From contig NZ_BAZX01000002.1 in NCBI RefSeq assembly GCF_001310955.1, positions 248,001-312,000 of the forward strand: 64,000 nucleotides of DNA, in the 5' to 3' direction. Positions 1-64,000 of this stretch are shown in pieces. The stretch is from Marinifilum fragile JCM 15579 (GTDB lineage Bacteria; Bacteroidota; Bacteroidia; Bacteroidales; Marinifilaceae). The notes under the pieces were generated by a model. That model was given only the letters and a program-made list of their open reading frames with translations. It did not search any database and was not told the origin of the DNA. How positions within the stretch are numbered: position 1 is the first letter of the stretch; every line of letters starts with the position of its first letter. Position numbers and translations under genes: made by a program.

Positions 1-293
1 CAATTGTGAAATGAAAAAGAGAACATAAATTTGTTGCATTCCGAAAAATCAACTCCAAGAATTTTACATTCTTTGAACTTTGCGTTTCGAAACCCCGCTC
101 CTCTAATTTTCGCCATCGAAAAATCGCAGTTTTCAAAGGTGCAATCTTCAAAACTGTTACCAATAAGGTCGCTTTTTGAAAAGCTACATCCCACAAATTT
201 GCATTCAAAAAACTCTCTATTTCTTAAAGATTTTTCTGAATAGTCTATATTTTCAAATAATTTTCTTTCGTGTATTTTTATTTCAATTGTCAT
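1..293 (-). CDS. Pentapeptide-repeat protein, N-terminal part (cut by window edge)
   Basis: Reading leftward from the ATG at 293 there are 97 open codons, which run off the left edge, so only the N-terminus is present. The translation begins MTIEIKIHERKLFENIDYSE and then shows the five-residue periodicity of pentapeptide repeats, for example CKFVGCSFSKSDLIGNSF followed by EDCTFENCDF, with F or L at every fifth position. Such repeats fold into a right-handed quadrilateral beta helix. Function varies (topoisomerase protection, unknown structural roles), and nothing here identifies a specific one. The opposite strand is also open in places, but its translation has no family character. Confidence 0.8.
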   Translation of the reverse strand, partial: MTIEIKIHERKLFENIDYSEKSLRNREFFECKFVGCSFSKSDLIGNSFEDCTFENCDFSMAKIRGAGFRNAKFKECKILGVDFSECNKFMFSFSFHN

Positions 294-607
294 TAATCTT
301 ATTCTATGCTAATTACTTAGTAATTCAGACTCTTGGCAGAAACCTCCATATCAATTCCTACTATTTTTCCATTCCATTTTTAAAGAATTATAAACGTAAT
401 AAATTTATTTCGACACTTCAAATGTTTTGTAGACTTTCGTTGCATAAGGTAGGTGGACTGTTTTTTCCAGATCGGCAGGTTTGTGCTCTAAACCTCATAT
501 CAAAGTAGATCTTCTTCAAAAGATAACGCGACAAAATACTATCTTGACTTTCACTGAATAATAATTTGGAATGGGAAAATGTCATATAAAGGGCAGGGGG
601 AGTAAAC
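294..607. other. Gene-poor stretch between pentapeptide gene and SulP terminators
   Basis: About 310 bases without a convincing gene. Short frames exist on both strands but start in AT-rich sequence and have no recognisable domain. The part at about 440-510 is less AT-rich than its surroundings and could be a decayed remnant of something; I could not identify it. Confidence 0.4.
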
Positions 608-672
608 AAAAAAAACACCTCCTCCCAGCGTGGGAAGGAGGTGAAAAAAAGTCTGAGGAAAAAGCTTCCTCA
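608..672 (-). terminator. Tandem intrinsic terminators after the SulP gene
   Basis: On the minus strand the SulP gene is followed by two hairpins in series. The first is TGAGGAA/TTCCTCA (654-672) followed by seven T (644-650). The second is a stem of about 12 bp (616-643, CACCTCC...GGAGGTG, one bulge) followed by eight T (608-615). Both have the stem plus U-tract form of rho-independent terminators. Confidence 0.85.
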
Positions 673-700
673 AACAGGTATTTTCTAATATTTTAAAGCC

Positions 701-2311
701 TTACTCAATTTTCACTTTATCGGTTACTACATAATAACGAGGATCATCGATATCTCGAATAATTACAGTTCTAAAATGATCATCTGCAGTTTGAAGCAGT
801 TTGATACAGTCCTCACTTAGGTGCTTCAATTTAATAGTTTTTCCAGCACTTTCGTATTTCTGAACCAGATTTCTAATGGCCTCAATTCCCGAGTGGTCAG
901 AGACTCTTGATTCAATAAAATCAATTTCTACGGATTCCGGATCGTTTGCCACATCAAACTTGCTCATAAAGGTAGTAATTGATCCAAAAAACAGAGGTCC
1001 CCAAATCTCATAAACTTTGGTTCCATCTTCTTTAACAGATTTACGGGCACGAATTCTTCTTGCATTCTCCCAAGAGAATACCAGTGCACTTACAATAACA
1101 CCCACAAGAACAGCAATAGCCAAATCGAAAATTACGGTTAATCCAGATACCAAAATCAATACAAAAGCATCTGATTTTGGAATTTTATTTAGAATACGGA
1201 AGCTCGACCAAGCAAAGGTTCCGATAACTACCATAAACATTACACCAACCAATGCTGAAATTGGCACCATTTCGATATATGGAGCAGCAAATAGGATAAA
1301 TGCCAATAAAGTAACAGCAGCAATAATTCCAGATAACCTTCCACGGCCGCCAGATTTCACGTTGATTAATGACTGTCCGATCATTGCACAACCTCCCATT
1401 CCACCGAAAAATCCGGTAACGATATTGGCAGCACCCTGTGCCATACACTCACGGTTACCATTACCACGGCTATTTGTAATCTCATCCAATAGGTTCAATG
1501 TCATTAGCGATTCGATCAAACCAATTGCTGCCAATATAGAGGCATAAGGCAATACAAATTTAATGGTCTCCCATGTGAAAGGAACCACGGTGAATAGTTG
1601 TGACTGGAATGTTGGCAGACTACCCTTTAAACCAGAACCACCACCATCTCTAATGAATGACCCAACGGTGCTAACATCTAATCCACCAAAAATTACAATG
1701 GCTGAAACCACTACAATACCTGTTAAAGCGGCTGGAATTTTCGTGGTTAATTTTGGTAGGAAGAACATGATTCCCATGGTTAAAATTACCAATCCAATCA
1801 TGGTGTAAAGTTCAGTTCCATGCAACCATACTGCTTCTCCAGCTATTTTTTCGGTAAACATTCCCAATTGAGAAAGGAAAATTACGATTGCTAAACCATT
1901 TACGAATCCCATCATTACAGGATGAGGAATCAAACGAACAAACTTACCAAATTTGAACACACCAGCTAAAAACTGAATGATACCTGTAAGAACAATTGTT
2001 GCGAATAAGTAATTCAGTCCCATATTTTCTATAGGAGTAGCCATAGCCATTCCCATTTCGTTTCCTTCCTTTACAAGATTAACCAAGACTACAGCCATTG
2101 CTCCGGTTGCACCAGAAATCATACCTGGACGACCTCCAAATACCGAAGTAATTAATCCAATCATAAAAGCTGCATATAAACCTACCAATGGATCAACACC
2201 AGCTACAAATGCAAATGCAACAGCTTCTGGAACCAAGGCTAGGGCAACGGTTAAACCGGATAAAATATCATCTTTAGAATTCTTAGCTTTCTTTTTGAAA
2301 AAATCTACCAT
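701..2311 (-). CDS. SulP-family inorganic anion transporter with STAS domain
   Basis: A 536-residue inner-membrane protein of normal length for SulP/SLC26 transporters. The N-terminal 410 or so residues are a run of hydrophobic segments, with the family signature near the start (VALALVPEAVAFAFVAGVDP, then GLYAAF, and GGRPGMISGATGAMAVVL). The C-terminal 105 residues (from KVYEIWGPLFFGS) are a cytoplasmic STAS domain. SulP proteins carry sulfate, bicarbonate or other anions; the substrate cannot be read from sequence. It is monocistronic: a TATTTTTG box lies at 2343-2350 upstream and double terminators follow. The long frame on the opposite strand is a shadow of the membrane domain. Confidence 0.93.
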   Translation of the reverse strand: MVDFFKKKAKNSKDDILSGLTVALALVPEAVAFAFVAGVDPLVGLYAAFMIGLITSVFGGRPGMISGATGAMAVVLVNLVKEGNEMGMAMATPIENMGLNYLFATIVLTGIIQFLAGVFKFGKFVRLIPHPVMMGFVNGLAIVIFLSQLGMFTEKIAGEAVWLHGTELYTMIGLVILTMGIMFFLPKLTTKIPAALTGIVVVSAIVIFGGLDVSTVGSFIRDGGGSGLKGSLPTFQSQLFTVVPFTWETIKFVLPYASILAAIGLIESLMTLNLLDEITNSRGNGNRECMAQGAANIVTGFFGGMGGCAMIGQSLINVKSGGRGRLSGIIAAVTLLAFILFAAPYIEMVPISALVGVMFMVVIGTFAWSSFRILNKIPKSDAFVLILVSGLTVIFDLAIAVLVGVIVSALVFSWENARRIRARKSVKEDGTKVYEIWGPLFFGSITTFMSKFDVANDPESVEIDFIESRVSDHSGIEAIRNLVQKYESAGKTIKLKHLSEDCIKLLQTADDHFRTVIIRDIDDPRYYVVTDKVKIE

Positions 2312-2342
2312 GTTTTAAAACCTAAAATTTTGATTAAGGGCG

Positions 2343-2350
2343 CAAAAATA
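2343..2350 (-). promoter_or_regulatory. -7 box for the SulP gene
   Basis: The minus strand reads TATTTTTG, matching the Bacteroidota TAnnTTTG -7 element, 32 bp upstream of the start codon. I see no clear -33 TTG at the usual distance. Confidence 0.5.
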
Positions 2351-2660
2351 GGTTTTTGGTTTGAACTGGCATGCACTTTATATCAAGAAATTGTAAATAT
2401 TTTGAGCGAAAACGATGGAATGACAATTTATAATGAACAATGAGTAATTAATAATGAATTTTTTGTAATGAGATAAGTACAAAATGTGTTTTACTTGATG
2501 TGGAATTTTGAACTTAAATTGATCAACTCATAAATCCAAGTAATATATTCGAATGAATAAATGTCAGTGTTTTAGCAGAAAATATTTTTTCTGCTATGAC
2601 TAATTTCCTTAAATTGATATCAGCAAAACAATCCTGTTATTCACACTCTTGCCCGAAAGG
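2351..2660. other. AT-rich intergenic region upstream of small hypothetical gene
   Basis: There is no gene here. The stretch at about 2430-2465 is a degenerate TAAT/AATGA simple-sequence run (taatgaacaatgag, taattaataatgaa), a common intergenic texture in this group. No clear promoter for the rightward gene was seen. Confidence 0.4.
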
Positions 2661-2666
2661 GATTAT

Positions 2667-2969
2667 ATGATTTGGTTTGATAAATTGATTTATCAGTATG
2701 TGATGAAAAGAGTTATAAAGGACTACAAAAGTATTGGAATGGATTTGTTACAGTTGTTGATCAATTCCTTTCCAGATGGAATCTATGAAGATGATTTAAT
2801 TAAAATCACCACGCCGAATGGCAAGAAAATAAATGTAGTAGAATTACGTACGGAAGATACAGTATACCTAATTAAAATGGATCGCGAAATGCAATCGCAA
2901 ATGGATTCTTTTACCGGAGATTTTGAAGGACTAGATCCTTATTCGGATGGATACAGAGATGGAGTTTAG
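2667..2969 (+). CDS. Small acidic hypothetical protein
   Basis: This 100-residue protein is not recognised as a named family. I place the start at the ATG at 2667 ([20 protein letters not shown]) because AAAGGG lies about six bases upstream. An in-frame TTG at 2649 would add six residues but lacks a ribosome-binding site. The N-terminal half is mixed helical and basic. The C-terminal 25 residues are acidic and end SDGYRDGV, which suggests a soluble cytoplasmic protein. It is convergent with dxs and the two stop regions overlap by four bases. Confidence 0.6.
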
Positions 2970-4879
2970 CTTGTGTGTTTCGCAAGCACTTTGTTTACAG
3001 AAGCTATAATTCCTTCCTTATCGTAACCACATTCTTTGTAGAGTTCTTGCTGAGTTCCTTGTTCAACCCATCTGTCAGGAACTCCAAGACGGGTTATTCT
3101 GCTTTGATATCCATTATCACTCATAAATTCTAGAATTGCTGATCCCAAACCTCCAACAATACAACCATCTTCAAGTGTAATGATATTGGTGTGTTTCGAG
3201 AATACTTCATGTAGCAAGTCTTCATCAATTGGTTTCAAATATCTCATGTCGTAATGAGCGATAGACATTCCCTCTTTTTCCAACTCTTCAATCGCGTCCA
3301 TTGCTTCTGTTCCGATTGCTCCAATCGATAAAATGGCTAAATCTTCGCCATCGTTTAGCTTTTGGCCTTTCCCAACAGGAAGAATTTCAAATTCTTGTTT
3401 CCAATCAATAATTCTACCTCTTCCGCGAGGGTAGCGAATAGAAAATGCACCCATATTTTCCTGTTGAGCGGTAAACATGAGATTGCGCAATTCAATTTCG
3501 TTTAATGGAGCTGTGATGGTTAGATTTGGAACACAACGCATAAAAGCAAGATCGTAAACACCATGGTGAGTAGCACCATCGGCACCAACCAATCCACCTC
3601 TATCCAAACAGAAAACAACATTTACACCTTGCAAGGCAACATCATGAATTACCTGATCGTAGGCACGCTGCATAAATGATGAGTAGATGGCACAAAATGG
3701 AATTTTTCCCTGAGCAGCCAATCCACCTGAGAAAGTAACGGCATGTTGTTCTGCAATACCAACGTCAAAGGCTCTTTCAGGCATTGCTTCCATCAGTTTG
3801 TTCATTGAACTACCTGTTGGCATTGCAGGAGTAATCCCAACAATTTTGTCATTCATTTTGGCAAGATCAACCAATGTTTCCCCAAAAACATCCTGAAACT
3901 TTGGTGCTTGTGGTCCATTGTCTTTAGCTTGAATGATTTCTCCGGTTTCCTTATCGAATTTACCAGGAGCATGCCAATAGGTTTGGTCGATTTCAGCTTG
4001 CTTAAATCCCTTTCCTTTTTTGGTAATGCAGTGCAGGATTTTTGGTCCAGGAATCTTTTGCAAATCACTCAGTACTTTTACCAAATGATTCACGTCGTGA
4101 CCATCAACCGGACCGAAATATCTAAAGTTAAGCGCTTCAAAAAGATTACTTTGTTTCAATAAAATAGTTTTTACACCATTTTCAACTTTTTGAAACAACT
4201 TTTGAGTATTAGGATTTATTCTGTTGAATTTTCCTAGAAGTCTCCATACGTCGTTTTTAACCTTGTTGTAGGTTTGCGATGTGGTAATATCCAGAAGGTA
4301 ATTGTTCAATCCACCCGTATTAGGATCGATGGCCATATTGTTATCGTTCAGTATAACTAATAAGTCAGCATTATTACCGGCAGCATTGTTCAAGCCTTCG
4401 AAAGCCAAACCTGCCGTCATCGAACCATCACCAATTACAGCAACTGTTTTTCTATCAGTTTCACCTTTTAATTGGGCAGCTACAGCCATTCCTAATGCTG
4501 CAGAGATAGAAGTAGAAGAGTGACCTACAGTAAAAGAATCGTACTTACTTTCCTTACGATTTGGGAAACCACTAATTCCTTTGTACTGACGATTGGTATG
4601 GAAAACATCTTTTCTCCCCGTAAGGATTTTGTGTCCGTAAGCCTGATGGCCAACATCCCAAACCAAGTTGTCATATGGAGTATTCAAGACATAATGAAGG
4701 GCAACAGTAAGTTCAACAACACCCAGACTTGCACCAAAGTGACCTGGGTTATTTGATACCTGTTCAATAATTTCTTGTCGCAATTCAGAACATACCTGAA
4801 TCAAATCATCTTCAGAAATCTTTTTAAGATCTTCTGGATAATTAATATGATCCAATAATTTTTTATCTGTTTGCGACAT
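2966..4879 (-). CDS. dxs: 1-deoxy-D-xylulose-5-phosphate synthase
   Basis: This enzyme condenses pyruvate and glyceraldehyde 3-phosphate to DXP with thiamine diphosphate, the first step of the MEP isoprenoid pathway and a precursor for thiamine and PLP. The 637 residues match the usual length. The TPP-binding motif is visible as GDGSMTAG (150-157) to NDN (178-180). The early [15 protein letters not shown] and the catalytic-glutamate motif [15 protein letters not shown] are characteristic, and the C-terminal transketolase domain is complete. The gene stands alone on its strand, head to head with the OmpA-like gene across about 310 bp. Confidence 0.97.
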
Positions 4880-5192
4880 GTACGAAATTCCTCCTTATAC
4901 CGTTAAAAATATTGCACGAAGATAATAAATAATTAACAAGTAATGTTGCTGTGTTATTCGCATATAAAACGCCGTATTCATATATTTGTTTAGGTAATAC
5001 CAAATTAACTAAAGACTAAGCAATAAAATTATTTCTTTTGCACTTCTGCTTCATTAAAAAAGCTGTGTCGTAACTCTGCTATGACTTACTTTTTTATCTT
5101 GCACAAGCACAAAATATTCTAATTTTAAAAAGCTTATCCTTTAATGAAATTGGTGTAAGAGAGTTCTATTACTAATAAAAGTATTATTTAAA
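4880..5192. other. Divergent intergenic region dxs / ompA-like
   Basis: 313 bp without a gene. A rightward TATATTTG at 4981-4988 fits the -7 consensus and could serve the OmpA-like gene with a leader of about 200 nt. TATCTTGC at 5096-5103 is a poorer match but closer. No clear leftward box for dxs was found. Confidence 0.35.
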
Positions 5193-6203
5193 ATGATTAA
5201 AAAATTAAACCCATCAATAATCGCTTTGTTATTAGCGATAAGTCTATTCTCATGTGTTCCAACCAGACAGTATCAAGAACTTCAGAACAAACAGGCCAAT
5301 TGTTTGGAAGAACTTGAAATGCAGAAGGAGAAAAATCTGGAATTGAGTGAAAGTAATAACGAACTGAAAGGAAAGCTTGATGTTTTAAAAGGGAAGTATG
5401 ATAATATTCTTTCCGATACCATTGCTTTATCCAGAAGATTACAATCAGCGCGAGAAAGGTTAAGCAGAGCAGAACGAAGCAATCGAGATTTGATGGATCA
5501 ATTGGCAGGTATGCAGGCTGGAAATGCTCGAGAAACAAAAGCTTTACTCGAACAAATCCGTAAAGCCCAAAACGATCTTCAACTGCGGGAAGATGAGGTT
5601 TTGGCTCTTGAAAAGCAAATGGATGCCCGAAAGCGAAAGTTGGATGCACTTCAGGCAGAATTAGGTAAAAGAGATCAAAGACTTAGTGAACTCGAATCAG
5701 CGCTAAGAAGGAAAGATGAGGCTGTAAAAGCTCTGAAGGATAAAGTGATGAGTGCATTGACCGGTTTTGAAGGAAATGGTTTGTCAATTAGTACCAGGAA
5801 TGGAAAGGTTTATGTTTCTATGGATGAGAAGCTTTTGTTTAAATCTGGTTCTTATACTGTTGATCAACGCGGAGTTCAAGCATTAGGACAATTATCAAAG
5901 GTATTGGCTCAAAATAAGGATATCAATGTAATGATAGAAGGACATACCGACAATGTTCCTTATAATGGAAGTGGAGTTTTAAAGGATAACTGGGATTTAA
6001 GTGTAAAAAGAGCAACTTCAATTGTGAGAATCATTATTCAGAACAAGGGAGTAGCTCCAAAACGATTAACCGTTGCAGGTCGTAGCAAGTATGTTCCAGT
6101 TGAAACCAACGCAACTTCGGCAGGTCGAAGCAAAAATCGTAGAACGGAAATCATTTTGACTCCTAAGTTGGATGAGTTGTTTAAGATTTTAGAAAGTAAC
6201 TAG
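5193..6203 (+). CDS. OmpA-family lipoprotein with coiled coil
   Basis: A cell-envelope protein predicted to anchor the outer membrane to peptidoglycan. Residues 1-20 are a lipoprotein signal peptide with lipobox LFSC, so Cys21 would be lipidated. Residues of about 26-185 are highly charged, with heptad-like Leu/Glu/Lys/Arg repeats, indicating a long coiled coil. Residues of about 205-325 are an OmpA C-terminal domain (LLFKSGSYTVDQRG, IEGHTDNVPY, RATSIVRIII, NRRTEIILTP) containing the NxxLSxxRA-like segment that contacts diaminopimelate. The total of 336 residues is normal for this architecture. It may be co-transcribed with the downstream BtpA-family gene (72 bp gap). Confidence 0.9.
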   Translation: MIKKLNPSIIALLLAISLFSCVPTRQYQELQNKQANCLEELEMQKEKNLELSESNNELKGKLDVLKGKYDNILSDTIALSRRLQSARERLSRAERSNRDLMDQLAGMQAGNARETKALLEQIRKAQNDLQLREDEVLALEKQMDARKRKLDALQAELGKRDQRLSELESALRRKDEAVKALKDKVMSALTGFEGNGLSISTRNGKVYVSMDEKLLFKSGSYTVDQRGVQALGQLSKVLAQNKDINVMIEGHTDNVPYNGSGVLKDNWDLSVKRATSIVRIIIQNKGVAPKRLTVAGRSKYVPVETNATSAGRSKNRRTEIILTPKLDELFKILESN

Positions 6204-6275
6204 GTTTTGAAGAGACGCTCGGCTGTGCGGCTGTGTGATAAAATTATTTTTACGCTTGAGTGAAAAATTAAAGTT

Positions 6276-7064
6276 ATGAAGTTGGAAAAATCTATAATCG
6301 GAATGGTACATGTGCAAGCCTTGCCGGGAACACCAAATAATAAGCACAGTATCGAAGAAATTTGTGAAATTGCAGTTCAGGAAGCTAAAACTTACGAAGA
6401 AGCTGGTTTGGATGCAGTCATGATTGAGAACATGCATGATGTTCCTTACCTAAAGGGTGCGGTTGGACCAGAAATTATTGCAAGCATGGCGGTGGTAGCA
6501 AAAGCCGTTCGGGAAGCGGTTGATTTGCCATTGGGCATACAAATTTTGGCTGGAGCTAATAAAGAAGCCCTTGCTGTTGCCAAGGCTGCGAATTTTCAAT
6601 TTATTCGAGCAGAAGGCTTTGTGTTTGGACATGTGGCGGATGAGGGTTATATAGATTCTTGTGCAGGTGAGCTATTGAGATACCGCAAAGCAGTAGATGC
6701 CGAAGATGTGAAGATTTTTACCGATATAAAAAAGAAACACAGTTCGCATGCCATTACTGCTGATGTTGATATTGATGAAACGGCAAAAGCCGCTGAATTT
6801 TTCTTGAGTGATGGACTAATTGTAACAGGATCGTCAACAGGGAAAGCAGTTTATCTTCACGAATTAAAGAGTTTGAAGGATAAAGTTCAGATTCCGGTAT
6901 TAATAGGTTCAGGGATTACTGCTGACAATTTGGAAGAATATTGGAATTATGCTTCGGGTTTTATTGTTGGCTCACACTTTAAGGAAAATGGGTTTTGGAA
7001 GAATCCAATATCTAAAGATCGTTTAAAGGTATTTATGGAAAAAGTGAAGCAACTTAGAAAGTAG
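6276..7064 (+). CDS. BtpA/SgcQ-family TIM-barrel protein
   Basis: A 262-residue cytoplasmic protein of the BtpA family. Diagnostic segments are the N-terminal IIGMVHVQALPGTP, then DAVMIENMHDVPY, the central FIRAEGFVFGHVADEGY, the ADVDIDETAKAAEFFLSDGL block and TGSSTGKAV near the C-terminus. BtpA was named for a role in photosystem I biogenesis in cyanobacteria, and SgcQ belongs to an E. coli sugar-related cluster. Here neither context applies, so only a phosphate-binding TIM-barrel enzyme of unknown substrate can be claimed. A terminator follows at 7094-7127. Confidence 0.85.
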   Translation: MKLEKSIIGMVHVQALPGTPNNKHSIEEICEIAVQEAKTYEEAGLDAVMIENMHDVPYLKGAVGPEIIASMAVVAKAVREAVDLPLGIQILAGANKEALAVAKAANFQFIRAEGFVFGHVADEGYIDSCAGELLRYRKAVDAEDVKIFTDIKKKHSSHAITADVDIDETAKAAEFFLSDGLIVTGSSTGKAVYLHELKSLKDKVQIPVLIGSGITADNLEEYWNYASGFIVGSHFKENGFWKNPISKDRLKVFMEKVKQLRK

Positions 7065-7093
7065 ACTTTCATAAATTAAAAATAGAATTGTAA

Positions 7094-7127
7094 AAGTCTA
7101 AGAGATAAGATCTCTTGGACTTTTTTT
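7094..7127 (+). terminator. Terminator after the BtpA-family gene
   Basis: A 13-bp stem (AAGTCTAAGAGAT with ATCTCTTGGACTT, one G-T pair), loop AAG, then a seven-T tract. Confidence 0.88.
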
Positions 7128-7188
7128 GTATGTACAAGCTAATATTTAAAGCGATCTTATACAATCTAAACTAGAAAATCCGTTCTTT

Positions 7189-7245
7189 AACGAGAAAAAT
7201 AGTTAAGGAACGAGAAAAATAGTTGGTAAAACGAAAAAAATAGTT
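7189..7245. repeat. Three 16-bp direct repeats, 20-21 bp apart, upstream of blaI-like gene
   Basis: AACGAGAAAAATAGTT occurs at 7189-7204 and 7209-7224, and AACGAAAAAAATAGTT (one change) at 7230-7245. The register is 20 and then 21 bp, about two helical turns. The array spans the -33 region and abuts the -7 box of the BlaI-like gene. Confidence 0.85.
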
Positions 7246-7258
7246 ACATTTGAAATGT
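7222..7258 (+). promoter_or_regulatory. Promoter with overlapping palindromic operator for blaI-like/M56 pair
   Basis: GTTG at 7222-7225, a 19-bp spacer, then TACATTTG at 7245-7252 gives a good Bacteroidota promoter. Overlapping the -7 box is the perfect palindrome ACATTTGAAATGT (7246-7258), which resembles the TACA/TGTA dyads bound by BlaI/MecI repressors. This suggests autorepression by the first gene product. Confidence 0.7.
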
Positions 7259-7294
7259 CAACATTATTCATGGTATATAAAAAAGGCAATTTAA

Positions 7295-7669
7295 ATGCAT
7301 ACAAAACGATTAACGAAACGGGAAGAAGATGTAATGAAGATATTGTGGAATGCAGGTAAAGGTTTTGTGAAAGACTTGCTAAAACAGCATTCAGAACCTA
7401 AACCACACTACAATACATTTAGTACAATCATTCGCGGATTAGAGGAAAAAGGCTTTGTATCTCACAATTCCTATGGTAATACGCATGAATATTATCCGGT
7501 AATAACAAGAGAGGAGTATCGGAAACTATTCATTAAAAATGTAGTATCGGATTATTTTGAATCCTCCTATAAAAATGTGGTTTCATTTTTTGTGAAGGAA
7601 GAAAAACTAAATGTTGATGATCTTAAGGAACTCATTGATCTGATTGAAAAAAAAGGAGAAAAGAAGTAA
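7295..7669 (+). CDS. BlaI/MecI/CopY-family transcriptional repressor
   Basis: A 124-residue winged-helix repressor. The N-terminal 70 residues fit the Penicillinase_R family (LTKREEDVMKILWNAGKGFV, then YNTFSTIIRGLEEKGFV as the recognition and wing region). The C-terminal part (YRKLFIKNVVSDYFESSYKN) is the dimerisation region that the partner protease would cut. The stop is three bases before the M56 gene, which is the classical repressor-sensor order. In the known systems the sensor protease relieves repression; the inducing signal here is unknown. The palindrome over the promoter is the likely operator. Confidence 0.93.
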   Translation: MHTKRLTKREEDVMKILWNAGKGFVKDLLKQHSEPKPHYNTFSTIIRGLEEKGFVSHNSYGNTHEYYPVITREEYRKLFIKNVVSDYFESSYKNVVSFFVKEEKLNVDDLKELIDLIEKKGEKK

Positions 7670-7672
7670 GCT

Positions 7673-8956
7673 ATGGTCGAAATGTTTTGGGAATATCAAA
7701 TTAAAGGAGGAATTGTACTGGCAGTATCAGTTCTTTTGTATGTACTCGTATTATCGAATGACAGCTTTTTTAAGCGCAACAGGTTGTGGCTGGTTGGTAG
7801 CCTTTTATTACCATGGATAGTGCCATTGATTACCATGCCTGTTTGGATGAAAAGGATGTTGTTTACTGATATGGGTGCCATTGTACCTATACATACCTTT
7901 GTATCGGTAGGTCAAATGAATACGGATACAGTTCAGGCAACAAATCATTTTTCTTTTTCGATAGAGTTTTTGAGCATTGTGCTGTATGGGCTGATTAGTG
8001 TTGTATTCTTAGTCAGGCTTTTTTACGGTTATGCCTCTATTTTAAGTTTAAAAAAGAGCGCAGAGTTTAAATCCTATAAAGGATTTTCGTTAGCAGTTCT
8101 GCCAGACTCAAAGCTTGGACCTTTTTCTTTTTTCAGAACCATTTTTATTCCTAAAGAATTGGAAAAAAGCAGAGAGAGTCAACTTATTTTGGAGCATGAA
8201 AGAACGCATTGCGCCGGATGGCACTCTATCGATCTTACTTTAGTTGAATGTATGCTAATCTTTCAATGGTGGAATCCTTTTGCATGGTGGTTACGAAATT
8301 TAATTGCCAATAATCATGAATTTTGTGTTGACAACATCATGTTAAAGAATCTGCCAGATCCGAAAGATTATCAATACTCCTTACTCAATCTTGTACGTGG
8401 GCAAGGACAAAACCATTTGGTTAACAATTACAATCAAAGTCTTACTAAAAAAAGGATAATCATGATGAACAAATCAAATAAAAATAGAACGATAGATAGA
8501 TTAAAAGGATTACTCTTATTGCCTATATTGACTTTTAGCCTATTGGCATTTACCAATCCTAAGCAGGATGAAGAAGTAAAGGTTGAAAAGAAAGCGGAAC
8601 AAACAATCGCAAATATGTTGGATTTGCAGAAGTATATTGCCAGAAACGTAAAGTATCCTGTAAAAGCTCAAGAGAATTATACACAAGCCGATGTAATTGC
8701 CCATGTTACTATTGATAAAAATGGACAAGTAAAAGGGGTAAAAATAGCTCAGAATAGCCAGGATAACTTGGTGCAAATCGGTGAGGTTGTAATTACAGCC
8801 TATAAAACTTCTGGAGCTGCTCAAATTAATGCTCAGGCAGGACTAAAAAGTTTGGAAAAAGAGACTACACGGATTCTAAAATCCTTACCAAGATTGACTA
8901 ATCAGGCTTGGATGGGGAAGAAGCTTGAATTTGAGCTTAAGTTTAAATTGCAATAA
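7673..8956 (+). CDS. M56/BlaR1-type membrane metallopeptidase with TonB-like C-terminal domain
   Basis: A 427-residue integral membrane zinc peptidase. There are hydrophobic segments at about 11-30, 38-57 and 95-118, and the zinc motif HERTH at 175-179 fits HExxH. HEFCVD at 215-220 is the expected third-ligand region. A further hydrophobic segment lies at about 278-292 (LKGLLLLPILTFSLLAF). Instead of a penicillin-binding sensor domain, the C-terminus (about 310-420, VKYPVKAQENYTQADVIAHV) resembles the TonB C-terminal fold common in Bacteroidota M56 proteins. It pairs with the BlaI-like gene three bases upstream. No beta-lactamase gene is adjacent, so a resistance role is not supported. Confidence 0.9.
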   Translation: MVEMFWEYQIKGGIVLAVSVLLYVLVLSNDSFFKRNRLWLVGSLLLPWIVPLITMPVWMKRMLFTDMGAIVPIHTFVSVGQMNTDTVQATNHFSFSIEFLSIVLYGLISVVFLVRLFYGYASILSLKKSAEFKSYKGFSLAVLPDSKLGPFSFFRTIFIPKELEKSRESQLILEHERTHCAGWHSIDLTLVECMLIFQWWNPFAWWLRNLIANNHEFCVDNIMLKNLPDPKDYQYSLLNLVRGQGQNHLVNNYNQSLTKKRIIMMNKSNKNRTIDRLKGLLLLPILTFSLLAFTNPKQDEEVKVEKKAEQTIANMLDLQKYIARNVKYPVKAQENYTQADVIAHVTIDKNGQVKGVKIAQNSQDNLVQIGEVVITAYKTSGAAQINAQAGLKSLEKETTRILKSLPRLTNQAWMGKKLEFELKFKLQ

Positions 8957-8968
8957 AAGAATAAAGCA

Positions 8969-9000
8969 AAAAAAAGCTGCCAAATGGCAGCTTTCTTTTT
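8969..9000. terminator. Bidirectional terminator between M56 gene and frr
   Basis: The stem AAAGCTGCC/GGCAGCTTT (8973-8994) is preceded by an A-tract and followed by CTTTTT, so it can end transcription from both convergent genes. Confidence 0.85.
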
Positions 9001-9001
9001 A

Positions 9002-9565
9002 TTATATGGTCATTATATCTTTCTCTTTTTCTGCAAGCATAGCGTCAATCTTTTTACCGTAACTATCGGTCATGTTTTGCACTACTGCTTCAGCATCTTT
9101 TTCAAGATCTTCTGATAATCCTTCTTTAATTAATTTTTTCAACTCTACGTTGGTATCTCTACGAGCGTTACGAATACTCACTTTGGCATTTTCACACTCT
9201 GCTTTCGATTGTTTTACCAGGTCACCACGACGCTCTTCGGTTAAAGCAGGAATATTAATACGGATAACTTCACCATTGTTATCAGGGTTGAAACCTAAAT
9301 TTGCATTCATAATTGCTTTTTCAATAGGAGAAATCATGGTTTTTTCCCAAGGTTGAACAGCAATTGTTCTAGGATCAGGAACACTCACATTAGCAACCTG
9401 AGCTAAAGGAGTCATGCTTCCATAGTAGTCAACCATAACACCATTTAACATGCTAGGACTAGCTTTTCCGGCACGAATTTTAAGTAATTCTTTTTCAAGA
9501 TGGTCTACTGCAGCTTCCATCTTTTCCTTTGCATCATCCAGATACATTTGAACTTCTTCGGTCAT
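9002..9565 (-). CDS. frr: Ribosome-recycling factor
   Basis: RRF splits post-termination ribosomes with EF-G. The 187-residue length is typical. Key family segments are RAGKASPSMLNGVMVDYYG near residues 30-50, VSVPDPRTIAVQPWEKTM, and NIPALTEERRGDLVKQSK. It lies downstream of pyrH in the same direction, as in most bacteria, but with a 209-bp gap containing its own possible -7 box (9611-9618), so separate transcription is likely. Confidence 0.97.
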   Translation of the reverse strand: MTEEVQMYLDDAKEKMEAAVDHLEKELLKIRAGKASPSMLNGVMVDYYGSMTPLAQVANVSVPDPRTIAVQPWEKTMISPIEKAIMNANLGFNPDNNGEVIRINIPALTEERRGDLVKQSKAECENAKVSIRNARRDTNVELKKLIKEGLSEDLEKDAEAVVQNMTDSYGKKIDAMLAEKEKDIMTI

Positions 9566-9610
9566 AGGAGAAAGATTTTAATTGTAATTATTGATCAATG
9601 TATGTGTTTA

Positions 9611-9618
9611 CAAAAATA
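9611..9618 (-). promoter_or_regulatory. -7 box for frr
   Basis: The minus strand reads TATTTTTG, matching TAnnTTTG, 46 bp upstream of the frr start. No clear -33 TTG is visible. Confidence 0.4.
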
Positions 9619-9774
9619 TAAATTTTTAGCTATTGGTTTTGAGTATTTAGCTATTAGCTGACATTCTAATTTTCGAATGATTAAATTTTTTAACAACTTA
9701 ATTACAAATCAAGAAATTAGACCTTACTAAAGATAATACTTTTTTCCAAATACCAATCTTAAAGGCTAAAGGCT

Positions 9775-10485
9775 TTAGTTATGTACTACAGTTCCAATAT
9801 TCTCTCCTTCAATAACTTTCTTTAAGTTTCCTTTGGTGTCCATGTCGAACACAACAATGTTCAAATCGTTTTCTTTGCACATGGTTGTAGCGGTTAGGTC
9901 CATAATACGAAGGTTGCGATTGTAAATTTCGTCGAAAGTAATATTTTCAAACTTGGTTGCCGATGGATCTTTTTCAGGATCTGCGGTGTAAATACCATCA
10001 ACGCGTGTGCCTTTTAGCATAGCATCTGCTTCAATTTCGATGCCTCTTAAAGAAGATCCGGTGTCGGTGGTAAAGTATGGATTTCCTGTTCCTGCAGAGA
10101 AAATGGTAACATAACCATCGTTTAGGTAATCAACGGCTTTTTGCTTCGAATAAAACTCACCAATTGGTTCCATTCTAATGGCTGTAAGTACTCTTGATTT
10201 GCATCCGATTGCATCAAGGGCAGAGTTAAGTGCTAAACTATTAATAACAGTAGCCATCATACCCATTTGGTCTCCTTTTACACGGTCAAATCCTTTCGCA
10301 GCACCACTTAATCCACGGAAAATATTTCCACCGCCAATAACAATTCCTACTTGAACGCCAAGTTCGGTGATTTCTTTAATTTGTTCTGCATAATCGTTCA
10401 AACGTTGCGAATCGATACCATATTGTTGTTCACCCATTAATGATTCGCCACTTAGCTTTAAAAGTACTCGTTTGTATTTTGCCAT
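9775..10485 (-). CDS. pyrH: UMP kinase
   Basis: A 236-residue bacterial UMP kinase of the amino-acid kinase fold, which phosphorylates UMP to UDP. The N-terminal KRVLLKLSGESLMG, the glycine-rich VGIVIGGGNIFRG and the DQMGMMATVINSLAL segment are all conserved. TGNPYFTTDTGSSLRGIEIEADAML is the typical acceptor-site and hexamer-interface region. It sits between tsf and frr, the usual tsf-pyrH-frr order, although a terminator after tsf separates it from the ribosomal operon. Confidence 0.97.
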   Translation of the reverse strand: MAKYKRVLLKLSGESLMGEQQYGIDSQRLNDYAEQIKEITELGVQVGIVIGGGNIFRGLSGAAKGFDRVKGDQMGMMATVINSLALNSALDAIGCKSRVLTAIRMEPIGEFYSKQKAVDYLNDGYVTIFSAGTGNPYFTTDTGSSLRGIEIEADAMLKGTRVDGIYTADPEKDPSATKFENITFDEIYNRNLRIMDLTATTMCKENDLNIVVFDMDTKGNLKKVIEGENIGTVVHN

Positions 10486-10489
10486 AATT

Positions 10490-10640
10490 TTATCAGCTGT
10501 AAGCTAAAAGCATAATGCTAAAAGCTTGAGTTTTATTATTTAGCTACCGGCTTCAAGCAATTTTCTTCAAGCGGTTTGTTGTGATTCTAAAGATAAATAA
10601 ATTAGATATTTAAAAGTTACCAGCTTCTAGCTTTTTGCCA
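10490..10640. repeat. Degenerate AGCT-type intergenic repeats upstream of pyrH
   Basis: Variants of a short phrase recur between pyrH and the tsf terminator: agctgtaagctaaaagc, gctaaaagcttgag, tttagctaccggcttcaagc, accagcttctagctttttgc. A related phrase, tagctattggt...tagctattagctg, lies upstream of frr at about 9627-9660. Partial self-complementarity (AGCTT/AAGCT) would allow several small hairpins. No coding frame is present. Confidence 0.55.
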
Positions 10641-10658
10641 ATAACTTTTAATAGTATA

Positions 10659-10690
10659 CAAAAAAAGAGTTCCGAAAAGGAACTCTTTTT
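10659..10690. terminator. Terminator after tsf
   Basis: Stem AAAGAGTTCC/GGAACTCTTT (10664-10688). On the minus strand it is followed by a T-tract (the A-run at 10659-10666), ending the ribosomal-protein operon. Confidence 0.88.
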
Positions 10691-10709
10691 ATATGTAATA
10701 ATAATTGTA

Positions 10710-11534
10710 TTAAGCATTCAAAGTAAAACGCTTCATTGCAGTAACAGTAAGGTCTTTGTCAGCTTCAGCAAGATATTGCTTAACTGATTTCTTACCATCT
10801 TTTACGAAGTCTTGGTTCAATAAAGTAACCTCTTTGAAGAATTTACCTAAACGACCTTGAGCAATTTTGTCAAGCATTTGTTCTGGCTTACCTTCAAGAC
10901 GAGCTTTATCTTTAGCGATTTCCAATTCTTTAGCAACAACATCTTCTGCAACGTCTTTCTGATCGATTGCGATAGGTGCCATTGCTGCTGCTTGCATAGC
11001 AACGTCTTTACCCATTTGTTCTTCAACTTCTTTGTTGAATCCAATCAAAGTCGCCAATTTGTTACCTGCGTGGATATATGCAACTGCTGATTCAGCTTCG
11101 ATTGTTTCGTATGTACTTAAATCGATTTTTTCGCCGATAACACCAGTTTGCTCAGTAACATGCGCTTCAACTGTTCTACCATCCATTTCCAAAGCTTTCA
11201 AAGCTTCCAAATCAGCTGGCTTGTTTGCCAAAGCAAGATCAAGGATTTGAGTAGCAAAAGCTACAAAGTTTTCATTCTTTGCTACGAAGTCAGTTTCGCA
11301 GTTCAAAGTAATCAATGCACCTCTTTTCTTGTCTTCTGAAACTTTTGCTAATACAACACCTTCAGTTGCTTCTCTGTCGGCACGTTTGTTAGCAATTGCC
11401 ATACCTTTTTTACGAATGATTTCTACTGCTGTGTCAAAATCTCCTTCTGCTTCAGTAAGAGCTTTTTTACAATCCATCATTCCTGCGCCAGTTGCTTTAC
11501 GCAATTTGGCTACGTCTGCTGCTTTAATAGACAT
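10710..11534 (-). CDS. tsf: Translation elongation factor Ts
   Basis: EF-Ts is the nucleotide-exchange factor for EF-Tu. The 274 residues contain the N-terminal UBA-like domain (VAKLRKATGAGMMDCKKAL) and the EF-Tu contact motif NCETDFVAKNENF. The two core subdomains and a C-terminal helical module (GRLGKFFKEVTLLNQ) follow. It lies 29 bp after rpsB, the standard pairing, and is the last gene before the terminator at 10664-10688. Confidence 0.97.
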   Translation of the reverse strand: MSIKAADVAKLRKATGAGMMDCKKALTEAEGDFDTAVEIIRKKGMAIANKRADREATEGVVLAKVSEDKKRGALITLNCETDFVAKNENFVAFATQILDLALANKPADLEALKALEMDGRTVEAHVTEQTGVIGEKIDLSTYETIEAESAVAYIHAGNKLATLIGFNKEVEEQMGKDVAMQAAAMAPIAIDQKDVAEDVVAKELEIAKDKARLEGKPEQMLDKIAQGRLGKFFKEVTLLNQDFVKDGKKSVKQYLAEADKDLTVTAMKRFTLNA

Positions 11535-11563
11535 GATATATCGAATTTTTTTGTGTGAATAAA

Positions 11564-12373
11564 TTACTCCTTATCATTCTTTTCTGCTTCAGTAGCTGGA
11601 GCTTCTGGTGCAGCTGGAGCTTCTGCTTTAGTCGCTTTTTTAACTTTAGCTGATTTCTTATCTGAAGATTCTTTTTCTTTCTCTACTTTTCTTTCAGCTA
11701 AACCGTCTTTAATAGCTCCGGTAACTTTATCAAGGATAATAGAAATTGAGTTAGAAGCATCGTCATTCGCTGGAATTACGAAATCAACACCTTCTGGGCT
11801 TGAGTTAGTATCTACCATAGCAAATACAGGAATACCCAAACGGTTAGCTTCTTTAACTGCGATGTATTCTTTCATTACATCAACTACAAATAATGCTGCT
11901 GGTAATCTGGTCAGATCAGCAATAGAACCTAAGTTTTTCTCTAATTTAGCTCTTTGACGAGATACTTGTAGTCTTTCTCTTTTTGAAAGGTGGTTTAAAG
12001 TTCCATCAGCTTCCATTTTATCAATAGAAGTCATCTTCTTAACTGCCTTTCTGATAGTAGGGAAGTTAGTTAACATACCACCTGGCCAACGCTCAGTTAC
12101 ATATGGCATGTTTACAGCACTTACTTTTTCTGCAACAATAGCTTTAGCTTGTTTTTTAGTTGCAACAAAAAGAATTTTTCTTCCTGATTTAGCAATTTGT
12201 CTTAACGCTGCTGCTGCATCGTCAACTTTAACCGCTGTTTTGTGTAGGTCAATAATGTGGATTCCGTTACGCTCCATGAAAATGTAAGGAGCCATTTTAG
12301 GATTCCATTTTCTTGTTAAGTGACCGAAGTGACATCCGGCTTCTAACAATTCTTCAAATGTAGTATTTGACAT
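11564..12373 (-). CDS. rpsB: 30S ribosomal protein S2 with low-complexity tail
   Basis: S2 binds the small-subunit head and body junction. Recognised by TFEELLEAGCHFGHLTRKWN at the N-terminus, RNGIHIIDLHKT, and FVVDVMKEYIAVKEANRLGI. At 269 residues it exceeds the core length because of a tail from about residue 225 that is rich in Lys, Glu, Ala and Pro (APAAPEAPATEAEKNDKE at the end). Such tails are frequent in Bacteroidota S2. It lies 102 bp after rpsI and just before tsf. Confidence 0.97.
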   Translation of the reverse strand: MSNTTFEELLEAGCHFGHLTRKWNPKMAPYIFMERNGIHIIDLHKTAVKVDDAAAALRQIAKSGRKILFVATKKQAKAIVAEKVSAVNMPYVTERWPGGMLTNFPTIRKAVKKMTSIDKMEADGTLNHLSKRERLQVSRQRAKLEKNLGSIADLTRLPAALFVVDVMKEYIAVKEANRLGIPVFAMVDTNSSPEGVDFVIPANDDASNSISIILDKVTGAIKDGLAERKVEKEKESSDKKSAKVKKATKAEAPAAPEAPATEAEKNDKE

Positions 12374-12475
12374 TTTTTTGTTTTTTTAATCGTTTACATT
12401 CATTTTATGGCAATTGTCAAGTAGTTCGAAAATCGAAGTCTCAACAATTTAGATACTAAACCTGCCACAAAAACA

Positions 12476-12862
12476 TTAACGTTTACTAAATTGAAATCTT
12501 TTACGTGCTTTAGGTTGACCTGGTTTTTTACGCTCAACCTCACGAGGATCACGAGTCATGAAACCTGCAGTTCTAAGAGCAGATTTTGATTCAGCATCAA
12601 TTTTTACTAGAGCTCTAGCGATAGCCAAACGAAGTGCTTCTGCTTGACCTTTTACACCACCACCATCAAGGTTTACTTTGATGTCATACTTATCAGCAAC
12701 CTCAAGAAGGTTTAATGGCTGAGTAACGATGTATTGTAGAGTTCCGGTAGTAAAGTACTCTTTAAGCTCTTTTTTGTTGATGGTAATCTGACCCTTACCT
12801 TCGCTAACGTATACACGAGCAACTGCTGCTTTTCTACGTCCGATAGCATTAATTACTTCCAT
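12476..12862 (-). CDS. rpsI: 30S ribosomal protein S9
   Basis: A 128-residue S9. The N-terminal VINAIGRRKAAVARVYVSEG and the GGGVKGQAEALRLAIARAL core are characteristic. The basic C-terminal tail ends KRFQFSKR; its terminal Lys-Arg reaches the P-site tRNA in known ribosomes. It starts five bases after rplM, so the two are translationally coupled. Confidence 0.98.
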   Translation of the reverse strand: MEVINAIGRRKAAVARVYVSEGKGQITINKKELKEYFTTGTLQYIVTQPLNLLEVADKYDIKVNLDGGGVKGQAEALRLAIARALVKIDAESKSALRTAGFMTRDPREVERKKPGQPKARKRFQFSKR

Positions 12863-12867
12863 ACCTC

Positions 12868-13323
12868 TTATTTAATAGTGTTTAAATCTAATTTCTTTGG
12901 CTGTTGTGCTTCGTGCTTGTGCTCACCACCTACATAAACGTAAAGGTTAGAGTACAATTTTCTTCCTAGACGGTTCTTTGGAAGCATACCTTTAACAGCT
13001 TTTTCAATCAATCTCTCTGGGTGCTTAGCCAAAAGGTCAGCTGGAGATTTAATTCTTTGTCCACCAGGGTGTCCAGTGTAAGAGAAATACTGACGGTCAG
13101 TCATCTTGTTTCCAGTCATACGAACCTTTTCAGCATTAATAATAATCACGTTGTCTCCACAATCAACATGAGGAGTGTAGTTAGGCTTATATTTACCTCT
13201 AAGTAGCTTAGCTACTTTAGCTCCAAGTCTACCTAACACTTCATTTTCTGCATCGATAACAACCCACTCTTTGTTAGCGGTTGCTGCATTAGCAGAAACG
13301 GTTTTGTAACTTAATGTATCCAC
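12868..13323 (-). CDS. rplM: 50S ribosomal protein L13
   Basis: The first gene of the rplM-rpsI-rpsB-tsf operon. The 151-residue protein has the L13 signatures WVVIDAENEVLGRLGAKVA, GDNVIIINAEKVRMTGNK and MLPKNRLGRKLYSNLYVYVG. A strong promoter lies just upstream (13377-13407), giving a leader of about 45-50 nt. Confidence 0.98.
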   Translation of the reverse strand: MDTLSYKTVSANAATANKEWVVIDAENEVLGRLGAKVAKLLRGKYKPNYTPHVDCGDNVIIINAEKVRMTGNKMTDRQYFSYTGHPGGQRIKSPADLLAKHPERLIEKAVKGMLPKNRLGRKLYSNLYVYVGGEHKHEAQQPKKLDLNTIK

Positions 13324-13376
13324 TTTTAAAACTTTTAATAATTAATACTTTAATACAATTATTCCAATTTGGCTTG

Positions 13377-13407
13377 CAAAAGTACAAGAATCTCCCAAAT
13401 ACACCAA
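13377..13407 (-). promoter_or_regulatory. Promoter of the rplM-rpsI-rpsB-tsf operon
   Basis: On the minus strand TTG (13405-13407), a 20-bp spacer and TACTTTTG (13377-13384) match the Bacteroidota -33/-7 consensus closely. The start codon is 54 bp downstream. Confidence 0.8.
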
Positions 13408-13738
13408 TTTTTTTCTTGATTAATTGATGGATACTTAATCAGTTGTGGATAATCGGGATGATGTGGAGTGATTAAGTGTATCAAAAAATCAAAATTGATA
13501 TATTACCCAGTATTGAATTTGGTACTTGCTAAGGGTAGTCAAATCAACATGTTGGGGAGGGATTCGTTCTCAAGAAAGCCCATCGTCACAATTTCACTGC
13601 AAAAGTATGAAATAATTTTTGCTTCACCTGTAAATTTCTTGCTTTTTTTATTTTAAAATGATTTCTGATTCTTTGATATGCAGTTGATAAGATGTGAAAT
13701 TGTTATTTTGTGGACGTTTAATTTCGAAATAGATTCTG
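13408..13738. other. Intergenic region with a possible orphan leftward -7 box
   Basis: About 330 bp between the rplM promoter and the glycosylase gene, with no credible gene. A second leftward TACTTTTG is at 13600-13607, without a clear -33. If active, it would make a transcript across 13390-13595 of unknown nature, or an upstream rplM promoter. I found no tRNA, riboswitch or terminator there. Confidence 0.35.
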
Positions 13739-14251
13739 ATGATAGAAAAATTAGGGAAAGATTTTTTTACTCGTGATATAAAATTGGTTGCGGAAGAATT
13801 AATAGGGAAGTTGATTGTGCGCAAAAATATCAACGGTAAAGTTGAAAAATACAGAATTACTGAGATCGAAATGTATATCGGAGAAGAAGATTTAGCATGT
13901 CATGCAGCTAAGGGGAGAACGGCCCGTACCGAAGTGATGTATGCTGAGGGTGGTTTGGTGTATGTTTACTTGATTTACGGAATGTATTGGTTACTAAATA
14001 TTGTAACAGGAGCCATAAATAAGCCTCAAGCTATTTTGATTCGGGGAGTAGAGAATATAAATGGACCTGGCAGAGTAGGACGAACTCTAAATCTGGATAA
14101 AAGCTTTTATGGTGAGGATTTAACTTTATCCGAAAGGTTATGGATTGAGGATGACGGGTATAAGTTTAGTTTTACATGCCACCCTCGTATTAATATCGAT
14201 TATGCTGGTGAAATCTGGAAAAATAAATCTTTCAGATATATTATGAAGTAG
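13739..14251 (+). CDS. 3-methyladenine DNA glycosylase, AAG/MPG type
   Basis: A base-excision enzyme that flips out and removes alkylated purines and hypoxanthine. The family core is clear: FFTRDIKLVAEELIGKLIV near the N-terminus, then ITEIEMYIGEEDLACHA with the active-site Glu. RTEVMYAEGGLVYVYLIYGM is the intercalation region, and ILIRGVENINGPGRVGRTL follows. At 170 residues it is slightly shorter than many homologues (about 190-200), missing part of the C-terminal strand region but ending with a normal stop. It is a single gene, convergent with the next one, with a six-base gap. Confidence 0.93.
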   Translation: MIEKLGKDFFTRDIKLVAEELIGKLIVRKNINGKVEKYRITEIEMYIGEEDLACHAAKGRTARTEVMYAEGGLVYVYLIYGMYWLLNIVTGAINKPQAILIRGVENINGPGRVGRTLNLDKSFYGEDLTLSERLWIEDDGYKFSFTCHPRINIDYAGEIWKNKSFRYIMK

Positions 14252-14257
14252 TATATA

Positions 14258-15391
14258 TTACTTATTCCATTTTACTTTCTTTAAAAAGAAATCACCGTTA
14301 ATTCTTAAATAGATGGCAGCAGCCCAACTTTCTGCGGAGTTTTTAAGATCGTAGTATACATCTAACTTACTGCCAAAGTGAATGCCGTTGGCAATTTTAT
14401 GCTCGTAGTAATAGTTTAGTGTAGCCAATTCTTTTCTATCTTCAAAATATCCTGGAGTATCCATTGCAATGGATTGGAATAGTTTCGATCCACGTGAAGA
14501 AGCAAAATGATAAGCATTCCAGTAACCTAGGTTTAGCTTAGACTTTTTTGTAGTGATACCTACTTGTGGATAAAAAGCATGTCCTTTATCGAATAGGTAT
14601 TCTTTTTCTGAAGAGTTATCTGAAAAGAAATAACCCATTGCCCTTACATACCAAGATGTGATCTTTGAATTTGATATATTTTTTTCCAACACAAGTCCGG
14701 AACCATAATTTCCTATTGTTTGAACAGATCCTTCAGAACTGTCTATTTCTCCACCTCGATGAGCAAAAATTACTTCTAAAGGCAAGGATAATTTGGTTTT
14801 TGAGGATTGATTTACTTGCCAGTTTCCTGATAAACCAAACGTAAATCTTTCCTGAAAAGGATCATTTTCTAAAATAAACTTCTCCCAGTTAATCCAGGTT
14901 TGAAATTGTAGTTTGGGAGTATTGTATAAGAATTGAAAACCATTTTCGGCAGTTTCCATAAAGTATCTTTCTGGTTCGAACATTGGTTCTGAAAGTTTAT
15001 GGTTGTCGTTTTGATTTAAACTACCCATAATAAACTCAATTCTATCCGATGGTTTATAGATGGCTGAAAATATAGGTTCTGTTTCAGTAAAATCTTCTCT
15101 ACCCGAATATTTTTGAAGACGAACACCAGCTTCAATTCTAAAATTGGAACTTGGATAATAAATTAGTTTGGGTGATGCAACATATCCAACCCAGGTAGCA
15201 CCATTAGAAAACTCACTACTATATTCATTGTTTTTTACAAAATTCAGGTTTTCGAAACGAAGAAATAGCTTGTTGCTGTCTGCTGCGTGAAACTCTTTAT
15301 GGTGCATAAAAGGAGTATTGACCTGGGCAAAAGTGTGATTGATAATTGTGGTAAGGGACAATATCAATATTAGGGCATTTAGTTTTTTCAT
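14258..15391 (-). CDS. Predicted outer-membrane beta-barrel protein, unknown function
   Basis: A 377-residue exported protein. Residues 1-22 form a signal peptide (LNALILILSLTTIINHTFAQ). The rest consists of alternating short strands rich in Tyr, Phe, Trp and Asn, typical of a barrel of 14-16 strands, with segments such as FRIEAGVRLQKYSG, SKLNLGYWNAYHF and SWAAAIYLRINGDFF near the end. No named family was recognised. It has its own -7 box (15416-15423) and is divergent from the M16 peptidase gene. Confidence 0.75.
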   Translation of the reverse strand: MKKLNALILILSLTTIINHTFAQVNTPFMHHKEFHAADSNKLFLRFENLNFVKNNEYSSEFSNGATWVGYVASPKLIYYPSSNFRIEAGVRLQKYSGREDFTETEPIFSAIYKPSDRIEFIMGSLNQNDNHKLSEPMFEPERYFMETAENGFQFLYNTPKLQFQTWINWEKFILENDPFQERFTFGLSGNWQVNQSSKTKLSLPLEVIFAHRGGEIDSSEGSVQTIGNYGSGLVLEKNISNSKITSWYVRAMGYFFSDNSSEKEYLFDKGHAFYPQVGITTKKSKLNLGYWNAYHFASSRGSKLFQSIAMDTPGYFEDRKELATLNYYYEHKIANGIHFGSKLDVYYDLKNSAESWAAAIYLRINGDFFLKKVKWNK

Positions 15392-15415
15392 CTGTGTAGT
15401 TTACTTTTTACGCTG

Positions 15416-15423
15416 CAAAAATA
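15416..15423 (-). promoter_or_regulatory. -7 box for the beta-barrel gene
   Basis: The minus strand reads TATTTTTG, matching TAnnTTTG, 25 bp from the start codon. No clear -33 element. Confidence 0.5.
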
Positions 15424-15699
15424 CAATTATCTATCTTGATTGATTGTTAATAATATATAAAAAGTTTAAATCGAATTTAAATAACGAAGGCTTTAGTTAA
15501 AAAAAATGTAAAAAAAGATATGTAAATATAAGGTAATTTGTAAATTTAACAATCTACTGATTATATTATAATATAATTCGAGAATTAAGAAACTAAATCA
15601 AAACAGGTTATGTGAATCGCACAAGGTTTGTAAACTTATGCGAATTGAAGGGTTGAGGATGTTGTGTGATTGACATGATCATTTAAAACCAAACAAACA
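15424..15699. other. Divergent intergenic region before the M16 peptidase
   Basis: AT-rich, with no gene. I did not find a convincing rightward TAnnTTTG for the M16 gene; no strong hairpins. Confidence 0.3.
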
Positions 15700-18636
15700 A
15701 TGAAGAAAATTAATGTTCTTTTTGCCTTTGTGTTGGGAGTAATTTTGTTTGCTTGCACGCCAAAGGAAAAGTATCAAACTGTTCAAAACACAGACGAGAA
15801 TGGCTATCGGTACGAAACGGTTACCAATGATCCTATGGGAGTAAGAATTTATACTCTTGACAATGGACTAAAAGTGTACTTATCTGTTAATCGAGATGCA
15901 CCAAGAATTCAAACCTTTATTCCGGTAAAAGCTGGTTCTACCTATGATCCTTCCGAAACTACCGGACTTGCTCACTATTTAGAGCATATGATGTTTAAAG
16001 GTACTGATGATTTTGGTACTGTAGATTGGCAAAAAGAGGAAGCCTTAATTCATGAGATTTCTGATTTGTATGAAGAGCATAAGTTTGCATCTACAAAAGA
16101 GGCAAAAGCAAAGGTTTATGCAAAAATCGATAGTGTTTCTGCTTTGGCTTCAAATTTTGCTGTAGCAAACGAGTATGATAAGCTGGTGTCATCAATAGGA
16201 GCTAAAGGGACTAATGCTTATACTACTTACGAACGAACAGTTTATATGAATGATATTCCTTCGAATGAACTTGAAAAATGGTTGAATATCGAAAAGGAAA
16301 GATTTAGCAAACTGGTTCTTCGTCTATTTCATACCGAATTGGAAACGGTTTATGAAGAGTTTAATATGTCTCAGGATAATGACTTTAGAAAGTTGAATTA
16401 TGCCCTAATGTCTGGTTTGTACAAAAAACACCCTTACGGAACACAAACTACTTTGGGAAGAGCTGAGCATCTTAAAAATCCATCAATGGAAAATATTCAC
16501 AAGTATTTTGATACTTACTACGTTCCTAACAATATGGCAATTGCCATGTCTGGAGATTTGGATTTTGAAGAGACTATTAAATTAATTGATCAGACTTTTG
16601 GAAAACTAGAATCAAGAGAAGTGTCTAAGTTTGTTGCTCCAGTAGAAGATCCAATTACAAAGCCAATTGTTAAAGAGGTTTTTGGTCCTGATGCAGAAAG
16701 ATTATCAATGGCATTCAGATTTGATGGTATTGGTTCAGAAGATCAGAAATTTGTAACTCTTATTGATGGTATTTTGAATAACTCAAAAGCAGGTTTAATG
16801 GATTTGAACCTGAATCAGAAGCAAAAAGTGTTAAAAGCTGGTTGTTACGCAAGTTTTAATATTGATTATGGAATGCATTCATTTTATGGAGTTCCTCGTC
16901 AAGGTCAAAAAATGGAAGAAGTAACAGAATTGATTCTTGGTGAAATCGAAAAAATCAAGAAAGGAGAGTTTGAGGACTGGATGCTTGAGGCTGTAATCAA
17001 TGATTATCGCTTAGGGAAAATTAGAGGGCAAGAATCAAATGGAAGAGCTCATGAGTTTGCAGTTACTTTTGCAAACAATGTAGCTTGGGCTGACAACCTA
17101 AAAATGCTTGATGAACTTGAATTGGTTACAAAAGAACAATTGGTTGAGTTTGCAAACAAGCACTACAATAACAACTATGTTGTAGTTTACAAGAGAAAAG
17201 GTGAGGATAAAAAGGTTGTAAAGGTTGAAAAACCGGCTATTACTCCAGTTAAAATCGACCGCAAAAAACAATCGGAATTTTATAAGGACCTAACAGCTAA
17301 AGAAACTCCTGCATTAAAACCTTTATGGGTTGATTTTGAAAAAGAAATCCAGTCAGAAGAGCTGAAGCCTGGTGTAACTTACGATTACTTGGAAAACAAA
17401 TCGAACGAGTTGTTCAAGTTGATTTACATTTACGAAATGGGTAAGAATCATGATAAAATGTTGCCTATTGCTGTAAATTACTTACCGTATATTGGAACAG
17501 ATATATATTCGGCTGCTGAATTGCAAAAAGAATTGTTTAAGTATGGTTTATCCTTTGGTGTTGAAGCTGGAGATGACAGGTGTTACGTATATATCTCTGG
17601 ATTAAAAAAATCATTCGACAAAGGCGTAGAGTTGATGGAACATGTGTTGTCCAATGCTAAGGCTGATAGTGATTCTTACTCAAAGTATGTTGATGGAATT
17701 ATTAAGGAGCGTGCAAATAGTAAGTTAAACAAAGGAGAGATTTTGTGGGGAGCAATGTATAGTTACGCGAAATATGGAAAAAAATCGCCTTATACAGATA
17801 TCTTACTAGAAGATGAATTAAGAAATGTGGATCCAAATCAGTTAACTGAAATGTTGTCTCAGTTAAAAGACTATAAGCATAGAGTATTTTATTATGGAGC
17901 TGAAGGGAAGCAACAAATAGCTGAGAATTTAAAAGCAAATCATAAAGTTTCAGAGCAGTTAAAAGAGATTCCGGAACCAACAAAATATCCTGAATTGGAT
18001 TACACTAAAAATGAAATCTTCTTTGTTAATTATGATATGGTTCAGGCAAACATTATCATGTTAGCAAAAGATGAAAAATTGGATATGAACCTTATGCCAG
18101 AAATCAGATTGTTCAATGAATATTATGGTGGAAGTATGGCATCAATTATTTTCCAGGAAATTCGCGAATCAAGAGCTCTTGCATATTCTGCCTTTTCATC
18201 TTACAGCACTCCTTCAAAATTAGATGATTCTGGCTACTCATTCTCGTTTGTTGCAACAAGCGCTGATAAAGTGAAAGATGCTACTGAAGCATTGGTTGAG
18301 TTATTGAATGAAATGCCTTATGAGGAGAAGCAATTTAACGAAGCCAAGACAAACATGCTTAAAAAGATTCAATCAGAACGAATTACTAAAGAAAGAGTTT
18401 ACTGGACTTATTTGAGTAATCTTAGAAAAGGTGTGAATCATGATTACAGAAAAGATGTTTACGAGAAGGTGAAGAATCATAATATTGATGATTTGAATAA
18501 GTTCTTTAAGAAACATATTGCCAATAAAAACCATTGTTATTTGGTAGTTGGTAACAAGAAAGATATCAATATGAATGTACTTAAAAAATTAGGTAATGTT
18601 CATGAGTTGAGCTTAGAAGAAGTATTTAATTATTAA
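15700..18636 (+). CDS. M16-family zinc metallopeptidase, lipoprotein, two-module
   Basis: A 978-residue pitrilysin-type protease with duplicated M16 halves. The lipobox LFAC gives lipidated Cys19, so it sits on a membrane facing the periplasm or surface. The inverted zinc motif HYLEH is at 92-96, with the downstream glutamates in HTELETVYEE (211-220). The spacing is longer than in pitrilysin because of a charged helical insert (about 110-165). The C-terminal half (about 530-978) lacks the zinc motif, as expected for the inactive module. It probably degrades peptides in the envelope. Single gene with a strong terminator. Confidence 0.93.
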   Translation: MKKINVLFAFVLGVILFACTPKEKYQTVQNTDENGYRYETVTNDPMGVRIYTLDNGLKVYLSVNRDAPRIQTFIPVKAGSTYDPSETTGLAHYLEHMMFKGTDDFGTVDWQKEEALIHEISDLYEEHKFASTKEAKAKVYAKIDSVSALASNFAVANEYDKLVSSIGAKGTNAYTTYERTVYMNDIPSNELEKWLNIEKERFSKLVLRLFHTELETVYEEFNMSQDNDFRKLNYALMSGLYKKHPYGTQTTLGRAEHLKNPSMENIHKYFDTYYVPNNMAIAMSGDLDFEETIKLIDQTFGKLESREVSKFVAPVEDPITKPIVKEVFGPDAERLSMAFRFDGIGSEDQKFVTLIDGILNNSKAGLMDLNLNQKQKVLKAGCYASFNIDYGMHSFYGVPRQGQKMEEVTELILGEIEKIKKGEFEDWMLEAVINDYRLGKIRGQESNGRAHEFAVTFANNVAWADNLKMLDELELVTKEQLVEFANKHYNNNYVVVYKRKGEDKKVVKVEKPAITPVKIDRKKQSEFYKDLTAKETPALKPLWVDFEKEIQSEELKPGVTYDYLENKSNELFKLIYIYEMGKNHDKMLPIAVNYLPYIGTDIYSAAELQKELFKYGLSFGVEAGDDRCYVYISGLKKSFDKGVELMEHVLSNAKADSDSYSKYVDGIIKERANSKLNKGEILWGAMYSYAKYGKKSPYTDILLEDELRNVDPNQLTEMLSQLKDYKHRVFYYGAEGKQQIAENLKANHKVSEQLKEIPEPTKYPELDYTKNEIFFVNYDMVQANIIMLAKDEKLDMNLMPEIRLFNEYYGGSMASIIFQEIRESRALAYSAFSSYSTPSKLDDSGYSFSFVATSADKVKDATEALVELLNEMPYEEKQFNEAKTNMLKKIQSERITKERVYWTYLSNLRKGVNHDYRKDVYEKVKNHNIDDLNKFFKKHIANKNHCYLVVGNKKDINMNVLKKLGNVHELSLEEVFNY

Positions 18637-18666
18637 TTAGGGGTTTAGTATTTATGACTAAATGAA

Positions 18667-18706
18667 AAGGCCTCTTCCTAAAAATGGAAGAGGCCTTACT
18701 TTTTTG
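18667..18706 (+). terminator. Terminator after the M16 gene
   Basis: A perfect 12-bp stem AAGGCCTCTTCC/GGAAGAGGCCTT, seven-base loop, then ACTTTTTT. Confidence 0.92.
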
Positions 18707-18778
18707 AATACTTTTGGTAAAGCAGGTGAAAAAGACAAACCCTTCTTCACCAAATTGGGGTAAAGATTGCATTCAAAT

Positions 18779-18976
18779 TTAAACTGTTTCGCAGTTTGTA
18801 TCTGGTAGAACCATTGCAAGAATAAAATAAACCAACAACATTAAAGGATTGAATAATGTTAGGATTAGATATCCTGCCCTAATAATTACCGGATCGAGTT
18901 CCGGATTTATGTATTGAGAAATACCACCGCAAACACCTGCTATCTTTTTATCTCTTGATCTGAATAATCGTTTCAT
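18779..18976 (-). CDS. Small PspC-domain membrane protein
   Basis: A 65-residue protein that is almost entirely a PspC domain (KKIAGVCGGISQYINPELDP) with a hydrophobic segment of about 30-58 (IIRAGYLILTLFNPLMLLVY). PspC proteins take part in envelope-stress signalling in Proteobacteria; the role of the stand-alone form is unknown. It is the last gene of the leftward padR operon, 15 bp after the DUF4252-like gene, and a second, larger PspC protein is encoded two genes earlier. Confidence 0.85.
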   Translation of the reverse strand: MKRLFRSRDKKIAGVCGGISQYINPELDPVIIRAGYLILTLFNPLMLLVYFILAMVLPDTNCETV

Positions 18977-18991
18977 GCCATCTGTTTTTAA

Positions 18992-19486
18992 TTACTCTTC
19001 ATCTTTGTCGATACTGTAATGTGACAAAGTTTTCAATTCATCTACATGAAAGTCTCCAAAAAAGGAAATCAATGATGTTCTGTTTTCATTGTAGTGAAGG
19101 ATATGGAATTCGCTAAACTTTTTTCCTCTTCCTTTGGCAAAGAAATGAACATCGTCATCATCTTTATCTCTTTCCTCAATCAAGACTTCTTTGTAAGAGT
19201 CTCCTTTCGAAAGCTGCGATACAACAATCTTTTTAAATTTAGATTCATTGCCGATTTCGTGTTTGAAGCTTAAGAATTTAATAGTTTTACAATCGCCTGT
19301 TACGTTTTTTTCCAATTCATCTTCGTCAATATCAAAGTCCAGGTTTTTTAGGAAAGATCCTGCGAAACTAAAGCTGTTGAAGCCATCAAGATTGGAATAT
19401 TTAGCATGTAATTTTTCTCCTTTGGTTTGAGCCTGAGAAAGAATAGGTAAGGCTATTGCAATCAGAATTACTAATAATTTTCTCAT
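18992..19486 (-). CDS. Secreted DUF4252-like protein
   Basis: 164 residues from the ATG at 19486, which begins a clean signal peptide (MRKLLVILIAIALPILSQAQ). An in-frame ATG 84 bases further upstream would bury that signal and is rejected. The mature part has acidic runs (DIDEDELE, ERDKDDDDVHFF) and alternating strand segments. It resembles DUF4252 proteins, which are often encoded beside anti-sigma or PspC genes; the assignment is moderate. It lies 106 bp after the large PspC gene. Confidence 0.7.
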   Translation of the reverse strand: MRKLLVILIAIALPILSQAQTKGEKLHAKYSNLDGFNSFSFAGSFLKNLDFDIDEDELEKNVTGDCKTIKFLSFKHEIGNESKFKKIVVSQLSKGDSYKEVLIEERDKDDDDVHFFAKGRGKKFSEFHILHYNENRTSLISFFGDFHVDELKTLSHYSIDKDEE

Positions 19487-19592
19487 AATGTTTGTTTTAA
19501 AATTAGCCATGTTTGCACCTATTGTTGTGTGTGATGAAAAAGGTATCGGTGCAAAACATGGATAGAACAACTAATTTATTATTTAACTAGGC

Positions 19593-21155
19593 TTAAGCCT
19601 TCTTTTTCATGATCCATTTTTCGCCAAGCATGTCGAAATCCCAGGTGTTACTTACATTGTCGATGTCGTGAATAATTTTGCTCATTGATTCATCGAGGTA
19701 AATAACTTTTCCTTCCGGAACTTTAACAGTAATATGTAATCTTTGATTTCTCCATTTGGAATCATTTTCTAATGTGAAAAATTGATTAAATACGATTATA
19801 GAGTCATTTTGAACCCATTTGTAATTAATTCCTTCTGCGTTTTCCACAGCTCTATCTAAAGTTCTTCCGCGAGCTTTTTTCTTTAGTTTGATTTCAAAAT
19901 TATCCGAATAACTTCTTTCTATATCCAAAGTAGGTTCACCTACAATAATTTCTTCATCATCATTCATGTATACTTTAACATTATCCAGGTCAATATGGCC
20001 TTCGTACCAATGATCGCCAATGTTATTTGTGCTTTGTAAATACAATGTATCATTGGCTATTTTTTCGATTGGTTGATTTTCAGAGTATCTGGTGCTGCTG
20101 TGCATGTAACCTTTGATCTGTGAAAAACTTAGGCTAATTAAAAGTATAATCCCTGTAAGCCAAACTGCCAGAGCTGTAAAACCTATAATCTTGTTGTTGG
20201 TTTTAAAGTTGAAAAGCAATTTAATTCCTGCAAAAATCAATAGCATTAAAGGAATGGCAATTACAACAATGATTCCAATGGTAAATAAAGTAATGCTTGT
20301 TCCGTCGAGGAATAATTTAGGGAACATTGTGCCTGGAAAATGGAAGTCTGCAAAGGGTCCAAAGAAGCTATGAGCAAAAATCATAGATCCAATAAAACTT
20401 ATAAGAGAAACAAATCCTGCAAAAATAAATCCAATACCCAGTAAAATGATAATCACTTTAAGTACCAAACGGAGAGCAGAACCAAGGAAGTCAACAGATC
20501 TATCGAAACCATCTTTTACCTGAGGTCCGTTTTTTTCTCTCATTTTATCGAAGTTTTCTTTCACTTCTTTGTATTCGTCTTTTATCGATTCTTCGATATT
20601 GGATATGTTGACCTTTTTGCCTTTCATCTCAAGTTTTTGACTTGTAGTGGTTGCTTTAGGAACAACAATCCATAAGATAATGTACAGTAGGAAAGCAAAA
20701 CCATATCCAAGAAAGAAGAATAGTACGAATAGTAATCTGAATACGACTACATCGATACCGAAGTATGCTGATAAACCACTTGAAACACCTCCAAATACTC
20801 TTTTGTCTGGATCGCGATACAACCTGCGTTTCTTTTTGCTGGTAGTTGTGGTTTGTGATTGGTTTTGTGATTCTTCGGTAGTTTCATCATCAGTTTCGAA
20901 AATTTCTTCTGGTCTACCCATAATGGTTATTACCTCTTCAACCATATCAACATTTACGACCTGGTCTTTGCTACTTAGTTTTTCCTGAAAAATCTCTGCA
21001 ATTCTGGATTCGATGTCAGAAATGATTTCTCTTCCTTCTTCGCCAGCACCATAGTGACTGTTGATCGTTCGCAGGTAATCTTGTAATTTTTCAAAAGCAT
21101 CTTCATCGATGTGAAATATACTTCCGCTTATATTAATTGTTAATGTCTTTTTCAT
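19593..21155 (-). CDS. PspC-domain protein with long extracytoplasmic C-terminal region
   Basis: A 520-residue protein. The N-terminal 85 residues (ISGSIFHIDEDAFEKLQDYL) are a small helical domain common in Bacteroidota PspC proteins. Residues of about 110-175 are PspC (DKRVFGGVSSGLSAYFGI) with a membrane segment, and three further hydrophobic segments lie at about 225-350. The C-terminal 160 residues are beta-rich and lie after the last membrane segment. It follows padR by 20 bp, the typical PadR-PspC pairing, and is expected to be repressed by that regulator. Likely envelope-stress related, by family only. Confidence 0.85.
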   Translation of the reverse strand: MKKTLTINISGSIFHIDEDAFEKLQDYLRTINSHYGAGEEGREIISDIESRIAEIFQEKLSSKDQVVNVDMVEEVITIMGRPEEIFETDDETTEESQNQSQTTTTSKKKRRLYRDPDKRVFGGVSSGLSAYFGIDVVVFRLLFVLFFFLGYGFAFLLYIILWIVVPKATTTSQKLEMKGKKVNISNIEESIKDEYKEVKENFDKMREKNGPQVKDGFDRSVDFLGSALRLVLKVIIILLGIGFIFAGFVSLISFIGSMIFAHSFFGPFADFHFPGTMFPKLFLDGTSITLFTIGIIVVIAIPLMLLIFAGIKLLFNFKTNNKIIGFTALAVWLTGIILLISLSFSQIKGYMHSSTRYSENQPIEKIANDTLYLQSTNNIGDHWYEGHIDLDNVKVYMNDDEEIIVGEPTLDIERSYSDNFEIKLKKKARGRTLDRAVENAEGINYKWVQNDSIIVFNQFFTLENDSKWRNQRLHITVKVPEGKVIYLDESMSKIIHDIDNVSNTWDFDMLGEKWIMKKKA

Positions 21156-21175
21156 AGTGTTAACAGTTTTTGGAC

Positions 21176-21499
21176 TTACTTTTTAATCGTATTTACGGCA
21201 TCAACCAATTCTTGCCATGAACCATCAAGTTCCTTTAAAAATTCATTGCCTACTTCTGTACTTGTGTAATACTTTCTTGGAGGTCCTTGTGTCGACTCTT
21301 CCCATCGGTAGCTTAATAAACCGGCATTTTTTAGCCTGGTTAGTAAGGGATAAAGTGTCCCTTCCACTACAATCATTTTGGCTTCTTTAAGTTCCTTAAT
21401 GATGTCTGATGCATAGGCATCACTTTTTGAGAGAATGGAAAGAATACAATATTCCAGCACTCCTTTTCGCATTTGGGCTTTTGTGTTTTCTATTTTCAT
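21176..21499 (-). CDS. PadR-family transcriptional regulator
   Basis: A 107-residue winged-helix protein (RKGVLEYCILSILSKSDAYA; VEGTLYPLLTRLKNAGLLSY; QGPPRKYYTSTEVG), matching the short PadR subfamily without a long C-terminal helix domain. PadR proteins usually repress the operon they belong to. Here that would be the PspC and DUF4252 genes immediately downstream. The upstream small secreted-protein gene ends 20 bp before it, so it may be a co-transcribed first gene. Confidence 0.93.
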   Translation of the reverse strand: MKIENTKAQMRKGVLEYCILSILSKSDAYASDIIKELKEAKMIVVEGTLYPLLTRLKNAGLLSYRWEESTQGPPRKYYTSTEVGNEFLKELDGSWQELVDAVNTIKK

Positions 21500-21519
21500 A
21501 CTTGGAATATTTATATTGA

Positions 21520-21936
21520 TTAAATTGCAGATCTAATGTTACCAGGGAAATTTCTGAAGTTTTTAGACCTTTTCTTTTTTGCTGTTACTATAGTTGAGTT
21601 TTGTTTTACAGTGATTGTATCCTTATAAACTTTACACCTTATTGATGTATCCATATTTAGTTTTGGATTGTTATAATCTTCCATATTTCCGGATACGATG
21701 TCCTTACAAACTTTAAGATTTTCTTTAAAGATCAAGATTCCATTATCTAGATATCCTTTTTCATTGGTTATTTCATCTGCAGGAGATTTACCACCATTAT
21801 TGCATTCGATTTTAAAAAATGGCACTAGAAATTTATCAATTGTTAACAATTGAGCCTTTGACTCTAAGGAGAATGCTGTTACTGTTAATATCAGAAATGA
21901 GATTCTCAATATTTTGTCTTTTAATAAGGGTTTCAT
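21520..21936 (-). CDS. Small exported hypothetical protein
   Basis: 138 residues. The N-terminus KILRISFLILTVTAFSLESKAQ is a signal peptide, so export is likely. The mature part has two cysteines (IECNNGG, LKVCKD) plus one in SIRCKVYKD, and a basic C-terminus (AKKKRSKNFRNF). Not recognised as a family. A good promoter lies upstream (21984-22015) and the gene precedes padR by 20 bp, so it may be the first gene of the padR-pspC operon. Confidence 0.6.
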   Translation of the reverse strand: MKPLLKDKILRISFLILTVTAFSLESKAQLLTIDKFLVPFFKIECNNGGKSPADEITNEKGYLDNGILIFKENLKVCKDIVSGNMEDYNNPKLNMDTSIRCKVYKDTITVKQNSTIVTAKKKRSKNFRNFPGNIRSAI

Positions 21937-21983
21937 TGTTGTAGGTTTTTATAATACTATCTCTAACATATAAGTTTGTATTA

Positions 21984-22015
21984 CAAATATACAGATAAAA
22001 AAAGGTAATATGCAA
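21984..22015 (-). promoter_or_regulatory. Promoter for the small exported protein / padR-pspC operon
   Basis: On the minus strand TTG (22013-22015), a 21-bp spacer and TATATTTG (21984-21991) fit the Bacteroidota consensus. It is 48 bp upstream of the first start codon. Sequence nearby is very AT-rich, which raises the chance of coincidence. Confidence 0.6.
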
Positions 22016-22094
22016 TACATAGTACTGGATATTTTCAAGAAAAACACATAAATACTTGTAAATCAATACAAAAAAAATTAAAGATATTTTATAC

Positions 22095-22102
22095 TATATT
22101 TG
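22095..22102 (+). promoter_or_regulatory. -7 box for the ferredoxin gene
   Basis: TATATTTG, 42 bp upstream of the ATG at 22144. No TTG at the usual -33 distance. Confidence 0.45.
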
Positions 22103-22143
22103 AAATTCTCTTAATTTTTTATTAAACCAGTAATTTTGTGAGG

Positions 22144-22365
22144 ATGAAACAGGTGTATCAAAGAAGAAGTAAGTGCATTGGATGTGCATATTGTGTAGGG
22201 GTGGCGCCTGGTTTTTGGCTTATGAATGAGAGAGACGGGAAGTGTGATTTATTGGGAGCAAACCTTATAAATAACGAATTTGTACTTGATATTTTCGATG
22301 ATGAGCTGGAGCAAAATCAGAAGGCTGCAGAAATATGTCCCGCAAATTGTATCAGAATAGAATAA
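22144..22365 (+). CDS. Small ferredoxin
   Basis: A 73-residue electron carrier binding one iron-sulfur cluster. Ligands are CIGCAYC (Cys11, 14, 17) and Cys65 followed by Pro, the layout of single-[4Fe-4S] ferredoxins of about 60-80 residues. The middle is acidic (DIFDDELEQN), as expected for a docking surface. Start chosen at the ATG at 22144; a GTG two codons earlier is also possible. It is a monocistronic gene with a terminator directly after it. The redox partner cannot be inferred from the context. Confidence 0.9.
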   Translation: MKQVYQRRSKCIGCAYCVGVAPGFWLMNERDGKCDLLGANLINNEFVLDIFDDELEQNQKAAEICPANCIRIE

Positions 22366-22380
22366 AGTTATTATAACAAT

Positions 22381-22414
22381 AAAGAGCAACCGTTAAAAAA
22401 CAGTTGCTCTTTTA
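22381..22414. terminator. Bidirectional terminator, ferredoxin / typA
   Basis: Stem AAAGAGCAAC/GTTGCTCTTT with an A-rich loop and a T-tract to the right. The A-run on the left flank lets it also serve the convergent typA gene. Confidence 0.8.
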
Positions 22415-22449
22415 ATATTATATCGGCGTAAATGAATTATGTCGTTTAC

Positions 22450-24249
22450 TTATTCTTTCGAAGCTCTTTTTCTGTCGTGTTCAGAAAGTAAGATCTTACG
22501 AAGTCTGATGTTATTTGGCGTTACTTCAACATATTCATCACCTTGAATATACTCTAAAGCTTCTTCTAATGAGAAAATTACTGGAGGAGCCAATCTAATC
22601 TTATCATCAGTACCTGAAGTACGCATGTTGGTTAGCTTCTTTGTTTTGGTAACATTGATATCTAAATCACCAGCACGAGTATTTTCACCCACAACCTGAC
22701 CTTTATAAATTTCGGTTTGCGGAGCTACGAAGAATCTACCACGATCCTGTAGTTTACCCAATGCATATGCAAATGTAGTACCTGTTTCCATAGCAATTAA
22801 TGAACCATTAATACGTCCTGGAATTTCACCTTTGAATGCTTGATATTCGTGAAAACGATGCGACATTACAGCTTCACCTGCAGTTGCAGTCAAAATCTGG
22901 TTTCTTAAGCCAATAATTCCTCGCGATGGAATGTGGAATTCAAGGTGAATACGATCAGCCTTACGTTCCATGGTTAACATTTCACCTTTACGCTGAGTAA
23001 TTAATTCGATGGCTTTTCCTGATACATCTTCTGGAAGATCGATGTATAGAATCTCCACTGGTTCACATTTTTCACCAGCTATATCTTTAATAATTACCTG
23101 TGGCTGTCCAACCTGAAGTTCGTAACCTTCACGTCTCATAGTCTCTATCAATACAGACAAGTGAAGTACGCCACGACCAAATACATTGTATGAATCGGCC
23201 GAATCGGTTGGAACAACGCGTAAAGCCAAATTCTTTTCTAATTCTAATTCTAAACGATCGATCAAGTGACGGGAAGTTACATATTTACCATCCTGACCGT
23301 AAAATGGGGAGTTGTTAATAGTAAACAACATACTCATTGTTGGCTCATCGATTGCAATTGGATCTAATGGTTCAGGATTTTCAATATCACAAATTGAATC
23401 TCCAATATCAAAGCCATCAATACCTACTAAAGCACAAAGTTCACCCGATTTTACACTTGATACTCTTTCTTTACCTAAACCGGTAAATACGTGTAATTCC
23501 TTTATGCGAGATTTTTTAATGCTACCATCACGTTTGGCAAGGCTAACATTCATACCTTCTTTTAATTCTCCACGATGAACTCTACCTACGGCGATACGGC
23601 CAACATAGTTCGAGAAGTCAAGAGATGTAATAAGCATTTGAGGTGTTCCTTCCAAAACTTTTGGCTCTGGTATGTATTCGATAATTGCATCAAGAATTGC
23701 AGTAATGTCGTTGGTTGGAGTTTTCCAATCTTTTGACATCCAACCTTCTTTAGCAGAACCATAAATGGTTGGGAAATCAAGCTGTTCTTCCGTAGCTTCA
23801 AGATTGAACATTAGTTCAAAAACTTGTTCTTGTACTTCTTCAGGACGACAGTTTGGTTTGTCAACTTTGTTTACGACTACTACTGGTTTCAAACCTAATG
23901 CAAGTGCTTTAGATAATACGAAACGAGTTTGAGGCATAGTTCCTTCAAAGGCATCCACCAACAAAAGTACTCCATCGGCCATATTCAAAACACGCTCAAC
24001 CTCTCCACCAAAGTCAGAGTGACCAGGGGTGTCAATAATGTTAATTTTTACATCATTGTATTCAAGAGATACGTTTTTCGACAAAATGGTAATACCTCTC
24101 TCTCTTTCCAGGTCGTTATTGTCAAGAATAAGGTCTCCCGGATTTTCATTCTTTCTGAAAATGTTACTGTGCATTATCATTTTATCAACCAAAGTGGTTT
24201 TTCCATGGTCAACGTGAGCGATAATCGCAATGTTTCTTAGTTTCTTCAT
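22450..24249 (-). CDS. typA: Ribosome-binding GTPase TypA/BipA
   Basis: A 599-residue translational GTPase of full length. The GTPase motifs are G1 AHVDHGKTTL (residues 11-20), G2/G3 ERGITI and DTPGHSDFGGEVERVL, and G4 NKVDKPNCRPEEV. The EF-G-like domains and the TypA-specific C-terminal domain (LHVLFHIPSRG-type segment, here IHLEFHIPSRGIIGLRNQ) follow. BipA assists 50S assembly and stress-dependent translation. Promoter at 24409-24437, giving a leader of about 150 nt. Confidence 0.97.
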   Translation of the reverse strand: MKKLRNIAIIAHVDHGKTTLVDKMIMHSNIFRKNENPGDLILDNNDLERERGITILSKNVSLEYNDVKINIIDTPGHSDFGGEVERVLNMADGVLLLVDAFEGTMPQTRFVLSKALALGLKPVVVVNKVDKPNCRPEEVQEQVFELMFNLEATEEQLDFPTIYGSAKEGWMSKDWKTPTNDITAILDAIIEYIPEPKVLEGTPQMLITSLDFSNYVGRIAVGRVHRGELKEGMNVSLAKRDGSIKKSRIKELHVFTGLGKERVSSVKSGELCALVGIDGFDIGDSICDIENPEPLDPIAIDEPTMSMLFTINNSPFYGQDGKYVTSRHLIDRLELELEKNLALRVVPTDSADSYNVFGRGVLHLSVLIETMRREGYELQVGQPQVIIKDIAGEKCEPVEILYIDLPEDVSGKAIELITQRKGEMLTMERKADRIHLEFHIPSRGIIGLRNQILTATAGEAVMSHRFHEYQAFKGEIPGRINGSLIAMETGTTFAYALGKLQDRGRFFVAPQTEIYKGQVVGENTRAGDLDINVTKTKKLTNMRTSGTDDKIRLAPPVIFSLEEALEYIQGDEYVEVTPNNIRLRKILLSEHDRKRASKE

Positions 24250-24998
24250 CTCGTATCTTCTTTATGACTCTGTGTCTTAAAAATCAATCAATATTATTGA
24301 AAAAGGCTGCTTTCATTGTAAAGCTTCTCCTTGTAAATGTCAAGATCTGCACACAAAATTTGTGAATTAATTGTGGCAGAATCGATTGCGCTGCTAAAAA
24401 TGCGGCTGCAAAAGTACGGTTTATTTTTGTGAATCAATCTATTTAGATGGAATAATTTAAAGTTTGAAAAAATTAACCCTTTAACTTATTGCTTTATTAA
24501 AATTAACTTAATATGATGTTTGGATTTTTACAGATAGATTTGCTACTCTTTAAAAACGAGAGAATGTAATTTAGAATCAAATCAATTAAAGCTGTGATAA
24601 AAGGAAAAAACTGTACCTTCGCAGAATTATTGACGAATTCAAGAATTAATTTGTTTTATAGGAATAGGGGTATTTGCTTTTAAATTAAAAACTTAGTGGT
24701 GTTGGGATTGTGTGAAATGATTGAAAAACATTATCTTCCGCATCCTAAATTTTAAAAGTTATGAACTTATAATTTGATATTAAATATTAGTTTTTTAGAA
24801 AAAGATGCCTCGATTTTTAATAATCAAAATGTTTTTTAGACGAACTATTAATTTTATTGGATGAACCTTAAATAAATGATTGTTGATTATTTGTTAATAA
24901 GTTTTAAACGAACCATTTTTGTAATTCTTTACTCCAAGGAATGTGAGATGATTTTGTAGCAATTTTGCTACACTATTACTAACCTAACAATTCATTTT
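24250..24998. other. Long intergenic region between typA and a TonB-dependent receptor
   Basis: About 750 bp without a gene. It holds the typA promoter, a rightward TACCTTCG at 24614-24621 (an imperfect -7 element, which would give a leader of about 370 nt), and a rightward TATTTTTG at 24422-24429. A short inverted repeat TGTAGC/GCTACA at 24955-24972 ends 26 bases before the receptor start. The distance suggests a regulated leader, but no known riboswitch was recognised. Confidence 0.45.
24409..24437 (-). promoter_or_regulatory. Promoter of typA
   Basis: Minus strand: TTG (24435-24437), an 18-bp spacer, then TACTTTTG (24409-24416). The spacer is slightly short of the usual 19-21 bp. Confidence 0.6.
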
Positions 24999-27566
24999 AT
25001 GAAAAATGTAATGAGAAGTATTTTGACAATGGCAGCTGTATTGATGCTGTCCGTTGCAGCTATTGCTCAAACCACCGTAAAAGGTGTAGTCGTAGATGGA
25101 GGTTCTGGTGAAAGTTTACCAGGAGCTTCAATTGTCGTATCAGGAACCGCTTCTGGTACAGTTTCAGGTTTTGATGGTTCTTTTGCTTTGCAAGTGCCTC
25201 AAGGAGCATCAAAAATTGTAGTTAGCTTCGTAGGTTTCCTTGATAAGGAAATCGCTTTATCGGGAGCTCAGGATTTAGGTACCATTAAGCTTGAGTCTGA
25301 CGCTGTTGGTTTGAAAGAAGTAAGTGTTTTAGCATCAGTTGCTATTCAAAGAAAAACTCCGGTTGCTGTTTCTACAATTTCTGCAGAGAAAATTGAAACT
25401 CAATTGGGTAGTCAGGAGTTTCCTGAAATCATGAAAATGACTCCAGGTGTATACGCTACTAAACAAGGTGGTGGTATTGGAGATTCTCGTATTAATGTTC
25501 GTGGTTTTTCTCAAGAGAATGTAGCTGTAATGATTAACGGTATTCCAGTAAATGACATGGAAAACGGACGTGTTTACTGGTCTAACTGGGCAGGTTTGTC
25601 AGATGCAACAAGATCAATGCAGGTGCAAAGAGGTCTTGGAGCTTCAAAATTGGCGATTAACTCTGTTGGTGGTACTTTAAACATTTTAACTAAAGCTTCT
25701 GAAGCTAAAAAAGGAGGTTTCGCTGAGATTTCTACTACTGATTTCGGAATTAGAAAGTACAAGTTAGGCTTAAATACTGGTTTAATGTCAAATGGTATGG
25801 CTGTTACTTTTATAGGTTCTAGAACCGAGGGTGAAGGGTATATCGATGAAACTTGGGCAGATGCTTGGTCATACTTTTTAACTGTAAGCAAAAACTTTGG
25901 TGATAAGCATAAATTGGTATTCACAGTAAGTGGTGCTCCTCAGGAACACGGACAAAGACCAGGTAGCAAGTACGACATGCTTTCATACGAGCAGTTTGAA
26001 AAATATGGAACTACTTATAATAAGAACTGGGGTTACTTAAAAGGTGAACGCATTAACGAGAAAGAGAACTTCTATCATAAGCCACAAGCTGGTTTAACTT
26101 GGTACTGGACCATTAATGACAGAACCAATTTGGCAACATCGGCTTACGCTTCAATTGGAACTGGTGGAGGTTCAGGTTATCTTGGGAAATACAAAGGAAC
26201 TTGGCAGTATGGTCCTAAATTGAATGATAACGGACAACAGAATTACGATGAGATCTGGAATGCTAACCGTGCAAATGGTTTAGCTGATGAAGGTGCTGAA
26301 ATGATTCTAAGAAACTCAATGAACAACCACAAATGGGTAGGTTTATTGTCAACTTTAAATCATGACCTAAATGACAACTTCAAATTGATCTCTGGTGTAG
26401 ATGGTCGTTACTACAAAGGTGAACACTATAGAGAGGTAAAAGATCTTTTAGGAGCTAAGTTTTGGGATGATTCATTCAAATCAGGAAATGCAAGAGCTAA
26501 GAAAGATGATAAGATTGACTATTATAATGATGCATTCGTAACCTATGTTGGTGCATTTACTCAAATTGAGTATTCTAAAAACAACTTGTCTACATTTATT
26601 GCTGGTACTATTTCTGATACTTGGTACAAGAGAAAAGATTACTTTAACTATAAAGATACTGAAGGTAACAGAGTTCCTGAAACTAGTGATACCGAAAGAG
26701 TTTTTGGTTACAATGGTAAGGCTGGTATCAACTACAATATTGACGAAAAGCACAATGTATTTGCAAATGCTGGTTACTACTCAAAAGCTCCGACCATTGA
26801 TGCGGTATTCTTGAATTACAAAAATGACTTAAACCCTGATTTAACCAATGAAAAAGTATCTGCTTTTGAGTTTGGTTATGGATTTAAATCTAAGAACTTA
26901 GTATTGAACTTGAATGCTTACTACACCAAGTGGAAAGATCGTTTCTTGGGTGCTACTTATAGAGATGCTTCTGGTGATAGTTATAATGTAAACTACAACA
27001 ACGTATCTGAAATTCACACCGGAGTTGAGTTGGAAGCTAAATTACAAGTTGTCAAAAATCTGGATATTCAATCACAGGTTTCTGTTGGTGACTGGTACTA
27101 TGACAAAGATGTTTCTACAGATTTGTATGACGATCAACAACAATTGGTTCAGCAAGGTGTAACTGTTGCAACTAAAGATTTGAAAGTTGCTGATGCACCT
27201 CAAACGCAAGTTGGGTTTGCGTTAAATTATAAATTCCTGGAGAACTTTAATTTGAATGCAAACTGGGTTTACTACGCAGACCTATATGCTAACTTCGATG
27301 TGAAGGATAGAATTATCAACGAAGGTAAAGATGCGGATCGTGAGCAATCATGGAAGCTTCCTTCGTATGATGTATTAGATTTAACACTTTCATATAACTT
27401 CGAAATTAAAGGATTAAAGTCAAGAATAGTTCTAAATGCATACAATGTATTGGATAAGGATTACATGGCTGAAGGTTTTGATGGAAGAAATCATGACAAA
27501 GAATCATTCGTTGGATTCAAAGGATGGAAGAGAAACTTTAACTTAGGATTTAAAGTTAACTTCTAA
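24999..27566 (+). CDS. TonB-dependent outer-membrane receptor with CarboxypepD_reg domain
   Basis: An 855-residue outer-membrane transporter. Signal peptide 1-23 (ending AAIAQ), a carboxypeptidase-regulatory-like domain at about 25-100 (VKGVVVDGGSGESLPGAS), then the plug (about 115-230, with INVRGFSQENVAVMINGIPV). A 22-strand barrel ends in the aromatic C-terminus FNLGFKVNF. There is no SusD partner. The plug segment NDMENGRVYWSNWAGLSDAT is closely related to that of the receptor at 30482, so the two belong to one subfamily. The substrate is unknown. A terminator follows and the gene is monocistronic. Confidence 0.93.
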   Translation: MKNVMRSILTMAAVLMLSVAAIAQTTVKGVVVDGGSGESLPGASIVVSGTASGTVSGFDGSFALQVPQGASKIVVSFVGFLDKEIALSGAQDLGTIKLESDAVGLKEVSVLASVAIQRKTPVAVSTISAEKIETQLGSQEFPEIMKMTPGVYATKQGGGIGDSRINVRGFSQENVAVMINGIPVNDMENGRVYWSNWAGLSDATRSMQVQRGLGASKLAINSVGGTLNILTKASEAKKGGFAEISTTDFGIRKYKLGLNTGLMSNGMAVTFIGSRTEGEGYIDETWADAWSYFLTVSKNFGDKHKLVFTVSGAPQEHGQRPGSKYDMLSYEQFEKYGTTYNKNWGYLKGERINEKENFYHKPQAGLTWYWTINDRTNLATSAYASIGTGGGSGYLGKYKGTWQYGPKLNDNGQQNYDEIWNANRANGLADEGAEMILRNSMNNHKWVGLLSTLNHDLNDNFKLISGVDGRYYKGEHYREVKDLLGAKFWDDSFKSGNARAKKDDKIDYYNDAFVTYVGAFTQIEYSKNNLSTFIAGTISDTWYKRKDYFNYKDTEGNRVPETSDTERVFGYNGKAGINYNIDEKHNVFANAGYYSKAPTIDAVFLNYKNDLNPDLTNEKVSAFEFGYGFKSKNLVLNLNAYYTKWKDRFLGATYRDASGDSYNVNYNNVSEIHTGVELEAKLQVVKNLDIQSQVSVGDWYYDKDVSTDLYDDQQQLVQQGVTVATKDLKVADAPQTQVGFALNYKFLENFNLNANWVYYADLYANFDVKDRIINEGKDADREQSWKLPSYDVLDLTLSYNFEIKGLKSRIVLNAYNVLDKDYMAEGFDGRNHDKESFVGFKGWKRNFNLGFKVNF

Positions 27567-27586
27567 GAAAAAATTTCAATTGATAT

Positions 27587-27618
27587 AAAAGCCGGATCCA
27601 TTTGGGTCCGGCTTTTTT
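27587..27618 (+). terminator. Terminator after the TonB-dependent receptor
   Basis: A 13-bp stem (AAAAGCCGGA.../TCCGGCTTTT with one G-T pair), ATTT loop, then a run of T. Confidence 0.9.
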
Positions 27619-27775
27619 ATATCCTATAATAAACCCCAATAACGTATTAATGAGAAGCTTATTGTGTAGAAATCTGTGTTTAATGACATAATAAATATCC
27701 TTGACATTGTATGCAAACTGTAGGAACTTGTTTGGTGTTAAATAAATATTAATCAAATCACTTAAATTTAATGTT

Positions 27776-28489
27776 ATGAGTAAAATAAATTTATGGTTAC
27801 AAGACAATATTTTAACGCCGAGACCTAATGATTATTATGCCCGGGTAAAGCCAATGGGGAACATAAAAATTGAGGATATTGCCAAGGAGATTATTAAAGG
27901 GGGATCCGAGCACAACGAGGCAACCATTATTGATATCCTTTCGCGCAGCAATCAAGTTATTATTGAAAAGATAGCGCAAGGCTATAATGTGAATACAGGA
28001 GTGTTTTATAGTCACATTACGGTGAATGGAGTTTTTAATGGAGCTACCGATAGATTTAATCCTGATGAACATCGCCTAATTGCTTCTTTTACCTCTAGTA
28101 ATGAATTGAGGGCTGAACTTAAGAAAACACAGGTGGAAATTGTTGGAACCCTAACCAGCGAGCCTGTGGTAGGAAAAGTAATTGATAGCTTAAGCGAGAA
28201 GGAAGACAGTAACATCACTCCTAATAATGTAATTATTGTGAAAGGAAATCGCCTTAAAATTGTTGGAGATGATGCTTCCGTGGGTGTTTACCTTATCAAT
28301 CAATCTGATGATACACGCCACAAGTGCGATCAGATCATATCCAACGAACCAAAGCAACTGATGGTAATGGTTCCTGTATTAAGTGCGGGAAATTATGTGT
28401 TGGAGATTGTTACGCAATATTCATCAAGCAATTTACTTTTAAAAGAGCCAAGGAAAACGCAATTTGAGCATGTGTTAATTGTTGAATAA
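27776..28489 (+). CDS. HU-like DNA-binding domain protein with DUF4469
   Basis: 237 residues. The N-terminal 120 match the Bacteroidota HU-like domain (YYARVKPMGNIKIEDIAKEI, then NTGVFYSHITVNGVFNGATD), a diverged IHF/HU fold. The C-terminal part of about 130-235 (NNVIIVKGNRLKIVGDDASV) fits DUF4469, an Ig-like domain. Members are often numerous in Bacteroidota genomes; their role in nucleoid structure or elsewhere is not established. It is a single gene between two terminators. Confidence 0.85.
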   Translation: MSKINLWLQDNILTPRPNDYYARVKPMGNIKIEDIAKEIIKGGSEHNEATIIDILSRSNQVIIEKIAQGYNVNTGVFYSHITVNGVFNGATDRFNPDEHRLIASFTSSNELRAELKKTQVEIVGTLTSEPVVGKVIDSLSEKEDSNITPNNVIIVKGNRLKIVGDDASVGVYLINQSDDTRHKCDQIISNEPKQLMVMVPVLSAGNYVLEIVTQYSSSNLLLKEPRKTQFEHVLIVE

Positions 28490-28514
28490 TAGTTGGAAAA
28501 CAATACATATAGAG

Positions 28515-28546
28515 TCCGGGTACTAGTTTTCGTATCCGGCTTTTTT
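28515..28546 (+). terminator. Terminator after the DUF4469 gene
   Basis: Stem TCCGGGTAC/GTATCCGG(C) with wobble pairs, then six T (28541-28546). Confidence 0.8.
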
Positions 28547-28556
28547 GTTGGATACT

Positions 28557-28652
28557 CCCACAAGCACTAGTGGGAGACCCCCATAAGTATTAATGGCGAT
28601 ATCCAATAGCTACTAATGGCAAGTTGCCATAGCTATTAATGGTGGTCTCCCA
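28557..28652. repeat. Four-unit palindromic tandem array, 22-24 bp period
   Basis: Units of the form CCA-N10/11-TGG recur at 28558-28573, 28581-28596, 28603-28619 and 28627-28642 (CCATAAGTATTAATGG, CCATAGCTATTAATGG and variants). The linkers are also symmetric: ATGGCAAGTTGCCAT at 28616-28630, and the outer TGGGAGACC (28571-28579) pairs with GGTCTCCCA (28644-28652). The whole can fold as a nested hairpin. No open reading frame is preserved. Confidence 0.8.
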
Positions 28653-28813
28653 TGAAATTATTTAGAAGTGAAATCGTAGATTTAATTTGCAAAATACTAT
28701 TTCGGGTGCTCATAGTCTCACTTTGTTCGGCAGCTTCCTTTTCCATTGATGGAAAAAGGAAGAGCCCCTGCGGCTTGAGCAGTTGAAATACGAAAGTATA
28801 AGTTTTCACAAAA
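28653..28813. repeat. Possible dispersed repeat remnant with strong hairpin
   Basis: Between the palindromic array and the EEP-gene terminator. It contains a hairpin CTTCCTTTTCCAT/ATGGAAAAAGGAAG (28734-28762) followed by AGCC/GGCT (28762-28774). It is less AT-rich than its surroundings. A leftward 63-codon frame crosses it but has no ribosome-binding site or domain, so I treat the region as non-coding. Confidence 0.4.
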
Positions 28814-28842
28814 AAGGCTGAACCCACTACAGATTCAGCCTT
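28810..28842 (-). terminator. Terminator after the EEP-family gene
   Basis: Stem AAGGCTGAA/TTCAGCCTT (28814-28842), followed on the minus strand by a T-tract (the A-run at 28810-28815). Confidence 0.8.
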
Positions 28843-28864
28843 CCTAAAAATATTATCAGTGTTT

Positions 28865-29914
28865 TTATTTCTCTTTTACAAGATAAACAAACACTGGCAG
28901 GTGATCGCTATAACCACCTACGTAGTTGTCAAATGAAAAAGTTCTTTTCGGATATCCCTTATAAGGACCACTTTCGGTAAACATGAATTTCTCTCTTAAT
29001 ATTTCTGATTTCAGATAAGTAAATCCACTCTTTGTGTGTACCAATGGATTTGAAAGAAGAATTTGGTCGAACAAATTCCAGCTATCGCGGTAGGCAAGGG
29101 TTCCAATCCCATTTTTGTATAGATTTTCCCAAGGATTATAGAATAAACCTCCTTGTACCTTCTTTTTGTTTGCTTTGGTACCAATTACTTTCTTCACACT
29201 TTCGTTAATCGGATCGTCGTTTAAATCGCCCATGATAAAGATTTTTGCGTTGGCATCATCTTTTAGAAGTGAATCAGCAATGGAACGAGTAACTGCAGCA
29301 GCACCGTTTCTATTAGGACGGCTTTTCTTTTCACCTCCATATCGCGATGGCCAGTGATTTACAATTACATGTACTTTATCACCAAACAATAATCCACTTA
29401 CCAACAACTGATCACGAGTGTACAGTGTATCTCCGTTTTCTTTAAGCGGTTGGTATTTGTATTTTTTCTGATCTAAAAGTTTAAAATGCTTCGGATTGTA
29501 CAACAAACCCACATCAATACCACGCTTATCAGGCGATTCGAAATGTGCAATTTGGTAGTTTCTGTTTTTAATTGGAGACTGTTTTACCAAATCTTCCAGT
29601 ACTCCACGGTTTTCAATCTCTGAAACACCAAGAATTGATACTCCCTCTTGTACGCCATCTTTTCCCATTAGAGAAATGATATGAGCCATATTAAAAAGCT
29701 TGTCTTCGTATCTGGTTTTGCTCCATTTTCTTTTTCCTTCCGGTAGGTATTCTTCATCACGCTTGTTTGGATCGTCAATTGTATCGAAAAGGTTCTCCAG
29801 ATTGTAAAAACCTACGCAGGCCACTTGGTAATCCTTCTTTTGTGCGAACGACTCACCAGATGAAACCATTAAAAAAGCCAATAATAAGGCTGCTATTGTT
29901 CTCATTCGTATCAT
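28865..29914 (-). CDS. Exported endonuclease/exonuclease/phosphatase-family protein
   Basis: A metal-dependent phosphoesterase of the DNase I-like (EEP) fold. From the ATG at 29914 there are 349 residues beginning with a signal peptide (MRTIAALLLAFLMVSSGESF, ending FAQ). An upstream in-frame ATG at 29950 would precede it by 12 poor residues and is rejected. Fold markers are FYNLENLFDTIDDP (metal-binding Glu), GVSEIENRGVLEDL, VIVNHWPSRYGG (catalytic His region), IFMGDLNDDP and the final YSDHLPVFVYL. It is divergent from the receptor/nuclease cluster that starts at 30482. The substrate may be DNA, a nucleotide or a phosphodiester; a role in external nucleic-acid degradation is inference from its neighbours. 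Confidence 0.9.
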   Translation of the reverse strand: MIRMRTIAALLLAFLMVSSGESFAQKKDYQVACVGFYNLENLFDTIDDPNKRDEEYLPEGKRKWSKTRYEDKLFNMAHIISLMGKDGVQEGVSILGVSEIENRGVLEDLVKQSPIKNRNYQIAHFESPDKRGIDVGLLYNPKHFKLLDQKKYKYQPLKENGDTLYTRDQLLVSGLLFGDKVHVIVNHWPSRYGGEKKSRPNRNGAAAVTRSIADSLLKDDANAKIFIMGDLNDDPINESVKKVIGTKANKKKVQGGLFYNPWENLYKNGIGTLAYRDSWNLFDQILLSNPLVHTKSGFTYLKSEILREKFMFTESGPYKGYPKRTFSFDNYVGGYSDHLPVFVYLVKEK

Positions 29915-30331
29915 GTGAATTCTGTAATTATGGCAGAAAATGCTCTGCAATAGTTTAATTCTAAATTTCTATATAAAACAAGGGAATGGAAACTATCCCA
30001 ATCAATCGGGGAGAATAGATTGATTTTACAGTCAAAATGGTTGGCAACGAATTGCGTTGCAATATTAAAGCTTTTTTAGGGATTAAAAAAGCGGAATGAA
30101 TTAGGAGAGAATAAAAGGATATTTGCATTCGTATGACATCTTGGTTTTAGTACAAAATCACATGAGGATAAAACATTAATTATTCGTCTTAATAATTACT
30201 TCAAGCTACATTAATCTTTAATATGTAACTGTTAGTCAAAAGTTATGGCCTGAAATGGATCATTAGCAGCTGATATTGCATTACTTAATCAAATTAACCA
30301 ATTCTTAATATGAGATTGTAATTTATATTAT
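29915..30331. other. Divergent regulatory region between EEP gene and receptor operon
   Basis: No gene. Two clean inverted repeats are visible: GCAACG/CGTTGC with an AATTG loop (30044-30060) and GCTTTTTTA/TAAAAAAGC with a GGGAT loop (30070-30092). No leftward TAnnTTTG was found for the EEP gene. The repeats could be operators or leader hairpins. Confidence 0.5.
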
Positions 30332-30339
30332 TAGTTTTG
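30332..30339 (+). promoter_or_regulatory. -7 box for the receptor/nuclease operon
   Basis: TAGTTTTG followed by C, matching TAnnTTTG. It would start a leader of about 135 nt before the ATG at 30482. The -33 element is not clear. Confidence 0.55.
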
Positions 30340-30372
30340 CAATCGTAAGACACACCATTTTATAGTCCCTCA

Positions 30373-30419
30373 ACAAATACTTCGTTGAAAGCAAATTTAT
30401 GGCTTTTGGAATTTGCTTT
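30373..30419 (+). promoter_or_regulatory. Structured leader hairpin upstream of receptor
   Basis: The predicted leader contains a perfect 10-bp stem AAAGCAAATT (30388-30397)/AATTTGCTTT (30410-30419) with a 12-base loop, preceded by a weaker CAAC/GTTG hairpin. It is followed by a purine-rich segment with a GTAGG repeat and then the start codon. It does not match a riboswitch class that I know. Confidence 0.5.
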
Positions 30420-30481
30420 TACCAGGGGAGAGGTAGGTAGCTTTCGAATGCCTAACTGTACTAATCAAATTTTTTATTTTC

Positions 30482-33157
30482 ATGAAAAAGATTCTTCTGT
30501 TTCTACTAATGGGAGTAATTTCATCTTTTGCATTACATGCCCAAACCGGGAATGTAAGTGGTAAGGTGAGAAACTCTGTAGACAGAAATTATCTATCTCA
30601 GGTAAAGGTTGAAGTATTGGGTACCAATTTAAGTACTTTCACCGATACTGAGGGTAATTTTCTGATCTCTGAAGTTCCGCAAGGTAAACACTTGTTGGAG
30701 TTTATTTTACAAGATTTTAAAAGCGTGTCGATGGCTGTAAATGTTGTCGCAGGAAGCACAATTGACCTTAAGGTGGTTGAATTGGTGCCAAGCGCTTTAA
30801 GTCAATCCTTAAAGGATTTTGACTTTTCTTCCTTAACCGATGAAGAATTAGATGATGAAGGTTCGAAAGAGAACATCTCTGGCTTGTTGGCAAGTTCTAA
30901 AGATGTATTTGTTTCGAATGCAGGTTATGTCTTCAGTCAGTTACGATTCAAAACTCGTGGATACAGTACTGACAATACCAGCATCCGTATGAACGGAATG
31001 CTGATGAATGACATGGAGAATGGTAGAGGATACTGGTACAAGTGGGGTGGTTTAAACGATGCTACTCGTAACCAGGAAATTCAATATGGTTTGGGTGCTA
31101 ATGGATTTGGTTTTGGAGGTATTGGTGGTACTACCAATATCAATACCAAGGCAATCGATCAAAGAGTAGGAACCAAATTGGTTTACTCTCGTTCAAACAA
31201 AAGCTACAGTAATCGTGTAATGGCTACACATTCAACAGGATTAATGGAGAATGGTTGGGCATTTACAGTATCTGGATCTCGTCGTTGGGGTGATGAAGGA
31301 TATGTTGATGCAACTTTTTACGATGCTTACAGCTATTTCTTATCTGCTTACAAGCAATTGAATGACAATCACAGCTTAAACCTAACAGTATTTGCTGCTC
31401 CTAGCGAAAGAGGTAAAGGTGGCGCATCAACTCAGGAGGTTTACGATCTTGTTGACGATAACTACTACAACCCATATTGGGGATATCAGAATGGTGAAAA
31501 AAGAAACTCGAGAGTGAGTAAGTCTCACCAACCAGTTTTCTTGTTGAATCATGATTGGAAAATCAACGAGAAATCCAATCTGAAAACAGGTGTTTCATAT
31601 ACTTTTGGACGTAATGGTAGCACCAGGTTAGGATGGTTTAATGCTCCTGATCCACGTCCGGACTACTACAATAAGTTACCAAGTAACTCTGCAAATCCAG
31701 AAGAAGTTGCAAGGCTTTGGAAAACTGATCCAAAAGTTCGTCACATCGATTGGGATAGAATGTACCAGGTGAACAGCAACGATCCTAATGCACAATACTA
31801 TGTGGAAGAGAATCGTTACGATGCTGAGCAATTGATGGCAAACACAACATTTACCAAAGAGATTAACAGCAACTGGAATTTAACAGCTGGTTTGGATTAT
31901 ACCTATTATATAGGTAGTCGTTTTAATAAAATGGATGATTTGTTAGGTGCTCAATACTTATTGGATTACGACAAGTATGCTCCAACTTCAATGAGGGATA
32001 ATGATTTGAATAATCCTGATAGAAAAGTAAAAGAAGGTGATACTTTTGGTTTCGATTACGATGTTCATTTGAGAAAAGCAGGATTCTTTGCTCAAACCGA
32101 TTTCGTGTACAACCAGTGGGAAGGTTACATTGGTGCAGAAGTGAGTCAGACAAAGATGTGGAGAGAAGGTAACATGAGAAAAGCCATTTTTGCTGATAAT
32201 TCATTTGGCGAAAGTAGCAAGAAAGATTTTACCAACTTTGGTGTTAAAGGAGGTTTAACCTACAAGTTAAACGGGCGTAACTACTTTAATGCAAATGCAG
32301 CTTATCAAACCAGAGCTCCTTTCTTGAGAAATGCATTTGAATCGGCAAGAACTAGAAACAAATGGGTTGACAACCTGGAGGAAGAAAAAATCATGTCTTT
32401 CGACGCAGGTTACCAATTGCGTACTCCATTTGTTAAGGCAAGCATTAAAGGATTCTATACTCGTTTCGAAGATCAAACAGAAGTTAGAAACTACTTTACA
32501 AGTAATTTTCAAAACGGACAAAGTGCTTTTGTAAATGCAATCTTAACAGGTATTAATAAAGAACATATGGGTGTTGAACTTGGTGTGGAAGCAAAACTAA
32601 CACCTACTTTGACAGCGATTTTCGCAGCATCTAAAGGACAATACATTTACGACTCAAGACCTCAAATGAAAGAGGTTGCTGTGGATATTGATTTGGCTAG
32701 TGAGACCAATACGGTTTATGCAAAGAATTTCTATGTTCCAGGTACACCACAAACGGCTGCTACATTAGGTTTGAAATATTCTTCTCCTAAATACTGGTGG
32801 GCAGGTATCAATGCTAACTATTACGATGATATCTATTTGGATTTCCATCCTGCAAGAAGAACATCAAAGGCTGTTGAAGGCATGACTCCAGGATCAGAAA
32901 ATTGGAATGCTACGATTAATCAGCGTCAGCTTGATGAAGCTTTCACTTTGGATTTGAACATTGGTAAATCATGGAAGATTCATGATTACTACATCTCCTT
33001 AAATGCAAGTGTAAACAATGTTTTGGATGATACAGATATCGTTACCGGAGGATACGAACAGAGTAGATCAGCTGTAGATTCAGATCGTAATTTTGGAGAT
33101 AAATTGTACTACTACTATGGTCGTACCTATTTTGTGAACCTAAGTGTTCGTTTTTAA
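30482..33157 (+). CDS. TonB-dependent receptor of putative nucleic-acid uptake locus
   Basis: An 891-residue outer-membrane transporter. Signal peptide 1-20 (ending LHAQ), carboxypeptidase-regulatory-like domain at about 23-100 (GNVSGKVRNSVDRNYLSQV), and a plug of about 140-235 with RFKTRGYSTDNTSIRMNGML and NDMENGRGYWYKWGGLNDAT. The barrel ends TYFVNLSVRF with a terminal Phe. The same NDMENG/W pattern occurs in the receptor at 24999. It is followed after 27 bp by a lipoprotein with DUF5689 and lamin-tail domains, in the position SusD would occupy in a glycan locus, and then by a nuclease. Import of oligonucleotides is therefore plausible, but this is inference. Confidence 0.93.
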   Translation: MKKILLFLLMGVISSFALHAQTGNVSGKVRNSVDRNYLSQVKVEVLGTNLSTFTDTEGNFLISEVPQGKHLLEFILQDFKSVSMAVNVVAGSTIDLKVVELVPSALSQSLKDFDFSSLTDEELDDEGSKENISGLLASSKDVFVSNAGYVFSQLRFKTRGYSTDNTSIRMNGMLMNDMENGRGYWYKWGGLNDATRNQEIQYGLGANGFGFGGIGGTTNINTKAIDQRVGTKLVYSRSNKSYSNRVMATHSTGLMENGWAFTVSGSRRWGDEGYVDATFYDAYSYFLSAYKQLNDNHSLNLTVFAAPSERGKGGASTQEVYDLVDDNYYNPYWGYQNGEKRNSRVSKSHQPVFLLNHDWKINEKSNLKTGVSYTFGRNGSTRLGWFNAPDPRPDYYNKLPSNSANPEEVARLWKTDPKVRHIDWDRMYQVNSNDPNAQYYVEENRYDAEQLMANTTFTKEINSNWNLTAGLDYTYYIGSRFNKMDDLLGAQYLLDYDKYAPTSMRDNDLNNPDRKVKEGDTFGFDYDVHLRKAGFFAQTDFVYNQWEGYIGAEVSQTKMWREGNMRKAIFADNSFGESSKKDFTNFGVKGGLTYKLNGRNYFNANAAYQTRAPFLRNAFESARTRNKWVDNLEEEKIMSFDAGYQLRTPFVKASIKGFYTRFEDQTEVRNYFTSNFQNGQSAFVNAILTGINKEHMGVELGVEAKLTPTLTAIFAASKGQYIYDSRPQMKEVAVDIDLASETNTVYAKNFYVPGTPQTAATLGLKYSSPKYWWAGINANYYDDIYLDFHPARRTSKAVEGMTPGSENWNATINQRQLDEAFTLDLNIGKSWKIHDYYISLNASVNNVLDDTDIVTGGYEQSRSAVDSDRNFGDKLYYYYGRTYFVNLSVRF

Positions 33158-33184
33158 TCTAAAATCTATAAAAACTAAGATATA

Positions 33185-35689
33185 ATGAAGAGCATTAAAA
33201 AGTTTTTCTACGCTGCATTAATTACAGCGGGTCTTGCAACCAGCTTTGTAGCTTGTGTTGACAATGATTTTGACCAACCAGAGATCATGGTGCCTAAATA
33301 TGAAGGTACTTCAAATACCTCAATTACTGATTTGAAAGCAAAACATACAGCAGGTCAGTTTGAAACGATCGAGGAAGATTTAGTAATTGAAGGATACGTT
33401 GTATCTGACGATACTGAAGGAAATTTCTACAAACAAATCATCGTTCAGGATAGCCGTGAAGGTGCTACTGGTGGTATCGAAGTAAAAATTAATGAAAAAG
33501 GTCTTTCTTCAATGATGAAACCTGGACAGCAGGTATTCATTAAAGTGAAAGGCTTGGTTATGGGAGATTACAATGGTTTGATCCAACTTGGAGGTGGAAC
33601 ATATCAGGATGGTAAATATACAAACCTTGCAGGTATTGATCCAGGTTTGATTAAAGATCACATTTTCTTGAATGGTCTACCTGTAGAACTACAGCCAAAA
33701 GAAGTTTCTCTTGAGGAACTTACAGACAATGACTTGTACAATTCATTGGTTAGCACATTGGTGAAGATTACTGCTGCTCAATTTGCTGATGCAGATGGAA
33801 ACTTAACTTATGCAGAGAAAGATAAAAGTGTGAACCGTGATCTTATTGGTCCTAAGGGAAATAAACTAATTGTTCGTAACAGTGGTTATAGCAACTTCTA
33901 CGATGAAGTATTACCTCAGGGTTCAGGTACTATTGTTGGTGTATTGAGCAAATTTGGAAATGACAAACAAATGGTGATTCGTTCTACAGAAGATGTTGAC
34001 ATGACTGGAGATCGTTTCGAGATTTCAACAGGTGGAGATGTTACTACTGGTACAGATAAAGTATTTATCTCTGAGTATGCTGAAGGATCTTCAAACAATA
34101 AATATATCGAGATCTACAATGGTACTGAAGGAGATATTGATTTAGCGAATTATACTCTTCGTGCAGCTCCTAATGGTGGTGAATGGACTGATCCTGCAAC
34201 TTTTACGGGAACATTGGTAAAAGGTGCTGTATATGTAGTATGTACTGATGCTGCAAGTGCTGAGATTAAAGGAAAAGCAAACTTAGAATTATCTTATCCT
34301 AGCCCTGTTCACTTCAATGGTGATGATGCAGTAGGTTTATTTAAAAAAGATGGTGAAAATTGGATATTGATTGATGTTGTAGGAAAGCAAGGTGAGAAGC
34401 CAGAAAATGGCTGGGATGTTGCAGGAGTTACTGCAGCAACAAAAGATCACACATTAATTCGTAAACTAGAAACAACTCAGTCAAATCCTGATTGGTCAAC
34501 TAACATTAACGAATGGACTGTTGCTGACAAGGATGACTTTACAAATCTAGGTGTATTTGGAGAAAGCACAGGTGGAGGAAATACTGACCAAACTGCAGTA
34601 GAGAAAATTTTTATTTCTGAGTATGCAGAAGGATCATCAAATAACAAATACATTGAAATTTACAATGGTAGCACTGCTGATATTGATTTGGCTAACTTTA
34701 CATTACGTTCAGGACCAAATGGAGAAGCTTGGGGTGATGCAATTGAATTGTCAGGTACATTGGCAAAAGGCGCGGTTTATGTAATTTGTGCAGATGCTGC
34801 AAATGCTGATATCAAAGCTAAAGCGAACCTAGAGCTAGCTTACCCAAGTCCTGTACACTTTAATGGTGATGATGCCGTAGGTTTATTTAAGAAAGATGGT
34901 GAAAATTGGATTTTAATTGATGTCATTGGTAAGCAAGGAGAAAGACCTGAGAATGGTTGGGATGTTGCAGGTGTAACTGCAGCAACAAAAGATCATACTT
35001 TGATTCGTAAGAATGAAACAACTCAATCGAATCCTGACTGGTCAACTGCAGTTAACGAGTGGACAGTTGCTGACATGGATGATTTTACAAATCTTGGTGT
35101 TTTTGGAGATAGCACAGGTGGTGGGGACACTGGTGGAGATACTACCCCAGGTGTTAATTTAGGAGATAATACAGTATCAGGAGCTTCAGATTTATTCATT
35201 TCTGAATATTTAGAGGGATCTTCAAATAATAAATATTTGGAAATTTATAATGGTACAGGTGCAGAGGTTGATTTGTCAAACTATTCAATTAAAGTTGGTG
35301 CAAATGGTAAAATGTTTGCTGATGCAACAGATATTCCATTGAGTGGTAAATTGCCAAATGGTGCTACTTTCTTAATTGCTAATTCTTCTGCAGCTTTGAC
35401 TTTACCTGATGGTATTACAGCTACAACTGATTATTCTACAGCTACCTATTTTAATGGTGATGACGCTGTTGCATTATTAAAAAGTGGTACTGTAATCGAT
35501 GTATTTGGAGTTGAGGGCGAAGACCCAGGTAGCTCATGGGATGTTGAAGGTGTTACTGGAGCAACTGCAAATCACACTCTAGCTAGAAAGGCAAGTGTTT
35601 CAGGACCTAATACTACATGGACAACTTCTGAATGGGAAGTGAAAGATAATGATACTGTTTCAGGTCTTGGTTCTCATACTATGAACTAA
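33185..35689 (+). CDS. Surface lipoprotein with DUF5689 and three lamin-tail domains
   Basis: An 834-residue lipoprotein: signal 1-23 with lipobox FVAC (Cys24). Residues of about 40-280 match DUF5689, an OB-like domain (TIEEDLVIEGYVVSDDTEGN, then LPQGSGTIVGVLSKFGND). Three lamin-tail domains follow, starting near 293, 473 and 668, each opening FISEYxEGSSNNKYxEIYNG. The first two are nearly identical over about 165 residues; the third is diverged and lacks the ENWILIDV block. Thr/Gly/Asp-rich linkers separate them. Lamin-tail and OB-like domains in secreted bacterial proteins are often found with nucleases and may bind nucleic acid. It lies between the receptor and an EndI nuclease. Confidence 0.9.
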   Translation: MKSIKKFFYAALITAGLATSFVACVDNDFDQPEIMVPKYEGTSNTSITDLKAKHTAGQFETIEEDLVIEGYVVSDDTEGNFYKQIIVQDSREGATGGIEVKINEKGLSSMMKPGQQVFIKVKGLVMGDYNGLIQLGGGTYQDGKYTNLAGIDPGLIKDHIFLNGLPVELQPKEVSLEELTDNDLYNSLVSTLVKITAAQFADADGNLTYAEKDKSVNRDLIGPKGNKLIVRNSGYSNFYDEVLPQGSGTIVGVLSKFGNDKQMVIRSTEDVDMTGDRFEISTGGDVTTGTDKVFISEYAEGSSNNKYIEIYNGTEGDIDLANYTLRAAPNGGEWTDPATFTGTLVKGAVYVVCTDAASAEIKGKANLELSYPSPVHFNGDDAVGLFKKDGENWILIDVVGKQGEKPENGWDVAGVTAATKDHTLIRKLETTQSNPDWSTNINEWTVADKDDFTNLGVFGESTGGGNTDQTAVEKIFISEYAEGSSNNKYIEIYNGSTADIDLANFTLRSGPNGEAWGDAIELSGTLAKGAVYVICADAANADIKAKANLELAYPSPVHFNGDDAVGLFKKDGENWILIDVIGKQGERPENGWDVAGVTAATKDHTLIRKNETTQSNPDWSTAVNEWTVADMDDFTNLGVFGDSTGGGDTGGDTTPGVNLGDNTVSGASDLFISEYLEGSSNNKYLEIYNGTGAEVDLSNYSIKVGANGKMFADATDIPLSGKLPNGATFLIANSSAALTLPDGITATTDYSTATYFNGDDAVALLKSGTVIDVFGVEGEDPGSSWDVEGVTGATANHTLARKASVSGPNTTWTTSEWEVKDNDTVSGLGSHTMN

Positions 35690-35710
35690 TACCATTCAAG
35701 TATAGATTAT

Positions 35711-35734
35711 AAGGGGCACTCCTAGGAGTGCCCT
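35711..35734 (+). terminator. Hairpin between lamin-tail gene and EndI gene
   Basis: AAGGGGCACTCC/GGAGTGCCCTT forms a near-perfect 11-bp stem with one extra G. The following sequence (cgtcat) has no U-tract, so it may act as an attenuator or mRNA-stabilising hairpin rather than a full stop. Confidence 0.6.
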
Positions 35735-35763
35735 TCGTCATAAAATATAAAAGGGTAATTATT

Positions 35764-36714
35764 ATGAAAATGAAACAATTGTTATTATTGCTGTTAATGT
35801 TCAACTTCTTCATGTTCTCTTGTGACTCAGGAAGTAGTGATAATTCAGCTCCAGATACTGATATCGAACAACCAGATCAGCCTGATAATGATAAGAATCC
35901 GGATAGAGAGAACTATTTGACTCCTAATGTAGATTCGGAAGGTAAGATTATTGTGAATTATACTCCAAAAGAGTATGTGAAAACAGTGGAAAAAGGACAG
36001 CACATGATGTCTGTACGAATTCCAAAGAACTATTATACCTCTGCATCTACTCTTAAGGGTAATGATTTAAGAGAGGAGTTGCAAGAAATTATCTCTACCG
36101 GCGCTATTAAATTGGAGTATACAAGCAGTTCATCATACGATGTTTGGGACATGTGCGAAGCAGGTGACCAGAATCCAGCAGATGAAAGGCAAGTATGGCA
36201 GATTTATACCGAAACTGGAAGAGCTAAAAATGATCATAGTGCTGGTGTAAGCGACGAGTGGAACAGAGAGCATGTTTGGGCCAAATCGCATGGAGACTTT
36301 GGAACATCTCCAGGAGCAGGTACCGATGGTCATCACCTAAGAGCATCTTACAGTAAAGAAAACAGTACCAGAGGCAATAAAAACTTTGCTGATGTGAATG
36401 GAGCAAGAACATATAATACGGATTTCTATGAGCCGCCATTAAGCGCTAAAGGCGATGTTGCTCGTGCTATTTTTTATATGGCAGTTCGTTACGGATTTAC
36501 AGTAGATAACCGTGGTGTAATAAATAGTGAAGCTCGAATGGGTAAATTGGATGATTTGTTGAAGTGGAATGAGTTGGATCCAGTTGACCCTTATGAAATC
36601 AGAAGAAACAATATAATCTACGATTTCCAGAAGAATCGTAACCCATTCATCGACCATCCTGAATTGGTGAAGTATGTATTCGGTGACAAAAAGGATGCTG
36701 CCTGGAAAGAGTAA
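35764..36714 (+). CDS. EndI-family endonuclease, lipoprotein
   Basis: A secreted nonspecific endonuclease of the Endonuclease_1 family (Vibrio EndI/Vvn type, beta-beta-alpha-metal). The start is the ATG at 35764, which begins a lipoprotein signal (MKMKQLLLLLLMFNFFMFSC); Cys20 is lipidated. Earlier in-frame codons lie within the hairpin and are rejected. The catalytic segment is WNREHVWAKSHG, with the following DGHHLRASYSKENSTRGN and the C-terminal NPFIDHPELVKYVFG. 316 residues in all. Being a lipoprotein, it would act at the cell surface or in the periplasm. Terminates at 36749-36776 against the second EndI gene. Confidence 0.92.
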   Translation: MKMKQLLLLLLMFNFFMFSCDSGSSDNSAPDTDIEQPDQPDNDKNPDRENYLTPNVDSEGKIIVNYTPKEYVKTVEKGQHMMSVRIPKNYYTSASTLKGNDLREELQEIISTGAIKLEYTSSSSYDVWDMCEAGDQNPADERQVWQIYTETGRAKNDHSAGVSDEWNREHVWAKSHGDFGTSPGAGTDGHHLRASYSKENSTRGNKNFADVNGARTYNTDFYEPPLSAKGDVARAIFYMAVRYGFTVDNRGVINSEARMGKLDDLLKWNELDPVDPYEIRRNNIIYDFQKNRNPFIDHPELVKYVFGDKKDAAWKE

Positions 36715-36748
36715 AAAAACAATTAATAATTGTGAGTTACCACATAGA

Positions 36749-36776
36749 AAAAGCGGTTGATGATTCAACCGCTTTT
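36749..36776. terminator. Bidirectional terminator between two EndI genes
   Basis: A perfect 12-bp stem AAAAGCGGTTGA/TCAACCGCTTTT with TGAT loop and flanking A- and T-rich tracts. Confidence 0.88.
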
Positions 36777-36777
36777 C

Positions 36778-38535
36778 TTATTTCTTGATTAGTTTTTTCG
36801 AGATTCTTGTTCCATCCTTCATGGCAAATGTAAGGATGTATATGCCTTTTGGCAGGCTGGATAAACTTAAGGAGGTTTGTCCGCTTTCTTCCAGAATTGG
36901 TTTCCCCGTTAGGTTTATAATCCTAACTTTTTCTACATTTTGTTGATTTGTCAGGTAAATGGTTCCGCTGCTAGGGTTGGGATAGAAAGCTGGGTTGGCA
37001 TCATTGGCAAAATGATCATCTATACTTGTGGATCTATCTGTTATAAAAGCCCATTCCGTTTTATCCGAAATTCCAATAAAATAATTGCCATTGGCATCCT
37101 TCACAGCCTTTTCATCAATTAAAATGTAATAGCTTTCACCTTCTTCCAATTCGTTGCTTAAACTAATTGTAATTACATTGTCATCATATTCAATGCTTGA
37201 ATTGGCAGCTCCCAAATATTGTATCAGTTCGTTCTCAGAATTGTAAATTTTGAATCCATCGCTATTATTTCCGGCACTTACAGAACGATTAAAGTCCATG
37301 CTGATTTTAATATCAGTGTTCACATTTTCAGCTTCATTTAGAGGAACTCTGGCTATGATTTCAAGAGGGTCCAGTACCATATTACCAGTTGAAAAGGCCC
37401 AGCTGTAATTGTTGTCTATTCCTTTAAAATATTCCCCATCGTTACTTTTAATGGCATTGCTTTCTATTTTGATATAGTAACTATTTCCAGACTTAAAATT
37501 ATTGTAAGGAAGTATTTTAACAGTTTTGCCATCGAAAGTAACCAATGAAGTATTACTCATTTTAATGGTTTCGAAAATGCCATTATCATCCTTGTTGTGA
37601 ATGATTAAATTTCCTTCCCCTGGCAATACCTCCTGAGTGAAATTGATTATTAATTCAGCATTCACCTCCACATTAGATGTGTTGTTTACAGGAATACTTG
37701 AAGTAATATTGAATTGGTCGGGGCTTTCATTTAACCAAATATAATTGACATATTCCGGATGGTCTATAAACGGATTTCTATTCCCCTGAATTTCGTAGAT
37801 TTTTTCATTGCGATTACGTTCCCATTCACTTACGGGATCTTGTTTGTGCCATTCCAATAAGGTTGACTTTCGACCATGAACAGTTTGACCTGAATTGAAA
37901 AGGCTCATGTTATTGGTCATCTCACAATCAGGTTCTTCATTGGTTCCTTCATAACGTACTGTCATGTAGAAAATCATTCGGGCAACATCACCTTTCACTT
38001 CATCCCTTGGTTCCCATGAATCTCCATCGGAATAACAGCCTGTTGCTTCAGAGTTCTGCTTTCCTCCATTATCAAAAAACTTGTTCCATCGATCGGTATT
38101 TACACTTCTGTCTGCAGGACGTAAAGCATGTATATCGGTGGCAGCTCCAGGATCGTTATATGGATTGCCTAAGCCATAGGATTTTGCCCAAATGTGTTCT
38201 CGGTTCCAAGAATCTGGATCGTTACTTTGCCCATCATCTTGTCGCGATTTTTTTTCACTCCTACCTGTATATATTAGAATTAGATTGTCCGGATTGTTTG
38301 GGTCTTCATCTGTTTGTTTTAATGCATCCCAAACGTTTGGATTGCCACTGCTGTATCCAAGTACTTTTTGTGATTTAATAATATTGTGAAGAGTGGTTTT
38401 TAATTCTTCTCCTGATTTACCTTCAGCATTTTGGTAATATTGCTCAACAGAAATTTGTGCCAATGTAGAAAATACATTAGCTAAAAGAAAAATTAGTATA
38501 TAGAGTTTTGTGCGTAGAATTCTAATCATATACAA
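36778..38535 (-). CDS. EndI-family endonuclease with SbsA Ig-like repeats and type IX sorting domain
   Basis: A 585-residue secreted nuclease. Signal peptide about 1-27 (ending STLAQ). EndI catalytic domain about 30-270 (WNREHIWAKSYG, DIHALRPADRSVN, RNPFIDHPEYVNYIW). Two SbsA-like Ig domains follow at about 275-385 and 390-495 (SSIPVNNTSNVEVNAELIIN; ARVPLNEAENVNTDIKISM). The last 80 residues are a type A type-IX-secretion sorting domain (YPNPSSGTIYL, SSLPKGIYILTF, KKLIKK end). It is therefore released to or anchored on the surface by the T9SS, unlike the lipoprotein EndI encoded convergently next to it. The start MYMIRILRTKLYILIFLL could also be three residues later. Confidence 0.93.
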   Translation of the reverse strand: MYMIRILRTKLYILIFLLANVFSTLAQISVEQYYQNAEGKSGEELKTTLHNIIKSQKVLGYSSGNPNVWDALKQTDEDPNNPDNLILIYTGRSEKKSRQDDGQSNDPDSWNREHIWAKSYGLGNPYNDPGAATDIHALRPADRSVNTDRWNKFFDNGGKQNSEATGCYSDGDSWEPRDEVKGDVARMIFYMTVRYEGTNEEPDCEMTNNMSLFNSGQTVHGRKSTLLEWHKQDPVSEWERNRNEKIYEIQGNRNPFIDHPEYVNYIWLNESPDQFNITSSIPVNNTSNVEVNAELIINFTQEVLPGEGNLIIHNKDDNGIFETIKMSNTSLVTFDGKTVKILPYNNFKSGNSYYIKIESNAIKSNDGEYFKGIDNNYSWAFSTGNMVLDPLEIIARVPLNEAENVNTDIKISMDFNRSVSAGNNSDGFKIYNSENELIQYLGAANSSIEYDDNVITISLSNELEEGESYYILIDEKAVKDANGNYFIGISDKTEWAFITDRSTSIDDHFANDANPAFYPNPSSGTIYLTNQQNVEKVRIINLTGKPILEESGQTSLSLSSLPKGIYILTFAMKDGTRISKKLIKK

Positions 38536-38707
38536 ATCCTTAGTACGTTATTAATACCTTGGTTGATAGCATAAAAATGGTTGTGGTTGTATATACTACG
38601 AACAAATCACAGAAAAGTGACTACAGTTGCACGGAATATTGAGGCCAAATTATGAAATATCTGCTAGATGGCCTTATTTTTCAATAATATTTTGATGAAA
38701 AAGACAT

Positions 38708-38731
38708 AAAAAAATCCCGCCGAAGCGGGAT
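38708..38731 (-). terminator. Terminator after the POT/MFS transporter gene
   Basis: On the minus strand ATCCCGC/GCGGGAT with a TTCG loop followed by seven T. Confidence 0.9.
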
Positions 38732-38764
38732 CAAGAATTGTTAACCATTTTGCGATGGTAATTC

Positions 38765-40204
38765 TTAAGACTTTTTATTTAATAGTAATTTATCGTAGAA
38801 ATAAAGTGCAACTACGGCAAATAAACCAATTGCTAAAATCACATACCAGATGTTACCTGGATTGTAGGTATTCCAAAGAAATTGAGTCAATTCACTTTGG
38901 TTCATACCCATTAATTCGCCAGCTCTATTAAAATATTCAGTAGCAGAAAAATCTTTAGAGATAGCAGGGATATCCAAACCTCTTTTTTCAACTTCTTTAA
39001 CCAATAGAGTTACCTTATCTGACATGCTACCGTATACATTACCCGAGATTACACCACCAAGAGTACTACCTGCAAATACAGGCAAGAATGAACATCCCAT
39101 GTATAATCCAACTTTATCTTTTGGCGCAATTCTACCAATGTATTCCGTAATTTTTGGAGAACTGGCCATTTCACCAATCGAGAAAATAAAGATCGCTGTA
39201 ATTACAAACAATACATTTTGAGTGTAAAGAGTTAATGCCATACCAATGGTACAAACTAAAATTCCACCCATCATAGCCTTCAATGGTTTTAGCTTCATAA
39301 CAATGGATGAAATGATAATCTGGAAGATGATGATGAACATGGCATCGAAGTTTACGATAAATTCTGAGTCCATTTGACCACCTTGACCATAAGTTTCAGT
39401 TACTGCTGGTATAAAACCTTCGAAGAAGTTGTAAATCGAAGAGGTATCAACCCATTGTGTAATAAATACCGGTAAGGTAAAGAACAATTGATAGTACATA
39501 CTCCAGAATGCTGCGACAAGAAGAAGGAAAATCACGAATTTAATATCGCTAATTGCTGTTGCAATATTCTTAAATACATTGCCAATTGCTTCTCCTAATG
39601 ATTCTTGTTTCACTTCTCTTTCAGGTTCCTTGTAGAACAGAATCAGGATGAAGTTGATTAAGATTACACCAGCTGAAATATAAAATACTGTAGTGTATCC
39701 ACTGTCTTTATAAGCAAGTGTTACCAATGGTCCAATAAAGGCACCAATGTTAACCATCATGTAAAAGATTCCAAAGCCAATTGATGAGGTTTCTTCATCA
39801 GTTGTTTTTGCTACCGTAGCTGATATAATAGGCTTAAATAAAGCTGCACCTAATGCCAAATATAGATACATGGCAAAAACTCCGGCAAAAGTATTAAATA
39901 GAGGCAAGGCAATAAAGGCTGTACTATATACAACAAATGAAATCCCTAAAACACGTTTGTATCCGTATTTGTCGGCAATTGCACCGGTAATTACAGGAAG
40001 GAAATATAAAATACCTGTACCAACTCCCATAATTATTCCTTTTTGTGCTTGCGATAATCCCAGAGCTCCAATATCTGTTGATCCTGTCAGGTAGTTGGCA
40101 AATAACATGAAAAAGCCATACCATGCCCATCGTTCGAAAAGTTCAATGGTGTTGGCTACCCAAAAGGTTCTGGGAAATTTTTTAAATACTTTAGTGATAC
40201 TCAT
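38765..40204 (-). CDS. MFS transporter, POT/peptide-transporter-like
   Basis: 479 residues with about 12-14 membrane helices. The N-terminal ANTIELFERWAWYGFFMLFA matches the ExxERxxYYG-type motif of proton-coupled oligopeptide transporters, and FKPIISATVAKTTDE plus GFGIFYMMVNIGAFIGPLV match the POT signature regions. It probably carries small peptides or a related solute with protons across the inner membrane; the Bacteroidota subgroup is poorly characterised. It follows the PAP2 gene by 42 bp with no visible promoter between, so the two may be co-transcribed. Confidence 0.85.
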   Translation of the reverse strand: MSITKVFKKFPRTFWVANTIELFERWAWYGFFMLFANYLTGSTDIGALGLSQAQKGIIMGVGTGILYFLPVITGAIADKYGYKRVLGISFVVYSTAFIALPLFNTFAGVFAMYLYLALGAALFKPIISATVAKTTDEETSSIGFGIFYMMVNIGAFIGPLVTLAYKDSGYTTVFYISAGVILINFILILFYKEPEREVKQESLGEAIGNVFKNIATAISDIKFVIFLLLVAAFWSMYYQLFFTLPVFITQWVDTSSIYNFFEGFIPAVTETYGQGGQMDSEFIVNFDAMFIIIFQIIISSIVMKLKPLKAMMGGILVCTIGMALTLYTQNVLFVITAIFIFSIGEMASSPKITEYIGRIAPKDKVGLYMGCSFLPVFAGSTLGGVISGNVYGSMSDKVTLLVKEVEKRGLDIPAISKDFSATEYFNRAGELMGMNQSELTQFLWNTYNPGNIWYVILAIGLFAVVALYFYDKLLLNKKS

Positions 40205-40246
40205 AACTAAGAAGTTTTTGGTTGTGTAGGTTGTTTCGGTTGTTGT

Positions 40247-40990
40247 TTAAAATTTGATTACAATTCCATTTCCACTAAACAATACTCTCTGATTTTTACG
40301 TTTGTGAAAATAAAGGCCTGCAAAATAGCCAATTCCTCCGCCTAAAACAACATCTGAGAACCAGTGTCTGTTTCTGTACATTCTGGATAAACTTACCGAT
40401 GCTGGAATTACATAGATCCATTTGCTGTATTCTTCGGCAAAAGGAGTAAACACAGACCATGCAACAAATGAATGCCCGGACGGAAAAGATTTGTTATTGT
40501 TATCGTTTCCCCCAAAAGCATCAAAATGCATACTGCCATACATCTGATAAGGACGAGAACGACCTGCAATAATTTTAATTCCTTCAGTTAATATTGCTCC
40601 GGTAACCAAAGCTTTCGCAGAGTTTAGTGCTGTATTGGAAAGTCTTTCGTCTTTTATAATTGTACCAATTGCCCATGTAGCCACTATCGAAGGTGCAATG
40701 ATCTTTTTTTCACCAAATTCATTAAAGAAATTTGTGTATTTGTCGCCAAAAGCAAATTGATTGTGCCTAATTCTGTCATTGGCCCATTCGTCCATCAAGA
40801 AAGCACCACCAAGTAAACTTCCAAAAATAATTAGGTTCTTGCTACTAAAAACTTCTTTGCCTAAGCCTGGGTTTAGGATGTTTCTTGAATTTTTAAAATA
40901 GGGAATAGAATCTTGTGGAACAGGATTAAAACCTTTTGATTGGATTGTGATGACCAAAAGAGTTAGAAGTATTAGTAGCTTATTTTTCAC
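40247..40990 (-). CDS. PAP2-superfamily phosphatase
   Basis: A 247-residue acid-phosphatase-fold protein with an N-terminal signal or anchor (LLILLTLLVITIQSKGF). The three PAP2 motifs are complete: KIIAGRSRP, FPSGHSFVAWS and SRMYRNRHWFSDVVLGG. PAP2 enzymes dephosphorylate lipid phosphates such as undecaprenyl diphosphate or phosphatidylglycerol phosphate; the substrate is not determined. A -7 box lies at 41012-41019. The short C-terminal strand FSGNGIVIKF suggests an outer-membrane-linked or periplasmic form seen in Bacteroidota. Confidence 0.9.
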   Translation of the reverse strand: MKNKLLILLTLLVITIQSKGFNPVPQDSIPYFKNSRNILNPGLGKEVFSSKNLIIFGSLLGGAFLMDEWANDRIRHNQFAFGDKYTNFFNEFGEKKIIAPSIVATWAIGTIIKDERLSNTALNSAKALVTGAILTEGIKIIAGRSRPYQMYGSMHFDAFGGNDNNNKSFPSGHSFVAWSVFTPFAEEYSKWIYVIPASVSLSRMYRNRHWFSDVVLGGGIGYFAGLYFHKRKNQRVLFSGNGIVIKF

Positions 40991-41011
40991 GGGTCAAATT
41001 TTTGAACCCAA

Positions 41012-41019
41012 CAAAAATA
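41012..41019 (-). promoter_or_regulatory. -7 box for the PAP2 gene
   Basis: The minus strand reads TATTTTTG, matching TAnnTTTG, 22 bp upstream of the start codon. Confidence 0.45.
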
Positions 41020-41051
41020 GAAGATTTTTTGAATTGGAAAGGAGGGATATG

Positions 41052-41142
41052 AAAAAAGCCACCCAAATTGGATGGCTTTTCTTTTGCTCCCCCTCTAGGA
41101 CTTGAAACTATCCCGAAGCCTCGGGACTGATTAAAAGTCAGG
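41052..41142 (-). pseudogene. Displaced 3' half of tRNA-Asn plus terminator (relic)
   Basis: A mutated copy of the right-hand tRNA-Asn from its anticodon arm to its terminator. The terminator hairpin is at 41058-41078 and the acceptor/T-arm sequence at 41087-41107 is identical to the intact gene. The anticodon arm at 41127-41142 has one change that destroys the GTT anticodon. Between these, the variable and T-stem 5' bases are replaced by a perfect hairpin TCCCGAGGCTTCGGGA (41111-41126, minus-strand reading). It cannot form a tRNA. It lies at the downstream end of the GIY-YIG gene. Confidence 0.85.
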
Positions 41143-41433
41143 ATCGATCTTTTGTAAAAGATCTTTAAATATTTTCTCGCCTTCGTTTGGAATTAATAGT
41201 TTTTCAATGAATTTACGGCTTTTCATGTTTTTGATTTTACGCTCCATTTTTAAGGCAATAGTTTTGTTGAGTCCTACTTCAAACCATTTTTTAAGTTCCC
41301 AAGGTATATGCTTAGAAGTGTACTTGTTGTCAATAGGATTATTGTGCATGAACATCCTTCTGGTAATATCGTTAGTATAACCAATATAGTATTTGTCAGA
41401 AGAAGTAGAGTATAGTATGTAGATGCAAAACAT
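41131..41433 (-). CDS. GIY-YIG nuclease-domain protein, tRNA-associated
   Basis: A 100-residue single-domain nuclease of the GIY-YIG superfamily. Motif: IYILYS (4-9) and YYIGYT (15-20), catalytic Arg at 25/26 (RRMFMH) and catalytic Glu64 in LKMERKIK; all are present, so it may be active. The closing codons (Pro-Asp-Phe-stop) lie inside the relic anticodon arm of tRNA-Asn, and the stop TAA equals anticodon-loop positions 36-38. The gene is flanked by direct copies of the tRNA 3' half plus terminator 420 bp apart. Known GIY-YIG proteins include homing endonucleases and UvrC-like repair proteins; a mobility role here is inference. Confidence 0.9.
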   Translation of the reverse strand: MFCIYILYSTSSDKYYIGYTNDITRRMFMHNNPIDNKYTSKHIPWELKKWFEVGLNKTIALKMERKIKNMKSRKFIEKLLIPNEGEKIFKDLLQKIDPDF

Positions 41434-41470
41434 GCATTGAATTTAGTAATAATTCTAAATTCATAAAACG

Positions 41471-41500
41471 AAAAAAACCATCCAAATTGGATGGCTTTTT
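41471..41500 (-). terminator. Terminator after the tRNA-Asn pair
   Basis: On the minus strand AAAAAGCCATCC/GGATGGTTTTTTT. A near-identical hairpin recurs 420 bp downstream beyond the GIY-YIG gene. Confidence 0.85.
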
Positions 41501-41506
41501 CTTTTG

Positions 41507-41580
41507 CTCCCCCTCTAGGACTTGAACCTAGGACCCCCTGATTAACAGTCAGGTGCTCTAACCAGCTGAGCTAAGGAGGA
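41507..41580 (-). tRNA. tRNA-Asn(GTT), copy 2
   Basis: 74 nt with a full cloverleaf. Acceptor TCCTCCT/AGGGGGA (one T-G pair), anticodon arm CCTGA-CTGTTAA-TCAGG with anticodon GTT, T-arm CTAGG-TTCAAGT-CCTAG, and discriminator G. CCA is not encoded. Sequence identical to the copy at 41628. Confidence 0.96.
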
Positions 41581-41627
41581 GTGTATAACTCCTAATATAT
41601 TTTAAACCCATTAAGAAAGGTATTTTG

Positions 41628-41701
41628 CTCCCCCTCTAGGACTTGAACCTAGGACCCCCTGATTAACAGTCAGGTGCTCTAACCAGCTGAGCTAAGGAGG
41701 A
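41628..41701 (-). tRNA. tRNA-Asn(GTT), copy 1
   Basis: 74 nt, identical to the second copy 121 bp downstream, with the same anticodon GTT and no encoded CCA. It is first in the transcript from the promoter at 41767-41797. Confidence 0.96.
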
Positions 41702-42081
41702 GTATAACTCCTAATTTTCCTCTACATCTCACGTTTGAACTGTGTTTCTTGAGGAAAATTGCGATGCAAAACTAACAGGTTTTCCTCAATAATGCAACAG
41801 CTATTTCAATATTTTTTCAAAAAAGATTCATTTTTTTTCTCCCTGCATTCTGTGGAATAAACAGGATTTGTTCCTATCTAATTGTTTATCAATATTGATG
41901 GGGAGTGAAGGGTGGAAAAGTAAGATTGTAGTAAAAATTTAAGAAATACAGTAAAGATTACTTCCGTATGTTGAAAAAGGCATATAAAAAACAGAATTTC
42001 CCTGCTTTCAGAGACGAATTTTATTGTAATTTTGGATAGTAATTTTCAAACGATAATTCAAATATCTAAAACAACACATAC
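41702..42081. other. Divergent region tRNA-Asn / kbl
   Basis: No gene. It carries the leftward tRNA promoter, including an imperfect repeat GAGGAAAA/TTTTCCTC across 41751-41787, and a possible rightward kbl -7 box TAATTTTG at 42027-42034, 48 bp upstream of the kbl start. Confidence 0.5.
41767..41797 (-). promoter_or_regulatory. Promoter of the tRNA-Asn array
   Basis: Minus strand: TTG (41795-41797), a 20-bp spacer, then TAGTTTTG (41767-41774) followed by C. A near-ideal Bacteroidota promoter, 66 bp upstream of the first tRNA. Confidence 0.8.
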
Positions 42082-43272
42082 ATGTACGGAAAATTCAAAG
42101 ACTATCTTGCAGAAGAGATACAAGGCATTAAAGATGCAGGTTTGTACAAAAACGAGAGAATCATTACAACTCCTCAAGGAGCAGAAATTAAGGTGAACAC
42201 TGGAGAGACAGTATTAAATTTCTGTGCGAATAATTACCTTGGATTATCATCACATCCACGTGTAATGGAAGGAGCTAAAAAAGCTTTAGATTCTCATGGT
42301 TATGGAATGTCTTCGGTTCGTTTTATCTGTGGAACTACAGATATTCACAAAGAATTAGAGCAAAAGATTGCTAAATTCTTCGGTATGGAAGATACCATTT
42401 TATATGCAGCTGCTTTTGATGCTAATGGTGGTGTTTTTGAGCCATTGTTTTCAAAGGATGATGCAATTATTTCAGATGAGTTAAATCACGCTTCTATTAT
42501 TGATGGAGTTCGTTTGTGTAAAGCGGCTCGTTACCGTTACAAGCATGCTGATATGGCCGACTTGGAAGAACAATTAAAAGTTTCTCAAGCTCAGCGTTAC
42601 CGTATCATCGTAACAGATGGTGTTTTCTCAATGGATGGTGATATCGCTAAATTGAATGAAATTTGCGATTTGGCTGACAAATACAATGCATTGGTAATGG
42701 TTGATGATAGTCATGCATCAGGTTTTATTGGTGATACTGGCCGTGGAACTCACGAATACCACAAATGTATGGATCGTGTAGATATCATTACTTCTACATT
42801 AGGAAAAGCATTAGGTGGAGCATTAGGTGGATTTACTACTGGTAAGGCTGAAATTATCGATATGTTGCGTCAACGTTCACGTCCTTATTTGTTCTCAAAC
42901 TCATTGTCTCCGGTAATTGTTGGTGCTTCTATCGCAGTATTCGATATGTTGAGCGAATCAACTGAGTTGAGAGATAAAGTAATCTGGAATGCTCAATATT
43001 TCCGCGAAGGATTATTAAAGGCTGGTTTCGATGTGAAGCCATCCGATTCTGCAATTAACGCTTTGATGTTATACGATGCAGTACTTTCTCAGCAATTTGC
43101 TGCTAAATTGTTGGATGAAGGAATTTATGTAATCGGATTCTATTATCCAGTTGTACCAAAAGGACAAGCTCGTATTCGTATTCAGCTTTCGGCTGCACAC
43201 GAAAAAGAGCACTTGGATAAAGCTTTGGAAGCATTTATCAAGATTGGTAAAGAACTAAAAGTGATCGAATAG
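42082..43272 (+). CDS. kbl: Glycine C-acetyltransferase (2-amino-3-ketobutyrate CoA ligase)
   Basis: A PLP enzyme of the alpha-oxoamine synthase family that joins acetyl-CoA and glycine, or runs in the threonine-degradation direction with threonine dehydrogenase. The 396 residues match E. coli Kbl. Segments include [14 protein letters not shown], the VDDSHASGF cofactor aspartate (208-209) and His211, and the PLP lysine K242 in STLGKALGG. The closely related serine palmitoyltransferase and KBL-like enzymes are an alternative, but the N-terminus ([20 protein letters not shown]) favours Kbl. No tdh is adjacent. Confidence 0.93.
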
Positions 43273-43291
43273 AACACACAATAAAATATTG

Positions 43292-43326
43292 AAACCGGAG
43301 GCTAATTTGAGTTTCCGGTTTTTTTA
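43292..43326 (+). terminator. Terminator after kbl
   Basis: Stem AAACCGGA/TCCGGTTT with a T-run of six or more. Confidence 0.85.
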
Positions 43327-43358
43327 TAATTTAGTTCCATCAAATTAATGAAGTGAAG

Positions 43359-44015
43359 ATGATCAAGCGATATTTATTCTTGTTTTTAGTTCTGAGTTTT
43401 TCTTTTGAATCTTATTCTCAGTACTACAAAGATCAAAACTATTTTATTGGTGGATCAATGGGTTATCAATTGCCTTTAGGTGATTTTGGAGATCAGGCAA
43501 ATGGAGGTCCAAACTTTCGTTTGACTGGGAGAAAAATGCTGAACAAGAAATTAAGTGTTGGTGCAGAATTGTCTTTTAGTCTGCTAGGACAAGATAAATT
43601 CTGGGATGGAAGCCATTTGGGAAGTTATGATGTAAGCTATAATATTGGTTCAGCATTGCTACGAGCATCATACTATTGTGATGCTTGGGACAGAGATTTT
43701 AAGCCTTATGCCTCCCTTGCTTTTGGATATTTCTATTATCGGAATGAAATAGATTATACAGCTTCTTCCTTAGGGTCAAGCAACGATAAGCGAACTATTA
43801 CTGAAAATAAAGTTGGTTTGGCTCCAAATATTGGATTTTTATATCACATATCTGATACATGGAGCTTTGATATGAATCTGAGGTATACATATATCCCTAA
43901 CTTTCCTGATTCGGTTATAGCGAAGGATGAAAATGGAGAGAATTATCAATATTATTTAGGATTCGATAAAATATCACTCCCCGAATTATCAATAGGTTTC
44001 TTCTACAGGTTTTAA
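43359..44015 (+). CDS. Small outer-membrane beta-barrel protein
   Basis: 218 residues. The start is the ATG at 43359, beginning a signal peptide (MIKRYLFLFLVLSFSFESYS); a GTG two codons earlier is possible but less likely. The mature part alternates aromatic and polar strands (NYFIGGSMGYQLPLGDFG, YASLAFGYFYYRNEID, SFDMNLRYTYIPNF) and ends SIGFFYRF with terminal Phe, typical of an eight-stranded porin-like OMP_b-brl domain. Specific role unknown. The stop overlaps by four bases the stop of the convergent kinase gene. Confidence 0.85.
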   Translation: MIKRYLFLFLVLSFSFESYSQYYKDQNYFIGGSMGYQLPLGDFGDQANGGPNFRLTGRKMLNKKLSVGAELSFSLLGQDKFWDGSHLGSYDVSYNIGSALLRASYYCDAWDRDFKPYASLAFGYFYYRNEIDYTASSLGSSNDKRTITENKVGLAPNIGFLYHISDTWSFDMNLRYTYIPNFPDSVIAKDENGENYQYYLGFDKISLPELSIGFFYRF

Positions 44016-44626
44016 AATAGTCCATGAATCTTTGCTTCAACTTTATCCACAATACTGTTTAAATCAGCTGGATTTTCAAGGAAATCGATGTTGTCAGCAT
44101 CCACAATTAGCAAATTTCCATTTTTGTAGTTGGAAATCCAGTTTTCATATCTGTTATTCAAGTTCTTCAAATAATCCAAGCGGATAGTTTCTTCGTAATC
44201 GCGACCTCTTTTTTGAATTTGATTAACCAGCGTAGGCACCGAAGAACGCAAGTATATTAATAAATCGGGTGCCTGAACCATTGAACTCATTAGTTGAAAC
44301 AGGTTACAATAGTTTTTAAAGTCGCGTTCCGACATTAAACCCATATCGAATAGGTTAGGAGCAAATATTTTGGCGTCCTCGAAAATGGTACGATCCTGTA
44401 CCACATTTTTTCCCGAATTACGGATTTCCATAATCTGGTTAAAGCGGCTTTTTAGGAAATAGATCTGCAAATTGAATGACCAACGTTGCATGTCGTCGTA
44501 AAAATCATTCAGGTAAGGATTTTCATCCACATCTTCATAATGAGCTTCCCATTTGTAATGTTTAGCTAATAATTCTGTTAAAGTAGTTTTTCCTGATCCG
44601 ATGTTACCAGCTACGGCTATATGCAT
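44012..44626 (-). CDS. Deoxynucleoside kinase (second of tandem pair)
   Basis: 204 residues of the dNK family (dCK/dGK type), which phosphorylates deoxynucleosides for salvage. P-loop AGNIGSGKTTL (6-16), catalytic EDVDENPYLNDFY, DRTIFEDA with the DR dyad, and the LID arginine segment RGRDYEETIRLDYL. It shares length, start and layout with the gene 23 bp upstream and is about 60 percent similar to it by eye, so the pair arose by duplication. In some lactobacilli paired kinases form a dAK/dGK heterodimer; the same could hold here but is unproven. Confidence 0.93.
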   Translation of the reverse strand: MHIAVAGNIGSGKTTLTELLAKHYKWEAHYEDVDENPYLNDFYDDMQRWSFNLQIYFLKSRFNQIMEIRNSGKNVVQDRTIFEDAKIFAPNLFDMGLMSERDFKNYCNLFQLMSSMVQAPDLLIYLRSSVPTLVNQIQKRGRDYEETIRLDYLKNLNNRYENWISNYKNGNLLIVDADNIDFLENPADLNSIVDKVEAKIHGLF

Positions 44627-44649
44627 TGTATTATAATTATCTGTTACAA

Positions 44650-45264
44650 TTAAAAAAGTCCATGAAGTTGAGCATCTATTTTAGTGATTACAGAGCTCAA
44701 ATCTTTGGGGTTATTTAGAAAGTCAATATCATCAACATCAATGATTAAAAGTTTCCCGTTTTTATAACCATTGATCCAGGCTTCATATCTTTCATTCAAT
44801 CTCTTTAAGTAATCCAATCGAATGGTTTCTTCATAATCACGACCTCTGGCCTGAATGTGTTCTACTAGTGTAGAAATAGAAGCTCTTAGATAGATCAATA
44901 AATCAGGTGGTTGAATTAAAGAACTCATAATATTGAAGAGAGACAAGTAATTGTCAAAATCTCTTTTAGGCATCAAATTCATTGATTCAAGGTTTGGAGC
45001 AAATATGTATGCATCCTCATATATTGTTCTATCCTGTATGATATCTTTCCCAGATTCGCGTAAAGCTAAAACCTGATTGAATCTGCTATTTAAAAAATGG
45101 ATTTGCAAGGCGAACGACCAACGATTCATATTATCGTAAAAGTCATTTAAATATGGATTGTCGTCCACATCTTCGAAATGAGCTTCCCAGCCGTAATGTT
45201 TTGCTAATAATCCAGCCAGAGTTGTTTTTCCGGCACCAATGTTTCCCGCTACAGCAATGTGCAT
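44650..45264 (-). CDS. Deoxynucleoside kinase (first of tandem pair)
   Basis: 204 residues with P-loop AGNIGAGKTTLAGLLAKHYG, EDVDDNPYLNDFYDNM, DRTIYEDAYIF and RGRDYEETIRLDYLKRL. It is the upstream member of the pair. Differences between copies cluster in the substrate-pocket helices (SFALQIHFLNSRFNQVLAL here against SFNLQIYFLKSRFNQIMEI). This would fit divergent base specificity. No promoter box was recognised in the 100 bp upstream. Confidence 0.93.
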   Translation of the reverse strand: MHIAVAGNIGAGKTTLAGLLAKHYGWEAHFEDVDDNPYLNDFYDNMNRWSFALQIHFLNSRFNQVLALRESGKDIIQDRTIYEDAYIFAPNLESMNLMPKRDFDNYLSLFNIMSSLIQPPDLLIYLRASISTLVEHIQARGRDYEETIRLDYLKRLNERYEAWINGYKNGKLLIIDVDDIDFLNNPKDLSSVITKIDAQLHGLF

Positions 45265-45364
45265 GTTTATGTTTAATTATTAGTGGAAAAATGCAACTAA
45301 AATTAGTAATATTTTTTTGGATATCAATTCCTTATTAATTAGAATAAATGTACTTGGTTTTTAA

Positions 45365-46135
45365 TCAGAAACTTATGATTTTAATTGATATAGAATTTTC
45401 ATTAGAAATGAAAATTCTATCCTTATTGCATCTGATTATTGCCTTAGAAGAATCTTCTTTTGTATGAATTAATTGATCGGATTGATTTAAAGTATGATAT
45501 ATATGGATACCAGTTTTGTTCTGATAATAAATGTGGTTTCCTATTAGCTGGAAGTCTTGAATATCTTGAAAAGATAGTTTTCGAACAAATTGACCATTTT
45601 GATCCAACTGCAAAATGCCTTTGTTTTCGTAGAGTAGATACAAATAACTATTGTGTTCAAACATTTTAGTGATTTCAGCTTCATCAAAAAAGGATCCCAA
45701 CAAAATCGATTGAGCAGCTATTTCGCCATTGTTGGTTATGTGAAAGGCTTGCTTTTCTATTGAATTGTACATCCAAAAACCACCTATTTGAGAATTGCAT
45801 ACAAATTCAGTTTCGTTATCCGAAAAATCATATAAATCGATTTCATTGCCAATGTTTGATAATTTATTGTTCAGATAAATAATCTGGTTGAAATCTCGAT
45901 AAAACAATAAAATTCTCAAAGGATCTGAGACATCAATAGAACTGATGCTTCCGAATGAAGAATCAGAAAAATTACAAACTAGTTTTCCCTCGGAATTGTA
46001 CTTTGATAATTGTGACCCATTTACCACATATACATTTTCCATGTGATCAATTTCGAAGAAATCACATGTAGTGTTAATTTTTGTAGGTTGATATAAGTTA
46101 AGGACAGATAAAAACCAGATGAGTAAAACCTGCAT
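45365..46135 (-). CDS. Hypothetical protein, beta-propeller-like
   Basis: 256 residues, unrecognised. The N-terminus MQVLLIWFLSVLNLYQ is hydrophobic and could be a signal peptide. The rest shows repeated short strands with patterns like NVYVVNGSQLSKYNSEGKLV and LYLLYENKGILQLDQNGQFV, resembling NHL or six-bladed propeller blades. It starts three bases after the GH3-family gene ends, so it is co-translated with that gene. A link to the enzyme's job is not known. Confidence 0.7.
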   Translation of the reverse strand: MQVLLIWFLSVLNLYQPTKINTTCDFFEIDHMENVYVVNGSQLSKYNSEGKLVCNFSDSSFGSISSIDVSDPLRILLFYRDFNQIIYLNNKLSNIGNEIDLYDFSDNETEFVCNSQIGGFWMYNSIEKQAFHITNNGEIAAQSILLGSFFDEAEITKMFEHNSYLYLLYENKGILQLDQNGQFVRKLSFQDIQDFQLIGNHIYYQNKTGIHIYHTLNQSDQLIHTKEDSSKAIIRCNKDRIFISNENSISIKIISF

Positions 46136-46138
46136 ATG

Positions 46139-47650
46139 CTATTGGTTGTCTTTAAGCAATTCTTCAATTAATGTTCGATTATTGGATAAACGAGGAACTT
46201 TATTTTGCCCACCAAGTTTTCCTTTCGATTTTAACCAGTTGTAAAATAATCCTTTCTTGGCAATGCTTACAATTGGCTTTTCGAGTGTAATGTTTTTGTA
46301 TCGTTTGGCTTCGTAATCCGAATTCAGACTCATTAATGCATTGTCCAGTATGTAATTAAATTCATCAATGTTTTGTGGCGCTTGCTCGAATTCGATCAAC
46401 CACTGGTGTGTTCCTTGCTGGTTTTTATCCATGAAAACCGGAGCTGCAGTATATTCCTTAATCACCGAATTGGTTTTAGTACAAGCTATTTGCATTGCTT
46501 TTTCGGCATTATCAATAATTAACTCCTCACCAAAAGCATTGATATATAGTTTTGTCCTTCCTGAAATTTTAAACTTAAATGGCGTTTTTGAAGTAAAATG
46601 AATGGTATCGCCAATTTGATACCTCCAAAGTCCTCCATTGGTTGTAATAAGCATTGCATAATTTTTATGCAATTCAACATCCTCAAGGCTTATGGCTATA
46701 GGATGTTCATCATTCACATTTTCCAGTGGAATAAATTCATAATAAATTCCATAATCAAGCATTAGTAACATGGCTTCATCATCCAGATTATCCTGAATCC
46801 CAAAAAAACCTTCCGAAGCATTGTATGTCTCCAAGTAATTCATCTGAGATGAAGGTAATATCTCTTGAAACTGCTCACGGTAAGGTGTAAAACTTACACC
46901 ACCATGCACGAAAAGCTCCAAATTTGGCCAAATTTCATGGATGTGATTTTTGCCTGATACTTTTAGAATATGTTTCAGTAGAACCAAGAACCATGACGGA
47001 ACGCCAGAAAGACTGGTGACATTTTCGTTAAGTGTTGCCTCAGTCATTTTATGCAATTTTTCCTCCCATTCATCCAGCAATACGATTGACGTATCAGGAG
47101 TACGAATGAAATCAGCCCAGAAAGGTAAATTTTGAATCAAGATGGCAGACAAATCTCCATAATAAGAATCATTGTTGATGTTATTGATTTGATGACTACC
47201 TCCCAGAGTTAATCCTTTTCCGTAAAGAATTCCAGTATCAGGATAAAGCGATGTATAAATGGCTAAAATATCTTTGCCTCCCCTAAAATGGCAATCTTCA
47301 AGTGCTTCTTTACTAACAGGTATAAATTTGCTTTTTGAATTGGTAGTACCCGATGATTTTGCAAACCATTTGATTTCTGAAGGCCAAAAAATGTTTTGTT
47401 CACCATTTCTAAGGTGTTCAATTTGTTTTTCAATGTCTTCGTAGGTTAATATAGGAAGTCTATTCTTAAAGTCTTGCAGTGATTGCATCGACTTAAAGTC
47501 GTACTTTCGTCCCCATTCTGTACCAGATGCCTGGTTCAGTAAATGGATAAGAGTTTCTTTCTGGATTTCAATAGGATGCTCCTTAAAAAAATCTATCTGC
47601 GAAAGTCTTTTGGTATTTAACCAGCTGACAAGAGAGTTGATAAATGCCAT
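46139..47650 (-). CDS. GH3 auxin-responsive-promoter family protein
   Basis: A 503-residue protein of the GH3 branch of adenylate-forming enzymes. Signatures: FKNRLPILTYEDIEKQIEHL near the N-terminus, the ATP-binding FAKSSGTTNSKSKFIPVS, then YNASEGFFGIQDN and GLWRYQIGDTIHFTSKTPF. Plant GH3 enzymes conjugate amino acids to hormones such as jasmonate and auxin. Bacterial homologues have unknown acyl substrates and may act in natural-product or lipid acyl transfer. It is the first gene of a two-gene leftward unit with the propeller-like protein. Confidence 0.92.
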   Translation of the reverse strand: MAFINSLVSWLNTKRLSQIDFFKEHPIEIQKETLIHLLNQASGTEWGRKYDFKSMQSLQDFKNRLPILTYEDIEKQIEHLRNGEQNIFWPSEIKWFAKSSGTTNSKSKFIPVSKEALEDCHFRGGKDILAIYTSLYPDTGILYGKGLTLGGSHQINNINNDSYYGDLSAILIQNLPFWADFIRTPDTSIVLLDEWEEKLHKMTEATLNENVTSLSGVPSWFLVLLKHILKVSGKNHIHEIWPNLELFVHGGVSFTPYREQFQEILPSSQMNYLETYNASEGFFGIQDNLDDEAMLLMLDYGIYYEFIPLENVNDEHPIAISLEDVELHKNYAMLITTNGGLWRYQIGDTIHFTSKTPFKFKISGRTKLYINAFGEELIIDNAEKAMQIACTKTNSVIKEYTAAPVFMDKNQQGTHQWLIEFEQAPQNIDEFNYILDNALMSLNSDYEAKRYKNITLEKPIVSIAKKGLFYNWLKSKGKLGGQNKVPRLSNNRTLIEELLKDNQ

Positions 47651-47743
47651 TTTTTAGTGTTTTTGCTGTCTTAAATATAAATAATTTTAACAGGTATATT
47701 GTCTTAGTTCATTCTAAATTAAGGCCATTATGTTGGTTTTTCT

Positions 47744-47751
47744 TATCTTTG
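47744..47751 (+). promoter_or_regulatory. -7 box for cvpA-like gene
   Basis: TATCTTTG followed by ATCG, the most common Bacteroidota form of TAnnTTTG, 31 bp upstream of the ATG. Confidence 0.55.
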
Positions 47752-47782
47752 ATCGTCTATTGATAATTATAACTAACCCATT

Positions 47783-48325
47783 ATGAACATACTTGATATC
47801 CTTATTGGTTTGCCTTTAATTTACGCCATATATAAAGGATTTACTAAAGGGCTAATTATTGAAGTTGCAACTTTACTAGCTTTAATTTTAGGAATTTACG
47901 GCGCCATTCATTTTTCAGATTTTACTGCAGAATTTATTGAAAATCGATTTGATTACCATTCAAATTACATGGGAATTATTGCTTTTATTGCTACATTTTT
48001 AATAATAGTGATTGTATTAAATGTTTTGGGTAAGATGTTGAATTCCTTAATTGAGGCCGTGGCTCTAGGTATGGTAAATCGATTGTTGGGAGTTGTGTTT
48101 GGATTGATAAAAGGGATTCTCATAATAAGTATATTGGTATATTTTGTGAATTTTTTAGATCAGAAATTCGATTTCATTTCGAAGGAGAAAAAGGAAGATA
48201 GTTTGTTCTATCAGCCAATGGTCCAAATATCCGAAACCTTATTTGATATATTTGGCTCCGATATAGGAGATACCACTGAAAAAATAAAAGAAGAGGTCCA
48301 AAAACAACTACCTGTTAAAGTGTAA
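47783..48325 (+). CDS. CvpA-family membrane protein
   Basis: 180 residues with about four membrane helices: ILIGLPLIYAIYKGFTKGLI, VATLLALILGIYGAIHF, YMGIIAFIATFLIIVIVL, and GVVFGLIKGILIISILVYFV. CvpA was first linked to colicin V production and is widespread; in Bacteroidota its role is uncertain (envelope integrity). The C-terminal 40 residues are acidic and cytoplasmic. The stop overlaps the start of the DUF3667 gene by one base, so they are translationally coupled. Confidence 0.88.
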   Translation: MNILDILIGLPLIYAIYKGFTKGLIIEVATLLALILGIYGAIHFSDFTAEFIENRFDYHSNYMGIIAFIATFLIIVIVLNVLGKMLNSLIEAVALGMVNRLLGVVFGLIKGILIISILVYFVNFLDQKFDFISKEKKEDSLFYQPMVQISETLFDIFGSDIGDTTEKIKEEVQKQLPVKV

Positions 48326-49344
48326 TGAAGCAAAGAATTAAGAAGTATATAAGGAAATTACCTAAAAGAAGAGTTCAGCATTTCGAAGGATTTTGTCCCA
48401 ATTGTGAGTTCCCTGTAAATGGGAAATTTTGCTCGAATTGCGGTCAGTCAACTAAGAGTTTTCAACGTCCGTTTTGGACTGTTGTGTCCGAATCTGTTGG
48501 CGATGCACTATCTGTAGATAATAGGCTAATACATACTTTGGTGCCTCTGTTTTTAAAGCCGGGTTATTTGACCCGAGAGTTTATGCGAGGGAGAAGAGCC
48601 AGGTATACACCACCTTTTCGTTTGTACCTGTTTTTAACCTTTTTTGCTTTTTTGTTGCTCGCCTATAATCACAAACCAGAAAGTGCAGCAGCCAAAGAGT
48701 TAGCCATTGAAACTGATGATGGTAAGAAATTGGATATGGTGTCTTTCTTGGAAGAAATGGTAAAGGAGGAGGAGTATGATGTAGATAGTCTGAAAGTAGA
48801 CTCCTTGGCAAAGGTCGATGAAAAGAGTGGGATCGTAACAATTAATATTGGCAAGAAGAATGTTGCCAAAGATTCTTTGAAAGGAGCTGAGAAAAATGTG
48901 AACAGCCTGATAGAAAACAGTAAGGTGAAGAAATTAATTGAAATGTGGAAGTTAAATCCTTCTCTGATGATGGATAATGCATTCAAGAAATTATCACAAA
49001 CGCTATTGGTAATTCTGCCTCTTTTTGCATTGTCTTTGGCTTTCTTGTATATCAGGAGGAAACACTACATGCTGGAACATTTGTTGATTTCTCTCAACTT
49101 TCATGCTTACATCTTTGTACTTGTTATTATTAGTGAATTATTACTGATGTTGAATGTGGAGTTTCTGAATTCATTGGCCATATATCTTTACTTATTAATT
49201 CCAATTCAATTGTTTTTGACCATGAAATTCTATTACAAACAATCTTGGGTAAAGACCTTTTTTAAGTTTGTGTTTGTTTCCTTTATCTATAATATTTTAT
49301 TTTTTACAGGAATTATTATAAGCTTGATTTCAATGTTAGCTTAA
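48325..49344 (+). CDS. DUF3667 membrane protein with zinc ribbon
   Basis: 339 residues. A zinc-ribbon near residues 23-39 (CPNCEFPVNGKFCSNCGQS) is followed by an amphipathic stretch and a membrane helix at about 95-112 (FRLYLFLTFFAFLLLAY). A charged linker of about 100 residues follows, then four membrane helices in the C-terminal third (LLVILPLFALSLAFLYI onward). This is the standard DUF3667 architecture. Function is unknown. Coupled to the cvpA-like gene by ATG/TAA overlap. Confidence 0.88.
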   Translation: MKQRIKKYIRKLPKRRVQHFEGFCPNCEFPVNGKFCSNCGQSTKSFQRPFWTVVSESVGDALSVDNRLIHTLVPLFLKPGYLTREFMRGRRARYTPPFRLYLFLTFFAFLLLAYNHKPESAAAKELAIETDDGKKLDMVSFLEEMVKEEEYDVDSLKVDSLAKVDEKSGIVTINIGKKNVAKDSLKGAEKNVNSLIENSKVKKLIEMWKLNPSLMMDNAFKKLSQTLLVILPLFALSLAFLYIRRKHYMLEHLLISLNFHAYIFVLVIISELLLMLNVEFLNSLAIYLYLLIPIQLFLTMKFYYKQSWVKTFFKFVFVSFIYNILFFTGIIISLISMLA

Positions 49345-49382
49345 GAACCAATTTAATAGGGGAAAAGAAACGGTAAAATTCT

Positions 49383-49390
49383 TATCTTTG
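49383..49390 (+). promoter_or_regulatory. -7 box for tyrS
   Basis: TATCTTTG followed by TCG, 56 bp upstream of the tyrS ATG. No obvious -33 TTG. Confidence 0.55.
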
Positions 49391-49446
49391 TCGTTCGATT
49401 AAAAAAATAGGATAAATATATCCAAGTAAGGAAAAAAATAGAAAAC

Positions 49447-50739
49447 ATGAATTTTATTGAGGAACTACAGTGGCGTGGCATGATTCACGATATGATGCCA
49501 GGAATAGAAGAACAACTTCAAAAAGAATTGACATCAGCATATGTGGGAATTGACCCAACTGCAGATTCTCTTCACATTGGTCACTTGGTTGGTGTAATGA
49601 TGTTGAAGCACTTTCAGGTGGCAGGACATAAACCAATTGTATTGGTTGGTGGTGCCACAGGTATGATTGGTGATCCTTCGGGAAAATCTCAGGAAAGAAA
49701 CTTGTTGGATGAAGAAACTCTTCGTCACAATCAGGAGTGTTTAAGAGCGCAGTTGTCTAAGTTTATGGATTTCGATTCAGATGCTGAGAACGCTGCTGAA
49801 ATGGTGAACAATTATGATTGGATGAAAGATTTTTCATTCCTTGATTTTATTCGTGATATTGGAAAGCACATCACTGTAAATTACATGATGAGTAAAGATT
49901 CAGTAAAAAAGAGATTAAGTTCTGAATCAAAAGTAGGAATGTCTTTTACTGAGTTTACTTACCAGTTGGTTCAAGGAACAGACTTTTTGGAGTTGTACCG
50001 TTCCAAGAATTGTAAATTACAAATGGGTGGATCGGATCAGTGGGGAAACATCACTACTGGTACCGAATTAATTAGAAGAAAAGAAGGAGGAACGGCATGG
50101 GCCATTACCTGTCCGTTGATTACTAAAGCTGATGGAGGTAAATTTGGTAAAACTGAATCAGGAAATATTTGGTTAGATCCTAAACGTACTTCTCCATATA
50201 AATTTTACCAATTTTGGTTAAATACTTCGGATGAAGATGCAGAGAAATATATCAAGATTTTTACTTTGATTCCAAGAGATGAGATTGCTGCTTTGGTTGA
50301 AGAGCATAATGAAGCACCACACTTGCGTAAACTTCAGCAACGTTTAGCTAAAGAGGTAACCATTATGATTCACTCTGAAGAGGATTACAATACGGCAGTT
50401 GAAGCTTCTCAAATTTTGTTTGGTAAAGCAACAGCTGATGTATTAAAAAAACTGGATGAGGATACTTTCTTGTCAGTTTTTGAAGGAGTTCCTCAATTTA
50501 ATGTTGATAAATTAGAATTCGAAGCAGGAGTTGATGTTTTGGAACTTTTGGCAGTTAAGGCTGAAGTATTTCCATCAAAAGGAGAATTAAGAAGATTGTT
50601 CAAAGGAAATGCAATTAGTATTAACAAGGAAAAGGTTCAGAATGCAGAGTTAATAGTAACAAAAGAACACCTTATTGCGGATAAATATTTTCTTGTTCAG
50701 AAGGGGAAAAAGAATTATTTCTTAGTTGTGGCTTGTTAA
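49447..50739 (+). CDS. tyrS: Tyrosyl-tRNA synthetase
   Basis: A class I aminoacyl-tRNA synthetase of 430 residues. HIGH motif at 43-46 (SLHIGHL), the tyrosine-binding [32 protein letters not shown], and the KMSKS-equivalent KFGKTESG. The C-terminal S4-like RNA-binding domain (about 365-428, [20 protein letters not shown]) is present, so this is the TyrRS of the bacterial TyrS rather than TyrZ type. Confidence 0.97.
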
Positions 50740-50814
50740 TTTGATGGTATTGCTTTATTTTTAGAGGATAAAGTAAAAATCAAAAACCAAATCATAACCA
50801 AAAAATTGAAATTT

Positions 50815-51279
50815 ATGAAACTATTAAAGTATGCCTTAATGGTATTGTTCTCTGCAGGAATGATGAGTTGTGGCGGCGGTGGAAGTGATGATCCTGTGGA
50901 TGAGAAAAAACCAACAGGAAGCATTTCAAGTGCAGCAACTGTAAACGCAGGCGATAATTATACTGTATCATTTTCAGCAAGCGATGATATGGAACTTAAA
51001 TCATACAGAGTACAAATAGCATTTGAAAATGCAATTGGTATGACTGTAAAAACTTATCAAGATTTCTCTTTTGATTCAAATTCGGACTTAACAGATGCTG
51101 ATGGAAATAAATTGCCAAGTATTGATGGGAAGAAAACAGCAAGTGTAAGCTTTCCAGTTTCGACTCGTTTTGGAGAGAATACTGTTGCAAAAAAAGGAAT
51201 GTACAAATTAACAGTTACATTAACCGATGCTTCAGGAAAAACATCTGATCCCGTGACTAAGGATTTCCAGATTCAATGA
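50815..51279 (+). CDS. DUF4625-like lipoprotein
   Basis: 154 residues. The start is the ATG at 50815 (MKLLKYALMVLFSAGMMSCG); a TTG three codons earlier is rejected. Lipobox MMSC gives lipidated Cys19, followed by a Gly/Ser/Asp linker. The mature part is an Ig-like domain (YTVSFSASDDMELKSYRVQI; KGMYKLTVTLTDASGKTSDP) resembling DUF4625. Probably surface or periplasm-exposed; function unknown. Terminator follows. Confidence 0.75.
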   Translation: MKLLKYALMVLFSAGMMSCGGGGSDDPVDEKKPTGSISSAATVNAGDNYTVSFSASDDMELKSYRVQIAFENAIGMTVKTYQDFSFDSNSDLTDADGNKLPSIDGKKTASVSFPVSTRFGENTVAKKGMYKLTVTLTDASGKTSDPVTKDFQIQ

Positions 51280-51296
51280 TTTGAATTGAAAATATA

Positions 51297-51329
51297 CAAA
51301 AAAGGATCGGCCAGCCGATCCTTTTTTTA
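51297..51329. terminator. Bidirectional terminator, DUF4625 gene / SpoIIE gene
   Basis: Perfect 11-bp stem AAAGGATCGGC/GCCGATCCTTT with a CA loop, T-run to the right and A-run to the left. Confidence 0.9.
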
Positions 51330-52547
51330 TGCTTTAAACTCTATTCCAAACAAGGAAATATCATCTACTACAGCTTTATTTTTTTTGCCAAGATCTATGT
51401 GTCTGGTCAAATCAAGAAATGTATCTCTCAGGTTTTTATTGTTTGAGAATAAGTTGCTTATCAATTTCATACCTATCTCCATTTTATCACCTACCTCTAA
51501 TTCAACTAATCCATCTGTAAAGCAAAGTAATTTTGAATGATCTTTAATGGTAACTTCTCCTACCGATACCTTTGGAATTTCATCAAGCATTCCCAAACCA
51601 ATACAACCTTTTCTTAATTGTGTAGTCTCTTCGGTTTTGTAATTATACAAAATTGGAGGATGATGACTTGCATTTACATATCGAAGTTTTCGAGTAGCAT
51701 AGTTGTATATACCTATGAAAAGGGTTAAGAATTTTTCATCGCTAGAGCTTTCACAAACCTTTTGATTTAATTTATTCATCAAGTCGTCCAACGGAGTATC
51801 CGGGTTAAAAAGAGCTCTTAGGGTAGCCTGGAAATTTGACATGATTAAGGCTGCAGGAATTCCTTTTCCGGAAACATCGCCAATACAAAATCCCAATTCC
51901 TGATCATTAAAATTGATAAAATCGTAATAATCGCCACCAATTTCGAAATGAGGTTGGTAATAACCTTGAGATGCAACATACCTGTTTTGCGGCAACGAGT
52001 TTTGATTCGGAATTAGTAGGTTCTGAATTTTAGATGCAACTTCCATTTCTTTTTTAATAGCCTCCTGAGCGATCAATTGCTTGTGCATTCGCTTGTTCTC
52101 CATGGCTACAATTATAATATTCGAAATGGTTTGTATAAAAGTCAGGTGCTTAATGGCCGGACTCATTCCTTCCATTTCTTCATCTATATCGCCAATAAGA
52201 ATATAGGCAAGAACTGATTTTTTATGAAATACTGGAATTAAGAAATCAAATATGCTAAGATGTTCAGGAAAGTCAGTTGAAATATAGGTAATTTCATCAT
52301 GTCTTGCCAAGTCTGTTTCGATTTTGATTGTATCAATAGTATCGTTGTTAACGCCCAAAATGAGCAATTTCTCCCAGGCAGAATTAAATTTAAAAACAAC
52401 AATTTTACCTATTTTAAGCTCATTAAAAAGAATGTCTTTGTATTGTTTTAGTAAATCATCAACCGACAAGTTTTCGTTAATTGCTTGTGTGATTTTCAGT
52501 ATCAGATCTAACTTAAACTTACTGTTTACGCTTCGTTGCTTAATCAC
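51327..52547 (-). CDS. SpoIIE/RsbU-type PP2C serine phosphatase
   Basis: 406 residues. The N-terminal part of about 10-170 is a GAF-like sensory region (ITQAINENLSVDDLLKQYKD; IVAMENKRMH). A short helical linker (AIKKEMEVASKIQNLLIP) leads into the PP2C domain of about 190-405 with the metal-binding aspartates in FEIGGDYYDFI, GFCIGDVSGKGIPAALIM and LLCFTDGLVELE. Such phosphatases act on anti-anti-sigma factors in partner-switching systems; no partner gene is adjacent. Single gene. Confidence 0.92.
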   Translation of the reverse strand: MIKQRSVNSKFKLDLILKITQAINENLSVDDLLKQYKDILFNELKIGKIVVFKFNSAWEKLLILGVNNDTIDTIKIETDLARHDEITYISTDFPEHLSIFDFLIPVFHKKSVLAYILIGDIDEEMEGMSPAIKHLTFIQTISNIIIVAMENKRMHKQLIAQEAIKKEMEVASKIQNLLIPNQNSLPQNRYVASQGYYQPHFEIGGDYYDFINFNDQELGFCIGDVSGKGIPAALIMSNFQATLRALFNPDTPLDDLMNKLNQKVCESSSDEKFLTLFIGIYNYATRKLRYVNASHHPPILYNYKTEETTQLRKGCIGLGMLDEIPKVSVGEVTIKDHSKLLCFTDGLVELEVGDKMEIGMKLISNLFSNNKNLRDTFLDLTRHIDLGKKNKAVVDDISLFGIEFKA

Positions 52548-52624
52548 TATAGTGGGGTTTTAAAGATAAGGTTACCACTAATGTAGTAAATAATGGTACT
52601 ACAGACAATTCGATGGAATGGAAT

Positions 52625-52653
52625 AAAAAAAGGATTCCATTAAGAATCCTTTT
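52625..52653 (-). terminator. Terminator after efp
   Basis: Stem AAAAGGATTC/GAATCCTTTT (52628-52653), with an A-run on the left giving T on the minus strand. Confidence 0.85.
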
Positions 52654-52674
52654 TATATGATAAGATTACAGATA

Positions 52675-53244
52675 TTAAGCTTTTACGCGCTCAACATAGC
52701 TGTGATCACGAGTGTCAACTTTAATAATATCACCAGTATTGATGAACAAAGGAACCATAATGGTTGCTCCAGTTTCAATGGTAGATGGTTTTAATGAGTT
52801 GGTTGATGATGTATCGCCTCTAAGTCCTGGTTCTGTATAAGTAACTTCCATAGTTACGTGCGCAGGTAGTTCTGCATAAAGTGGAGTTTCAGTATCAGCG
52901 TGTACTACCACCTCAACAGGATCTCCGTCTTTTAATAAATCAGGAGCATTAAATAAAGATTCTTCAAGTGCAATTTGTTCATAAGTTTCTGTGTGCATCA
53001 GGTTGTAACCCATGTCATCTTTGTAAAGAAACGTATGTGGACGTCTTTCAATTCTTGCAACATCAACTTTAACTCCAGAGTTAAATGTGTTATCGATAAT
53101 TTTGCCAGTTTTAACGTTTTTAAGCTTAGTTCTTACGAAAGCTGGACCTTTTCCTGGTTTAACGTGTTGAAATTGAATAATTGTATATAAATCATCCTTA
53201 TAATGGATACACATTCCATTCTTAAAATCTGCAGTACTTGCCAT
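52675..53244 (-). CDS. efp: Elongation factor P
   Basis: EF-P relieves ribosome stalling at polyproline. The 189 residues contain three OB-like barrels; the loop that enters the peptidyl-transferase centre is [16 protein letters not shown] with Lys32 at its tip, equivalent to the residue modified in other bacteria. The central VEVTYTEPG and C-terminal [14 protein letters not shown] are typical. A -7 box lies at 53312-53319. No modification enzyme is encoded nearby. Confidence 0.97.
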
Positions 53245-53311
53245 GATATAATGAATTTAATTTTATAATCGTTTTCAATTTATAATGAGCTTTCCACCTC
53301 ATTAATTTTTG

Positions 53312-53319
53312 CAAAAGTA
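53312..53319 (-). promoter_or_regulatory. -7 box for efp
   Basis: The minus strand reads TACTTTTG followed by C, the same -7 form as at the rplM promoter, 68 bp upstream of the start codon. Confidence 0.5.
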
Positions 53320-53391
53320 ATTGAAACAATTAATAATCTAAAATATTAAGTGTTTTTGTTTGATGTAGATAGCTGTGAGAAATAAAGAATT

Positions 53392-54162
53392 TTAATTTTC
53401 ACGAAGCGAACTTGTTGAAAAATTTGAAAAATTTATCAGATCGCAACGAAGAGATCCTAAAAATAAATCGAACTGGACTCGCACCGGAATTTTGTTGGCA
53501 TCTGCGGAAATCCAGATTTTCATATCATCTTCATCCTTAAAAGCACGTCCGGTTTGAACAATGGGAATAAACTTGTAACACTTTACATTTCCAATTTTGC
53601 TATTTATATTTTCGTATCCCATAAATCTAAATTGCAGCAGAAACTCTTCATCTGCGAAATAAGTTTGGATTTTAATTATTTGACCAATTTTTAAATCTGA
53701 ATTAAAATGATACGCCCTAGCAAAATAAAATGCTGAAAGGATATCATGAATCCCTACGGGAACATCTTTAATTCCCGATCGTTGACTATTAATTTGATTT
53801 TTTTCTCGGTCAAAGGTAACCTCGTTATATCGTTTATAACTTCCTTCTTTGATATCCCGAATAGCTTTTATCGGAAGCAATGTTTCTTTATCGAAATAGC
53901 TCTCGTAGGTATCCTTAACCCGGTAAAGGGTATTGAATAAACCAACAGTACGTCCCGTTAAAGCAGCATGATATACTTCTTTGCCATCAATTTTATCGAA
54001 TTTAAGTTTTAAGCTGGCTTTTCCACCTCTTACAATGCCATAATGGATTACATATTTTAAATGTTCCCCTTTGTCAGCTAATGTTGCAGGAGTATTAGAA
54101 TATGCACTTGTTGATAGTGCAAATAAGGAAATTAAAAATAGTATAAATCTCAGCATACGCAT
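53392..54162 (-). CDS. DUF3108-family periplasmic protein
   Basis: 256 residues with a signal peptide (MLRFILFLISLFALSTSAYS). The mature part resembles DUF3108 (LKYVIHYGIVRGGKASLKLK; VKDTYESYFDKETLLPIKAI; MKIWISADANKIPVRVQFDL), a family of periplasmic proteins of unknown biochemical role common in Bacteroidota. The start could be the first ATG or two residues later. It follows tsaB by 11 bp and is probably co-transcribed with it. Confidence 0.85.
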   Translation of the reverse strand: MRMLRFILFLISLFALSTSAYSNTPATLADKGEHLKYVIHYGIVRGGKASLKLKFDKIDGKEVYHAALTGRTVGLFNTLYRVKDTYESYFDKETLLPIKAIRDIKEGSYKRYNEVTFDREKNQINSQRSGIKDVPVGIHDILSAFYFARAYHFNSDLKIGQIIKIQTYFADEEFLLQFRFMGYENINSKIGNVKCYKFIPIVQTGRAFKDEDDMKIWISADANKIPVRVQFDLFLGSLRCDLINFSNFSTSSLREN

Positions 54163-54173
54163 TGTCTTTGTTC

Positions 54174-54887
54174 TTACTTAAAGATATTCTTTTTAGGCGT
54201 TGTTGCTACAAAATCTTTCAAATAAAAAGGTTCAAAATAAGCAACATCTTCCAATTCGTTTTTGTTGAATTTATCCTCTGCCAATTCAATCATTCCAACA
54301 GCGGTTGCATTTACATCATCAAGAAAGATGCCATTTTCATTTGCAATAACATTTTTACATTTTCCTGAACCATCACCAAAGAAAATAATCTCTTGCTCCG
54401 AAAGTTCATTTGCAAATGAGTTTTCATCAATAATATCAGCAGAAATATCTTTTACCAATTCAGCTTTTGCGTTGTAGAATGCTGTATAAACCTCCATTCT
54501 TCTGGCGTCAATCATAGGGCAAAACAAAGCTTTTTCCGGATTCTTAACCACAGATGATAAATCAGAACTGTTTTGCAAGGCTTTTGTCATTGATTGTAAT
54601 GTGCTAACTGCTATTAAAGGAATTCCTGCTCCGTAGCAAATGCCTTTGGCTGTTGATACACCAATTCGCAAACCAGTATATGAACCAGGTCCCATGCTAA
54701 TTGCTACACCATCTAAATCAGCCGTGCTTAAATTGTTTTCTTTTAATATATTTTCGATGAAAACAGTAAGATGGCTTGCATGTTTCATGCCTTCTTTGTT
54801 TTCTTTTAAAGCCAATAAGTTCCCGTCTTTTCCTAATGCAACAGAGCAAATTGCTGTTGATGTTTCGATATTTAAAAGTAATGCCAT
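54174..54887 (-). CDS. tsaB: tRNA N6-threonylcarbamoyladenosine biosynthesis protein TsaB
   Basis: TsaB is the non-catalytic Kae1-like partner of TsaD and TsaE in making t6A37 of ANN-decoding tRNAs. The 237 residues begin LLNIETSTAICSVALGKDGN and contain AISMGPGSYTGLRIGVSTAKG and CPMIDARRMEVYTAFYN. The DUF3108 gene follows 11 bp downstream. The target tRNAs of the pathway would include the tRNA-Asn genes in this window. Confidence 0.95.
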   Translation of the reverse strand: MALLLNIETSTAICSVALGKDGNLLALKENKEGMKHASHLTVFIENILKENNLSTADLDGVAISMGPGSYTGLRIGVSTAKGICYGAGIPLIAVSTLQSMTKALQNSSDLSSVVKNPEKALFCPMIDARRMEVYTAFYNAKAELVKDISADIIDENSFANELSEQEIIFFGDGSGKCKNVIANENGIFLDDVNATAVGMIELAEDKFNKNELEDVAYFEPFYLKDFVATTPKKNIFK

Positions 54888-55035
54888 GTTCTATTTTTTT
54901 AAATCACTGCAAAATAAAGGATAAAATGGGAAACTAATTACAATTGCTTAAATAAAATTACCTAATATTTATTGCTAACAAACTTATTGATATTAGGATA
55001 GCATTAATTTAATTTTAAATTGTACCGTTTTTAAA

Positions 55036-55071
55036 AAGAAAACTCCCGACTAATAAATCAGCTGGGAGTTT
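55036..55071 (-). terminator. Terminator of the export operon
   Basis: Stem AAACTCCC/GGGAGTTT with the A-rich left flank giving a U-rich tail on the minus strand. Confidence 0.7.
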
Positions 55072-55094
55072 CGAGTTGTTATGTGTAAACTTGA

Positions 55095-56492
55095 TTATAA
55101 TTTTATCTCAATGCCATTGTAAAAGTCAAGAATCTTTGTTCTGAAAATGTATTCGTATTTTGCTTGAAGCAAGTTTGATTTGGCTTGAAACAGGTTGTTT
55201 TTTTCCTGGTTGTAATCAACGGAGTTTACCAAGCCTAAGTTAAATTTTTCTTCGGTATAGCGGAATGCTTCTTCGGTTGAGGAAACAGCTGTTTCGCTTG
55301 AAAAATATTTGTTCATTGCCGCTTTAGCATTTGCATGAGCCTGTTGAATTTCTTTTCTCAAGTCATTTTTTCTGTTTTCCATATTCAACTTAGAGCGATC
55401 GATATTAATTTTTGCATTGGCAATATTTCTGTTAACAATACCTCCATTAAAAATAGGAATTCGTAGATTGAAACCAAACGATTTTCTTTCACGATTTGAT
55501 AACTGATCTCCAAGTTTCATTTCATTACGAATAATAATTGGTTGAGGTCTATTTTCATCATCTAAAATTAAATCTCCATTTTCATCTTTTAAAAGTCCTC
55601 TTTCTTGAAAGTCTTTAGAATAACTTGAACCCCAATATCCAGACATAGAAAGCGATGGAGCTCTTTGGCCTTTTGCAATTACAAGTCCTTTTTCAGAACT
55701 TTCCAACCTGTATCTTGCAGCTTTCATCTCAGGTCTGAATTCCAAGGCATTAATGAATACGGATTCAGGATCGACCATAGAACGAGTTGCATTCAGTACT
55801 GGCAATTCAGGAATTCTAATGTCGAATACTGTAGGATTTTCAAGATCTAGTAATTGTGCTAAATCAAGCAATGCCAAATCAAGATTATTTGAAGCATTAA
55901 CTACTTCAAGTTCTTCTCGAGCTGCTTGTGCACTTTGTTCCATCAGAGTTCCTTTTGGAAGCGTTCCTGCTTCAACCAAAGCTTCAGTTCTTTTAATTTG
56001 TAGCTTGGTTACTTTCAATTTTTCTTGAGCAACTTGCAACAGTTCTTTATTGAAAAGTATATTCAAGTACGATGATGTAATGTTTAAAGCCAAATCTTCT
56101 TTCGCTTTTTCTACATCTTGAAGGCTGGCCTTTAAGTCAAGCTCATTTTGTTTTATTGAATTGTACTTTTGAAAGCCTTCGAATAGCGTTACACTTGCTG
56201 ATAATCCAACAGAACCACTTTGTGTATTCATATCACCATAAGTGTTATCTGCTGTCAGGGTGCGACCATAGCTAAAGTCATACCCTGTGTTACCATTTAA
56301 ATTTGGCAATAGATCAAACTTCGATTGTTTTGTATTGTTAGCTTGAACTTCAGCATCAAGTTTTCGAAGCTGCAAATCAATATTGTGTTCTTTCGCATAG
56401 TTGATGCATTTTTCCAAGCTCCATTTTTCTTGAGCATTTACAGAAGAGAATATAAATGCAATCGCAATTAGCGGTAATAATAATTTTTTCAT
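55095..56492 (-). CDS. TolC-family outer-membrane efflux protein
   Basis: 465 residues with signal peptide 1-20 (ending SVNAQ). It has the long helical repeats of the TolC alpha-barrel (WSLEKCINYAKEHNIDLQLR; LKASLQDVEKAKEDLALNIT; STEEAFRYTEEKFNLGLVNS), duplicated as usual. It is the last gene of a five-gene export unit, giving the outer-membrane exit duct. The substrate is not known. Confidence 0.93.
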   Translation of the reverse strand: MKKLLLPLIAIAFIFSSVNAQEKWSLEKCINYAKEHNIDLQLRKLDAEVQANNTKQSKFDLLPNLNGNTGYDFSYGRTLTADNTYGDMNTQSGSVGLSASVTLFEGFQKYNSIKQNELDLKASLQDVEKAKEDLALNITSSYLNILFNKELLQVAQEKLKVTKLQIKRTEALVEAGTLPKGTLMEQSAQAAREELEVVNASNNLDLALLDLAQLLDLENPTVFDIRIPELPVLNATRSMVDPESVFINALEFRPEMKAARYRLESSEKGLVIAKGQRAPSLSMSGYWGSSYSKDFQERGLLKDENGDLILDDENRPQPIIIRNEMKLGDQLSNRERKSFGFNLRIPIFNGGIVNRNIANAKINIDRSKLNMENRKNDLRKEIQQAHANAKAAMNKYFSSETAVSSTEEAFRYTEEKFNLGLVNSVDYNQEKNNLFQAKSNLLQAKYEYIFRTKILDFYNGIEIKL

Positions 56493-56591
56493 TTGCTTAA
56501 TGTTTTATAATCCGTACTACGGTTTAGGCAATTATAAAAACGATTTTGATATGATAAATATGAGCAATATTGAGCTCTTTACAAAGCTTGC

Positions 56592-57725
56592 TTAATCTTT
56601 CTTTTCTTCTTTTTTCTTTTCTTTAATCATATCTGATTTTTTCTTCTTCTCACCCTTAAGTTTGTCGTCTTTGGTAATACCATCTAAAACCTCAATATTG
56701 ATTCCATCAGATAATCCGGTTTTAATGAATCGTCTTTCAAATTCTTGAGGAGAAGTTTCTACTTCAACAAAAGTTGAGTCATTTTCAAACTCCAACAAAC
56801 TTTCGTTTATAGCAAGTACTTTTTCTCTTTTATCCAAAACGATTTCAGCATTTGCGCTATATCCTGATCTAATAAAATATTTGTCGTTTAGTTTAACCGA
56901 AGCTTTAATTTCAAACTGAATCGCACCATTTTCTTCAACTCCTTTTGGAGAAATATACTCAAGATTAGCATCGAATTTAACATCCTCAATTGCACCAATG
57001 GTAAGTTTAAGATTCATTCCTTGATTAATTTTTCCAACTTCAGTTTCATCAACTTTACCTTGGAAAATCATTTCACCCATATCAGCTACGATTGCTACGG
57101 TAGTACCATCATTGAAAGTATTAGATTGAATTACAGAATTACCTTCTTTAATTGGAATATCCAAAATCATACCTTCAATTGTTGAGCGTATAATTGTGTT
57201 AGTTGCAGTTGCCGATTTCTTGGTAACCCCTTCTTTAATCAATTGCAAGTTATCTTTAGCAGCCTGCAATTCTTCTCTGGAATTACGAAAAGCCAACTGT
57301 GTTTTTTGGAAATCAGATTCTGAAATAACTTTTTTGTCGTATAATGCTTTATCGCGATTGTAATTGATCTCAGAATCTTCAAAGTTAATCTTTGCAACAT
57401 TAACTCTTGATTCGGCACTATTCAAGTTAATCATATCTGGAATGATCTTAATTTTAGCAATAGGATCACCTTTTTTCAGCATTTCACCAGCTTCAACATA
57501 TAGAGTTTCGATAATACCTGAAACTCCTTGAGGCTTAATTTCAATTTCTTTTCTAGGCACAACGGAGCCTGTTGCAATTGTCTTTTTAACAATGTCAGTA
57601 ATCTCAGGAGATTTTGTGTTATAAACTACAGGTTTGTCTTGCGACTTTTTATAAAGGAAAAAAATGGTTCCTACAAAAAGGACGATTAACCCTACAACCA
57701 TTAAGATTCTTAGAACTTTTTTCAT
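56592..57725 (-). CDS. Periplasmic adaptor (membrane-fusion) protein
   Basis: 377 residues. N-terminal membrane anchor (ILMVVGLIVLFVGTIFFLY), a lipoyl-like segment (SVVPRKEIEIKPQGVSGIIE, AGEMLKKGDPIAKI), a coiled-coil hairpin of about 105-175, and beta-barrel domains. The C-terminus is a lysine/glutamate-rich tail (KLKGEKKKKSDMIKEKKKEE). It bridges the ABC permeases to the TolC protein, like MacA. It lies 29 bp after the second permease gene. Confidence 0.92.
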   Translation of the reverse strand: MKKVLRILMVVGLIVLFVGTIFFLYKKSQDKPVVYNTKSPEITDIVKKTIATGSVVPRKEIEIKPQGVSGIIETLYVEAGEMLKKGDPIAKIKIIPDMINLNSAESRVNVAKINFEDSEINYNRDKALYDKKVISESDFQKTQLAFRNSREELQAAKDNLQLIKEGVTKKSATATNTIIRSTIEGMILDIPIKEGNSVIQSNTFNDGTTVAIVADMGEMIFQGKVDETEVGKINQGMNLKLTIGAIEDVKFDANLEYISPKGVEENGAIQFEIKASVKLNDKYFIRSGYSANAEIVLDKREKVLAINESLLEFENDSTFVEVETSPQEFERRFIKTGLSDGINIEVLDGITKDDKLKGEKKKKSDMIKEKKKEEKKD

Positions 57726-57754
57726 GACTTGTATTATTTTCAGATTTATGACTT

Positions 57755-59005
57755 TTATTCGTATCTCAAAGCATCAACGGGCTTAATTCTAATGGCTCTT
57801 TGTGCTGGTAAAAGTCCAGCAAGAACTCCAAAAAACACCAAAACTCCGAGTGCTATAAATGCTACATTAATATCAACGTAGGGATTTAAAATTTGTGGGT
57901 TAGGGCTTCCTTCTGTTGCTTTGCCAATTAATTCAACAATAACAACTCCAAGTACTAGTCCCCAAAATCCAGCAAAAGTGGTTAAGAATACCGATTCGTT
58001 AATGATTTGACCAACTACCAATGCCGGTTTTGCACCAATTGCGCGTTTAATTCCTAGCTCCTTGGTTCTTTCTTTCACAACCACGTGCATAATATTACTC
58101 ACCCCAATCACTCCGGTGATGAGAACACCAAACCCAATGACCCAAAACAGGAATCCAATACTATTAAATAAGCCAAAAATCTTATTGAAAATTTTGGCAA
58201 TATTGAAATTCCCAATGGCTTGTCTGTCTTCAGGATGTATCGAATGACGGCGAGCTAAAATTTCAAATATTTTATCCTCTAATTCTGCTACAGATTCACC
58301 AACCTTTGCTGTTGCCAGAAAAACATAGAATTTATCACCGTAATTGTAAAGCTGTTGTAGGGTAGTGTATGGCAATTGAATGATATCATCACGATTCCCC
58401 ATGTTATTACTTAAAGGTTTAATTTCACCGATGATTTTGAAAAAAATACCGTTCACTTTTAGGTATTGTCCAATTGGATCCTCATCTTCTTCGAACATGA
58501 GTTCTTTAACACGAGGACCAATGGTAATTACTTTTCGGAATTCCTTCAAATCATTTTCGTTGATAAATCTTCCAGAAACTACTTCAACAGGATTTACCAT
58601 GTTCATTTCAGGAGATGTCCCTTTAATTCTAAAGTTTCCTTTTTTCTCTTTTCGAAATGTATTGTGAGTTGCACCACCACTCCAGCCATTAATGTCAGGA
58701 GCGATATGTTCCAATTCAGGAATATTTTTTTTGAGTGCTAGCAAATCGTCATTGGTAAATTGGTAAAATCTGTTCCGGGGTAAGCCCTTATAGGCTTTGG
58801 TTGTTCTTTCTACCCAAAACACTGTTGAATTGGTTGCAAAGTTTCCCAAAGAAGATTGAATGTTATTTTGAAATCCTCTTCCTATTCCAAGAAGAGTTAC
58901 CAAAATAAGAATACCAAACATCACACCTAAGCCAGTTAGGATGGTACGAAGTTTATTCTTTTTTAGTGCGGCAGTAATCTCCTGCCATTTATCTAGATCG
59001 AACAT
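57755..59005 (-). CDS. MacB-type ABC permease (second of tandem pair)
   Basis: 416 residues. N-terminal segment (LDKWQEITAALKKNKLRTIL) and first helix, a large periplasmic MacB core domain of about 50-270, and three C-terminal FtsX helices (ITGVIGVSNIMHVVVKERTK; GLVLGVVIVELIG; LGVLVFFGVLAGLLPAQRAI). FtsX-type permeases transmit ATP hydrolysis to the periplasm. It is a close paralogue of the preceding permease and both share WQEI near the start and the ALRxE C-terminus. Confidence 0.93.
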   Translation of the reverse strand: MFDLDKWQEITAALKKNKLRTILTGLGVMFGILILVTLLGIGRGFQNNIQSSLGNFATNSTVFWVERTTKAYKGLPRNRFYQFTNDDLLALKKNIPELEHIAPDINGWSGGATHNTFRKEKKGNFRIKGTSPEMNMVNPVEVVSGRFINENDLKEFRKVITIGPRVKELMFEEDEDPIGQYLKVNGIFFKIIGEIKPLSNNMGNRDDIIQLPYTTLQQLYNYGDKFYVFLATAKVGESVAELEDKIFEILARRHSIHPEDRQAIGNFNIAKIFNKIFGLFNSIGFLFWVIGFGVLITGVIGVSNIMHVVVKERTKELGIKRAIGAKPALVVGQIINESVFLTTFAGFWGLVLGVVIVELIGKATEGSPNPQILNPYVDINVAFIALGVLVFFGVLAGLLPAQRAIRIKPVDALRYE

Positions 59006-59029
59006 TCTAATGTCGTTTATAAATTCGTA

Positions 59030-60283
59030 TTATTCGTCTCTTAAAGCTTCAATCGGTCTGATGGCTGCAGCTTTTCGTGCTGGGAAAAATCCTGCCAAAG
59101 CACCGGTAATTACCAAAACAATTGTTGCACCTATTGCTATTCCAAGGTCAACTTGTGGGTCAAGGAAATATATTGCTGCTGGAGCATACACTTTTTCGAT
59201 AATGTCAAATTGATTGATAGCTTCCAATAATCCTACCCCTGCAATTAGTCCTATATAACCCGAAGCAGCAGTAATAAATATTGCCTCCATTAAGATTAAA
59301 CCAACAACTGAACCTGGAGATGCGCCAATGGCTTTTCGAATACCAATTTCTTTTGTACGCTCTCTAACAACAATCATCATGATATTGAAAACACCAATTA
59401 CGCCTAGTACAATGGTGAATATTCCTATGATCCAAACAAACATTTCAATTGCACTAAATAAACCTGCGAAAGTTTGAGAGTTTTCAATATTATTCTGAAT
59501 CCATAGTGCATTTTTATCTTCCTTGCTGAAGTTGTGTCTGTCAGCCATTTTATAGGTAATCTGCCTTTCGATCTTTTGGCTTTCCTCAACCGAAACATCA
59601 TTTAAAGTGAAAGAGATTCTACGGATATGATCGTTGTTGTTAAATATTTTTTGGGCTACAGTAATCGGAATGTATATTTCTCTTGAGTTGTCATCGAAAC
59701 TTGACTGATGAAAAACACCAATTACTTTAAACTTGATATTATTAATGTTGATGTATTTGTTAAGAGCTGTTTCTTTGGGGAAGAGTACTTTTTTTACCTC
59801 ATCCTGAATGGCTACAACTTTTCTGTGTTCATCCAGATCTTTTTGATTAAGAAACCTTCCCTTAATGATGTCAAAGTTTTTAATTTCCTTGTAAGTATCA
59901 TGAACAGGCGAAACATTAAAGTTTCCGAAATTATTTTTATAGGAAATTGTTTCAGCTCCTGGAATGTATGACATCGCCGAAATCGCATCTATCTTTTGAA
60001 TTGACTTTTTCAGATTCAGGAAATCATCATTTACCATTTGAATCCTTTTGCCTTCTGGAGTTCCTTTGTATGCTTTGGTAGTTCTACCACCAAATATTTG
60101 CATACTGTTTGTTGCATCTTGAGCAAATACAGAAGTCATACCATTACGTAGGCCTCTTCCTGCCCCCAAAAGGAAAATCAACATAAATATTCCGGTTGCA
60201 ACCGAAAAACCAGTTAAGATCGTACGAGTTTTGTTTTTCCTAATGGTACTAAATATTTCTTGCCACTTATCTCTGTCAAACAT
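59030..60283 (-). CDS. MacB-type ABC permease (first of tandem pair)
   Basis: 417 residues with the same architecture: DRDKWQEIFSTIRKNKTRTI, periplasmic core of about 50-265, then VLGVIGVFNIMMIVVRERTK and GALAGFFPARKAAAIRPIEA. It would form a heterodimer with the next permease. It lies 21 bp after the ATPase gene. Unlike MacB proper, neither permease carries the ATPase domain. Confidence 0.93.
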   Translation of the reverse strand: MFDRDKWQEIFSTIRKNKTRTILTGFSVATGIFMLIFLLGAGRGLRNGMTSVFAQDATNSMQIFGGRTTKAYKGTPEGKRIQMVNDDFLNLKKSIQKIDAISAMSYIPGAETISYKNNFGNFNVSPVHDTYKEIKNFDIIKGRFLNQKDLDEHRKVVAIQDEVKKVLFPKETALNKYININNIKFKVIGVFHQSSFDDNSREIYIPITVAQKIFNNNDHIRRISFTLNDVSVEESQKIERQITYKMADRHNFSKEDKNALWIQNNIENSQTFAGLFSAIEMFVWIIGIFTIVLGVIGVFNIMMIVVRERTKEIGIRKAIGASPGSVVGLILMEAIFITAASGYIGLIAGVGLLEAINQFDIIEKVYAPAAIYFLDPQVDLGIAIGATIVLVITGALAGFFPARKAAAIRPIEALRDE

Positions 60284-60304
60284 AGCTTGATATTAGGGTT
60301 TGGT

Positions 60305-61024
60305 TTATTCCTGAAGAGGAATTTTAACCGATTCAGTATGGTTAATTTTGTTATTCTCTACGATTGATTCGATAACACCATCCTTTAAATTGATGATTCT
60401 ATCTGTCATATGGGCAATATCATTTTCGTGAGTAACGATAATTACAGTAATTCCTGATTGGTTGATTTCTCTTAAAAGATCCATTACTTCAATTGAAGTT
60501 GCTGAGTCAAGAGCTCCGGTGGGTTCATCGGCTAAAATAATTTTGGGTTGAGTAATCATAGCACGGGCGATGGCAACTCTTTGCTTTTGTCCACCCGAAA
60601 GTTCGTTTGGCATATGGTGTGCCCATTCTTTTAATCCCATTTTATCAAGATACTCTATGGCAAGGCTATTTCTCTTTTTTCTTGATACTTTTTGATAGTA
60701 GAGTGGAAGGGCTACATTTTCCATAGCATTTTTAAAAGAAATCAGATTAAATGATTGAAATACAAAACCCAACAAATTATTGCGAAGCTTGGCAGCTTTT
60801 GTTTCGCTCATCGATTTAATTTCCTCGTTGTTTAGCACGTAAACTCCTTCGTCATGGTTGTCTAAAAGTCCGAGAATATTCAATAATGTTGACTTTCCGG
60901 AGCCGGAAGATCCCATGATTGATACCAATTCACCTTCTTTAATATGCAAATCGATACCTTTAAGGACATGCAACTTGTTGGTTCCGGTGATGTACGATTT
61001 GTGAATGTTTTGTAATCGGATCAT
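60305..61024 (-). CDS. ABC transporter ATP-binding protein, LolD/MacB-like
   Basis: 239 residues from the ATG at 61024 (MIRLQNIHKSYITGTNKLHV); an in-frame ATG 60 bases upstream would add unlikely residues. Walker A GSSGSGKSTLLN, signature LSGGQKQRVAIARAM, Walker B PKIILADEPTGALD, and the H-loop VTHENDIAH are complete. First gene of the export operon with two permeases, adaptor and TolC. The export substrate (drug, lipid or peptide) is not indicated. Confidence 0.95.
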   Translation of the reverse strand: MIRLQNIHKSYITGTNKLHVLKGIDLHIKEGELVSIMGSSGSGKSTLLNILGLLDNHDEGVYVLNNEEIKSMSETKAAKLRNNLLGFVFQSFNLISFKNAMENVALPLYYQKVSRKKRNSLAIEYLDKMGLKEWAHHMPNELSGGQKQRVAIARAMITQPKIILADEPTGALDSATSIEVMDLLREINQSGITVIIVTHENDIAHMTDRIINLKDGVIESIVENNKINHTESVKIPLQE

Positions 61025-61426
61025 AATATTGATGTATTTAAAAAAATCTATATACAATAGTAATTTTATGTGATTGGATTTCAAATTTATTTAGACCAAC
61101 GTACACAATTATCGACAAACCTGTATTATCAACTGATAATGTCGAATTAAATAAGCATAATAATAAATTAGAAAATCTTCACCCCAATGATACTTTATTT
61201 TTCAATACTCGTGCCACATAATGGAACTGTCATTAAATCAGCAAAATGAATGATTTGTACATTCTTTTTTGATGGTTTATGTGTACGATGTTATTACATA
61301 GGATGTACGAATACGTACATTTCAATGTATCAGTATAACAGTTAAAGTGGTGAATTGTTAATAATTGCTAAACAAATCGGACAACGAGAATTTTTTAATG
61401 TAATTTAGGAGCTTTAAATCTAAATT
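61025..61426. other. Divergent regulatory region, export operon / dgt
   Basis: About 400 bp with no gene. Leftward TAAATTTG at 61082-61089 fits the -7 box for the export operon. Upstream of it are two clear palindromes: ATTATCA-AC-TGATAAT (61125-61140) and ATGTACG-AATA-CGTACAT (61303-61320), and single TGTAC copies occur at about 61256 and 61283. No transcription regulator is encoded nearby. No clear rightward box for dgt. Confidence 0.55.
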
Positions 61427-62770
61427 ATGGATTGGATAAAATTACTTTCAACGAAAAGATTCGGACAAGAAGATAAATACTCACCTGCAAGTGTTGATGT
61501 GAGAACTCAATTTCAAAGAGATTACGATAGGTTGATATTCTCATCACCATTTCGTCGTTTACAAAATAAAACACAAGTTTTTCCGCTACCCGGAAGTATT
61601 TTTGTACACAATCGATTAACTCATAGTTTGGAAGTTTCTAGTGTCGGAAGATCACTTGGTAATTTGCTCGCTGAGAAATTAATAGAGAAGAAAAAAGTTG
61701 ATCCTGATTCAGGGATTAGAGAAATAGGCAGTATTGTTGCAGCAGCATGTTTGGCTCATGATTTGGGTAATCCTCCTTTTGGTCACTCTGGGGAGAAAGC
61801 CTTGTCGCATTATTTTGAAAAAGGAGAAGGGGCAGAGCTTAAGGATAAATTTAGCGATGAGGAGTGGTTCGATTTAACCAATTTTGAGGGCAATGCAAAT
61901 GCCTTACGACTGTTGACACATGCATTTAATGGAAGAAGAATAGGAGGATTTGCACTTACCTATTCTACCATAGTATCCATTGTAAAGTATCCTTGGGAGT
62001 CAAATAAAATTCCTGAAGTTGGAAAGAAAAAGTATGGATATTTTCAGACCGAAAAGGAGTCTTACTTTAAAATTGCCAGGGAGTTGGAAATTCCTGAAGT
62101 AAGTGAAGGAATATATGCACGTTTCCCTTTGGTTTACCTGGTTGAGGCAGCCGATGATATTTGTTATCAAATTATGGATATTGAGGATGCTCACAAATTA
62201 AACATTTTGAGTACTGCAGAAACCAAGGAACTCCTTCTAAACTTTTATGATCCTGAAAAAGAAAAATCAAGTCTTGATAGAATTAATGAAACTTGCCAGG
62301 AGGTAACTGACACCAATGAGCAGATTGCATTTATTAGAGCCAGTGTAATTGGTAAACTGGTGGGAGAGTGTGTTCATGTTTTTCTTGATAATTACGATGA
62401 TATTTTAAATGGAAGATTTAACGGAACTTTAATCAAGGAGGTAGAGCCAACTTGCAAGCAAGCGTATAAAACCTGCGCGGGAGTAGCTGTTCAGAGAATT
62501 TATCGACACCGATCGGTTATTGAAATTGAGTTGGCAGGTTATAAAATTTTGGGAACCTTATTGGAGGAATTCGTTTCAGCGGTGATGGAACCCGATAATT
62601 TCTATTCGAAAAACTTACTATCCTTAATCCCTCAACAATACGATGTGTCAGGTGAGAGTGATTACAAGAAAATCATGTCGGTGTTGGATTTTGTATCTGG
62701 CATGACCGATGTATTTGCTCTTGATTTGTATCGAAAAATAAAAGGGATTGAGTTGCCTGAAATAAAATAA
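61427..62770 (+). CDS. dgt: Deoxyguanosinetriphosphate triphosphohydrolase (dGTPase)
   Basis: An HD-domain enzyme that splits dGTP to deoxyguanosine and triphosphate. 447 residues. The N-terminus has SSPFRRLQNKTQVFPLPGS. Metal ligands are His66 (NRLTHSLEVSSVG) and His111-Asp112 (CLAHDLGNPPFGHSGEKA), with the later VEAADDICYQIMDIEDAH. The product deoxyguanosine could be re-phosphorylated by the kinases at 44012-45264, but there is no operon link. It is followed after three bases by a small secreted-protein gene. Confidence 0.95.
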   Translation: MDWIKLLSTKRFGQEDKYSPASVDVRTQFQRDYDRLIFSSPFRRLQNKTQVFPLPGSIFVHNRLTHSLEVSSVGRSLGNLLAEKLIEKKKVDPDSGIREIGSIVAAACLAHDLGNPPFGHSGEKALSHYFEKGEGAELKDKFSDEEWFDLTNFEGNANALRLLTHAFNGRRIGGFALTYSTIVSIVKYPWESNKIPEVGKKKYGYFQTEKESYFKIARELEIPEVSEGIYARFPLVYLVEAADDICYQIMDIEDAHKLNILSTAETKELLLNFYDPEKEKSSLDRINETCQEVTDTNEQIAFIRASVIGKLVGECVHVFLDNYDDILNGRFNGTLIKEVEPTCKQAYKTCAGVAVQRIYRHRSVIEIELAGYKILGTLLEEFVSAVMEPDNFYSKNLLSLIPQQYDVSGESDYKKIMSVLDFVSGMTDVFALDLYRKIKGIELPEIK

Positions 62771-62773
62771 AGT

Positions 62774-63295
62774 ATGAGAAAGTTTATATTGATCTGTGTC
62801 CTTAGTTTTGCTTGGATATCTGGTGTTGTTGCACAGGAAGAATGGAAAAAAATAGAGTCAGAAAAATCAAAAATTAGATTTTCAATTCCTGATCAACCCA
62901 TTGTTCACAACAAAGAGCTCAATGGTATTTCAATAGAGGTGTTCAGTTATAAGGATGCAGTAACGGTATTTGGGATAGTGGCTTCTGATTTTTCCAAAGT
63001 AGGAATTGATTTTTCCTATTCAGATCCATCCGAATATTATGAAGAAATGAAAGAAGGCAGTTTGGTAAGTAGTGGGACAATTCTGTTAGAGGAAAGATCC
63101 GTGGCTTACCAAAAAATGCTGGGGAAAGAAATTGAATATACACAGATGGTGGGCAAACATGAGTATACCTATTTTAAACGTTTCTTCTTCCGTGGCAAAT
63201 ACATTTATCAAATTGCGATAGGTGGGCCATCGCGCATGAAAAGAATACTTCTTGACAAAAAGAATTTGTACTTTAATTCAGTGGAATTTTTATAA
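62774..63295 (+). CDS. Small secreted hypothetical protein
   Basis: 173 residues with signal peptide about 1-20 (FILICVLSFAWISGVVAQ). The mature protein has mixed charged and beta segments (WKKIESEKSKIRFSIPDQPI; FSYKDAVTVFGIVASDFSKV) and ends FNSVEFL. No family recognised. It starts three bases after dgt, so it is co-transcribed, though a functional tie to the nucleotide enzyme is not obvious. Confidence 0.7.
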   Translation: MRKFILICVLSFAWISGVVAQEEWKKIESEKSKIRFSIPDQPIVHNKELNGISIEVFSYKDAVTVFGIVASDFSKVGIDFSYSDPSEYYEEMKEGSLVSSGTILLEERSVAYQKMLGKEIEYTQMVGKHEYTYFKRFFFRGKYIYQIAIGGPSRMKRILLDKKNLYFNSVEFL

Positions 63296-63299
63296 GATT

Positions 63300-63362
63300 T
63301 TACGTAAATGTTAATTGATATTACGTAATCGTGAATTCATATTACGTAATCGTTAAACCATA
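63300..63362. repeat. Three 21-bp direct repeats each with TTACGTAA palindrome
   Basis: TTACGTAA at 63300-63307, 63321-63328 and 63342-63349, in exact 21-bp register. Full units read TTACGTAAatgttaattgata, TTACGTAAtcgtgaattcata and TTACGTAAtcgttaaaccata (upper case constant). They lie about 70-130 bp upstream of a 49-codon gene and immediately after the dgt operon. Confidence 0.9.
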
Positions 63363-63432
63363 CAAAATCAGCTTGAAAATTATTCATAATCCTATTAAAT
63401 TTAAGGTAGTAAAACAGTAAACTTTAGGGGAT

Positions 63433-63582
63433 ATGAAATTTTTAAAAAAGCTAAAAGATTTGTTCTACACGGTAGACGACGATTTCGTAGTTGTTGATCT
63501 TACTACGAAGATGATTCAATCGATGAATGCTAGAGATTGGAATCGATTAAAAAACAAGAAAAACTTCATGGTTATAAAGTAG
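63433..63582 (+). CDS. Very small hypothetical protein (49 residues)
   Basis: Encodes MKFLKKLKDLFYTVDDDFVV and continues to a TAG at 63580-63582. An AGGGG sequence three bases before the ATG is a good ribosome-binding site. The protein is a basic amphipathic N-terminus plus a strand-rich centre, with a Lys-rich C-terminus (KNKKNFMVIK). No family recognised. Its position directly downstream of the 21-bp repeat array is its main point of interest. Confidence 0.55.
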   Translation: MKFLKKLKDLFYTVDDDFVVVDLTTKMIQSMNARDWNRLKNKKNFMVIK

Positions 63583-63677
63583 TTTTTGTTGTAAAAATTA
63601 AAAGAGATGGGCTGAAATGATATTGGCAAATCGTTTTAGCCTGAGGGTTTGGCGACCTTATGAAAAAATGATTTCGA

Positions 63678-64000
63678 CTATTTGTCGGAATTTTTTTTGC
63701 CATTTTCTTTGTATTTCTTTAATCCCTGAATAACAATATTGCCTGTTCCATTTGGGTTGCATGGATATTGAAATTCCCTTTTGCTCAATTTTTTATCATT
63801 GATAATTTCATAAAACCGGTCTAGGTATTTAAGTGTGTTTTTCTTGTTAGTTTTATCGAGTAAGGTATTATTCTCGTAAATGGCATAAATTTCTTTTTTC
63901 AATTCATTAAATAACTGGAAAGTAGATTCAAATTCGCTCATGTCATCCAGACAATATCCTCTATACCTTCTATCGCGAACAGAGCTTAATTGAAGGGCTT
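63678..64000 (-). CDS. Hypothetical protein, C-terminal part (cut by right edge)
   Basis: The leftward frame that ends at the TAG at 63678-63680 stays open to the window edge, adding 19 codons (ending LSSVRDRRYRGYCLDD) before the internal Met at 63941. A start at that Met, which would give 87 residues, has no clear ribosome-binding site, so the gene probably begins beyond the window. The visible part is charged and helical (FESTFQLFNELKKEIYAIYE) and ends in a lysine-rich tail. Not recognised. Confidence 0.6.
   Translation of the reverse strand, partial: ALQLSSVRDRRYRGYCLDDMSEFESTFQLFNELKKEIYAIYENNTLLDKTNKKNTLKYLDRFYEIINDKKLSKREFQYPCNPNGTGNIVIQGLKKYKENGKKNSDK

Follow-up and report, generated by a model that had tools for sequence, protein, structure and literature searches.

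A GIY-YIG gene between a complete and a partial tRNA-Asn

The window, a stretch of 64,000 nucleotides from Marinifilum fragile JCM 15579 (contig NZ_BAZX01000002.1), carries on its minus strand, in order, two intact tRNA-Asn(GTT) genes, a GIY-YIG open reading frame (ORF), and a partial tRNA-Asn followed by its own terminator-like hairpin. The features of the locus are as follows:

41627..41701, minus strand: intact tRNA-Asn(GTT), first of the tandem array (ARAGORN; Rfam RF00005, 68.4 bits)
41506..41580, minus strand: intact tRNA-Asn(GTT), second copy, directly before the GIY-YIG gene (ARAGORN; Rfam RF00005, 68.4 bits)
41471..41505, minus strand: inner hairpin and T-run after the intact tRNA-Asn, terminator-like (by eye; compared with relatives G001 and G003)
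41131..41433, minus strand: GIY-YIG nuclease ORF of 100 amino acids (303 bp), its last codons and TAA inside the relic (PF01541 match)
41086..41142, minus strand: partial tRNA-Asn, or relic, from about tRNA position 28 to the 3′ end (alignment; no tRNA call)
41111..41126, no strand assigned: palindrome TCCCGAGGCTTCGGGA, inserted in the relic between the anticodon arm and the T arm (pattern search; relatives compared)
41052..41085, minus strand: outer terminator-like hairpin after the relic (matches the empty site of G001, as does the flank behind it)

The tRNA 3′ ends at 41506 and 41086 are offset by 420 bp. The sequence and the tRNA and domain scans confirmed the original prediction of an intact tRNA-Asn, a GIY-YIG gene, and a second partial tRNA copy displaced by that distance. 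That prediction also held that two tRNA 3′ halves bound the unit, a description we abandon, as a partial copy is found on one side only and the other side is a complete tRNA. The intact tRNA-Asn at 41627 to 41701 was absent from the earlier description.

The relic aligned to the intact tRNA-Asn and its 3′ flank with 93% identity over 61 positions (E=2e-19), its anticodon arm aligned as well (tRNA positions 28 to 43; E=0.009), and ARAGORN and Rfam scans of the window made no tRNA call there. The TAA stop codon of the ORF falls within the anticodon loop of the relic. The inserted palindrome is perfect, and the TCCCGAGGCTTCGGGA pattern matched once in the window versus a mean of 0.01 times in shuffled sequence. 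In relatives, the loop of the palindrome is variable and the stem is kept, with one copy in G015 being decayed. Thus, the second copy, earlier described as mutated, is not merely mutated, as it also carries an inserted palindrome. At gathering score, the Rfam scan of the window returned only the two tRNAs and no intron RNA around the ORF, which sets the gene apart from those housed in group I or group II introns. No integrase was recognized by eye among the ORFs listed for 38.5 to 44 kb, including the unit itself, where a tRNA-integrating island would carry one. Besides the GIY-YIG gene, two ORFs of at least 50 amino acids overlap the 420-bp unit (52 and 57 amino acids, both on the opposite strand).

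The window protein matched PF01541 with an E value of 1.4e-13 and a score of 51.4 bits (curated cutoff, 22.6), placing it in the GIY-YIG superfamily. The catalytic residues of GIY-YIG nucleases are two tyrosines, a glycine, an arginine, and a glutamate, all of which the window protein possesses. Residues Y5, Y16, G18, R26, E64, and K68 were invariant in 22 aligned rows, and the same six were among the invariant columns of a 51-row alignment. An AF2 model of the protein (pLDDT 93.6) showed a GIY-YIG fold with short C-terminal helices. The nearest solved relatives by sequence were UPF0213 (E=1.9e-12) and SLX1 (E=1.4e-7), and HIGLE, SLX1, and UPF0213 led the fold comparison (best E, 1.1e-3); I-TevI was a far weaker match (sequence E, 0.008; fold E, 0.19). 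Homing endonucleases of the I-TevI and Seg types combine a catalytic domain with a separate DNA-binding module, and neither the model nor the comparisons indicated an added DNA-binding domain in the 100-amino-acid protein. We conclude that homing nucleases are more distant from the protein than UPF0213 and SLX1 are, which counts against a homing role.

Besides the window gene, three PF01541 matches were found in the genome of M. fragile, for a total of four: UvrC, a COG2827-like protein (a label assigned by motif), and a gene copy interrupted by an internal stop. The COG2827-like gene has no tRNA in its locus. The copy with the internal stop (G000:C20) lies behind a tRNA-Tyr-Gly-Tyr-Gly-Ser array, in which a duplicated tRNA-Tyr-Gly is followed by tRNA-Ser, and an uninterrupted relative of this gene follows a tRNA-Tyr-Gly-Ser array in G003.

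Small GIY-YIG genes, tRNA genes, and tRNA relics

The association between GIY-YIG genes and tRNA genes was surveyed at increasing phylogenetic distance. Among close relatives (57 genomes), 63 rows of short GIY-YIG matches were obtained, and a tRNA lay upstream on the same strand in 37, representing many isotypes at distances of up to about 2 kb. The 26 rows without such a tRNA in the locus included 14 that were COG2827-like. As controls, there was no tRNA call in the 14 COG2827-like loci, nor in 11 UvrC loci. A profile of 22 proteins was then used to search 148 genomes of the window's phylum, and at a threshold of 1e-9, 92 of the 148 were matched, with up to 21 matches per genome among the matches listed. 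The profile was built mostly from tRNA-adjacent proteins, with only 3 of the 22 (L023, L036, and L042) lacking an intact tRNA alongside, and the survey therefore favors the tRNA-adjacent subfamily.

Two samples were drawn from the best matches to the profile. The first consisted of 109 loci (29 loci and 80 regions) from 54 genomes and gave 164 rows, including duplicates from overlapping loci, that reduced to 150 unique GIY-YIG hits. A tRNA was present within 500 bp in 107 of the 150, with the gene after the tRNA in 81, before it in 26, and antisense to it in none; the other 43 consisted of 28 with a GIY-YIG neighbor, 5 with a short flank, and 10 that stood alone. Another GIY-YIG gene lay within about 700 bp on the same strand in 73 of the 150. 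In the second sample (80 named loci, 98 hits), 78 hits were tRNA adjacent, 68 of them after the tRNA and 10 before it, with none antisense and 20 without a tRNA. The two samples share no identical protein, a check made on proteins rather than genome by genome. Moreover, the phylum to which a Roizmanbacteria genome belongs was represented by 192 genomes, of which 136 were matched at 1e-10 among the matches listed, and 30 of the best loci gave 32 rows, with the gene before a tRNA in 22, after it in 4, antisense in none, and without a tRNA in 6. One of the 22 rows repeats the gene of L409, such that 26 of the 32 rows, or 25 of 31 genes, were tRNA adjacent. When the three samples were pooled, all 210 genes with a tRNA within 500 bp were on the same strand as that tRNA.

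Outside the three samples, the layout was found at one locus of an Acidobacteria metagenome-assembled genome and at two Ignavibacteria loci, and one locus at the end of a viral contig had its tRNA antisense. In L206 (G109:C34:5800-11000), eight GIY-YIG matches follow each other at spacings of about 340 to 390 bp, and the 5.2-kb locus gave no confident tRNA call.

To look for partial tRNAs, 150 nonredundant units were assembled from the first and second samples, a set distinct from the 150 survey hits in that units with a tRNA more than 260 bp away, repeated proteins, and ORFs of fewer than 55 amino acids were dropped. The gene follows the tRNA in 122 units and precedes it in 28, and the tRNAs represent 17 isotypes and 30 anticodons. 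In 131 of the 150 units, the same tRNA was matched again beyond the nuclease, on the side away from the intact tRNA, at an E value of 1e-3 or less; when tRNAs of other isotypes were swapped in as a control, a far-side copy was detected in 56 of 450. In the Roizmanbacteria phylum, a copy of the same tRNA was found at an E value below 1e-3 in only 13 of 25 tRNA-adjacent genes, with one more at about 0.001. We conclude that the association of GIY-YIG genes with partial tRNAs, for which the original prediction had proposed a search across Bacteroidota, is general in the surveys.

The units take two mirror forms. In the first form, which is that of the window, the tRNA lies upstream of the gene at a median distance of 51 bp, and its 3′ part is repeated behind the gene, in many units together with a terminator; the ORF ends within the relic in 69 of 108 such units. 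In the second form, the gene reaches or overlaps the 5′ end of the intact tRNA, and a 5′ part of the tRNA is found ahead of the gene. Half of the ORFs in the second form (14 of 28) terminate within the intact tRNA, and for 12 of these the stop codon is TAG, with five TAG stops at tRNA position 8 and five at positions 21 to 22. In the 131 units used for the boundary and palindrome counts, the start of the 3′ relics ranges over tRNA positions 1 to 60, with one at 79, and the 5′ relics end between positions 15 and 82. Because the relic boundaries are scattered, there is no single target segment, and a fixed target site was rejected. Thus, the segment from anticodon to terminator, once proposed as the target, does not hold in general, and the mirror form repeats the 5′ part instead.

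The nucleases are sorted by the tRNA that they adjoin. On a tree of 169 proteins, isotype required 51 changes, compared with 123.9 in shuffles, and none of 200 shuffles was as low; the tree includes five COG2827-like outgroup rows, is based on few columns, and has contributions from related rows at orthologous loci. The low number of changes indicates that the nuclease lineages are specialized by tRNA isotype. Within the Asn lineage, dN/dS was 0.08 to 0.28 in the 17 pairs, of 21, for which dS was usable, and we conclude that this lineage is under purifying selection.

Insertions such as the palindrome in the window occur in other relics as well, about a third of which have palindromes. An insertion of at least 8 nucleotides was present in 58 of 131 relics, and 42 of the 131 had an insertion that folds at −4 kcal/mol or better. 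Folding insertions were located in D, anticodon, or T loops in 36 of 47 cases versus 20.5 expected (p=4e-6), a statistic that includes some nonindependent units and gaps whose position may be off by a few bases. The palindromes (window positions 41111 to 41126, L080, L096, L090, L153, and others) often occupied the D loop of 5′ relics and, in 3′ relics, the T loop, and some were double hairpins. The palindromes are not exclusive parts of the unit, as CCTGCCTNCCGGCAGGCAGG was also found elsewhere, with 13 forward matches in G063 and none for the reversed control. Similarly, TCCCGANNNNTCGGGA occurs at eight sites in the M. fragile genome (control, 1), only one of which is within a tRNA relic. 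One TCCCGANNNNTCGGGA palindrome, at G000:C10:30291-30306, lies about 260 bp after the COG2827-like GIY-YIG gene of L001, which is a non-tRNA locus. The palindromes could be mobile and favor loops, they could disrupt homology or tRNA processing, or they could be nonautonomous partners of the nuclease unit.

Presence and absence at orthologous tRNA loci

The window unit lies at the kbl/tRNA-Asn locus, which was viewed in 30 relatives. A tRNA-Asn array was present in 17, two of which (G002 and G004) were omitted because of a contig end; of the remaining 13 loci, 12 had no tRNA and one (G027) had a single tRNA-Asn on the opposite strand. Among the 15 taxa retained, the nuclease gene was present in nine and absent from six, and complete tRNA-Asn copies numbered two to five in the former and three to four in the latter. 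Behind the terminator of the relic, the window sequence matches that behind the last tRNA-Asn of G001, a member of the same genus in which the site is empty. The outer terminator and its flank match the empty site, whereas the inner terminator differs; the tRNA part is too conserved to separate foreign from native sequence. G011, which is empty at this locus, keeps a weak relic of 70% identity. The presence/absence label required six changes on the kbl tree, and for that reason gain and loss are not separable at this locus; the patchiness could reflect losses by recombination between the repeats.

At the yqeY/tRNA-Arg(TCG) locus, for which 30 loci were examined from 51 matching genomes (58 searched), the tRNA was present in all 30, and a nuclease lay between yqeY and the tRNA in three (G085, G283, and G250). 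G283 is a near sister of G085, with yqeY 95% identical. As 27 of the 30 loci lack the nuclease, gain is favored here. Thus, at both loci the gene is present in some relatives and absent from others at one and the same site, as would be expected of homing endonucleases of the I-TevI and Seg types. The original proposal of insertion at a tRNA survives in part: one tRNA is whole, its 3′ end is displaced, and the outer flank is that of the empty G001 site, but the target segment is variable.

Several loci showed further features. In G250, no relic match to its own tRNA was found at an E value of 0.01 or less; by eye, its 5′ relic looks more like the G085 type of tRNA-Arg found in other species than like the tRNA downstream of it, which hints that gene and relic traveled together. 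In the nuclease-less G256, tRNA positions 1 to 16 (16 bp), a 17-bp gap, and then a nearly complete inverted copy lie upstream of the tRNA-Arg, possibly a snap-back-like scar where relatives hold the nuclease. A GIY-YIG match 424 bp behind the tRNA-Arg in G262 was full of stops with 28% identity and was taken as noise, and four other weak GIY-YIG matches at yqeY loci were on the opposite strand and at least 800 bp away.

One initially promising signal of horizontal transfer, an apparent co-conversion, was rejected. G012 and G023 were about 99% identical over about 3 kb around the unit against a background of 80%, but the signal failed an 80-kb control, in which median window identity was 0.943 and 75 of 156 windows were at 0.95 or above. 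A related finding in the same pair (dS of 0.000 for the GIY-YIG gene and 1.64 for kbl) falls with that control. These two genomes, of one genus, form a fine mosaic of near-identical and roughly 80% identical stretches, which suggests heavy recombination or an assembly problem.

A candidate homing-like element and related systems

We favor the interpretation, with a probability of roughly 0.6, that the unit is a minimal chromosomal homing-like mobile element in which one small GIY-YIG gene inserts at or next to tRNA genes and comes to lie between a complete tRNA and a displaced partial copy. Speaking for it are the layout, its recurrence at 17 isotypes and in several phyla, the presence and absence of the gene at two orthologous loci, the sorting of lineages by isotype, the purifying selection in the Asn lineage, the tandem copies, and the lack of tRNAs at the COG2827-like and UvrC control loci. 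The complete tRNA beside the element is presumably still working. We infer from sequence that the protein would cleave DNA, what it would cut, and that cleavage would drive spread. In the mechanism we envision, the nuclease would cut an unoccupied tRNA gene. Repair templated by an occupied copy, or else a duplication made on the spot with errors, would then leave the nuclease gene beside a restored tRNA, and the displaced tRNA fragment would subsequently decay. Against homing, the complete tRNA beside the element and the tandem tRNA copies should remain targets. The widely varying relic boundaries, the GIY-YIG hits without a tRNA, and the lower number of relics in the Roizmanbacteria phylum also count against it, as do the missing relic match in G250, the weak relic at the empty site of G011, and the antisense tRNA of the viral-contig locus. 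More tentatively, and at somewhat less than even odds, the units may constitute a cross-phylum class of single-gene mobile elements on tRNA genes, with lineages tuned to isotype, one full tRNA kept, and palindromes as possible nonautonomous partners. Judging from the SLX1-like fold, the nuclease of such a class would not read a long sequence but would recognize the hairpin or cruciform that an RNA gene forms in DNA.

The rival to take most seriously, although we consider it unlikely, is local amplification instead of homing, in which the nuclease would promote tandem duplication of tRNA segments, relics would be by-products of unequal exchange, and the benefit would be a change in tRNA copy number. 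The same-strand GIY-YIG neighbors of 73 of 150 hits fit amplification, as do the arrays of two to five tRNA copies that precede the gene in several loci and the amplification of a tRNA-Tyr segment by SegB in phage T6, as described in the available portion of PMC13096335. Amplification alone, however, leaves unexplained the reach of the gene to 17 isotypes and the site that is empty in 27 of 30 congeners. Moreover, tRNA-Asn arrays are as large without the gene (three to four copies in six taxa) as with it (two to five copies in nine taxa).

Considerably less probable is a resident function linked to the tRNA, such as processing or quality control, with the gene cotranscribed with the tRNA and the relic incidental. 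The shared strand of all 210 tRNA-adjacent genes in the three samples and the purifying selection would be expected of such a function, but patchy presence within genera, tandem and broken copies, up to 21 matches in one genome among the matches listed, and the far-side match to the same tRNA in 131 of the 150 units argue against it. We find it hardly credible that the relic is a decayed tandem tRNA copy beside an unrelated GIY-YIG gene or that the unit is the remnant of a larger tRNA-integrating island. Arrays do vary, with two to five complete tRNA-Asn copies among 15 relatives, but the layout recurs with different tRNAs and in different phyla, COG2827-like and UvrC loci lack a nearby tRNA, and no integrase was recognized by eye among the ORFs of 38.5 to 44 kb. 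A decayed copy with no wider link between GIY-YIG genes and tRNA ends was the outcome named at the outset as fatal to the prediction, and the survey contradicts it, as the association is general.

In a literature search judged by title and abstract, with few subscription papers and preprints covered, no description was found among the papers listed of GIY-YIG genes embedded in bacterial chromosomal tRNA genes; one paper only lists a GIY-YIG protein among transferred genes in the portion of its text that was available (PMC12455944). The recurrence of the layout beside many kinds of tRNA in distantly related bacteria points to a single-gene mobile element that has drawn little notice and that resides in tRNA genes while leaving them intact. 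If this reading is true, a selfish element of only about 300 to 450 bp is common in the tRNA genes of Bacteroidota, Patescibacteria, and others, one that would be a natural case of an element keeping an essential RNA gene whole. It would also connect GIY-YIG nucleases with arrays of tRNA genes in a way that can be tested, explain why annotations contain fragments of tRNAs and ORFs with odd ends, and pose the puzzle of how the nuclease spares the complete tRNA target left alongside.

Islands that integrate into tRNA genes at att sites duplicate an end of the host tRNA, and the tRNA stays whole. In contrast to such islands, the unit here is 420 bp with no integrase recognized, and in the mirror form it is the 5′ end that is repeated. 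The structure-specific nucleases UPF0213 and SLX1/HIGLE, nearest by sequence (UPF0213 and SLX1) and among the top folds, are not known to be mobile. GIY-YIG insertions in the rRNA genes of CPR bacteria may be a related habit, as they too are GIY-YIG ORFs in nonintron insertions of structural RNA genes (PMC11270868). According to the available portion of that source, CPR rRNA insertions of all kinds lie mostly at the tops or bases of stem-loops, and those with GIY-YIG ORFs were judged to fall outside spread by homing. They differ from the units here in that the host is rRNA rather than tRNA and they are reported as sparse, and that portion of the source showed no partial-gene duplication.

Of the nucleases linked to tRNAs, phage SegB comes closest (PMC13096335; PMC2988022). 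The segB gene of T4, like the gene here, is a GIY-YIG gene on the tRNA strand that adjoins tRNA genes and lies between them; segB measures 666 bp versus 303 bp for the ORF of the window. T4 segB was also considered as a relic carrier, and no tRNA-Arg or tRNA-Ile relic was found beside it. In phages, homologs of SegB are found alongside tRNAs of many isotypes, and the SegB protein brings about amplification of a segment (PMC13096335). The window protein had no match in 50,697 phage records, one of its relatives had four weak matches there, and viral contigs held at least one locus of the family; the carriage by phages that marks SegB-like genes was thus not found for the window gene in those records.

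The fungal mitochondrial mORFs, described for Allomyces atp6 and for Glomus atp6, atp9, cox2, and nad3 in the available portion of PMC3630166, share more of the arrangement. As here, an endonuclease ORF lies near the end of a gene, a new end is supplied, and the native end is displaced behind the ORF, and the mORF of Glomus atp9 encodes a GIY-YIG protein (PMC3630166). According to the same portion, mORFs reside in mitochondrial protein genes and mostly encode LAGLIDADG proteins, whereas the hosts here are bacterial tRNA genes, the GIY-YIG protein is about 80 to 100 amino acids long, and a mirror form repeats the 5′ end. The order of complete host gene, ORF, and displaced end was nonetheless found both in the window and generally. 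We conclude that, among described systems, fungal mitochondrial mORFs follow the closest logic.
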